DNA from: Deltaproteobacteria bacterium
GTDB lineage: Bacteria > Myxococcota > XYA12-FULL-58-9 > JABJBS01
Direction: 5' to 3'
NCBI GenBank assembly: GCA_018668695.1
Contig: JABJBS010000402.1
Location: forward strand, 1-37,963
Length of the DNA: 37,963 nt
The position numbers and the translations under genes are program-made. Under the pieces are notes generated by a model, which saw only the letters and a program-made list of their open reading frames with translations, did no database searches and was not told the origin of the DNA. Every line of letters begins with the position of its first letter. The first letter of the stretch is position 1. This document shows positions 1-37,963 of this stretch, piece after piece.

Positions 1-1406
1 CGGTTGTCTTAGCCCTCACGACCACGCTTGCGGGCTTACTCTCACTGACCAGTGTTCCCCTGGCGCCGATGCGTGCCTTCGGCCTCTATGCTTCGCTTGG
101 CGTTTTTCTGGCCTTGGTTGGAACCATCTTTTTATTGCCAGTCTTGATGAGCTTTTGGTGCAAACGGACGCCGCCGAAAAGTGGTTCGCCTGTCCGCTAC
201 GTGGTCGATGACCAATTGCGGGCTCTTCTTTCGAAGGTGAGTGCAATCTCCCGGCAGCGCACAGGTCTCACGCTCAGTGTGTTTATCGTTGTATCGATTG
301 TTGCGGGTTACGGCGTTTCACTGGTGAAAATCGAGACGAATTATACGCAAGTCGTAAAAGATGGCTACGGCATGAGTGAAGTGGTTCGGCTGATCGACCA
401 ACTCTTTGGCGGCACATCAAACCTGGAGGTTATCCTCGATACGGGAGCAGCCGACGGTGCGAAATCTCCAGAGGTTCTTCATGCCATGGATAAGTTCGTG
501 GAACTCAGCCTTGAAGGTGGGTCCGAATTCGTCAACCGCTCTTTCTCCTTGGTAAAACTTACCAAAGAATCTTACCAGCGGCTCACCGACGACAGCCCTG
601 AGAACTATAAAATTCCAGAGGGTGCGGCCGCGGTGGCCCAAACGTTATCGCTCTATGAGTCGGCCGATCCAGAGAATCGAAAACTCTTTGTGGACGATAA
701 TTGGCAAATCGCTCGGATTACCTTCAGTGGATACAGTAAAGGCTCAAGTGCTTATACGGTCTTTATGAAAGACCTGGACGGGTGGTTGGATGAATCCTTT
801 GGCCCGCTTCAAGAGAAATACCCAAACCTTAAATGGCACGTTTCTGGGAACATCTCGCTGATTATGCATTTTGCGAATCTTTTTACAGAGGCTCAGATCA
901 GCTCGTTTGGTATCGCTCTGGGAGTCATCTGTTTGATTGTTTTGGTGGCTTTCGGTTCTCTCAAGTTTGGGCTTTTGGCCATGATTCCGAACCTCTTTCC
1001 TATCTTTATTTTGGTAAGTGCGGCTGGGTGGCTAGGTTTTCCGTTCGATGCGGATACACTCATTGTTATCCCTATTGCCATTGGTATTGCGGTGGATGAT
1101 ACGATTCACTTCCTCTCACATTACCGAACCAAGCTATTGGAGGGAATGAGCCAGGACGAGGCGATTGAGACCACGGTCCAAGAAGTAGGGCAGGCGATGA
1201 CTTACACGACAGTCATTCTGGTTCTTAGTTTTCTGACCTACACTTTCTTGCTCTACAAGCCGATGACTGCTTTCGGTGTACTGTCTTCTATCTCGATTGC
1301 GGCTGCCTTGATTGCGGATTTGTTTATAATCCCTATTTTGCTTCGACACTTTAAACCCTTTGCTGCAAAGGAAGAGATTCTATGTTCTCAACAACCATCG
1401 GTTTAG
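1..1406 (+). CDS. RND-superfamily (MMPL/COG1033-type) exporter permease, C-terminal part
   Basis: This is the 3' part of an inner-membrane RND-family transporter. The frame is already open at base 3 and runs in phase through the first internal ATG at 69, so the true start lies upstream of the window. The visible part contains two membrane helices, a soluble periplasmic loop of about 180 residues, then a second cluster of five or six helices. That cluster includes the conserved segment GIAVDDTIHFLSHYR, typical of COG1033 exporters. No periplasmic adaptor gene is visible. Its 3' end overlaps the following LolA-like gene by 25 bases, indicating translational coupling. The trio RND permease, LolA-like protein and outer-membrane protein suggests export of a lipid or hydrophobic substrate to the outer membrane. 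The substrate is unknown. Confidence 0.9.
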   Translation, partial: VVLALTTTLAGLLSLTSVPLAPMRAFGLYASLGVFLALVGTIFLLPVLMSFWCKRTPPKSGSPVRYVVDDQLRALLSKVSAISRQRTGLTLSVFIVVSIVAGYGVSLVKIETNYTQVVKDGYGMSEVVRLIDQLFGGTSNLEVILDTGAADGAKSPEVLHAMDKFVELSLEGGSEFVNRSFSLVKLTKESYQRLTDDSPENYKIPEGAAAVAQTLSLYESADPENRKLFVDDNWQIARITFSGYSKGSSAYTVFMKDLDGWLDESFGPLQEKYPNLKWHVSGNISLIMHFANLFTEAQISSFGIALGVICLIVLVAFGSLKFGLLAMIPNLFPIFILVSAAGWLGFPFDADTLIVIPIAIGIAVDDTIHFLSHYRTKLLEGMSQDEAIETTVQEVGQAMTYTTVILVLSFLTYTFLLYKPMTAFGVLSSISIAAALIADLFIIPILLRHFKPFAAKEEILCSQQPSV

Positions 1407-2236
1407 TAGCTCTCTTAGCTCTGAGTGCGCCCTCGGGACGTGACATCGTTGATTCGATGGACAAAGTAGACGACGGAAAAACGCAGTATTCTGTTCGGAT
1501 GATGTTGACGTGTACCTTCAAAATGAAGGCAGGGAAACGGGTCTGCGCATCCAAGCCTCGTAAGAAGGTTATCGAAGGCATCCAGATGGACATGGGTAAA
1601 GATGGCCGTGATGGTATCTCCATGAGCTACATCTTAGAGCCGGCTACAGAGCGGGGCATGGCTTTCAAGCAGTATGATTACGATGAAGCGAAGGATACCT
1701 CTGAGCAGTGGATGTATATGCCTGCGCTGAAAAAACTAAAGCGTATTGTCTCCGACTCAAGCAATGGGCCCCGTACCGGTACCCTTTTTGGATCTGAGAT
1801 TGGCTACGAAGATATTGAGCGTCGTAAGTTGGACGATTATACCTACAAGCTTTTAGGGGAAGACAAAGTCGATGGCCAAGATGTTTATGTTGTGGAGTCC
1901 ACGCCCACCGCTAAGCACCGGTCACAAACCTCCTACGGCAAAAGTAAATCATGGGTGAATAAATCCAACTACCTGCTTGTGAAGAATGAGCTTTATGACC
2001 ATCAAGGTGCTTTGGTGAAAACTTTCTTCTTCAAAGATATTCAGCAGGTGGGAGATATCTGGCTTTCGCGCAAGATGGCAGTCGTGAACCATAAGAAAAA
2101 TCGGATGTCGATGTTTGCCTTGAAGAAGCTGGCGCTAAACCCAGCACTTACTGACGCCATGTTTGATAACCGCGTTCTTGATGATGGTGCTTATCGTGAA
2201 AAACTCTTGGCACCGATTCGAGATTTGGCAAAATGA
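1382..2236 (+). CDS. LolA-like outer membrane lipoprotein-sorting family protein
   Basis: A 284-residue exported protein with a short signal peptide at residues 1-17. The body reads as the LolA-like fold (outer membrane lipoprotein-sorting protein family, PF17131-type): alternating strands with the recurring pattern of a lipid carrier, including WMYMPALKKLKRI near residues 112-124 and GSEIGYEDIE near 140-149. The start overlaps the end of the RND gene by 25 bases and its stop overlaps the next start (ATGA), so the three genes form one translation-coupled unit. By family it probably shuttles a lipid or lipoprotein across the periplasm for the RND permease. It is not canonical LolA, which is shorter and has different neighbours. 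Confidence 0.85.
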   Translation: MFSTTIGLVALLALSAPSGRDIVDSMDKVDDGKTQYSVRMMLTCTFKMKAGKRVCASKPRKKVIEGIQMDMGKDGRDGISMSYILEPATERGMAFKQYDYDEAKDTSEQWMYMPALKKLKRIVSDSSNGPRTGTLFGSEIGYEDIERRKLDDYTYKLLGEDKVDGQDVYVVESTPTAKHRSQTSYGKSKSWVNKSNYLLVKNELYDHQGALVKTFFFKDIQQVGDIWLSRKMAVVNHKKNRMSMFALKKLALNPALTDAMFDNRVLDDGAYREKLLAPIRDLAK

Positions 2237-3537
2237 GATTATCTTTTGCTCTCGGTCTAAGCCTGCTTTTGGGGGCTCTGCCCGCGTGGGCCGATGAATT
2301 CGACTTTGGCGAGGACTTTGAAGAAGAGTCGGGCTGGTCTTTTCCGCTAAGAGGTTCACTGGGTATTGGCGCAGGTTATCAGGTTGGTGAACCCAAGCAG
2401 CTTGTTTCGCTCGAACTTCTTTCCACCTTTGTATTGGAGTGGTCAGGCAGCTGGGGCCGTTTATCCGGTGAAGGTGACGTAGAGCTGAATACCGCTCACT
2501 GGATTGAGGGCCGAGATGATGTGGCCAAGGAGTACGCTCTGGTCGCGATTCCTCGTTCCCTTAGTTACAGCTACGCCTTCGAGCATGTAAGCGTTGAGGT
2601 TGGTCAGTTTATGACTGTCTGGAGTACCGGGGATCTGATTCCAGTGCTCGATATTCTTACGGCCGCCGACACCACGGAAGGATTCTTTGCGAGGCCTGAG
2701 CAGTATCGTATGGGACAAGTTGGAGCGCGGGTAGATGCGTATCTTGGGAAACAAACTTTTAGTCTTGTCTGGCATGGCTGGCCGCAAATGAACCGGGTCG
2801 TGGATGGTAACCACCCTTACTCCCTTACAGGTGGCCTTGAATTTGAACAAAAGTATGTTTGGGATCCCTCGGAGATAGCTGGGCGCTGGTCCCTACAAAC
2901 CCCGGGCGGATCTGTGGCTGTGATGGGCGGGCAAGTTTACGACGGCAACCCGGTTCCCGAAATTACTTTTCTAAATGACATGCCTGTTCCAACCGGTGAA
3001 GTGGGCTACATCAAGTATCCTTTTGTTGGTCTCGCCCTTACTCAGACTATGGGATCTCTTCTTCTAAAGTCTGAAGTGTCTTGGTCCTGGGATGCGATGG
3101 CTATGGGGTTGGATGAAGTCAGTCTTTTACCGCGCGACATGCTCAAAGCTCTCGTCGGCTTGGATTACAACCACGAATCCTTTGGTACGTTTATGGTTGA
3201 ATCGGTTCTGGTGTTTATGCCGCAAGATGACTCCATTGCGTTCGAGGGACAAAGTGGCCGAGAGTCAGAGCTTCAAATACAGAACGCGGTCATGTGGTCG
3301 AATCAGTTTTTCGACGACTCTTTGAGCATTATGGTGATGGGTATTCTGCTCGATGGCTTGGACAACAGGGTTCTTAGGGCCAGTCTGGACTACAAGCTCT
3401 TAGATGACTTGATTATCAGTGGGCAAGGCACGGTCATCGATTTCGAGGCGGCCAACGTGATGAGCCCCGGCGCTCAGATAACCGGCTGGGACCGCGTCGA
3501 TGTGAATTTGAAATGGGCCTGGGACTTAGCCCGTTAA
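2233..3537 (+). CDS. Outer-membrane beta-barrel-like protein (DUF1302-like)
   Basis: A 434-residue protein with a cleavable signal peptide (about residues 1-20, cleavage near AWA). An acidic linker rich in Asp, Glu and Phe follows (residues 21-36). The remainder consists of alternating amphipathic strands ending in a C-terminal aromatic strand, as in outer-membrane barrels. I recognise a general resemblance to the DUF1302 family, which often sits beside COG1033 RND permeases and LolA-like proteins, but the match is from memory. It is coupled to the preceding gene by an ATGA overlap. It probably supplies the outer-membrane step of the export system encoded by the two upstream genes; this role is inferred from position. 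Confidence 0.7.
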   Translation: MRLSFALGLSLLLGALPAWADEFDFGEDFEEESGWSFPLRGSLGIGAGYQVGEPKQLVSLELLSTFVLEWSGSWGRLSGEGDVELNTAHWIEGRDDVAKEYALVAIPRSLSYSYAFEHVSVEVGQFMTVWSTGDLIPVLDILTAADTTEGFFARPEQYRMGQVGARVDAYLGKQTFSLVWHGWPQMNRVVDGNHPYSLTGGLEFEQKYVWDPSEIAGRWSLQTPGGSVAVMGGQVYDGNPVPEITFLNDMPVPTGEVGYIKYPFVGLALTQTMGSLLLKSEVSWSWDAMAMGLDEVSLLPRDMLKALVGLDYNHESFGTFMVESVLVFMPQDDSIAFEGQSGRESELQIQNAVMWSNQFFDDSLSIMVMGILLDGLDNRVLRASLDYKLLDDLIISGQGTVIDFEAANVMSPGAQITGWDRVDVNLKWAWDLAR

Positions 3538-3549
3538 AAAAGCTGAGCT

Positions 3550-4095
3550 TTAAAGTTTCACTTCTTCGGCCGCCATTTCATGCAGCCATGCTGCATGGCG
3601 CGGAGCACGCTTGGTTTGGCTCCACTCTTCCAGCATCTCTTCCGCCACTTCGTTCAAGCTTTTCATTTGCTCGTCGGTGCAGGTATTCGCCGCCAACTCA
3701 ATACGGTGACCATTGGGGTCAAAGAAGTAGATACTCTTAAAGATACCGTGGTTGGTTGGGCCCAATACATCGATGCCCGCTTTGACCAGCCGTTCTTTAG
3801 CCGCAAAGAGTTCCTCTAGAGTTTCAAGTTCAAAGGCGATGTGTTGAACCCACTCAGGAGTATTGCCATCACGCCCCATTTCCGGAGAGTTTGGCAGTTC
3901 AAAGAACGCCAAAACATTTCCCTGACCAGCATCCATAAAGACATGCATATAAGGATCGGGTGCTTTGGTGCTCGGCACTTCGTTTTCGGCTATCGCCAAA
4001 ACAAATCCCATATCGAGATTATTCTTATAAAACTCGACGGTCTCTTTGGCATCTTTGCAGCGATAAGCCACGTGATGAATACGTTGAATCTTCAT
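3550..4095 (-). CDS. VOC-superfamily metalloprotein (glyoxalase/dioxygenase fold)
   Basis: A 181-residue single-module vicinal oxygen chelate protein. The sequence opens with IHHVAYRC, giving the first metal-ligand His near residue 8. Other candidate ligands are Glu in FFELPN, His in VQHIAF and Glu in HRIEL near residue 133. The C-terminal 45 residues form a charged helical tail. It starts 9 bases after the stop of the dioxygenase gene upstream, so the two are almost certainly co-transcribed. Both are VOC-fold enzymes, and adjacency suggests a role in aromatic amino acid breakdown, but the substrate cannot be read from sequence. Lactoylglutathione lyase is a less likely alternative given the neighbour. 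Confidence 0.85.
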   Translation of the reverse strand: MKIQRIHHVAYRCKDAKETVEFYKNNLDMGFVLAIAENEVPSTKAPDPYMHVFMDAGQGNVLAFFELPNSPEMGRDGNTPEWVQHIAFELETLEELFAAKERLVKAGIDVLGPTNHGIFKSIYFFDPNGHRIELAANTCTDEQMKSLNEVAEEMLEEWSQTKRAPRHAAWLHEMAAEEVKL

Positions 4096-4104
4096 AGAGT
4101 CAGC

Positions 4105-5187
4105 CTACTTGTCTTCGTTGTTTAAAACGCCGCGGTCGATTTGATCTCGCTCGATGGATTCAAAAAGAGCTTGGAAATTACCTTCGCCAAAGCCATCGTC
4201 GCCCTTACGCTGAATGATTTCAAAGAATACAGGCCCAATGACCGTTTCTGTGAAAATCTGGAGAAGCAAACGAGGTGTGCCGCCTTCGTTGGTACCGTCG
4301 AGTAAGATACCGCGCTTCTTCAGCTCTGGAACCGGCTGGTCGTGACCAGGCAGTCGCTCATCAAGCATGCTGTAGTAGGTCTCTGGTGGCGCGGTCATGA
4401 ATTTCATGCCCAGCTCTTTGAGCTTATCGATGGTTCCGCAGATGTCGTCGGTGCTCATAGCGATGTGTTGAATGCCCTCACCGTTGAATTGCATGAGATA
4501 CTCTTCGATTTGGCCGGCTCCTTTTGAAGACTCTTCATTCAAGGGGATGCGAATTTTTCCATCAGGTGCCGACATCGCTCTTGAGAAAAGGCCAGTGTAC
4601 TCGCCTTTGATATCGAAGTAGCGAATTTGCTGGAAGCCAAAAATCTTGCGGTAGAATTCTGCCCAGTAATCCATGCGGCCGCGGTAGACGTTGTGGGTGA
4701 GGTGATCGATGACTTCGAGACCCGTTCCAACCGGCTTACGCTCGAGGCCTTCGAAGAAGTTGAAATCGATATCATAAATGGTCGAGCCTTCTTCGTAGCG
4801 GTCGATGAGGTAAATCAACGAGCCGCCGATGCCGCGCAGGGCAGGAAGCTTCAGCTCCATCGGGCCGGCAGGTACGTCGACGGGCTCAGCTCCGAGCTCA
4901 ATAGCGCGGTTATAAGCAAACTGCGCATCCTTGACGCGAAAGGCCATGCCGCAAGCGCCAGCTCCGTGTTCTTCAGCGAAGAATGAGGCACGGCTGCGTT
5001 GCTCGTTGTTGATGATGAAGTTGACGTCTCCCTGGCGATAGAGGGTCACGTCCTTTGAGCGGTGTTTTGCCACTGCGATAAAGCCGAGTGTTCGAAATAC
5101 TTTATCGAGTACGGTTGGATCCGGCGCCGAAAATTCTACAAATTCAAAGCCATCAAGTCCCATTGGGTTGCTAAAAAGGTCAGCCAT
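4105..5187 (-). CDS. hppD: 4-hydroxyphenylpyruvate dioxygenase
   Basis: This non-heme Fe(II) enzyme converts 4-hydroxyphenylpyruvate to homogentisate in tyrosine catabolism. The 360-residue length is normal for the bacterial enzyme. Two VOC modules are visible. The three iron ligands fall at H162 (in IDHLTHNV), H241 (in GIQHIAM) and E323 (in FFEIIQRKG), within one residue of the numbering of the Pseudomonas enzyme. Other family hallmarks are LLLQIFTE and GFGEGNF near the C-terminus. The start is supported by an AGGAG eight bases upstream. It leads a two-gene unit with a VOC protein. Homogentisate dioxygenase and later pathway genes are not in the window. Confidence 0.97.
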
Positions 5188-5588
5188 AATTGCGTACTCC
5201 TGTCGTTATATTACCACTTCGAGACTGTGACTTTACTCATGGAGCCTAAGAGTGAAAGCCTAAAAGTCTGCACACCTCGTTCAAACTTATTGAACAACAT
5301 GATTTAAGTGTTTGAAATATATGATTCTTTAAGGGGAAAGGTTACAAGTTCGGCGGCAAGGGTGATCATTCTTGGCGGTTCAAACTTGACCCTCATACTC
5401 AGATCTTAGCTTTGAATTGAAGCCGGCCAAAAGCAACGCGTTGCGTTAGCAATCACTCGATCTCCCTTGATATGAAACTGTTTTTTTCAAGTCTATCCGA
5501 GCCCTCCGTCTTGCACTTATAGCTTCGTTGCCATAGGCAGCCACACAATATTGTCGAATTTGAAGCGTTAGTTGAGGGAGACCACCGC
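5188..5588. other. Divergent intergenic region between hppD and the transporter gene
   Basis: About 400 bases with no credible gene. It must hold the promoters of hppD (leftward) and of the transporter (rightward). Two short perfect palindromes are visible: GCAACGCGTTGC at 5433-5444 and ACAATATTGT at 5545-5554. Either could be an operator, but each is short enough to arise by chance. An AT-rich stretch lies at 5290-5335. I see no riboswitch or terminator. Confidence 0.5.
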
Positions 5589-7946
5589 ATGAATCGAATA
5601 GCTTTTCCTTTGGTATTAGTAGGTCTTTTGGCCGGGGGTTTATCCCTTCTGGCAAGCAGCACCGCACTCGCTGGTGGTGCCCCTGCATCGAGCGGCGCTA
5701 AGTTTGACTGGAAAACCTCGCACATCCAGGATGTTGCGAAGCAGTTTATCGACTCCGTTGCCGCTGGCCAGTACCAAGAAGCTTACGAGATGGGTGGAGA
5801 AACCCTTCGTCAAGAACGAACCTTGGAAGCCTTCACACAAGACATCAAAAAGGGCCGCCTCGACCAGGGCGGCACCGTAACTTGGGACAACGGTACGAAG
5901 GCTTTACCTGCATCCAACGGCTTTAAGCTGATGGGTGAATACAAATCGGGTGCCGGAGATACCTTCCCGGTCTACATGCACCTAGAGGGTGATGCCAGCG
6001 TTTCAGCTACTGAGCGAAATCGTAGCTGGGGTGAGAATACTGTTTGGACTGTTATGGATTACCGCTCTGCGGAATCCATGTTTGCTCGGCTTGGAACCAA
6101 GACAGCCACTGCACTTGATTGGGTGCTGCTCGTTTTCGCAGTGCTCTTAGCACTCGCCTTGACGGGACTGACTTGGGGTTATGTTAAAGGCTTAAGAGGC
6201 CACCCGAGAGAGCTCTGGCTCATGTTTTTCACCAAGCTAACAGAGTACAGCGCGTATGGTTCAGCTTCGGTTATTTTCGTACTCTTCCTTCAAGAAGAAG
6301 TGACCGTCAACGGCCAGGCACTCGGCGATAGTACGGGCTATCTTTACTTCGCGGTCTGGGGGCTTGTCGCTACGATTATTACAGTTATGGTTGGCGCGGT
6401 TTGCGATACCATCGGCGTGAAGCAGTGCTTGCTCATTGGTTCAGTGATGCTGCTGATTTCCCGATTTGCTATGCCGCTTAGCAACGATATTATTCCGGTT
6501 ACGCTACTCGGATTTCTACCACTCGCATTTGGTTTTGCCATCACGGGTCCAGTCCTCAAGGTTGGTATCAAGTGGTTTACAACACTCAAAACGGCAACGC
6601 TTGGTTTTGGTCTTTTCTACACGCTCATGAATATCGGCTTCACCGTTGGTGCCGAAATCGCCGATTATTTCCGTAAGTATTACGCGGAAGGGCTTGAAAT
6701 TTGGGGCGTAGATTTCTCAACCTACCAGTTAATTATCGCCGTTGGATTCCTCATTAACATTCCCGATTTCATCGCTATTCTCATCATGCGCGAAGGTGCA
6801 GAGATGACTGAGAAGGGCATGGTTATCCGTAAGACTGAGAGCGCCACGGCAGAGGAACTTGCCACGGAGCTGCGCGGTTCTGTCGCTGAACGACGTGCTA
6901 AGATGACCAGAGAGCTTCTGGGCAGCCTAGCCGCAACGGCACTGATTGGGCTTCTGGCTTGGGGTCTTGTGGAAGTCAAAATGCACGAATGGGTGCTGGC
7001 AGGTGTTGTAAAAGCAGGAAACTATGTTTGGTCGATTTTAATCACGCTTGCCATTCTCGCAATTGGCGGAATCCTTTATGCAGCGCTTTCACACTTCGGA
7101 GCTCTAAAGCCCGGGGGAACGCTGGATAGAGTGATGAAGTCTGTTCGTGATGCAACTCAAGAGACTGGGTTTCAACTCAAGGATAACTTCAGCCAAAAGG
7201 TCTTCTGGATCTACATGGGCATGCTCGGGATTCTGACGTTTGTTAAACTAACGTTCTATCTCTTCCACGTCATGTTCCCGACCTATGCGACTCGGGTTTT
7301 TGGTTACGATTTCCCAGTAGCCGGTGTTTTCGGAACATTAAACCCGGCGATGATTGTCTTCCTCGTACCGCTTATCTCAGCGCTTACAGTGAACATTCGC
7401 TCTTATACGATGTTGATGGTTGGTACGGCCGTATCAGCTGCTGCGGTATTCCTCTGCTTCATCCCAGATAGCATCGCCTTGGCGATTGGGGATACTTGGT
7501 TTGGAACGTGGCTTTTTGATTACTGGCTCGAAGCGCCAGCTGGAAACCGCGACCCATTCCTCATCAGCTTTATCATCTTCATTATGGTCTTCACCGTGGG
7601 TGAAGCGATATGGTCTCCGCGTCTGATGCAGTTTAGTGCCGAGATTGCTCCAAAGGGCAAAGAGGGTGCTTATATTGCTCTTGCAATGCTTCCTTATTTC
7701 CTAGGGAAAATTGCGGCGACGGTTATGGCGGATATCCTCACAGGCCAGTACTTCTCGAGTGATATGGTTGAGTACCCGAATCACGAACTATCGTGGCTCT
7801 GGGTAGCAGGCATGTGTCTCTTCTCCCCGCTGGGAATGGTGATTTGGCGTAAGCACTTCAACCACAGCGAGCAAGCTGCAGAAGATGAAGCGCAGCGCCT
7901 TTCGGCCGAAGAGAACGCCGAAAACGAAGCTCTTCCTGCAGTCTAA
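5589..7946 (+). CDS. POT-like MFS transporter with N-terminal extracytoplasmic domain
   Basis: A 785-residue fusion. Residues 1-29 form a signal peptide (cleavage near ALA). Residues 35-165 look like a small soluble NTF2/DUF3887-like domain facing the periplasm (HIQDVAKQFIDSVAAGQYQEAY is its first helix pair, given here only in outline). One transmembrane helix near 178-200 re-enters the membrane, followed by an MFS body. The first MFS helix carries TEYSAYGSASVIFVLFL, like the E-x-x-x-x-x-Y-G helix 1 motif of proton-dependent oligopeptide transporters, and a motif-A-like loop follows (DTIGVKQ). The length is roughly 250 residues above a usual MFS protein. The start has GAGGGAG eight bases upstream. 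The riboflavin synthase gene begins 37 bases after its stop. The substrate is unknown; peptide is only a suggestion. Confidence 0.85.
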   Translation: MNRIAFPLVLVGLLAGGLSLLASSTALAGGAPASSGAKFDWKTSHIQDVAKQFIDSVAAGQYQEAYEMGGETLRQERTLEAFTQDIKKGRLDQGGTVTWDNGTKALPASNGFKLMGEYKSGAGDTFPVYMHLEGDASVSATERNRSWGENTVWTVMDYRSAESMFARLGTKTATALDWVLLVFAVLLALALTGLTWGYVKGLRGHPRELWLMFFTKLTEYSAYGSASVIFVLFLQEEVTVNGQALGDSTGYLYFAVWGLVATIITVMVGAVCDTIGVKQCLLIGSVMLLISRFAMPLSNDIIPVTLLGFLPLAFGFAITGPVLKVGIKWFTTLKTATLGFGLFYTLMNIGFTVGAEIADYFRKYYAEGLEIWGVDFSTYQLIIAVGFLINIPDFIAILIMREGAEMTEKGMVIRKTESATAEELATELRGSVAERRAKMTRELLGSLAATALIGLLAWGLVEVKMHEWVLAGVVKAGNYVWSILITLAILAIGGILYAALSHFGALKPGGTLDRVMKSVRDATQETGFQLKDNFSQKVFWIYMGMLGILTFVKLTFYLFHVMFPTYATRVFGYDFPVAGVFGTLNPAMIVFLVPLISALTVNIRSYTMLMVGTAVSAAAVFLCFIPDSIALAIGDTWFGTWLFDYWLEAPAGNRDPFLISFIIFIMVFTVGEAIWSPRLMQFSAEIAPKGKEGAYIALAMLPYFLGKIAATVMADILTGQYFSSDMVEYPNHELSWLWVAGMCLFSPLGMVIWRKHFNHSEQAAEDEAQRLSAEENAENEALPAV

Positions 7947-7983
7947 GCGGCTGGAAACCTTATCTCTATGAAGCGGTGAATCC

Positions 7984-8592
7984 ATGTTTACCGGAATCGT
8001 AACCCACTGTGCCCCCGTATCATCCGCCGAGATGAAAGAGGGCATTCTGCGCCTTGTGATTGATGTTCCCTCTGGTTTCACTAAGGGTTTAGAGCGAGGC
8101 GCCAGTATTGCCATCAATGGTGTGTGTCTTACCGCCATTGAATGGGACGATTCTTTCGTAAGCTTTGACGTGATTGACGAAACGCTCAACAAGACCAACC
8201 TTGTGGGCATTCAATCCGGCACCCTTGTGAATCTTGAGCGAGCGGCACGTTTTGGGGATGAGATTGGTGGGCACCCGCTCTCCGGTCATATTCACACCCA
8301 GGCCGAACTGGTTCGCGTAGAGCAAGACGAAGCCAATGTGGCGATGATTCTTTCGTTTGAAGATGCGTGGAAGCCCTATGTGATTTCCAAAGGCTACATC
8401 GCCATCAATGGCTGCAGCCTCACTATAGGCAAAGTAGAAGGCAACCAGTTTTGGTTGCACCTGATTCCAGAAACCCTGCGCGTGACCAACCTAGATGGTA
8501 TGAAACCTGGCACCAAGCTCAACATCGAAATCGACCACCAAACCCAGGTGATTGTGGATACCGTTGAGCGGTATATGGCCAGCCGGGACTGA
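7984..8592 (+). CDS. ribE: Riboflavin synthase, alpha subunit
   Basis: Catalyses dismutation of two 6,7-dimethyl-8-ribityllumazine molecules to riboflavin. The 202-residue protein starts with the invariant MFTGIV and contains two lumazine-binding repeats, each with the INGVCLT/INGCSLT strand (residues about 41 and 140). The C-terminal features LIPETLRVTNL and EIDHQTQ followed by VDTVERY match the enterobacterial subtype (also called RibC) rather than the more common GHVD-containing subtype; here the first repeat ends GGHPLSGHI. It lies 37 bases downstream of the transporter and far from other rib genes, so it may be read through from that promoter. Whether it is the only riboflavin synthase in the genome cannot be told. 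Confidence 0.96.
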   Translation: MFTGIVTHCAPVSSAEMKEGILRLVIDVPSGFTKGLERGASIAINGVCLTAIEWDDSFVSFDVIDETLNKTNLVGIQSGTLVNLERAARFGDEIGGHPLSGHIHTQAELVRVEQDEANVAMILSFEDAWKPYVISKGYIAINGCSLTIGKVEGNQFWLHLIPETLRVTNLDGMKPGTKLNIEIDHQTQVIVDTVERYMASRD

Positions 8593-8682
8593 GTTTCCCA
8601 AGTTTTCAGTTCTTCGTTATCATCTTCAGTAATCGATCTCTCTTCAATTGAATTCCCACTCGAGACTGCATAGTTTCCCCGT

Positions 8683-9045
8683 ATGAATGAAATCATCTAC
8701 CGCATTGTTCCAAGCTCCGATTGGCAGCTCACTTTAGAAAATGGCTTGGTGCCGCTTGGGCCCGTCGATAAGCGCGATGGCTTTGTGCACATGTCCACGG
8801 AGCAAACGCTCATCGAAACGGCGAACCTTTATTTTAAGCCCGCCGATAAGCCCATGGTGCTTGAAGTGGTGGTTGCTCAATTAGAAGCAGAGCTAAAATG
8901 GGAACCGGCCGCATCTCGGGGCGGTGCATTGTTTCCGCACCTTTACGCCGAAGGCATTCCGCTTACGGCCATTCAGGCGACGGTTGAGCTGCAGCATTCT
9001 GAAGAAAATGGTTTTAGCTTTGGACAAAAAAAAGAGCTGACCTAA
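8683..9045 (+). CDS. DUF952 family protein
   Basis: A 120-residue cytosolic protein with the DUF952 pattern: IYRIV at the start, the central DGFVHMST, and FPHLYAEGIPL near residues 85-97. Family members are small proteins of unknown biochemical function related in fold to ADP-ribosyl-transfer-type or glutathione S-transferase-associated proteins; no catalytic role is established to my knowledge. The gene is separated from ribE by 90 bases. Its last codons (lysine-rich KKELT) overlap the hairpin and A-tract that act as terminator for the opposite-strand ATP-grasp gene. Confidence 0.9.
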   Translation: MNEIIYRIVPSSDWQLTLENGLVPLGPVDKRDGFVHMSTEQTLIETANLYFKPADKPMVLEVVVAQLEAELKWEPAASRGGALFPHLYAEGIPLTAIQATVELQHSEENGFSFGQKKELT

Positions 9046-9064
9046 CGCGAACGCAGGCCAGCTC
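9026..9064 (-). terminator. Intrinsic terminator of the ATP-grasp gene
   Basis: Inverted repeat with arms 9034-9043 (GAGCTGACCT) and 9055-9064 (AGGCCAGCTC), nine of ten pairs matching. On the minus strand it is followed by eight U residues (A-run 9026-9033). It lies just past the stop of the leftward ATP-grasp gene and overlaps the last codons of the DUF952 gene. Confidence 0.85.
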
Positions 9065-9090
9065 CTTTCGATTGAAGCATCAGCTAATGC

Positions 9091-10059
9091 TTACGCAGCG
9101 TTGGAGTGTAACGCGGGGGTTCCAGTTTTCTGGAGTTCTTTTGCACAGAGTTCGGCAATGGCTTCCATGCCATAGATACCAACCTCGTCTTCAACAGTCG
9201 CATTGTAATTGCTGGTGCTGTTGATGTCGTAGGTGTAACGGTTGCCTTCTTTGTCTTCCACAAATTCAATACCGGCTACATCAATGTCGTGGTTCTTGCA
9301 GAACTCGATGTAAGCTACGACCAGTGGGTCGTCGGCGGTGATTTCATGGCGTGGTTGAAACTTGGCTGCCTTGGTGGCCGACGAATCAGGCGCAGGGCAG
9401 AATGCATCGCCAACGCTGCATGCATCGGCGGGGCAAAGTTCAAACCCATCTTCCGTAGAAGAGCGAATGGCGTAGAGGAATTTTCCATCTACAATTTCAA
9501 CGCGGGTGATGAACTTCTCAGCAGGCTCAATGTATTCCTGAAGCAGGTTGATTGAATCTGGAGAGTCTTCGTACTTACCAGCGTTGATAAAATCTTCGAA
9601 AGCTTGGTGACTCTTAAAGAGCTGCACGCCGAGACCTTTACCGCCTTGGTTGTGCTTGGTGATAAATGGCGTCTTCATTTGCTTGGACGCTTCGATAAGT
9701 TTGTCGGTTCCGGTGACCGCAATGGTGTGTGGCGTGCGGATTCCAGCTGCTTGAAGCGCTGCATCTTGCTGTACTTTGCTTACTTCCAGGCGGAACGATC
9801 TGCTGCCATTGATGATGCGAACACCCTTTTCTTCGAGAAACGTCAGGTACTCACGAACAAACTGCACACCGGCCTGGTGACCGCGGGTGTGAGAGGATGG
9901 GCTCATGCGATTGATAACAAGCTGCTCTTCAGGCTCAAGGCCGAGATTCAAGATCCCACCGTCCATAAATCGCTCTTCATAGTCGAGCCCAGTCTTGTCG
10001 AGAGCGCCGCGAAGGGGTGGCATCCAGTCTTCGTTTTCAAAAAGGATGGTGGTGCTCAT
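9091..10059 (-). CDS. ATP-grasp (RimK-like) ligase
   Basis: A 322-residue cytosolic ATP-grasp enzyme that by family would form a carboxylate-amine bond through an acyl phosphate. The nucleotide-binding lysine loop is KHNQGGKGLG at residues 135-144 and the metal-binding segment YDINSTSNYN is at 277-286, as in RimK/alpha-L-glutamate ligases. An unusual loop carries three cysteines (C209, C214, C221) inside the ATP-grasp core. The gene stands alone between a strong promoter and a clear terminator, with no obvious peptide substrate gene. It could ligate an amino acid to a peptide, a cofactor or a protein terminus; the substrate cannot be inferred. Confidence 0.88.
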   Translation of the reverse strand: MSTTILFENEDWMPPLRGALDKTGLDYEERFMDGGILNLGLEPEEQLVINRMSPSSHTRGHQAGVQFVREYLTFLEEKGVRIINGSRSFRLEVSKVQQDAALQAAGIRTPHTIAVTGTDKLIEASKQMKTPFITKHNQGGKGLGVQLFKSHQAFEDFINAGKYEDSPDSINLLQEYIEPAEKFITRVEIVDGKFLYAIRSSTEDGFELCPADACSVGDAFCPAPDSSATKAAKFQPRHEITADDPLVVAYIEFCKNHDIDVAGIEFVEDKEGNRYTYDINSTSNYNATVEDEVGIYGMEAIAELCAKELQKTGTPALHSNAA

Positions 10060-10101
10060 TTAATTTCTCTTTCATTTCAGTCAGTTACGTCTAAGTGTGA
10101 T

Positions 10102-10130
10102 ATCATAGCTTATATAATCACCTTTGTCAT
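10102..10130 (-). promoter_or_regulatory. Sigma-70 promoter of the ATP-grasp gene
   Basis: On the minus strand, -35 ATGACA (10125-10130) and -10 TATGAT (10102-10107) are separated by exactly 17 bases, each matching consensus at five of six positions. Transcription would begin near 10095, giving a leader of about 35 bases before the start at 10059. Confidence 0.7.
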
Positions 10131-10200
10131 GTATGTATGGGGCTTGGAAGTGCGTCTGACAAGTAGTTTGAATGAGGAAAACGATTTAAATGGCGGGTTT

Positions 10201-10866
10201 CTAGATCTCTTGCGACTTCGAGGCGCCGGAAAGGCGCTGGCCGACAAGACCGAGGCTGAGGATTCCGACCAATATCCAGGGCAGATGGTCGGTGGTTTCA
10301 CCCGAATCTTGAGTAGGGCTCAGGGCCTTAAAACTTGCCCGCCCACCGGGAACCATCTGGCGTGAGCTGGGCTGTGTGAAGGTAATAAAAAGCTCACCGA
10401 GTGATTCAGGAAAGCTCACCGAGACACCGCTAGGCGCCGTGGCATCGAATACACCCTCGAGCTGAATGTTCCACCAGCCGAAACCGTGAGGGAGTTTCGT
10501 TCGGCGCGCTTGAACTTCCGTAAATTGAACCAGAAGCTCTCGAATATCCTCTGCTTTGGGAAAGTGGAGAATCTTAAGTTTGGCCTGGGATTCATCCCCC
10601 CAAAGACGCGTGTCTTGAAGAAGACTATCCCTAGCTTGTTCAAGCTTTGTCTCGATTTGAGTTTCGTCAAATGCAGGTCTTTGACCTTGCGTATGCGGTC
10701 CCACCTGGGTGAGCCAGTCGAGGATGGCTACGTTGAGTAGAATACGAAAATGATTGTCTCGCAGTTCAACCCTTGCGGTGTTGTTCTTGAGTTCATGGCC
10801 GTGGGCGGTGATGGTGACACCGGTGCACAAAAGTAGAAGAGTTGCCACACGCATAATTTTTTTCAT
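10201..10866 (-). CDS. Exported protein with C-terminal membrane anchor, function unknown
   Basis: A 221-residue protein from the ATG at 10866. An in-frame GTG at 10878 would add four residues; I prefer the ATG because it begins a normal signal peptide (MKKIMRV, hydrophobic core, cleavage near AHG). The mature part begins with HELKNNTARVELRDNHF, which faintly recalls the extracytoplasmic N-terminal part of some HupE/UreJ-like proteins. It has no Cys after cleavage and ends with one transmembrane helix (about residues 195-212) and a short polar tail. The start is close to the stop of the YHYH gene (10884), so the two are co-transcribed. I do not recognise the family. Confidence 0.75.
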   Translation of the reverse strand: MKKIMRVATLLLLCTGVTITAHGHELKNNTARVELRDNHFRILLNVAILDWLTQVGPHTQGQRPAFDETQIETKLEQARDSLLQDTRLWGDESQAKLKILHFPKAEDIRELLVQFTEVQARRTKLPHGFGWWNIQLEGVFDATAPSGVSVSFPESLGELFITFTQPSSRQMVPGGRASFKALSPTQDSGETTDHLPWILVGILSLGLVGQRLSGASKSQEI

Positions 10867-10883
10867 ACTGGGAATCACAAATA

Positions 10884-11972
10884 TTAGTTTGGAGGTCCTG
10901 CGGTGCGGCAGCCTGCAGGTGCTGACGTTCCACTGGGCAAATCACGACAAAAGCACTCGTTTTGCTCGGTTGTATTGCATTGGTCTCCGTTGGACCGGTT
11001 GCACATCTTTGATTCCACATCAAAGCAGCGGGTGGTGTCGCTGCGCGTAGAGTACTGAATGTAGTAATCCACCGATTGATACGTGTAAGAAAGCCGCCGC
11101 GTTTCTGTGCCGTCACTCTTAGCGCTGGTTGTGTAATCTAAAGAGCTGGCATCGATTGGAGCACCGCCAGGTCTAGAGGTGCTTACCCGAGGTAGGTCTG
11201 CTTCGTCGACTTCGCCTCTCAGGCACTTGAGAATATACGGCTGTTCACTGGATGTGTGGTACCGGTAGCCGAATGTCTCGTCTGTTTGGCCATTGCATGG
11301 GTCAAGCGCCGATGAGGCAATGCTGGAACCATCGGGGTTGTTGTTTCCGTAGATGGGGTAACCATCGTAGGCCCAGCCGATGATTGGGTTTGCGTCTTTG
11401 TTATCCATCATGGCAATCATACAATCTGGTGATTTGTGATAATGGTAATCATCGCCCTTGCCAGCATGCCCGCCGCAATTGTCCAGTTGCCCCAACAAGG
11501 TTGTGTCTTGGTTACTCTCATATTGAGAATTTCCATCGTCGTCCATTTGCAACTCACCGCCCGCGGAGTAATCGTAAATCGGTACACCGTTGACTGCCAC
11601 GCCGAGAGCAGAATCACGAGTGGTGACGGTATCGGCAACCACGGGGCTTAACCGAATAGGAGCTTCAAAGTCTGGGGCGGGTGCCGGGACCTGTTCGTTG
11701 GTCCCAACGATGCCATTCATGAGGTCGTGGGCAGGGTAGGTGTCGGCTCCAAGGTGTGCAAATTGAGAATCACATCGGACGGCGACTTCTTCAGCAAAAC
11801 CGGCATCTGAAATAGATGCGCGAATCACGGTGCAGCGGTCGTCGGTATCCACGTCAGGGTTTGTGATGTCACTTGGCGAAGAGCTATCGTTGCCTGTTGT
11901 ATCGGAGTCATCGCCTCCGCAAGCAGTCAGTTGCGCGGTGACGAATAGCGTAGCGAAGATAAGAGAGCGCAT
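10884..11972 (-). CDS. YHYH-domain lipoprotein
   Basis: A 362-residue predicted lipoprotein (lipobox LTAC, Cys18) followed by a low-complexity Ser/Thr/Asp linker. The YHYH domain is recognised from its name-giving motif DDYHYHKSPDC in the middle of the protein and the nearby GWAYDGYPIYG. Many aspartates and paired cysteines suggest metal binding and disulfides, as usual for secreted members. The function of YHYH domains is not established. The gene is divergent from a beta-rich lipoprotein plus a PEBP-like lipoprotein and co-transcribed with the membrane-anchored protein downstream. These neighbours point to a cell-surface module. Confidence 0.9.
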   Translation of the reverse strand: MRSLIFATLFVTAQLTACGGDDSDTTGNDSSSPSDITNPDVDTDDRCTVIRASISDAGFAEEVAVRCDSQFAHLGADTYPAHDLMNGIVGTNEQVPAPAPDFEAPIRLSPVVADTVTTRDSALGVAVNGVPIYDYSAGGELQMDDDGNSQYESNQDTTLLGQLDNCGGHAGKGDDYHYHKSPDCMIAMMDNKDANPIIGWAYDGYPIYGNNNPDGSSIASSALDPCNGQTDETFGYRYHTSSEQPYILKCLRGEVDEADLPRVSTSRPGGAPIDASSLDYTTSAKSDGTETRRLSYTYQSVDYYIQYSTRSDTTRCFDVESKMCNRSNGDQCNTTEQNECFCRDLPSGTSAPAGCRTAGPPN

Positions 11973-12140
11973 GGTTATTCCTTAGGCCTTAGCTAAATGT
12001 TGCCTTAGGCTAGCAGGCTCTTGAGGGGCGATAAACCGATGTTTGAAGTGATCTTTAAATTGGGGTTTAACCTGATGGGGTTTGGTTCCGTTAGATTTTA
12101 ACTTTTTCGAGAATACCGGCATAGAGCTGTGGGGGAATAG
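11973..12140. promoter_or_regulatory. Divergent promoter region, YHYH versus lipoprotein-PEBP
   Basis: A 168-base gap between divergent start codons. The octamer CCTTAGGC occurs twice in direct orientation, at 11980-11987 and 12003-12010, 23 bases apart, close to the YHYH start; this could be a regulator site. AT-rich stretches at 12050-12110 may contain the rightward promoter, but no convincing -35/-10 pair is visible. Confidence 0.4.
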
Positions 12141-12920
12141 ATGGTTACTGGAATTTATAAGAGATATTTTTTCGCTTCGGCGCTCTTAACCTCAGCAGCT
12201 CTTTTCTGGGCGTGCTCTGGAACGACAGACTCTGATAATGTCGGCGCAAGCTCGTCTGGAACCGAGGGTTCCGTTACGGCTACCATTTATGCCGATAACT
12301 ATTTTGAGCTTTACGTTAATGGTGAGCAGGTAGCGGTTGACCCTCTAGACTTCACACCCCACCAAGCCGTCCAGGTGTCATTTAATGTGCCCGAAGGAAC
12401 CATCCCGGTTTACGCGATTCTTGCCAGCGATTTCGCTACCGAATCAGGCTATGAATATACATCGACCAATAGCCCGCAATTGGGCGATGGAGGTCTAATC
12501 GCTGTCTTCTCCGATGGGCAAACAACCGGATCGGATTGGAAATGTTATACGGTGCTCTATGGCCCAACCGAGGCTTCTGAGGCGGCTGGGTGCAGTGCAG
12601 CGAACCTCGGTGCCTGTGAAGTAACGGATGCTGGTATACCCAATGGGTGGGCAGATACAGATTTCGACGATTCGGATTGGGAGGAGGCTACCGAGTATTC
12701 CGCGCAGGCTGTTGGCTGGGGGAGAAATCCAGACTACCGCAATGGAGAGTGTTGCACGATTACCGATCCACTAACCCGTGAAGACGCGAGCCCAAGTTGC
12801 TTGGCCATGGATGAATCAGAGTGCTTGTCACCGGAAGAACAGTCGTGGGGTGATGCTGAGTTTATTTGGGGAAGCGATCTTGAACGCGTGAACAAGGTTC
12901 TGTGTCGCAGCCAGCTTTAA
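12141..12920 (+). CDS. Secreted beta-rich lipoprotein, carbohydrate-binding-like
   Basis: A 259-residue predicted lipoprotein (lipobox FWAC, Cys25) with a Ser/Gly linker. The mature domain has a strand pattern around residues 45-60 (ADNYFELYVNGEQVAV) like galactose-binding-fold modules that contain the element N-x-x-x-L-Y-V-N-G. The DSDWEEAT segment near residue 185 also fits such modules. Eight or more cysteines in the C-terminal half suggest disulfides. The start is preceded by GGGGGAA. The PEBP-like lipoprotein begins 32 bases downstream, giving an operon. The ligand is unknown; the fold assignment is by pattern only. Confidence 0.75.
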   Translation: MVTGIYKRYFFASALLTSAALFWACSGTTDSDNVGASSSGTEGSVTATIYADNYFELYVNGEQVAVDPLDFTPHQAVQVSFNVPEGTIPVYAILASDFATESGYEYTSTNSPQLGDGGLIAVFSDGQTTGSDWKCYTVLYGPTEASEAAGCSAANLGACEVTDAGIPNGWADTDFDDSDWEEATEYSAQAVGWGRNPDYRNGECCTITDPLTREDASPSCLAMDESECLSPEEQSWGDAEFIWGSDLERVNKVLCRSQL

Positions 12921-12952
12921 ATTGAGGTTTGATAAACCCTGGGGAGTAAGTG

Positions 12953-13573
12953 ATGAAGTTTTACCGATACTTAATGAAGCAACTGATTTTGGGCTTACTG
13001 GCTCTGAGCCTGTTGGGATGCGGGAGTGATTCCGAGCCTGCCGATAACAATGCTGGCCAAGAGGATTCCGGTTCAACGAACACCGCGACTGAAGATTTTG
13101 GAGACTTCCAAGTGAGCAGTACCGCCTTTAATGCAGGGGATACTTTGCCGGAAGACTATGCTTGCTCTCGCGATGGCGGCGGTGATTTGTCGCCGCCAGT
13201 GACGTGGTCGGGGGCGCCGGAGGGTGTCACTGAGTATGCGCTCGTGATGTATCACTACCCACAAGGCCAAACCGACAACCCAAGTCATTATTGGCTTGTT
13301 TGGAACATTCCATCCTCTATCAACTCGTTAGACGCTGGCAATTTGGAGAGCATCGGGAATGAAGGCAGTAATAAGGATGGCGTTGCAATTGGTTATACGC
13401 CGCCATGTTCACCTGGAGATGCTGTCCACGAATATACGATTCGTGTCTATGCACTGAGCGCTGCCCCGGAGGCCTTGGGGAGCTCAGATAACGTTTCTAT
13501 AGGTTGGGCTGAATTTGTCGCTGCAGTGGAGCCCCTTTCTCTCGGAATGACTGAGTTCTCGTTTACGAATTAA
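12953..13573 (+). CDS. PEBP-family (YbhB/YbcL-like) lipoprotein
   Basis: A 206-residue predicted lipoprotein (lipobox LLGC, Cys23). I use the ATG at 12953, with GGGGAG six bases upstream, rather than the adjacent GTG at 12950. After an acidic linker comes a phosphatidylethanolamine-binding-protein fold: TWSGAPEGVTEYALVM (outline), the HYWLVWNIP strand and the late GYTPPCSP loop followed by HEYTIRVYAL. The usual DPDAP loop of the family is replaced by a His/Tyr-containing segment, MYHYPQGQT. Bacterial members have unclear roles. The operon partner is the beta-rich lipoprotein, and the YHYH lipoprotein is divergent. Confidence 0.9.
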   Translation: MKFYRYLMKQLILGLLALSLLGCGSDSEPADNNAGQEDSGSTNTATEDFGDFQVSSTAFNAGDTLPEDYACSRDGGGDLSPPVTWSGAPEGVTEYALVMYHYPQGQTDNPSHYWLVWNIPSSINSLDAGNLESIGNEGSNKDGVAIGYTPPCSPGDAVHEYTIRVYALSAAPEALGSSDNVSIGWAEFVAAVEPLSLGMTEFSFTN

Positions 13574-13660
13574 GTTCGTCGTGCCTTTTGTTTTAGTCTT
13601 TTGCGGAGAGTTCTTTCTCCGCAACTTGGACCGTTGCCCCGCCTGGACAAGTCTGATAAT

Positions 13661-13812
13661 CGCATGACTGGGTGGCTGAGAGATCAGCGTAACAGGGAAA
13701 TCGGTGTAAATCCGATGCGGACCCGCCACCGTAAGAAAGCATGCTTTGTCATATGCCACTGGGAAACTGGGAAGGCGACAAAGACGCCGCTTTCGAGCCG
13801 GGAGACCTACCC
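13661..13812 (+). ncRNA. Cobalamin (B12) riboswitch aptamer
   Basis: The region shows the conserved parts of the cobalamin riboswitch in order: GGTGG opening strand (13671-13675), a GCTGA/TCAGC hairpin with GAGA loop (13675-13688), ACAGGGAA (13693-13700), the TCGG/CCGA stem and GACCCGCCACCGTAA region, the B12-box-like GCCACTG (13755-13761), CTGGGAAGGCG, and GAGCCGGGAGACC (13795-13807), whose ACC can pair with the opening GGT. The next gene on this strand, and the only one before a convergent gene, is the lipoprotein at 13917. Exact ends are uncertain by about ten bases. Confidence 0.93.
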
Positions 13813-13916
13813 AACATTCAACTTCAATTCCCTCGGGTATAGGGCCGATTGATTCTATGTGCTTAATTCTTAGCACACGTTTCAATGGCTCGATGTATGG
13901 GGAAAAGGATGCAGTG
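13813..13916 (+). promoter_or_regulatory. Expression platform of the cobalamin riboswitch
   Basis: Between aptamer and start codon, CCTACCC (13806-13812) can pair with GGGTATAGG (13835-13843), and CCCT/AGGG can form an alternative hairpin in the same stretch. A second hairpin has arms TGTGCT (13858-13863) and AGCACA (13872-13877) without a clear U-run. An AAGGA (13905-13909) precedes the start. I cannot tell transcriptional from translational control; the lack of a U-tract slightly favours translation. Confidence 0.5.
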
Positions 13917-14342
13917 ATGCAACGTTTTTCAGTTTTAGCGATTGTTTGTTCCGTTTTAGCAGTAGGTTTTTTGTCTGGTTGTGGCGACGACACAAGCAGT
14001 GACTTAGCTATTTTGGGTCAGTATGTAGACAACTACGATACCAACCACGAAATCACCAACGAGATGTGGACCAGCGGTGAAAGCGGGTTCATGATTACTC
14101 AGTTCTCCAACGAGTCTCAAATGCTTATTGCGCAAAACAGCAGTGAAAATGAGTGGAGTGCTAATCTTTGGAGCCGTTTTGATTGGACTGAAGATTCCGA
14201 TGGTCTTTGGATTTGTCAGACAGCTTATGATGCCGAGTCTGAAGAAGCGGCTATGAATATAGCTGCTGCTGATGCAACAGATCCAGCTAATACGGGTTGT
14301 AGTAGCTTCTCTTGGACCAAGCTGGTCGCAGCTGGCGAGTAA
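13917..14342 (+). CDS. Small lipoprotein under cobalamin riboswitch control
   Basis: A 141-residue predicted lipoprotein (lipobox LSGC, Cys22). I chose the ATG at 13917, which gives a normal signal peptide; upstream in-frame ATGs at 13746 and 13895 would place the riboswitch or leader inside the coding region. The mature part of about 120 residues is acidic, rich in Trp, Asn and Ser, and contains LWSRFDWTEDSDG, WICQTAYDAE and CSSFSWTKL, with two Cys likely forming a disulfide. I do not recognise a named domain; it faintly recalls small secreted domains found in several copies in other predatory or marine Deltaproteobacteria-like genomes (memory only). Being the only gene downstream of the riboswitch, it should be repressed when cobalamin is plentiful. 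Cobalamin capture at the surface is a plausible but untested role. Confidence 0.85.
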   Translation: MQRFSVLAIVCSVLAVGFLSGCGDDTSSDLAILGQYVDNYDTNHEITNEMWTSGESGFMITQFSNESQMLIAQNSSENEWSANLWSRFDWTEDSDGLWICQTAYDAESEEAAMNIAAADATDPANTGCSSFSWTKLVAAGE

Positions 14343-14357
14343 GTAGCAAGACAATAT

Positions 14358-14385
14358 TTAGCATCCTCTGTGGTTGCTAAGCATT
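14358..14385 (+). terminator. Possible terminator of the B12-controlled lipoprotein gene
   Basis: Arms TTAGCA (14358-14363) and TGCTAA (14375-14380) pair perfectly over an 11-base loop and are followed by GCATTTT. The stem is short, so confidence is modest. Confidence 0.4.
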
Positions 14386-14393
14386 TTACTTCA

Positions 14394-15014
14394 CTAGTCT
14401 TTAAACAATTTCTTAGCAGCTTTAATTTGCTCTTTCGATGGCCAACCACCAGGGCCTTCACCCTCTCCGTTTGCGACCAATCTTGAAAGATACATTTCTG
14501 TTCGGTCCTCCGCCGAGACAACCACGCGTTCAATCGTTTTGCCTTGGGCATAGTCCACCTTATTCATATTGCGAACCATATGTTCGAAGGAGTCATTGGC
14601 AGCTCTTCGGTTGGGTGCATCTGGGGCGGCTCTAAACTGGGGAAGAAAAGCATAGCCAAGCTGATTGATTTGCACCGCACTGCTCACGTTTCCTTCTTCG
14701 ATGAGGTCACGCTGGGTTTGGCGGTAGGTGTCGGAGTTAAAGCCACTGGCATCGGCAGTCGTTTGGGTACCCGTTCCGATATGGTCTCGGTGAAAACCTT
14801 TCACTTCTTGGTAAGCCCATGCTTCTTTTTCGAGTTTTCGTGAAGCCTTGGTTTTACCGCGCTTACCTTCGGCGGATTGGTTGAGCGGCGCGAAACCGAT
14901 GGTATGTTCTGACTCGTGCGTATTTCCTGTAACCTTCTCGCCGTGCGCTCGCGTAAGTCTTCTTTGCTCGCGTCGTTTGGCTCCGTGTTGTCCAATTGCA
15001 TACTTCATCGCCAT
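14394..15014 (-). CDS. Orphan basic cytosolic protein, function unknown
   Basis: A 206-residue protein from the ATG at 15014, which has AAGGTG six bases upstream; a GTG at 15023 overlaps that ribosome-binding site and is unlikely. The N-terminal 55 residues are strongly basic (KRREQRRLTRAHGEK and KRGKTKASRKLEKE), without a signal peptide. A more conserved-looking middle includes HESEHTIGFAPLNQS, HRDHIGTGTQ and NQLGYAF, and a helical C-terminus ends in KEQIKAAKKLFKD. No family is recognised. The gene stands alone, convergent with the B12-controlled lipoprotein and divergent from the molybdate operon. Confidence 0.75.
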   Translation of the reverse strand: MAMKYAIGQHGAKRREQRRLTRAHGEKVTGNTHESEHTIGFAPLNQSAEGKRGKTKASRKLEKEAWAYQEVKGFHRDHIGTGTQTTADASGFNSDTYRQTQRDLIEEGNVSSAVQINQLGYAFLPQFRAAPDAPNRRAANDSFEHMVRNMNKVDYAQGKTIERVVVSAEDRTEMYLSRLVANGEGEGPGGWPSKEQIKAAKKLFKD

Positions 15015-15132
15015 GAATTTCACCTTGTTGAATGTTACATCTTAGATTTAGCAAGTCTTAGGCCAACCCTTTGATTTGAAAACATTAATAATTCTAGATG
15101 CTTAGTAAATGAACTGGTGGGTAGCGTGCTTC

Positions 15133-15154
15133 ATTTTGGCTTTTAAGCCAAAAT
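15133..15154. promoter_or_regulatory. Palindrome upstream of the molybdate operon
   Basis: Arms ATTTTGGCTT (15133-15142) and AAGCCAAAAT (15145-15154) are perfect inverted repeats separated by two bases. With so short a spacer it suits a dimeric DNA-binding protein better than a terminator, and no U-run follows. It lies about 50 bases upstream of the sORF and 130 upstream of modA. It does not resemble the E. coli ModE site. Confidence 0.55.
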
Positions 15155-15206
15155 AGTGGCGTGCGTGAGTGGTCAAGTTTTACTTCTTGAGCGTGAGGGT
15201 TTAGAA

Positions 15207-15287
15207 ATGCTCCTTCGTATTTTAGGCTTGCTGTACTTGACGTTTCTTAAGGCAACGGCAACAGCGCGAGGGACGGGCAGGTTTTAA
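15207..15287 (+). CDS. Putative 26-residue leader or signal-peptide-like sORF coupled to modA
   Basis: An ATG at 15207 has GAGGG seven bases upstream (15195-15199) and opens 26 codons whose TAA stop overlaps the modA ATG as TAATG. The peptide has a hydrophobic stretch (LLRILGLLYLTFL) then KATATARGTGRF, so it resembles a signal peptide or small membrane protein. The modA ribosome-binding site would lie inside it. It may be a translated leader that couples or regulates modA expression. The assignment rests on the ribosome-binding site and stop-start overlap; conservation is unknown. Confidence 0.45.
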   Translation: MLLRILGLLYLTFLKATATARGTGRF

Positions 15288-16057
15288 TGCTTCGTAATAC
15301 ATTATTGATTCTCATAATGGGATTGTCCCTGTTTGGGTGCAGCACACAAAGCGGCCATGACGAGCAGCGCTTGTTGGTCTATGCTGCCTCGTCGCTGACC
15401 GATGTATTGAAAAAGGTTGAGAAGCAATTTGAGTTGAAGCACCCCACGGTTGATTTGGATGTTGCTTACTCGGGGAGCCAGACCTTACGGCTACAGATTC
15501 AGCAGGGAGCCCCGGCGGATGTTTTCATTTCGGCCAATAGAAAACATATGAATATGTTGGTCAATGAGGGTAAAATTACTGAGCGCCGAATTCTGGCCTA
15601 CAACCGGTTGGCTTTGGTCTTGCCGAAGGGTAATCCAGCAGGGATCACTCAAGTTACCGAACTCGATAAAGCCAAGCGCCTGGTCATCGGTACGTCGGGA
15701 GTTCCAATTGGGCGATATACCCGGCAGTGGCTTTCAAAGATGAACCAAGTTGTTGATGGAGATTTTTCTCAACGTGTACTCAAGCGAGTCGTTTCTCAGG
15801 AAAATAACGTGCGCCTGCTTAGAGCTAAGGTAGAGCTGGGTGAAGCGGATGCCGCTATTGTATACTTTACGGATGCTATATCATCTGAGGGCGTTGAATA
15901 TTTACCCATCGAGGAAGAGTTGAATATTCGAACCGAGTATCAGTTGGGAGTTGTTTCCCAAAAGGAGACCAAGTCGGCCTTGGGTGTATGGTTCGCCTTT
16001 TTAGGCTCTGACGAGGTGCGGAAGTTGATGGCAGAAGAGGGGTTGGGTTTGCCATGA
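15287..16057 (+). CDS. modA: Molybdate ABC transporter, substrate-binding lipoprotein
   Basis: The 256-residue periplasmic binding protein captures molybdate (or tungstate) for import. A lipobox (LFGC, Cys18) shows it is lipid-anchored, unlike the soluble ModA of E. coli. Ligand-loop sequences are typical: [10 protein letters not shown] near residues 31-40, [20 protein letters not shown] (residues about 62-81), and the late YFTDA strand. It starts directly at the stop of the small upstream ORF and overlaps modB by four bases. Only the three transporter genes are present; no molybdopterin biosynthesis or ModE gene is adjacent. Confidence 0.95.
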
Positions 16058-16884
16058 GACAGGGTTCTGAACATACTACGAGCGGTAGATGGCGGTCCTT
16101 GTTACTGGCAATGCCGATGCTGGTCTTATTGGTGCTGCCGATATTTGCCCTGGTGTTCTCTTCGAGCCCAGCCGAGTTTATGGCCGGCACCCAGCACCCT
16201 TTGTTTTTTCCAGCACTTACTTTGAGCTTGCAGTCCACCTTTGTCAGTTTGATTTTGATTATACTCGCAGGGACGCCGTTGGCCTGGTGGCTCGCTCATT
16301 CATCAGGTCGCTCGACGAGAGTGATAGCTACTTTAGTTGAGTTACCGATTGTATTACCACCCGCAGTGATCGGAGTGGCTCTTCTGCAGGTTTTCGGTCG
16401 AAGTGGATTTTTTGGGGAGACACTTGCCGCGTTGGGTTGGCAGATTCCCTTCACAACCTTAGCCGTCATTCTTGCACAAACCGTGATAGCGGCTCCGTTT
16501 TATGTGCAATCTGCGACGGCCGCATTTAAACGCGTGGACTCTGATTTACTTCTGGTCGCGAGAACGCTTGGGCAAACCCGTATGGGCACTTTACTTCGTG
16601 TGGCGGTTCCTCTTGCTTTACCCGGGTTATTAAGCGGCGCAGCTTTGGCCTGGGCGCGGGCACTGGGTGAGTTTGGTGCAACACTGCTATTTGCCGGTAA
16701 CCTCTCCGGCGAAACACAGACCATGCCCTTGGCGATTTATACCGCTCTAGAATCTGATGTGCGAGCTGCCTTGGCTCTCGCTTTGGTTTTGGCCGCTGGT
16801 GCGACCATACTGCTCATGTCACTTCGATTGCTTCCTATTCGCTGGCTTAGAGATTCGAAGTATGGCTTGGAAGGCAATTCATGA
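16054..16884 (+). CDS. modB: Molybdate ABC transporter, permease
   Basis: A 276-residue inner-membrane permease with about six helices. The N-terminal extension before helix 1 is hydrophilic (residues 1-12). The EAA-type cytoplasmic loop that contacts ModC is visible as [20 protein letters not shown] around residues 169-188, followed by the [11 protein letters not shown]-like segment [17 protein letters not shown], characteristic of ModB/CysTW-type permeases. It overlaps modA and modC by four bases each, so the three subunits are translated in a coupled manner. Confidence 0.95.
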
Positions 16885-17597
16885 GTTGGCAGATATCGAT
16901 GAAGCTTGGCCTTGGGGCACTTGATCTTGAAGTGAATATCGAAGGCAGTCGTCAGCCCACGGCACTGATAGGGCCCAATGGTTCTGGAAAAACAACCTTG
17001 CTACGAGCGGTGGCAGGTGCCTTCACACCTGATGTTGGCCGGTTTCAAATTGGTGATAACGTTCTCTTCGATTCACAAAGTGAAATTGACAGAGCTCCAG
17101 AGCAGCGCAAAGTGGGTTACGTGCCTCAGGGCTTTGGGCTGTTTCCGCATCTGCGCGTGATTGATAATGTGGCGTTTGGCTTAAGTGCAAAGCTCTCTCG
17201 GGAAGCGCGCCGCTCGCTTGCATCAAAGCAGCTTGAGCAAATCAACGGTACTGAATTGTCCAATCGCTGGCCTTCAACACTCTCCGGTGGCGAGAAGCAG
17301 CGCATTGCCTTGGCCCGAGCGCTTATTACTGAGCCTGATCTGCTGCTTTTGGATGAGCCGCTCTCGGCTCTGGATGTATCAGCACGTCGTTCTCTGCGAG
17401 CTCACCTCGCTCAGCATCTTTCGAACTCGGAGACCCCGACCATCATTGTGACGCATGATATTAGAGATGTGGTGGCTTTGGAGGCGACGGTTATTGTCTT
17501 GGAGAAGGGGCGCATCGTGCAGCGCGGGAGCTTAGATGATTTACGTGCGAATCCCGCCAATGATTTTGTCGCCGAGTTTTGTCACACAGAGGTGTGA
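16881..17597 (+). CDS. modC: Molybdate ABC transporter, ATPase
   Basis: A 238-residue ABC ATPase. Walker A is GPNGSGKTT (residues 31-39), the signature is [15 protein letters not shown] and Walker B is [12 protein letters not shown], followed by the switch VTHDI. It is short compared with E. coli ModC (about 350 residues), because the C-terminal molybdate-sensing TOBE domain is absent. This means the trans-inhibition by bound molybdate seen in some ModC proteins would not occur. The gene overlaps modB by four bases and ends at a strong convergent hairpin. Confidence 0.94.
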
Positions 17598-17600
17598 GCA

Positions 17601-17655
17601 AAGCACATGAGTGACTGAGATACGAAAGACCTCAGCCACTCATACTTCAGTGCTT
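17601..17655. terminator. Convergent hairpin between modC and the repeat lipoprotein
   Basis: Arms 17607-17619 and 17631-17643 pair at 12 of 13 positions (ATGAGTGACTGAG against CTCAGCCACTCAT). The stem can extend through AAGCAC (17601-17606) and GTGCTT (17650-17655) after a small internal loop. No long U-tract is present on either strand, so it may be a transcript-end stabiliser or a bidirectional terminator. Confidence 0.7.
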
Positions 17656-20500
17656 ACTCTGGGAATTCCCAGCCGCCTTGTATCGATGAACAGTAGTAAG
17701 TGCTTGCGTTGCTGCCAGCGGAGAGACCAGCTTCGTATTCTACAGAACCGACGCTGCCAATATTATACGGGTCAAACGTCTGAAAGTTACCAGCACCACT
17801 TAGTGAACCATTTTGATTCCAGGTAATATCACCCACGCGCCAAATCGCGTTGGAGGATGAAAGAATGCGAGAGCTGCTAAATACTTCAACACCGCCGAGC
17901 CAAATTGTGACGTTTACTTCACTTGGACCTTCGATGCGGTCTGTCCATTCGTAATAATGTACATAGACGGCGTAGGTACCGGCGCGGGGTGAATCGATGT
18001 TGATGTTCTCGTGCTTGGTCCCGCTGGTGCTATCTACATCTAACCGCGGGTTGGCGCCTTCGCCTGATCCATCCTGGTTGAACCATTGCGGCGCATCGTA
18101 GGCTGCGTCTGGCTTACAATTGCGCCAGTGACAATCTGATTGTTGATTACACACGCGAGGGTCATTTTCTACATAAACTAAGTGAAGATCTTGGTCAGCA
18201 TCATCAAGCTCAGACCACGTAAGCTGAACATGGAGATGACTTGAAGGGAGAACGTTGAAGGTTGTGCATGACGCTGCAGTATCCAAACTTTGCACGCCTT
18301 CTTCATTTTCCACGGTCAGGCATACTCTGTATTGCCCCGGTAAATCCGCGAGCATCCCTTCGTAGATTTCACAGTTCGATTCCCAAGCGGTGTAGCAAGT
18401 GTCCAACACTTCTCCGCTGGTTCGCTGACTTCCCGTTGGGGCAAGTTCTACTGTCCAGATGTAGCGACTTAGGTCTAACCCTGATGGGTCAAAGCTTTGA
18501 GAGCCGTCAAGTCGAACACTTTCCATTGGGTCAATGTTCTCATCGTTGTTGCATGTTGCCTGGTATCCAACGGCGCTGGTGCATGGTCCTGAACTTGCTA
18601 TCGCCACAGGCTCAGGTCCTGCACTGGCGGCTATGAAGATTTCAATACGAGCTTCGTCAGAGTCGTTGGAGTCAACAACCAGTTTGGCTGCGTAATTACC
18701 ATCTGCACCAGGGGCGAATTGAACCGCGGTGCTCCAAATCCCGTTTTCACCGCAACTTGGATTGGCGGGAGCGATGCTGAGTGCGGAACTCGCCGAGTTG
18801 GCCATTGAGAATGAACTCTGGCTTGTTTGTCCGTTTGCGAATGTTACCCCGTTGCTAAGGTTCAGGCTGCAGCTGTTGCAGCTGGAATCACATTCTGATT
18901 TGTTACGGATATAGAGCTGAGTCGTTTGGTTCGCACCAGGTAGAATGTGGCCAAGATAAATAGGTGCAGCTTGAGAGCCGAGTCTACAGATTCCACTGCT
19001 GCAGTCGGTTCCAACGATCGGACCAACCATGCCTTCGAATTCAACTTCAATCTCAGGCTGACCCTGCTCCACAACGGCCATAGTCAACGGAATCTCAATC
19101 TGGGTCTCATCCGGATCATTGGATGTAACGTGGAGGCTTGCATTGTAGTTACCAGGCTGTGTAGCAGAAACCTGAACGCTTAGGGTTTTAGAGGATGGTA
19201 ATGTACAGTCGGGGCGGTTTGGGTGAAGCGTATTACTCGAGAAAGGAATAACGGCTTCCCAGTCTGCTCCTTGGTCGGCCGCAGTTACTGACAATCCAGT
19301 GATGTCGAGAGCACAATCATCGCATGAGACCTCGCTTGGACAATCCACGAGGTTCTCAATGCCTACATCGATGCTAAGTTCTTCATTGGGTGCCATGTTA
19401 CCGAGGTCGATGGCAAGGCCGCCGTTGAGCATACAGTTGCCGTTGGCACATTCTGTTGCGACGATAGGACCGCTTACCGAACCGGCTCTAACCTCAATAT
19501 CGGGATCCATTCCAGGTACGATGACGTCGGTGAATCGAACCATAAGCGGAATTTCGATGCGCGCCTCATCTGGGTCGTTTGAATCGATGAAAAGGCTTGT
19601 GCTGTAGGTTCCCGCTTCGGACGGGGCAACGTTCATGGTGAAAGAGTAAACGCCATTGTCATCGCATGATGTGTCTGCTTGAGGCACCATGATCGATGCA
19701 TCGTTTGCGGTGATGTTAAAGCTACCGTCGGTGAGGCTGCCGTTACTCAGGGAGATACCGCGGGAGCCGTCGTTACTTTCAACGCGTAGTGCACAGGTTG
19801 TGCAGCTTGTATTGCCGGTGAGAACTGGGCACTGAGCCATATTGCGAATATGCATGGCAACACTGACGGGGGTGTTGGCCTCGAAACTTCCAACCACGAG
19901 AGGTGTGTTGTCGGGTGTAGAGCATACGCCTTGGACACAGGACGTTTCGATGGTTGTTCCAGGAAGGTCTCCGAAGCTAACGCTGATATCCGGCTGACCG
20001 GCCGAGACCGCATTTGCACTTACTCTTAGTAATTTCTCAGTTTGAAACCCTGCATTAACTCTAATATCAGTTTGAGCTCCACCCTCTTGGATAGCAGTGA
20101 AGGGTATACCGAGTATCAAGTCTTGGTCGGGAGCAAGGGTTAGGGGAAGTGTAAGACCCGTTCGATTGTTCCACTCGCCTCCCGGAAGCCATTGCATGAG
20201 TTCCCAGCGGTCTCCGCTTTGATTTTCCAGGTTGTATTGAATCGAATGGACTTCAATCGGGCTTTGACCATCGTTCTTAAGTTTGAACCATGCAGTAAAG
20301 GTTGCTCCGGCGTTTACGTCACCTAGGTTAATCTCAACCAACTGGGGTGATTCGTAAGCATCTTGCATGGTCCCGTTCCAGGCACTGGCATCCAGTGATT
20401 CGGGAATGCCCATAAGAACTTCGGGCTGACTGCAGCCAAAGAGTCCAAGGCTCATCAAGACGATTGCGTAAACAGGGGTAAGCATAGCAAAGCGGGGCAT
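17654..20500 (-). CDS. Large repeat-containing lipoprotein (surface or envelope)
   Basis: A 948-residue predicted lipoprotein (lipobox LFGC, Cys23). The ATG at 20500 has GGAG eleven bases upstream; the open frame continues to 20686 but that extension is basic, lacks a signal peptide and contains a leader hairpin. After the N-terminal domain come at least three Ig-like modules of about 150 residues, each ending in a SNDPDEARIEIPL-type strand (near residues 310, 464 and 613). These resemble choice-of-anchor or ASPM/SPD-like beta-sandwich repeats. A PKD-like module (SFDPSG, YIWTVELAP) and a C-terminal DLHLV-type domain follow. Paired cysteines in the modules suggest disulfides. A structural or adhesive role is likely; no enzyme motif is seen. 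Confidence 0.88.
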   Translation of the reverse strand: MPRFAMLTPVYAIVLMSLGLFGCSQPEVLMGIPESLDASAWNGTMQDAYESPQLVEINLGDVNAGATFTAWFKLKNDGQSPIEVHSIQYNLENQSGDRWELMQWLPGGEWNNRTGLTLPLTLAPDQDLILGIPFTAIQEGGAQTDIRVNAGFQTEKLLRVSANAVSAGQPDISVSFGDLPGTTIETSCVQGVCSTPDNTPLVVGSFEANTPVSVAMHIRNMAQCPVLTGNTSCTTCALRVESNDGSRGISLSNGSLTDGSFNITANDASIMVPQADTSCDDNGVYSFTMNVAPSEAGTYSTSLFIDSNDPDEARIEIPLMVRFTDVIVPGMDPDIEVRAGSVSGPIVATECANGNCMLNGGLAIDLGNMAPNEELSIDVGIENLVDCPSEVSCDDCALDITGLSVTAADQGADWEAVIPFSSNTLHPNRPDCTLPSSKTLSVQVSATQPGNYNASLHVTSNDPDETQIEIPLTMAVVEQGQPEIEVEFEGMVGPIVGTDCSSGICRLGSQAAPIYLGHILPGANQTTQLYIRNKSECDSSCNSCSLNLSNGVTFANGQTSQSSFSMANSASSALSIAPANPSCGENGIWSTAVQFAPGADGNYAAKLVVDSNDSDEARIEIFIAASAGPEPVAIASSGPCTSAVGYQATCNNDENIDPMESVRLDGSQSFDPSGLDLSRYIWTVELAPTGSQRTSGEVLDTCYTAWESNCEIYEGMLADLPGQYRVCLTVENEEGVQSLDTAASCTTFNVLPSSHLHVQLTWSELDDADQDLHLVYVENDPRVCNQQSDCHWRNCKPDAAYDAPQWFNQDGSGEGANPRLDVDSTSGTKHENINIDSPRAGTYAVYVHYYEWTDRIEGPSEVNVTIWLGGVEVFSSSRILSSSNAIWRVGDITWNQNGSLSGAGNFQTFDPYNIGSVGSVEYEAGLSAGSNASTYYCSSIQGGWEFPE

Positions 20501-21054
20501 ATCGCGTTCTCCAAAACATCGACCCGGTAGGGAGTATCGGTGAATGACCCCTTGCTCTTGGGGGTCACCGAGACCGTGTCGAAAGGCATGACAAAGTGAG
20601 CGGTTACTGAAGTGAGGCGAGCATGGGCTTCTGAACCCCAAATGAACAATTGATCGATCTGCATGCGACCTATGCAGTGGGCGCATACCAGGGTGATTTG
20701 AGAGGCTGAGAATAGATTTGGTGAAAAAGTGACTTGGTATTTAATTCAATAATATTAGACGCTTAGTTCTCCCTTAGGCTTCGTGTTGGAAAGTGCCCGT
20801 GAACTCAGAAAACAGCCTGTGCTCGGCTCGATCCTGATGCAATCGGTGGACATTGCACGGAGAGGCATTCGGTTGCCGAGCGCCTTGGAAGCCCGTCCCC
20901 TCGAATAGAGGTCTCCAGAAGGGTTGAGGCAAGCGCTCGGGGCTCGCTTCAACCACGGAGCCTGCCCCAAAGATTCCTAAGCCTGTCAGGTTTCCTGAAA
21001 AGTGTTGGGAAATTGACGATTTCTCATTTTGGGAGGTGAACATAGACTCTCATG
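20501..21054. other. Long leader of the repeat lipoprotein and unassigned sequence
   Basis: A gene-free stretch. Minus-strand leader hairpin: TGACCCC (20545-20551) pairs with GGGGTCA (20561-20567), extendable on the minus strand by GGTG/CACC across a two-base bulge. AT-rich sequence at 20720-20760 may hold the leftward promoter, giving a leader of about 230 bases. The segment 20760-21045 has higher G+C and two overlapping short minus-strand open frames with no recognisable similarity; I do not call them genes, and it could be a degraded gene. Confidence 0.4.
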
Positions 21055-21055
21055 G

Positions 21056-21071
21056 TGTGAGCAGGCTCACA
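21056..21071. promoter_or_regulatory. CRP-type operator, distal site
   Basis: TGTGAGCAGGCTCACA matches the full TGTGA-N6-TCACA consensus of the CRP/Vfr/GlxR family, with seven-base arms. Its centre is 73 bases, about seven helical turns, from the second site at 21129. Confidence 0.75.
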
Positions 21072-21128
21072 CTTTACTGCAATATGTCACGCCTCGCGCT
21101 TAAGAAAGCCGATTTGAAAATGTATCAA

Positions 21129-21144
21129 TGTGAGACATCTCACA
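21129..21144. promoter_or_regulatory. CRP-type operator, proximal site
   Basis: TGTGAGACATCTCACA is a second perfect TGTGA-N6-TCACA site, with arms of eight bases when the flanking A and T are included. The centre (21136.5) is about 40 bases upstream of the transcription start predicted from the -10 element at 21164, which is the class II activator position. Confidence 0.78.
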
Positions 21145-21163
21145 TTTTCAGTCTTGATTATTT

Positions 21164-21169
21164 TATATT
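21164..21169 (+). promoter_or_regulatory. Predicted -10 element of the protease gene
   Basis: TATATT lies in an AT-rich stretch just downstream of the proximal CRP-type site. There is no good -35 hexamer 17 bases upstream, where the operator ends, consistent with an activator-dependent promoter. Transcription would start near 21176 with a leader of roughly 170 bases. Confidence 0.5.
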
Positions 21170-21342
21170 CTGCCTGACTGAGTTGATCCAATGGTTTTCA
21201 TTCTATTTGTAATTGATTGGAATGGTTGTCCTTTCTGGTTGCTTCCGGGAACCGAACTTTTGGCACAATCACTGCACCTATTTAGAGGAGCACATAATTC
21301 GTCTGGGGGATGAAACCAATGAGCGGTCAACGAGCGGAAGAA

Positions 21343-22596
21343 ATGAAAACGGGGATGAAAACCTTGCTGGTTTCTACGTTAATCATGTGCATCGTTGGTT
21401 GTGGATCTGATGAATCATTCGACGTTTCGAACTACTCCAGTGCGCGTAAAGAGTTGGCCATCATTGATGGAGAAACGATTGATGCTGAGAGTCATCCATC
21501 GGTTGGAGCGTTGGTGTACCGAGATCATGAAGGCCAGCATTTGTTTTGTACAGGCACTCTGATTGCTGACGATGTTGTTTTAACTGCGGCGCACTGCGCT
21601 GAGATGATTCCGAACTTAAGGGCAGAGGGTAAAACGGTTTCGTTTGTTATGACGGGGGATGTTGGTTCTCAGAACAATATGAACGAGTCGCAGTTTAGTA
21701 GTTACGAAATACACCCCAACTACATAGCCAATACAATACTTCCGCCCGAACGAATGCCCGCGTGTAATGTGCCAAAAGACGAGGTGGACGAGCGCCTTTG
21801 CAGCGATGTTAAAGTTTGCTCAAACCAACCGAGCGTAAATATGGAAATGTGTATTGAAGAACTTTGGTTTGAGTATACGGAGGACTGCCGGCACCTACGG
21901 GAGCTAAGTTATATAGCCTGTGAGAATTCATTTTATTTCGCTCTAGGACTCAAGGGTTTAAGTGATGCTGCAGACATCGCCCTTGTTTATCTGGCAGAGA
22001 AGATTAGCAATGTAGCCCCATCTCGAGTTTTACAACCCAGGCAGTCCGACCTCTTGAAGGCAGGTACGCCTGTGACCATTGTTGGATTCGGACAACGTTC
22101 AGCCACACCTGGTCACGGAGAGTCGGGATATAAAGTGTCGGCGCAGAGCATCATGACAGAAGTTGGCTATGGTGAAATCAAGGTAGGCAGTGACCCATCT
22201 CTGCCGCAGCAATGTTTCGGCGACTCAGGTGGTCCGACATTTCTTGAACTTGGGGACAATAGGCCCGTTGTGATTGGCGTGACCAGCCGAGGATACGACT
22301 GGGGTGATTGCACGAAGGGTGGGGTGGAAACTCGAACAGACATCTTTTTCGAATGGCTTGATGAGACAATGAGAGAAGCTTGCGTTAGAGGAATTCGCCA
22401 GCGCTGTGTTGGCGATGGTACCTTGATTCCTAAATTGGAACTCGCGGTTGACTCCAGCACAGTCCTAAGTGCCGAGACTTTGGAGGGTGGGTGTGCATCG
22501 GTACGAGCTTCGCAGAACATGATGCCGGTTTGGGTTGTGTTGTTCTGGGGCCTGGTGCTCAGGATACGCAAGCAATGGCTGCCGGCCGTATTATAG
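21343..22596 (+). CDS. Trypsin-like (S1) serine protease with lipobox and MYXO-CTERM-like tail
   Basis: About 417 residues from the ATG at 21343; starts at 21310 and 21355 are also in frame, and 21343 gives the best signal peptide. The lipobox is IVGC (Cys20). The S1 catalytic triad is visible: His in LTAAHC, Asp in DIALVYL and Ser in CFGDSGGP. A long insertion with eight or more cysteines lies between the His and Asp segments. The C-terminus has a Gly-Gly-Cys, then a hydrophobic helix (PVWVVLFWGLVL) and a basic end (RIRKQ), as in MYXO-CTERM sorting tails. A strong terminator follows. Two CRP-type operators upstream suggest nutritional control. The substrate is unknown. Confidence 0.9.
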   Translation: MKTGMKTLLVSTLIMCIVGCGSDESFDVSNYSSARKELAIIDGETIDAESHPSVGALVYRDHEGQHLFCTGTLIADDVVLTAAHCAEMIPNLRAEGKTVSFVMTGDVGSQNNMNESQFSSYEIHPNYIANTILPPERMPACNVPKDEVDERLCSDVKVCSNQPSVNMEMCIEELWFEYTEDCRHLRELSYIACENSFYFALGLKGLSDAADIALVYLAEKISNVAPSRVLQPRQSDLLKAGTPVTIVGFGQRSATPGHGESGYKVSAQSIMTEVGYGEIKVGSDPSLPQQCFGDSGGPTFLELGDNRPVVIGVTSRGYDWGDCTKGGVETRTDIFFEWLDETMREACVRGIRQRCVGDGTLIPKLELAVDSSTVLSAETLEGGCASVRASQNMMPVWVVLFWGLVLRIRKQWLPAVL

Positions 22597-22608
22597 AACG
22601 AAAGATCG

Positions 22609-22670
22609 AGAGTGGAAGAGCTTGGATTAAATACACCGGGCAAAGTATACAGGCTCTTTCACTCTTTTTT
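22609..22670 (+). terminator. Strong intrinsic terminator of the protease gene
   Basis: Arms 22609-22624 and 22650-22665 form a 16-pair stem, 14 Watson-Crick and two G-U, followed by a run of six T residues (22665-22670). The U-tract overlaps the stop codon of the opposite gene. Confidence 0.88.
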
Positions 22671-23559
22671 AGTCAGCACTGGTGCCCAGGCGGTCCCACC
22701 GAAATCCTACATGAACAGCATAGTGGTCAGAAAGACGGTCGCCTTCACTTGTGACAAACTCATCAGCATACCGCCAAGTCAGTGGCGTGAGCTCAACGGT
22801 GTCGCTGTTGCGAAATAAGAATCGGTCGATTGACTCTGTACCACATTCAAGAAACTGGCAGGCATCTGTTAACTCATTGGTTGATTGAAAGCCCTCGAGC
22901 AGTGGGCCATCTACCGGGTCGTTACGGTGAAGGTTGGTGTCTCCAGCTATGATAACCGCGTTGCCTGCGGAGTTGGCTTGGATGAACTGAGTAAATTCGG
23001 CATAGCCTGTTGCGCGGGCTTGAGCATCGTCTTCTCCGCCTCCGGCCTCAGCATGATGGTTATAAATGTCTACAACGATTCCCGGTGCAAAAGTGGTTCG
23101 TGCCATCGAGAACCCTTTTTCAGCCAGGCAATCAGCAGCACCGGTGATGGTACCTCCGTCCATCGCGCCGTAACATTCAGTCCACTGCTGCCGCTGCAGG
23201 GTGTCGAATGTAAAATGGCTGAAACGGTTAAGACCATCGGCAATTAAGCGGTCATCGGGGTCTTTGGGAGTGGACTGGTAGGGGTGGGTCGTATCACGTT
23301 TGAGGTCTCGGTGATAAACAAAGTCTTCCTGCACCAGCACCAAGTCATACGCATTAAGCAGCGGGCTTATCATCGGCATGAATTCTTCGGGGTTGGAATC
23401 TGAAATGCCCTGAGGAAGGCCAGCAACATTGTAAGTCAATGCTTCAAAGGTGCCGGATGCTTGAAGTTCCTCAGCGGGGCTTTCGGTGCCACAGCCGGAT
23501 AGAGTAACAGACAAAGCCGCTAGCATTGAGAACTTCTTGATGTGGCGCGAAAAACGCAT
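22669..23559 (-). CDS. Endonuclease/exonuclease/phosphatase-family lipoprotein
   Basis: A 296-residue predicted lipoprotein (lipobox LSGC, Cys23). The ATG at 23559 has GAGGGAG five bases upstream; an upstream in-frame start at 23583 would add eight unneeded residues. The EEP (DNase I/sphingomyelinase) fold is shown by TYNVAGLPQ, LVQEDF (catalytic Glu), GDTNLHRND and the C-terminal SDHYAVH. The opening strand and its GISDSNP continuation resemble bacterial members close to neutral sphingomyelinases. Substrate could be a phospholipid head group or nucleic acid; extracellular lipid is more likely for a surface-anchored form. It is convergent with the protease. Confidence 0.88.
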   Translation of the reverse strand: MRFSRHIKKFSMLAALSVTLSGCGTESPAEELQASGTFEALTYNVAGLPQGISDSNPEEFMPMISPLLNAYDLVLVQEDFVYHRDLKRDTTHPYQSTPKDPDDRLIADGLNRFSHFTFDTLQRQQWTECYGAMDGGTITGAADCLAEKGFSMARTTFAPGIVVDIYNHHAEAGGGEDDAQARATGYAEFTQFIQANSAGNAVIIAGDTNLHRNDPVDGPLLEGFQSTNELTDACQFLECGTESIDRFLFRNSDTVELTPLTWRYADEFVTSEGDRLSDHYAVHVGFRWDRLGTSAD

Positions 23560-23636
23560 GGGAACTCCCTCGGTGGTAATCACAGAGAGTGTTATTGTGT
23601 CATCGGGTGGAAATTCAAAAGAGGAATTTCACATGA

Positions 23637-23659
23637 AGTTGTAAAATGTGCTTACAACT
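23637..23659. promoter_or_regulatory. Inverted repeat upstream of the EEP lipoprotein gene
   Basis: AGTTGTAA (23637-23644) and TTACAACT (23652-23659) are perfect inverted repeats over a seven-base spacer. The site lies about 80 bases upstream of the start at 23559, in the right place for an operator. It could instead be a weak terminator of the upstream gene, but there is no U-run. Confidence 0.4.
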
Positions 23660-23717
23660 CACCATTTTCCGTAATTGGTTTGAAGAGCTAAGTCCAATAG
23701 CCGGATGCGTGAGCCTA

Positions 23718-24314
23718 TTAGCTGATATCGTCTACTGGATCTTTAATCTCAAGCTTAAATTGAAAACCGTCCTGGCCTAAGAGCAGCTTACCCACTTCAC
23801 TCCAGCTATAGCGGACCCCGTCGATAACAAACGCCGGCATGCCTTCAGGATTTGCATCGCTGGGGTCACAGATGATGCGCCCCTTGAGTGATTTAGATTC
23901 TGTAAGCCGTGCTCCTCTTGCGGTTTGATCGACGTGTTTTTGAGCGAGCATTCGATTGGCTCTATCCAAAACTGTTTGGAGTAAATGCAGGGATTCCACG
24001 AGCGGATTTTCACAAAGGTATCTAAATTCATAGCCGGCTCTCAAGCCGCCGATGACTTCATAAGCCTCGATTAAAACTCCGGCTGGACATAACCGCGTGA
24101 GGAAATGGAAAACGTGTGGATTGCCTTGCCCATCGGTTAGCGTGACCGGGCTGAAGGTGGGAGTTTCAAAAGGAATTCCTGCACCTTCGGCGACTTCTTT
24201 ATTGAAACAAGTAATACAGGAGTAATATGGACCAGAGGATTGTGATCCAAGATGGACACCTTCTTCATGGGCAGGCATCGCGCGCTGGCATACATCACAG
24301 ACAGGGTCGCTCAA
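23718..24314 (-). CDS. Zinc-ribbon-like protein, function unknown
   Basis: A 198-residue cytosolic protein. The N-terminus has two Cys pairs (C6/C9 and C33/C36), a probable zinc-binding treble-clef or ribbon. A domain with HFLTRLCPAGVLIEAYEV and GYEFRYLCENPLVESL follows; this part recalls the DUF7713 family, a memory-based match. The frame begins at a TTG (24314) immediately downstream of an in-frame TGA, and no ATG precedes the Cys pairs, so TTG is the probable start. GGAAG is about twelve bases upstream. Its 5' end is 72 bases from the acyl-CoA synthetase stop, so read-through is possible. No function can be assigned. Confidence 0.75.
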   Translation of the reverse strand: MSDPVCDVCQRAMPAHEEGVHLGSQSSGPYYSCITCFNKEVAEGAGIPFETPTFSPVTLTDGQGNPHVFHFLTRLCPAGVLIEAYEVIGGLRAGYEFRYLCENPLVESLHLLQTVLDRANRMLAQKHVDQTARGARLTESKSLKGRIICDPSDANPEGMPAFVIDGVRYSWSEVGKLLLGQDGFQFKLEIKDPVDDIS

Positions 24315-24385
24315 TTTAATTCATAGCTTCCATGCTAAAAGGGGACCGGTTAAGCCGTGGGCTATCTAAACCGGATGTTCCTAAA

Positions 24386-26062
24386 TCAATCTTCCCAGAT
24401 GACTTTTTGCTTTGAGTCGTACCAGTTTTCCCACTTGGGCTGGTAGAGATCTTCCAAGGTATTACGCTTGATTTTCATGGTCGGTGTCAGGGCACCTGAC
24501 TCGATGGTCCATTCGCTCTTCGAGACAACAATGAACTCAAGGTTTTCATGGTGATCAACACTCGTGTTTACTTTTTGAAGAAGTGACTGCAACGCAGACT
24601 CTACTTCCTTGCGTACCGATGCATCGCCAAGCTTAGGACGAATGTCTTCGGCCAGCTGAACCACTGCGTGGGCCTGTGGATTTCCGGAGCCGCTTACCAT
24701 CGACAACTCAATTCGGCTGTCGTTGTTGATGATGTTCTCAATGGGGGCGGGTGCGATGTATTTGCCTTTACTCGTCTTAAAGAGCTCTTTCACACGGCCC
24801 GTAATTTTAAGGGTACCATTTGCATCAATTTCACCGCGGTCGCCTGTTTTTAAGAATTCATCTTCCGTAAAACATTCAGCGGTAAGCTCTGGCTGCTTGT
24901 AGTAGCCGAGCATGATAGATGGACTCTTAACGAGAATTTCACCTTCTTCACTGATGCGCTGTTCGACGCCAGGATATGGGTTGCCAACATAACCAACCTT
25001 GGTCTTACCGGGCATAGAGATGTGTGAATATGAGAAGTTCTCACTCATTCCGTAACCCTCGAGGAGTTCAAGGCCGAGGTTCTTGTACCAGGCAATAAGC
25101 TCACCCGGAATCGGAGCCGACCCGCTGCCGGCAAACCGAACGTTCTGAAGACCGAGGCCTGTGAGGATTTTCTTCTTGATAACCTTGTTGATGACCGGAA
25201 TCTTTAGAAGCCACTTGAGACGGTTTTGGGGCATCTTTTGGAATACGCCCAATTGAAACTTCAACCAGAGCCGCGGCACCGAAACAAAGAGGGTGGGTTG
25301 TGCTCGTTGTAGGTCACTTACAAATGTATCCAGTGACTCCGCAAAAAATACCTGAAAGCCGCAACGCAGAGTTAGAGACTCAACGAGGAATCGTTCCATG
25401 ACATGAGCAAGTGGCAAATAGGATAGAATTCTATCCATCGGGCTGCTGTTTAGAACTTTTTCAAGCCCGCGCACGGAAGTAGCCATTGCATTAAAGCTCT
25501 GCATAACCCCTTTGGGTTTGCCGGTAGAGCCCGAGGTATAAACTATAATTGCGAGGTCTTTTCCCTCTCGCACCGGGCTGCCTTCGATAGGAGCCTGTTC
25601 CTTAATAATGGTGTTCCAAGTTGGGAAATCGTTTTTGGGACTGAGCGGGTAAGATACTTGTAGAAGGCCCTCAGGTACACCAGGCTTCATTTCATTCCAG
25701 GTGTCGAGTTTACCAACAAAAAGCATCTTCGCTTCAGAATGCTCGAGAATATATTGCACTGAATCAGCGTTGAGCGTTGGATAGAGTGCAACGGACGTGT
25801 GACCGGCCATCCAGATCGCCAAATCTGTCATGATGAATTGCGCACAGTTTTTCGAGAGGACTGCGATATTAGAGCCGGGTTCGAAGCCTTGGGCCTGTAT
25901 ATACGCGGCCATGCGCCGGGCTTCATCGAGAACTCTTGACCAACTCAGTTTGTCGATGTGGTCACCGCCCATGGGTTGGGTGAGGTATGTTGCCTCTGGT
26001 GAGGTCTTTTCCCAATGGTATGCACGTTGTAATAATAGGTCGCTGCTGTCGATAGTTGTCAT
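24386..26062 (-). CDS. Long-chain acyl-CoA synthetase (AMP-forming)
   Basis: A 558-residue ANL-superfamily enzyme that activates fatty acids to acyl-CoA via acyl-AMP. I chose the ATG at 26062, with GAGGAG about eleven bases upstream; the open frame extends to 26164, but the extra residues are not family-like. Motifs: A3 YTSGSTGKPKGV, YGMSE near the middle of the N-domain, TGDRGEIDANG, and the C-terminal catalytic Lys in LTPTMKIKRN. The KTSKGKYIAPAPIEN segment is typical of long-chain FadD-like enzymes. No beta-oxidation genes adjoin. The fatty acid chain length preference cannot be told. Confidence 0.94.
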   Translation of the reverse strand: MTTIDSSDLLLQRAYHWEKTSPEATYLTQPMGGDHIDKLSWSRVLDEARRMAAYIQAQGFEPGSNIAVLSKNCAQFIMTDLAIWMAGHTSVALYPTLNADSVQYILEHSEAKMLFVGKLDTWNEMKPGVPEGLLQVSYPLSPKNDFPTWNTIIKEQAPIEGSPVREGKDLAIIVYTSGSTGKPKGVMQSFNAMATSVRGLEKVLNSSPMDRILSYLPLAHVMERFLVESLTLRCGFQVFFAESLDTFVSDLQRAQPTLFVSVPRLWLKFQLGVFQKMPQNRLKWLLKIPVINKVIKKKILTGLGLQNVRFAGSGSAPIPGELIAWYKNLGLELLEGYGMSENFSYSHISMPGKTKVGYVGNPYPGVEQRISEEGEILVKSPSIMLGYYKQPELTAECFTEDEFLKTGDRGEIDANGTLKITGRVKELFKTSKGKYIAPAPIENIINNDSRIELSMVSGSGNPQAHAVVQLAEDIRPKLGDASVRKEVESALQSLLQKVNTSVDHHENLEFIVVSKSEWTIESGALTPTMKIKRNTLEDLYQPKWENWYDSKQKVIWED

Positions 26063-26703
26063 AGGCTTACCGGCTCCTCTTAGGCGTTCTAAATTTATGA
26101 CGCAGCATACCGTAACACGGCTTCCGAAACCGGTGCGAGCCGCTGGCATCTTGTAAGATTTCACTGATGCTCGATGAAGTCAGCATCGAATAGGTCTTAA
26201 GTGGCTAATATTAATAAGAATTTTGAGCTGTCCTCGAAGTCTTGTGTCTGAACGGAAAAAGAAAAATTTCCTCTCAACTGATCGGAAAACTTGTTGAGAA
26301 ACTTTGGAGGATTCATCTTTCTACCCAGCCGCTAATGTTGCTTTTTTTCGGCCGCTTTGGGGGAATACAGGGCAGTCTCATCGCTAGATTTTTTCGTGGC
26401 CAATCGATTAATCAACCGCTGACTTAAATCTTTGATCCGCACTAACCTATTGTAGTTACGACGTAATTTTTAGATGAGTCAGCCCGTTTGGGAACCTGGT
26501 TTTGATCTCTTTCTACATTTTATCTAAGTCGAATAAAATTATTAAATCTCAAAATGAGAATAATCCTACCCCGTGGATGATTAATGGTGTTGCCAGATGA
26601 TTGGTTTGTCCTTGTCAATCTAAGCAACGGTTGTCTAAGGGAAGCGAATAGCGAAGGGCTTACTTGCTTTCGCGGACCTAATATTTAAACGAGGCAACGA
26701 CTT
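26063..26703. other. Divergent intergenic region between synthetase and DUF1592 operon
   Basis: About 640 bases with no convincing gene. An inverted repeat GATGCT (26166-26171) / AGCATC (26182-26187) lies about 110 bases upstream of the synthetase start and might be an operator. A short palindrome TTACGACGTAA is at 26456-26466. The 26530-26560 segment is AT-rich. GAGG nine bases before 26704 serves the DUF1592 gene. I see no riboswitch. Confidence 0.45.
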
Positions 26704-28398
26704 ATGACTAGATTTCGGTTCAGAGCGAAGCCAACACGAGCACCTTGGGTGTTTCTATTGGCATTCATGGCAGCTCACCTGCTCGCATGCGAGGAGAGTG
26801 CCGACGGCACTGTGGGATCCATTGAGTTAACTGATTTGGCCCCGGGTTCAGACTATGCACAAGCCCTGCCGGGTGAAGTTGCGATGCGTCGTTTAACGCA
26901 AGCTCAGTTTGTTAACAGCGTTACCGATGTTTTTGGCAGTGATGTGGTTGTTCCAAAATTCTCTGAGCCAGACACCAGCTTAGGTGGTCTCTTATCGGTG
27001 GGCGCCTCTCAAACTGCTTTTAGCGCTCGCGGCGTTGAGTCGATTGAAGATGCTGCTTACGGTTTGTCAGAGCAAGCATTGGATACGGATGTATTGAAGG
27101 CGCGCCTTGTTCCTTGTTCGCCATCGGCAACAGTGGATGATGAGTGCGCTCTGCAAACAATCGAGAGCTTAGGCCGTCTACTTTGGCGACGAAGCTTAAC
27201 TGATGAGGAGTCGCAAGCTTTGGTCCTCGTTGCGGGGCAATCAGCCGCAGTCCTGGGCGACTTCTACGACGGGCTCGAGTTTGCAATCGCTGGTTTATTG
27301 CAGTCTCCCAACTTTTTATACCGAATTGAAGCGGGGATAGATGATGCATCTTCAGTCTCGGGTCGTGCATTCACCGGCACAGACATGGCAGCGCGCCTCA
27401 GTTTCTTTTTGTGGAACTCGACGCCGGACCATGAGCTATTGAGCGCCGGCGAAAGTGGCGAGCTTCTAACCCGTGAAGGGCTTTTCGCTCATGCAACCCG
27501 TTTACTGGATTCTGACCGAGCACGAGAAGGTGTTCGAAACTTCTTCAGCGAGTTCCTTCAGCTTTACGAATTGGAACACTTGTCTAAGGACCCCACCATC
27601 TTTGAGCAGTTCAACGATGAACTCGGTAAAGATGCCGCAGAGGAAACGCTCCAACTTATCGATTATCTGGTTTTTGATTTAGAGGGTGATTACCGTGAAC
27701 TATTAACCACCCGTGAAACCTTTGTGAATCCGCGACTGGCGGCGATTTACAATATACCGGCTCCAAGTCCAGACGGATTCGCTTATACCCTCATGCCACA
27801 GGACGGCCCACGTACAGGGATTTTAGGGCATGTTTCATTTTTGGCAGGTCATGCCCATCAGGTTTCCTCATCGGCGACGCTGCGAGGAAAGGCTGTTCGA
27901 ACGATTTTACTTTGCCAGAGTATTCCAGCCCCACCAGTGGATGTAGACACTTCTATCCCAGAGCCATCCGGGAACACGCTGACGCTACGTGACAGAGTTG
28001 CCGAGCACCTCGAAAACCCTTCGTGCGCGGCATGCCACATTATGACGGATCCTATCGGTCTGGGTCTTGAGAATTTCGACAGTATCGGACGATGGCGTGA
28101 CACCGACAATGGGGCAAACATTGATGCCTCGGGTGACCTCGACGGAGTTCTTTTCGAGAACCCTGTAGGATTAGGCACGGCAGTGGGTGAGCATCCCAGC
28201 TTAGCCAAGTGCCTCGTTCAGCGCATGTCTCGTTATGCGATGGGACGCTTCGAGAGTAATGAAGAGCGCGCGGTTCTTCGCAGCTTACAAGACCGATTTG
28301 AGTTTCACGGTTACCGCGTGAAACCACTGATGATGGAAATCATCATGAGCCCTCTTTTTGAAAATGCCGGATCATTGATCGAGGAGGCAGCACGATGA
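26704..28398 (+). CDS. DUF1587/1595/1592/1588/1585-type lipoprotein with heme-binding motif
   Basis: A 564-residue predicted lipoprotein (lipobox LLAC, Cys29). The domain order of this planctomycete/myxobacterial family is visible: DUF1587 around residues 60-130 (MRRLTQAQFVNSV), DUF1595 around 155-205 (LGRLLWRRSLTDEE), DUF1592 around 225-400 (ARLSFFLWNSTPDHELL), DUF1588 with the c-type heme motif CAACH at 441-445 and DPIGLGLENFDSIGRWR, then DUF1585. The family has no defined reaction, but the CXXCH suggests electron transfer or redox chemistry outside the inner membrane. The stop overlaps the next start (ATGA). It leads a three-gene operon. Confidence 0.93.
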   Translation: MTRFRFRAKPTRAPWVFLLAFMAAHLLACEESADGTVGSIELTDLAPGSDYAQALPGEVAMRRLTQAQFVNSVTDVFGSDVVVPKFSEPDTSLGGLLSVGASQTAFSARGVESIEDAAYGLSEQALDTDVLKARLVPCSPSATVDDECALQTIESLGRLLWRRSLTDEESQALVLVAGQSAAVLGDFYDGLEFAIAGLLQSPNFLYRIEAGIDDASSVSGRAFTGTDMAARLSFFLWNSTPDHELLSAGESGELLTREGLFAHATRLLDSDRAREGVRNFFSEFLQLYELEHLSKDPTIFEQFNDELGKDAAEETLQLIDYLVFDLEGDYRELLTTRETFVNPRLAAIYNIPAPSPDGFAYTLMPQDGPRTGILGHVSFLAGHAHQVSSSATLRGKAVRTILLCQSIPAPPVDVDTSIPEPSGNTLTLRDRVAEHLENPSCAACHIMTDPIGLGLENFDSIGRWRDTDNGANIDASGDLDGVLFENPVGLGTAVGEHPSLAKCLVQRMSRYAMGRFESNEERAVLRSLQDRFEFHGYRVKPLMMEIIMSPLFENAGSLIEEAAR

Positions 28399-29720
28399 AT
28401 ATTAAACCACTCAATAGACGCACCTTCTTAAAAGGAATGCTAGGCGGCGCCGCGGTTGCCGTTGGCCTGCCTCCGTTGGAAGCATTTATGAACGTGAACG
28501 GGACAGCCTATGCCGAAAGTTCCTTCCCGCTTCGCTACGGTTCTTTCTTCTGGGGCAATGGTGTTCAGAGCCCATATTGGGTCCCGTCAGAAGAAGGCGC
28601 AGATTGGACTCCAACCCTACAACTCCAACCCTTGGAGTCACTCAAGGCAGACGTTACGATTTTGACGGGTATGGAAGTTAAGCTCTCCAATATTTTAGCG
28701 CATGGTACAGGGGCGGCCGGCATCTTTAGCGGCAGTGAGGCCATTGTTCATGATGACGAGAACTGGACGTTTTCAAGCGTGAGCATTGATCAGATTCTCG
28801 CTCAACAAATTGGCGGTGATACCCGTTTTCGCTCAGTTGAGCTGGGCGTGGAGCCAGGTGTTAAAGGGCTATCGTTCAACGGCGTCAACTCGCGAAACGC
28901 GGCGGAATATTCTCCGGCAGCTCTCTTTGAGCGGCTATTTGGTGCGGAGTTTCGAGCACCCGGTGACGAGCCGATTATCGACCCGAAACTTAGTCTACGA
29001 CGAAGTGTTTTGGACGCGGTCATGGGAGATGTTGGCCGATTGAAGCAAAAGCTTGGCACGGGTGATCAGTGGCGTCTGGACCAGCACTTAGATGCTGTAA
29101 GAGACCTTGAGCTGCGTATTGCTCGAATTGAGGCAGCTCCGCCAAACTTAGCCGCTTGCATGAAGCCAGAAGAGCCTCAGGCGATGCCAGATATCGATGG
29201 TAGACCACAAATGAGTGCTCGATCTCGTGCCATGTCTGACCTCGCAACGATGGCTTATGCGTGCGATATGACCCGCGTTCTAAGTTACTGGTACAGTGAC
29301 CCGCTGAGCAACGCTCTCTATCCGAACACAACAGCAGGGCACCATCAGCTCACACACGATGAGCCCGGTGACATGCCGCAGGTTCAAGGAATTATCTTGA
29401 GCATCATGGAAGATTTCCGTTACTTCTTAGACAATCTAAAATCGATTCCTGAAGGTGATGGAACTCTATTGGATAATTGTTTGATTCTGGGATCCTCGGA
29501 TGTATCAAGTCCACGGACCCATCAGATTGATGAATTCCCACTGGTGTTGGCGGGCAAGGCTGGCGGTAGAATCCAAACAGGATTTCACTACCGTTCGGGA
29601 ACCAAAGAAAACGCAAGTATGATCCCGTTCTCGGTTCTGAATGCGATGGGTGCACCTGTTTCAGAGTTTGGTGTTGGTGAAGGAAAAGTAACCCAAGGTT
29701 TGGGAGTGATTGAAGCATGA
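28395..29720 (+). CDS. DUF1552 family Tat-exported protein
   Basis: A 441-residue exported protein with a twin-arginine signal (NRRTFLKGMLGG at residues 7-18). Tat export means it folds in the cytoplasm, perhaps with a metal. The body matches the DUF1552 family, which is related to DUF1501 and to alkaline-phosphatase/sulfatase-like folds; characteristic stretches are GMEVKLSN, HGTGAAGIFSG, and HHQLTHD near residue 315. DUF1552 and DUF1592 proteins are typically encoded as neighbours. It overlaps the flanking genes by four bases on both sides. Reaction and substrate are unknown. Confidence 0.93.
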   Translation: MNIKPLNRRTFLKGMLGGAAVAVGLPPLEAFMNVNGTAYAESSFPLRYGSFFWGNGVQSPYWVPSEEGADWTPTLQLQPLESLKADVTILTGMEVKLSNILAHGTGAAGIFSGSEAIVHDDENWTFSSVSIDQILAQQIGGDTRFRSVELGVEPGVKGLSFNGVNSRNAAEYSPAALFERLFGAEFRAPGDEPIIDPKLSLRRSVLDAVMGDVGRLKQKLGTGDQWRLDQHLDAVRDLELRIARIEAAPPNLAACMKPEEPQAMPDIDGRPQMSARSRAMSDLATMAYACDMTRVLSYWYSDPLSNALYPNTTAGHHQLTHDEPGDMPQVQGIILSIMEDFRYFLDNLKSIPEGDGTLLDNCLILGSSDVSSPRTHQIDEFPLVLAGKAGGRIQTGFHYRSGTKENASMIPFSVLNAMGAPVSEFGVGEGKVTQGLGVIEA

Positions 29721-30592
29721 AGAAGATTATTGCAATCCTAGGTTTAATTACTTTGTTTGCGTTGCCAGCTTGTGGCGACGGCGTCATGGATTTCTTATTT
29801 ACCCATGATGGCTATGTTTATGAGAAATCACACGCCAACGTCATGAGAGAGTTCGACTTCTTTGGTGAGGAAGAGTTCGGAATCGCCGACGGCTTTGACC
29901 TCGATGGTGAAGTTTCAACAAACCGTGACCAGGCAACTTGTTACTCCCGAGATTACACTTCCCCCGAGGGTGAGACTGGAATTGACAACCAGCTGGCGAA
30001 GGTTTGGGGCGATATAGAGCCTCTGGTTGGTGAGGCAGTTCGGGGCCTTATTCAGGGGTCCATCAATGAAGGCCGCTTTCTGATGATGGTGGAATTGACC
30101 GGCGTTGACGACTTGGTGAACGATGATGATGTGCAGCTGCATTTATTCCGTGGTCAGCTTAAACCGCTGATTGGAACACGTGGCCTGATATCACCGAATC
30201 AGACCTATGACTTCGACCATGAGTTTGCGTCATCAACTGTTAAGAACGTTAAGATTATCGATGGCGTTGTTGAGGCGGGTCCGGTTGAGTTTCAGGTGCC
30301 GATCGACATCTTGGAAGTGCAGTTTCCAGTCAACGTTTCTGAAGGACGCATTCGGTTTAAGATCAATGAAGATGGAACCTTTGAGGGTATGGTCGGCGGT
30401 TATGTCGATGTGGACTACGTTCTTGGTGTTTTACTCGCAAGCGATGCCAGCCAAGAAGCTGAGCTTGTCCGACCCATCTTTGAAGACAATGCCGATATGA
30501 ATTTAGTGGATGGCCGTTGCCGAATGTTTTCGAGTGCGTACAAGTTTAAAGGTACCACTGGCTTTGTGGTTCGGTATCCCGGTCTCGACTGA
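29717..30592 (+). CDS. Lipoprotein of the DUF1592-DUF1552 operon, function unknown
   Basis: A 291-residue predicted lipoprotein (lipobox LPAC, Cys19). The start overlaps the DUF1552 stop. The mature part is acidic and strand-rich, with two well-separated cysteines (near residues 75 and 272) that could form a disulfide. I recognise no motif. The tight coupling with the heme-motif lipoprotein and the Tat protein suggests a structural partner or accessory in the same envelope complex. A convergent oxygenase gene follows 65 bases downstream, and the gap contains only weak hairpins. Confidence 0.8.
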   Translation: MKKIIAILGLITLFALPACGDGVMDFLFTHDGYVYEKSHANVMREFDFFGEEEFGIADGFDLDGEVSTNRDQATCYSRDYTSPEGETGIDNQLAKVWGDIEPLVGEAVRGLIQGSINEGRFLMMVELTGVDDLVNDDDVQLHLFRGQLKPLIGTRGLISPNQTYDFDHEFASSTVKNVKIIDGVVEAGPVEFQVPIDILEVQFPVNVSEGRIRFKINEDGTFEGMVGGYVDVDYVLGVLLASDASQEAELVRPIFEDNADMNLVDGRCRMFSSAYKFKGTTGFVVRYPGLD

Positions 30593-30657
30593 GTCGTTGC
30601 GGAGTACGTCTGCTTGTAGACCTGTGGCCCATTTACGGGCTGCCTTAGACCCATCTC

Positions 30658-31455
30658 TTAATTCGCGATTGGATTCCCTAGGTTATACAGGGATTCTTTT
30701 GCGCTGTAATCCACACCATCAACACGCTCGCAAGGCTGCGGAAAGCTTCGACGCTTATCGTCGAAATAGTCGCTGCGCCGTTCTCCCTCTGACTTACGGT
30801 TGTAAGTGATGTACATCGCGCGGCGAGATTTACTGCTTGTATTTGAAGGTGAGCGGTGCGGAATGTATGAATTAAAAAATACAATATCACCGGCTTTGGC
30901 CTCCAGATTTCGCCAGGGCAGTGAAGCTTCCACGTCTTCTGCGATGGTACCACCGTTGCCTTGTGGCAGAGTATTATAGACATCGACAGGATCTGAGAAT
31001 TCCATACAACCATTTTCGACCGTGGCATCATCGACCGCTACCATCATGGTGATGTGATATTTTTGACCAAAGGTAATAAAGGCAGGTGCGTCTTGGTGAG
31101 CACCAAACCCTGAACCACCGCCGAGTTTTGCGTTGATTTTCTCTTTAAAGAGAACCGCCGGTTCGCCCATGAGCTGTTCCAAGATTGAGAATATTGTTTC
31201 GGAGCAGATAAAGTCCCGTAAGTTATGATGGTAGGGAATAAAGTTCTCAACGCGGCATAAGAGTTGTTCGTGAGTCAGGTTAGATTTCTCGTAATACTTC
31301 ATCCACTTACCGGGAGTGTCGGGCCACGAGAATAAATCTGTGACCCAGTTCTTGAGCTCTTCGACGCTGTGCCGCGGAAGCGGGTTACGCAAAACGAGAT
31401 AATGGTTCTTTTCCCAAGATGCGATTTCTTCTCCGCTTAGATTGTAATTCAACAT
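30658..31455 (-). CDS. PhyH-family Fe(II)/2-oxoglutarate oxygenase (PhnY/TmpA-like)
   Basis: A 265-residue member of the phytanoyl-CoA dioxygenase family. The iron triad is H120-Q-D122 (in GAHQDAP) and H200 (in YIPHRSPS); the Arg pair at 211-212 (SRRAMYITYN) would bind 2-oxoglutarate. The segment FKEKINAKLGGGSGFGAHQD, just before and including the HxD, resembles PhnY-type phosphonate hydroxylases. AGGAG lies seven bases before the start, which overlaps the end of the HD oxygenase gene by seven bases. With that partner it would first hydroxylate the carbon next to phosphorus of an organophosphonate. The exact substrate (aminoethyl, trimethylaminoethyl, methyl or other) is unknown. Confidence 0.88.
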   Translation of the reverse strand: MLNYNLSGEEIASWEKNHYLVLRNPLPRHSVEELKNWVTDLFSWPDTPGKWMKYYEKSNLTHEQLLCRVENFIPYHHNLRDFICSETIFSILEQLMGEPAVLFKEKINAKLGGGSGFGAHQDAPAFITFGQKYHITMMVAVDDATVENGCMEFSDPVDVYNTLPQGNGGTIAEDVEASLPWRNLEAKAGDIVFFNSYIPHRSPSNTSSKSRRAMYITYNRKSEGERRSDYFDDKRRSFPQPCERVDGVDYSAKESLYNLGNPIAN

Positions 31456-32039
31456 GACTGGGCTCCTGTAGATTGCGTGTTGCTTTGAATGTGTTGCTTG
31501 AGCATGGGGATATAGCTCTCGAGGTCGGGGACTTCTGCGTCTGGATCTTTGGCCATCTCATCCCACGAGCGAATGGCTAGGAAGTATTTAAAGTCTGGCG
31601 ATGTTTCGAAGGCGATGGCTTCGTCTTCGCTCATAGGGCCACCTTGAAATTCAAGTGTACCTTTTGAAGCCTCTGAGAGACGCTGGAAATAAGCCGGTTT
31701 ACGGTGGCAAAGGTAGCGCTTGGCACCAACATGGGCCGCCACAAGATCTGCCATTCTCTTTGAGCACCCATGACGCATAAGAAAGTTTGCACCGATGGTT
31801 TCGTGGTCCATCACGCCCAAGCCGTCCATTTGAGGAGCCTCGGGCGCGATAAGATGACCAACATCGTGGAAGAGGGCGGCCAAAACGACCTCGGCGGGTG
31901 CTGAGGTTTTTTGCGCCCAATAGGCTGCCTGCAGGGCGTGCTCAAGCTGCGAGATATCCTCTCCAATATACTCAGCATCCACGGAGTCTTGAAGTGGTTG
32001 AACCAGGCTTTGAACTGATTGGTCGATTGCTTGCATCAT
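31449..32039 (-). CDS. HD-domain mixed-valent diiron oxygenase (PhnZ/TmpB-like)
   Basis: A 196-residue HD-domain protein from the ATG at 32039, where GGAGG lies five bases upstream; an open frame to 32087 is less likely. PhnZ-family enzymes cleave the C-P bond of 1-hydroxyphosphonates using a diiron site. All key positions are present with PhnZ numbering or within one residue: Tyr24 and Glu27 (substrate-lid YIGE), His34, His58-Asp59, His62, His79, His103 and Asp160 (RSWDE). This separates it from HD phosphohydrolases. The PhyH-family oxygenase is coupled downstream, and a LysR regulator is divergent. The pathway is organophosphonate oxidation yielding phosphate. Confidence 0.9.
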   Translation of the reverse strand: MMQAIDQSVQSLVQPLQDSVDAEYIGEDISQLEHALQAAYWAQKTSAPAEVVLAALFHDVGHLIAPEAPQMDGLGVMDHETIGANFLMRHGCSKRMADLVAAHVGAKRYLCHRKPAYFQRLSEASKGTLEFQGGPMSEDEAIAFETSPDFKYFLAIRSWDEMAKDPDAEVPDLESYIPMLKQHIQSNTQSTGAQSC

Positions 32040-32122
32040 TTTTTCCTCCACTGGGCGCCGAAAAACAGAATACGGGTCATTAATCAATTTAATAAATATT
32101 ATAGATGGTATAATCTGAGGTT
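32040..32122. promoter_or_regulatory. Divergent control region of the phosphonate cassette
   Basis: An AT-rich 83-base gap between divergent LysR and oxygenase genes. It contains TATAAT rightward at 32109-32114, very close to the LysR start, and TATAAT leftward at 32098-32103. TAAT-N12-ATTA symmetry at 32081-32100 is compatible with a LysR operator (T-N11-A type). No -35 boxes are clear. Confidence 0.5.
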
Positions 32123-33004
32123 ATGAATAGCTCACAACTTCGTTCATTTCATGCAGTTGCGCAGGCGGGTACCTTTACGGCCGCTGCAAAAATGCTTCAC
32201 ATCACTCAGCCTGCCGTCACCACTCAGGTTAAAGCACTGGAATCCCATTACGATGTTGAGCTCTTTCACCGTAGCCATCGAGGTTGTGTACTGACGGAAG
32301 CTGGGAAGGCGCTTTTTGAACTGACCGCTCAAATGCAAACCTTGGACGATGAAGCCGCGGTGCTTTTGGCGTCCGCCTCAGGGGAGATACGCGGAACGCT
32401 TAATATTTATGCGGATGGCCCATTTCATAGCATCGGTATTCTCACAGAGTTTCATCGCCGGTACCCGGCCGTGAGTATCAGGTTAACCGTCGGGAACAGC
32501 CATACTGTTGAACGAGCTCTCCGGCGGTTTGACGCTGATGTCGCTGTTCTGGCTGGAGCTGAATTTGGTTCCGATGTTTTTACGTTGAGCTGTGGCAAGC
32601 AACCCGTTGCTCTTTTAGTCCCCACGGCTCATCCCTTCGCCAAGAAAGACTTCATTGAGCTGAAAAAGCTCCACGACCATCCCATGATTCGGCGCGAGAC
32701 TGGTTCCCGTACTCAAGAAGCGTTTGATAGCGTTTGTAAGGCTCACGGTGTTAACCCCATTTACGTGTTTGAGATGGGGAGTCGTGAGGCGCTCAAGGAG
32801 TCTGTGGCAAGTGGCCTAGGCGTGGGAGCTGTGAGTTTACCCGAGACAGGGAACGACAGCCGTGTGAGAGCTATTGAAATACGAGGCGCTGAGATTCAAA
32901 CTCAAGAACACGTTGTTTGCTTGGCCAGCCGGCGTCAAACCAGGCTGGTTAGAGCGTTTTTGGAGACGTCGGCGCAATACCATGGGCACGTCTTGGAGCT
33001 TTAG
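32123..33004 (+). CDS. LysR-family transcriptional regulator
   Basis: A 293-residue LysR regulator. Residues 1-60 form the winged helix-turn-helix (TFTAAAKMLHITQPAVTTQV) and residues 90-290 the effector domain, including the AVLAGAEF and ESVASGLGVGAVSLPE segments. The start MNSSQLRSFHAVAQ is standard for the family; a GAGG is only two bases upstream. It is divergent from the PhnZ-like and PhyH-like oxygenase genes, so it probably controls them in response to a phosphonate or its metabolite, a common arrangement for LysR proteins. Confidence 0.95.
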   Translation: MNSSQLRSFHAVAQAGTFTAAAKMLHITQPAVTTQVKALESHYDVELFHRSHRGCVLTEAGKALFELTAQMQTLDDEAAVLLASASGEIRGTLNIYADGPFHSIGILTEFHRRYPAVSIRLTVGNSHTVERALRRFDADVAVLAGAEFGSDVFTLSCGKQPVALLVPTAHPFAKKDFIELKKLHDHPMIRRETGSRTQEAFDSVCKAHGVNPIYVFEMGSREALKESVASGLGVGAVSLPETGNDSRVRAIEIRGAEIQTQEHVVCLASRRQTRLVRAFLETSAQYHGHVLEL

Positions 33005-33012
33005 TTGAGATT

Positions 33013-33513
33013 TTAACCGCAGCACTTCTTGAATTTTTTACCGCTGCCGCAGGTGCAGGGCTCATTGCGGCCAATTTTTTTCGGACTGGCTACAGTTTTA
33101 TTCGGAGCACGGTCTACCTCGCCGTCAACATAAACCCAGCGCCCGTTTACTTTCCTAAAAAGACTGTTTTCTCGCATACGACTGGTTTGGTTGCCCGCTT
33201 GAAATCGAGCTTCAAACTCCACACGCCCTTCTTCATCGTCGTGCTGGCCGAGCTCGGTAGATAGAATACGAAGACTTTTCCAGTTTACAGTATTACCACC
33301 GAAGCTAAGATCTACGGGGACTGTATCAGGATGCCACGTGGCAATGAGATAGGCTGAATTCTCTTGCGTGTAGGCTGTATACCGAGAGCGCATCAACGTT
33401 TCTGCGGTAAGAGGAACCTCTCCTCCGCTGATATATGGAGCGCAGCACAGATCGTAGCCATCGCCGGATTGGCATGGGCACGGCTGGTCGGGCATGGTGG
33501 TTTTGTCACTCAT
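33013..33513 (-). CDS. ychJ: YchJ-family protein with two SEC-C zinc motifs
   Basis: A 166-residue protein of the YchJ/UPF0225 family. It has a SEC-C-like metal motif at each end (CPCQSG...CC near residues 12-24; EPCTCGSGKKFKKCC at 150-164), joined by a compact NTF2-like central domain (LMRSRYTAYT, WHPDTV, VEFEARF). SEC-C motifs bind zinc and are shared with SecA and other proteins. The exact role of YchJ is not known. The gene converges on the LysR gene with only eight bases between stops. Confidence 0.94.
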   Translation of the reverse strand: MSDKTTMPDQPCPCQSGDGYDLCCAPYISGGEVPLTAETLMRSRYTAYTQENSAYLIATWHPDTVPVDLSFGGNTVNWKSLRILSTELGQHDDEEGRVEFEARFQAGNQTSRMRENSLFRKVNGRWVYVDGEVDRAPNKTVASPKKIGRNEPCTCGSGKKFKKCCG

Positions 33514-34152
33514 GACACGGCTCTAGTACAAAATTGGGAGTGCTTACAACTCGGTTGGTGATGATAGAGGCTCGAAAACTGGAGCTTTCCCAAGTGGTTG
33601 AAATCCAATTTCCGCAAAAAACACAGCCGGGTGATCGTTTGGCCCAATTCGTCCCGTTAATTAAATAGAATCAATGGACGTGGTGATTAAAACCGCCCAT
33701 TTGTTACTCCCATGCCCTGAACTAGCCGTTTTAACCAATTTTAAGCTAACTGGTTTTCTGAAAAACAGCAGGAATAGGCTTGTGGGGGCGTCAGCGCAGG
33801 TATGCTCCAATGTCCTACATTTAGAAATTTTTCTAGTTTTGGGCGATGTTCGCAATATTGACAATGAACCTAGGTGTGCGAGTCTAACTCGCTCGGACAG
33901 TTCTTCTTTAAGTTTTGCCAAAAAGAAGACGAATAAATGTCTCAATACGCTACACCGCAGAGTGATTCTTTCAAGGTGTAAGCATTCAATGAATCGGTAA
34001 CGATTGATGTATTACGTGGGGCTGCTTGGCAAGCAAAACCACGATGCGCCGCAGTTGCGTCACGTCGGCAATGTCTACGTGAACATACTGTTGACGCCAA
34101 TGGTGAGGTGCGCGGTTTTAGTCTGCATGTATCACCGAAGGGAGTACTCGCT
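33514..34152. other. Long leader/intergenic region of the sigma factor gene
   Basis: About 640 bases without a confident gene. Visible elements: TTGACA at 33858-33863 (possible -35), a perfect short hairpin GCGAGT-CTA-ACTCGC at 33878-33892, an inverted repeat TCTTCTTT/AAAGAAGA around 33905-33927, and a 14-codon ORF at 33937-33981. The frame of the sigma gene stays open from 33982 onward, but there is no good start before 34153. Ribosomal leader or attenuation control is possible. Confidence 0.45.
33937..33981 (+). CDS. Possible 14-residue leader ORF upstream of the sigma factor
   Basis: ATG at 33937, then MSQYATPQSDSFKV and TAA at 33979-33981. It is in the same reading frame as the sigma factor start at 34153 with no other stop in between. 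The ribosome-binding site is weak (AAGAAG seven bases away). It could be a leader peptide or only an accident; conservation would be needed to decide. Confidence 0.25.
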   Translation: MSQYATPQSDSFKV

Positions 34153-35946
34153 ATGGGGAAGCGAACGATAGTAAAAAGAGAGCTTGGTGACATACCCATG
34201 CTCACGTTGGATGATTCAAATGTGTCGAGTTTGCTGGATGAGATCTCAGCCAACCTGGGAAGTAATTCAGATATATTTGGATTGCCGAAACACACCAAAG
34301 GCCGTTTAAAGCCGGTCGTGGATATTGCTTCGCCGACCAAGAGTGATTCATTAACCAAAAAGACGAGAGCATCCACTGGCCGTGCGTCTTCGGCTGAGTC
34401 CCAAAATGCACCAAAACGAGCGCAGTCGATTGGAGCCAATGAGCGCGACTTGGCGATTGCCAACCGGCGCGATCCGGTTCGTTCATTTTTTAGAATGGCA
34501 CGTGGGTCGCCAGTATTAGAGCGAGAAGAAGAGCTTTGTTTAGCCCGAAAAATTTCAGAGTCTCGGGAAAACCGCAGTGAGAGTATCTTAGGGTTACCGA
34601 CCACGGTTCGCCGGCTCGTATCAGTTGCCGCGCAGTTGCAAAATGGACTGCTAAGGCCGGAGGATGTGTTTGAGCAAGCCTCTTCAGGTGCCATGGGTGA
34701 GGGCGAGGCTGATACGGACGAAAGCGCGGAAGTACCTTGCGCTGAAGCTGATCCTCGGATTGCTGCATTTAAATCGAAAATACTGGCAGTCGAAAAACGT
34801 GCTGAGGCACTGAGAGCCGCATGGAGCAGTGGGAGCGACGGGCGTGAAATCGAAACTGAGCTAGCTCAAGGTCTGATTGCTCTGAACCTCAAACCTGAAA
34901 TTGTTGACGAGCTTGCGCGTCATATCGAACAGGTCATGGACCGTGTGCGACGTGTCGACCGTGACTACGAAGCTCTCTCCAGCGAGCACCATGTCGATGT
35001 TGATAAGCTCAATATAGTTTCTCAGTATGTGGCAGAAGGTAACAACGGCGTTACAAAGGCCAGTCGGCAGCTCGGTTGCAGCCGCGCTACGACACGAGAA
35101 GTTGGCCTGCGGGTGGCATCGTGCCAAAAACGTCTGCACGGTATTGAGCAGTCTTGCGGGATGCCGGTTGAGAAGCTGCGTGAGGCTTGGACAGCCATTG
35201 TTGGATTTGAACAAGCCATCGAAGTGGACCGCACAACGCTGGTGAAGTCGAACCTAAGGTTGGTTCTCAAGATTGCTGGTCGCTACAAGAATGGCGGTAT
35301 GCAAATGGCCGACCTTATCCAAGAGGGCAACCTTGGGCTGATGAGAGCCATTGAGAAATTCGACTACAAGCGAGGCTATAAGTTCGCGACTTATGCGGTT
35401 TGGTGGATTCGGCAATCTATCAACCGAGCTCTTGCTGATCAGGCACGAACCATCCGAGTCCCTGTTCATATGAACGAGAGTGTCAATCGGCTGAGACAAA
35501 CTCGGCGGTATCTTGAGCGTGAATTGGGACGTCCTGTAACGTCAGCTGACATTGCGAAGAAGCTTGGGATCCCACTGGAGCGTGTTGAGAAGATTCAAAA
35601 CGTTGTTAAAGATCCGCTCTCGCTGGATGCACCGGTTGGTGATGAAGGTGACTGTTTTCTCGGTGATTTCGTCTCGAGCGGTGCCAGCGATGATCCAATG
35701 CATGAGGTCGAGCATTCCGATTTGTCCGACAAAATTACGGATGTTTTATCCTCACTTTCTCCTCGAGAAGAAACGATAATCCGAATGCGTTTTGGATTGG
35801 GTGAAGAGCGTGATTATACGCTTGAGGAAATAGGAGAAGGTCTGGACGTAACCCGTGAGCGGATTCGCCAAATTGAAGCGAAGGCTCTCTCGCGTTTACG
35901 TCACCCTATTCGCGCCAAAAATCTAGAGGGTTTTTTAGACGACTAA
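34153..35946 (+). CDS. Sigma-70 family RNA polymerase sigma factor (RpoD/RpoS-like group)
   Basis: A 597-residue sigma factor. I start at the ATG at 34153, with AGGGAG eight bases upstream, rather than 34108. Region 1.2 is at about 107-140 (DPVRSFFRMARGSPVLEREEE). A long nonconserved insert spans 140-350. Regions 2.1-2.4 lie at 358-432 (NLRLVLKIAGRY, GYKFATYAVWWIRQSI), region 3 at 436-500 and region 4 at 530-590 (YTLEEIGEGLDVTRERIRQIE). No typical region 1.1 is visible; the first 100 residues are polar and low-complexity. The insert contains a helix-turn-helix-like stretch around residues 300-325. Group 1 or 2 assignment needs a tree. Confidence 0.93.
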   Translation: MGKRTIVKRELGDIPMLTLDDSNVSSLLDEISANLGSNSDIFGLPKHTKGRLKPVVDIASPTKSDSLTKKTRASTGRASSAESQNAPKRAQSIGANERDLAIANRRDPVRSFFRMARGSPVLEREEELCLARKISESRENRSESILGLPTTVRRLVSVAAQLQNGLLRPEDVFEQASSGAMGEGEADTDESAEVPCAEADPRIAAFKSKILAVEKRAEALRAAWSSGSDGREIETELAQGLIALNLKPEIVDELARHIEQVMDRVRRVDRDYEALSSEHHVDVDKLNIVSQYVAEGNNGVTKASRQLGCSRATTREVGLRVASCQKRLHGIEQSCGMPVEKLREAWTAIVGFEQAIEVDRTTLVKSNLRLVLKIAGRYKNGGMQMADLIQEGNLGLMRAIEKFDYKRGYKFATYAVWWIRQSINRALADQARTIRVPVHMNESVNRLRQTRRYLERELGRPVTSADIAKKLGIPLERVEKIQNVVKDPLSLDAPVGDEGDCFLGDFVSSGASDDPMHEVEHSDLSDKITDVLSSLSPREETIIRMRFGLGEERDYTLEEIGEGLDVTRERIRQIEAKALSRLRHPIRAKNLEGFLDD

Positions 35947-36022
35947 AGCCCAAGCTTGCTTGAGTTGCTCTCTTTGGCCATAAGTATCTTTCGAGTGGTG
36001 ACTTACTGCGAGGAGGGGCAAT

Positions 36023-36934
36023 ATGGCGAAAATGGGACAAACACGAGATCTCGTAGGTTACGGTGCTAAGCCGCCCAAGCCGCAATGGCCTGGTAAGGCG
36101 CGCCTAGCATTACAATTTGTTATTAACTACGAAGAAGGTGGAGAGCACTGTATCCTTGATGGAGACAGTTGTTCGGAATGGCTGCTAAGTGACATAATCG
36201 GTGCCAAGCCTTATCCCGACGCACGACATATGAATATGGAGTCTCTCTACGAGTATGGCTCCCGAGCCGGGTTTTGGCGACTCCACAGACTTTTCCAAGA
36301 GTATGAATTACCGTGCACTGTGTTTGCGGTGGCACTGGCTCTCCAAAAAAATCCAGATGCGGCCCGAGCGATGGTTGAAGCTGGGTGGGAAGTGGCGAGT
36401 CACGGGCTGCGATGGATCGATTACCAAGATATGCCCGAAGATGAGGAGCGCCGTCATATAGCTGAAGCGGTACGGATTCATACTGAAGTGGTCGGGACAC
36501 GCCCACTTGGACTCTATCAAGGTAAGCCAAGCCCCAATACTCGCCGTTTACTCGTGGAGGAGGGCGGTTTTTCTTATGATGCCGATAGCTATGCGGACGA
36601 CTTACCCTATTGGACGAAGGTTGAGGAAGAGCAGCACCTCATAGTCCCATACACCCTAGATACCAACGACATGCGATTTGTGACGGCTTCCGGATTTGGG
36701 AATGGAGATCAGTTTTTTGCGTACCTCAAGGATGCCTTTGATTGCTTATATGAAGAGGGAGCGAACAGCGCGCGCATGATGTCGGTGGGCTTACATGGAC
36801 GAATAGTGGGCCGCCCGGGCCGTATTCAGGGGCTGCGCAAATTTATGGAATACGTGAAGAGCTTTGATGATGTGTGGGTGTGTCGACGAATTGATATCGC
36901 AGAGCATTGGCGTTCCCATCACGCAGCGAAGTGA
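36023..36934 (+). CDS. puuE: PuuE-like allantoinase/polysaccharide deacetylase-fold protein
   Basis: A 303-residue protein of the polysaccharide-deacetylase fold, best matching the cofactor-independent allantoinase PuuE, which opens the allantoin ring in purine breakdown. Shared features: DLVGYGAKPPKPQWPGKARL at the start (outline), VINYEEGGEH near residues 33-42, ASHGLRWIDY near 125-134, and GRPGRIQGL near the end. The length is normal for PuuE (about 300). GAGGAGGGG is about five bases before the start. Other urate or allantoin genes are not in the window, so a deacetylase-fold paralogue with another substrate is possible. Confidence 0.85.
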   Translation: MAKMGQTRDLVGYGAKPPKPQWPGKARLALQFVINYEEGGEHCILDGDSCSEWLLSDIIGAKPYPDARHMNMESLYEYGSRAGFWRLHRLFQEYELPCTVFAVALALQKNPDAARAMVEAGWEVASHGLRWIDYQDMPEDEERRHIAEAVRIHTEVVGTRPLGLYQGKPSPNTRRLLVEEGGFSYDADSYADDLPYWTKVEEEQHLIVPYTLDTNDMRFVTASGFGNGDQFFAYLKDAFDCLYEEGANSARMMSVGLHGRIVGRPGRIQGLRKFMEYVKSFDDVWVCRRIDIAEHWRSHHAAK

Positions 36935-36937
36935 CGC

Positions 36938-37963
36938 CTATCCGTTTAAGGTCTCTAAAGCACGCTGAGCAGTTAGCGCCCGGTTGTGGCAATTGAGCAA
37001 TGTCAGTAGGCTTTGGCTGGTGGTTAGATATTGCCTTTGCTGAGAAAGGCTAACGCCGCGGCAGCGCCCTAAGTCCATCAATGCGAGAGCTTCATCCATT
37101 CTCATTTCAAACCGGCGCGAGAGGGCCAAACTCTTTTCAAGGTTTTTTCTAGCCTGACTGTAGTTGTCGTGCAGCAGTTCCCAGTGACCTTCCAGGCGCT
37201 TGAGAGCGGGCATGAGGACGAGCCATTGCCGAGCAGTCGTATGGAGGTAGCTTAAGGCTTGTTTGGCTTTTTGCTCATGCTTACTGGCATGGTCTATTTT
37301 TCCGTGCTTACTCAATAGAGCTAAATCCATACAAGCTTCAGCCGTAAATACGCGGCTGAACGAGGTGTCGTAATGAGACATCGTATTGTGTTTGAGAAGC
37401 TTTCCGGCTTGTTTCACATTGGCCGTCGCCAACGAGATATTGCCTTGGCGAAGCTGTGAGGTGCTTTGAAGCCCTAGGCACAGAATCTCAAGAGACTTGT
37501 TGGGTGCAAGCTCTAAGATCTTGGTAGCTTGAATCACGCACTTCTCGGCATCTATATAGTTGCCCAGAGCCAGATGCGTACGCGCCAAACCACACAGGGC
37601 GCGGGTTTCGATACCCATGCCTTTGTGACGACGCGCGAACTCGGACAATTGCTGAAACCTATCCTGTGCGTCACTGAACTTACCTTTTAATAGGGATAGG
37701 TTAGCACGAGCGTATAAAATCCGGTCGCGTTCCTGCCGGCTACCATGTTTCTTGAGTTGCTTCGAAGCTTGGCTAATGGCCTCTTTGGCTCGGTCCCAAT
37801 CTCCCTTGCCAATAGCGTGAGAGGCAACCGCTTCAGATAGCTGAATCATCGCAGTCATATTTTTGTGTTTGGTACCGACGGACTTGGCTTGTTCAAAATA
37901 GGTGAGTGCTTTTTTGTGATTGTTAGCGGCCCCCATGACTGTACCGGCAATCGTAAGAACTCC
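36938..37963 (-). CDS. TPR-repeat protein, C-terminal part
   Basis: The open frame extends past the last internal ATG (37936) to the window edge without a stop, so the 5' end lies outside. The visible 341 codons are a chain of helical hairpins with TPR features (ALTYFEQAKSVG, DWDRAKEAISQA, KFSDAQDRFQQL, NYIDAEKCVIQA, NYSQARKNLEKS). Such arrays are the usual C-terminal half of Ser/Thr protein kinases or adenylate-cyclase-like regulators in Myxococcota, where they mediate protein contacts. Whether a kinase domain lies upstream cannot be seen here. It converges on the puuE gene with three bases between stops. Confidence 0.85.
   Translation of the reverse strand, partial: GVLTIAGTVMGAANNHKKALTYFEQAKSVGTKHKNMTAMIQLSEAVASHAIGKGDWDRAKEAISQASKQLKKHGSRQERDRILYARANLSLLKGKFSDAQDRFQQLSEFARRHKGMGIETRALCGLARTHLALGNYIDAEKCVIQATKILELAPNKSLEILCLGLQSTSQLRQGNISLATANVKQAGKLLKHNTMSHYDTSFSRVFTAEACMDLALLSKHGKIDHASKHEQKAKQALSYLHTTARQWLVLMPALKRLEGHWELLHDNYSQARKNLEKSLALSRRFEMRMDEALALMDLGRCRGVSLSQQRQYLTTSQSLLTLLNCHNRALTAQRALETLNG

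Follow-up and report, generated by a model that had tools for sequence, protein, structure and literature searches.

A complete cobalamin riboswitch precedes the gene of a 141-aa lipoprotein (P0001) in the window, which is the whole 37,963-nt stretch of DNA that was analysed. The protein family to which P0001 belongs, not previously connected with such elements, is tied to B12 riboswitches in two phyla (the phylum names are inferred). The reading that best accounts for these findings, with a probability of about 0.68, is that P0001 is a B12-repressed outer-membrane lipoprotein that captures corrinoid for a BtuB-like receptor. Taken separately, there is little doubt that P0001 is a component of B12 uptake in one role or another, and it is probable, in the absence of binding data, that it binds corrinoid. 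Cell-surface capture of B12 by lipoproteins is documented mainly in gut Bacteroides.

A cobalamin riboswitch with a single target

The locus comprises the following features:

12950-13573: PEBP-family lipoprotein gene, the upstream neighbour
13598-13623 (+): inverted repeat GCGGAGA-TCTCCGC just 3' of the PEBP-family gene, read from the sequence
13656-13828 (+): complete cobalamin riboswitch aptamer (RF00174), covariance-model match (cmscan)
13829-13916 (+): expression platform, predicted only
13899-13909 (+): Shine-Dalgarno-like GGGGAAAAGGA, 7 nt 5' of ATG 13917, read from the sequence
13917-14342 (+): gene of the 141-aa lipoprotein P0001, ORF with ATG at 13917
14394-15023 (-): convergent ORF of 209 aa, which ends the transcription unit

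An earlier note on this DNA had described the aptamer as close to textbook and had proposed a search with the Cobalamin covariance model in Infernal. The search gave a full-length match to RF00174 (100.9 bits against a gathering threshold of 31.5; E = 2.7e-24; model positions 1-189, i.e., all 189), which bears out the description; the span given there (13661-14342) is correct except that it clips 5 nt of the aptamer. The aptamer is the sole Rfam match within the window, and RF00174 has no second match anywhere in the genome (5.87 Mb in 424 contigs, 98.6% complete). Its end is separated from ATG 13917 by 88 nt; an in-frame ATG exists at 13893, upstream of the Shine-Dalgarno region, and 13917 is the likelier start of the lipoprotein. 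Because the next ORF lies on the minus strand, the lipoprotein transcript is monocistronic and is the sole target of the riboswitch, as the note had recognised. The inverted repeat separates the PEBP-family gene from the riboswitch and is possibly the terminator of that gene, which is an inference only; a consensus terminator scan did not flag it.

The convergent ORF matches Agro_virD5 (PF04730) across a stretch rich in Lys, Arg, and Gln, a match that is probably compositional. Just past it lie apparent genes of a molybdate-type ABC transporter (solute-binding protein, permease, and ATPase; 15287-17597), and a secreted protein with a YHYH domain (PF14240) is encoded at 10884-11972 (-), near more small lipoproteins.

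The mode of control can be inferred only from predicted structure. According to prediction, UCCCUC directly 3' of the aptamer could form a helix with the Shine-Dalgarno GGGGA that encloses a long hairpin. Such pairing would be consistent with translational repression by B12, and no intrinsic terminator was found behind the aptamer. A switch is not demonstrated: the folding program hides the Shine-Dalgarno region in both modelled states, the unconstrained fold included, and no L13 partner for L5 (L5-L13 kissing loop) was recognised by eye.

A small beta domain without a structural match

P0001 has a signal peptide and a lipobox (LSG-C22) that places the lipidation cysteine at Cys22, and its mature part of 120 residues contains six tryptophans, in agreement with the initial description as a Trp-rich lipoprotein. 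A Pfam search assigned it to no family at cut-off (DUF4465 included). An alignment of 25 domains defines a domain of about 110 aa, in which C100 is invariant and C128, W51, and W133 are nearly so; a disulfide between C100 and C128 is probable. The AlphaFold2 model is all-beta and confident (pLDDT 93-98 per ten-residue block over residues 31-140). Foldseek comparisons of this model with the PDB (best E = 0.6) and with viral models (BFVD) gave no significant match, nor did a sequence profile of the domain searched against the PDB; the fold comparison was confined to PDB and BFVD and included no predicted cellular structures.

Recurrent association with riboswitches in the same phylum

The domain is encoded in 17 of the 195 genomes of the window's phylum, by 20 homologous genes including that of P0001. 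They were obtained by whole-genome profile searches, a prior related-locus search with P0001 over the genome contigs having given none, and a gene split across two contigs (in G006) was entered once. The start codon lies 8-131 nt 3' of a same-strand RF00174 aptamer in 15 of these genes. Two more (in G016 and G022) sit within riboswitch-led clusters whose first gene codes for a TonB receptor or is an ORF of receptor size, and the other three have no riboswitch within the several kilobases examined. Since most genomes of the phylum hold just 1-5 RF00174 riboswitches each, the probability of such proximity by chance is negligible; the loci are related by descent, and their riboswitch pairings are not independent events. 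The earlier note had accepted that homologues never associated with B12 riboswitches or B12 genes would refute its interpretation, and with 15 of 20 genes linked directly and two within riboswitch-led clusters, the interpretation survives.

By a simple rule rather than a trained predictor, the riboswitch-linked homologues start with lipoprotein-like signals, with one doubtful case (L188). The number of domain copies ranges from one to several in tandem, with a maximum of five per protein. Five are present in a protein of about 590 aa without a nearby riboswitch (locus L158; G015:C74, 7462-9234, minus strand). At another locus of the same genome (L064; G015:C81), two genes of the family follow each other in succession, each with its own cobalamin riboswitch before it.

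Homologues in spirochaetes

P0001 matches the family of the Leptospira exoprotein LIC13354 (NCBIfam NF047669) weakly, with an E value of 6e-5 and 23.4 bits, well short of the curated cut-off of 130. Ten other members of the P0001 family match the same profile with E values from 8e-4 to 5e-17 (62.6 bits for the best relative). Judged by these profile scores, P0001 is a distant relative of the LIC13354 family that shares the domain and is not a member. NF047669 by itself recovered few spirochaete members; searched with a profile built from the domain alignment, 30 of 393 spirochaete genomes proved to encode the domain.

At eight of the 30 spirochaete loci, a B12-class riboswitch above the gathering threshold lies shortly 5' of the gene and in its orientation; six of these belong to RF00174 and two to the different class RF01689 (AdoCbl-II). 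The association is thus present in spirochaetes as well. When 20 further loci were searched permissively, 17 matches to the same riboswitch clan were returned, many of them to RF01482. Of the 17, 16 fall within the short region 5' of the gene and in its orientation, which makes up only about 6% of the searched sequence (P ~ 1e-18). Some of these sub-threshold matches are individually non-significant (E up to 0.29) and gain significance as a set, which renders weak-scoring spirochaete riboswitches recognisable through the gene that they precede. At six of the 30 loci, no B12 riboswitch was found either above or below threshold. The occurrence of more than one riboswitch class before the genes of a single family points to selection for regulation by B12.

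Receptors and partner lipoproteins at homologous loci

The genes behind homologue-linked riboswitches include TonB receptors, one of which matches BtuB of E. coli (E = 5e-13). A further neighbour is a family of propeller-type lipoproteins. Its identification as BtuG is only weakly supported: a search of its sequence profile against the PDB gave a weak pointer to BtuG structures, together with 'putative surface layer' and YncE-type chains at E ~0.6.

A second neighbouring lipoprotein shows 43-51% identity among loci, and one member matches the NCBIfam family LIC_13355 (NF033170; 5e-14). A matching gene is present at 22 of the 30 spirochaete loci, and the curated cut-off of LIC_13355 is passed by all ten spirochaete genes tested. 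LIC13354 and LIC13355 are consecutive locus numbers in Leptospira, which suggests that the two-gene unit of homologue and partner is conserved across phyla. In a Foldseek comparison with the whole PDB, the model of the LIC_13355-type protein encoded by the host of the window has its best match, and the only one below 1e-3, with 8blw_B (E = 9e-4), the lipoprotein chain of the BtuB1-BtuG1 complex of B. theta. A later paper names the protein of this chain BtuGH and describes it as two fused domains that each bind B12 (PMC12751083). Given the mediocre quality of the model (pLDDT 67) and an rmsd of 12.6 in the match, the link between the LIC_13355-type partner and a BtuG-type lipoprotein is suggestive and no proof.

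The literature on Leptospira raises the alternative that P0001 serves adhesion to a host or a surface and that the B12 level does no more than set the timing of its expression. Refolded recombinant LIC_13355 is reported to bind laminin and plasminogen (PMC11891782), a property described for the family of the operon partner and not for that of P0001, and in host-adapted L. interrogans, LIC13354 and LIC13355 are raised 3.8- and 3.7-fold, respectively (PMC3953431). An adhesin is nevertheless very improbable for a family that is common to another phylum, retains a B12 riboswitch there, and has BtuB-like neighbours in several genomes. The binding data for LIC_13355 and the host-adapted increase of both Leptospira genes deserve re-reading in terms of B12 uptake. 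No publication that links the LIC13354 or LIC_13355 family to B12 was found, nor any published function for the LIC13354 family, although most subscription papers were outside the search.

B12 genes of the host genome

The host encodes a single copy of the P0001 domain, and its LIC_13355-type gene (E = 7e-74) is located away from the P0001 gene. Use of B12 is indicated by a B12-binding domain in a MetH-like protein of 1239 aa and by a mutase-like gene pair. An apparent btuFDC-btuB-like operon on a separate contig (C123, L171; 983-7630, minus strand) encodes, in this order, a periplasmic binding protein, an ABC ATPase, a FecCD permease, a DUF5522/PF01902 protein, a TonB receptor, and a BtuG-like lipoprotein. 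Permissive searches detected no B12 riboswitch in or before this operon and none before the LIC_13355-like gene. That the single B12 riboswitch of the host is devoted to a small lipoprotein and not to the transporter operon is odd and remains unexplained.

The PF01902 (diphthamide synthase-like) protein of the operon (L171, 4120-4950, minus strand) has a counterpart near a lipoprotein homologue in a spirochaete (G060; L127, 3312-4064, plus strand), and a hitherto unrecognised link of PF01902 proteins to B12 uptake or salvage is possible.

With the lipoprotein gene on its own and the transporter operon without a riboswitch, it could be argued that the pairing is accidental or decayed, i.e., that an orphan riboswitch happens to stand before an unrelated envelope lipoprotein. 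This explanation, which retains next to no credibility, is rejected, because the pairing recurs in other lineages, namely at 15 of the 20 homologous genes in the phylum and again in spirochaetes, where it involves several classes of riboswitch; moreover, the aptamer of the host is complete and high scoring.

Proposed role of P0001

The most economical role for P0001, by analogy with the lipoproteins of Bacteroides, would be the capture of corrinoid and its delivery to a BtuB-like receptor. When cobamide is scarce in the cell, the riboswitch would be unbound and the lipoprotein made; when it is plentiful, cobamide would bind the aptamer and turn expression off, probably by hiding the Shine-Dalgarno region. 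After export and lipidation of Cys22, the lipoprotein would stay attached to the outer membrane. Its small beta domain, rich in tryptophan, most likely binds corrinoid there and passes it to a BtuB-like TonB receptor; in the host, the cognate receptor would be that of the separate, riboswitch-less btuFDC-btuB-like operon. Repression by B12, its translational mode, the surface location, corrinoid binding, and the hand-over to the receptor are all inferred. Membership in the functional class was judged by control through a B12 riboswitch and by a link to a BtuB-type receptor across genomes, which are both met; the receptor link is not in the window itself. Counting against the scheme are the isolated position of the P0001 gene in the host, where it does not stand beside a transporter, and the three homologues of the phylum and six spirochaete loci without a recognised riboswitch.

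It is also conceivable, if rather unlikely, that P0001 takes part in B12 uptake without binding B12, either as an accessory of a BtuB/BtuG-like complex or in vesicle release, as reported for BtuL of B. theta. The absence of any structural match of P0001 to known B12 binders counts against corrinoid binding and fits an accessory, as does the operon context with BtuB-like receptors. There is also precedent in B. theta, where many riboswitch-controlled lipoproteins bind cobalamin, whereas BtuK2 and BtuL do not (PMC12751083). Tandem arrays of up to five domains, however, suit a module for ligand binding or avidity, and the gene can also occur singly and at a distance from the receptor gene, which is the case in the host. 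Capture of corrinoid by P0001 remains the preferred reading.

If it is true, lipoprotein-based B12 capture extends to two further phyla, via a different protein domain. A broader proposal, whose parts hold jointly with about even chances, is that the domain defines an unrecognised family of cobamide-capturing outer-membrane lipoproteins, with a fold unmatched in the PDB, that serves both the Myxococcota-like phylum of the window and Spirochaetota, with the relatives of LIC13354 among its members. Together with LIC_13355, it would form a counterpart of BtuG/BtuH outside Bacteroidota, and the Leptospira pair would be B12 scavengers rather than adhesins. This offers a testable function for two NCBI families named only by Leptospira locus tags, and an alternative reading for a Leptospira protein now described as an adhesin.

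Comparison with known systems

The riboswitch of P0001 is a complete member of RF00174, yet its target lies outside the usual genes for transport, synthesis, and isozymes. In spirochaetes, the gene with the shared domain usually adjoins a LIC_13355 gene, and in the phylum of the window the same arrangement is seen for P0001 homologues of several genomes; LIC_13355 (NF033170) is their operon partner and constitutes a separate protein family.

The absence of a resemblance to BtuG and BtuH, already remarked upon in the earlier note, holds for both sequence and fold. BtuG is a beta-propeller, of which a study from 2018 detected no homologue beyond Bacteroidetes (PMC6143338); P0001, by contrast, consists of one beta domain of about 110 aa without a significant match in the PDB and occurs outside Bacteroidota. 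BtuH and BtuJ have a jelly-roll fold (DUF4465-type), whereas P0001 shows neither a DUF4465 match at the Pfam cut-off nor a jelly-roll fold match; the sequence of BtuK was absent from the comparisons. What P0001 has in common with BtuG, BtuH, BtuJ, and BtuK of Bacteroides is that it is a lipoprotein controlled by a B12 riboswitch, with a BtuB-type receptor co-encoded in several of its relatives, which makes it a putative functional analogue of these proteins.
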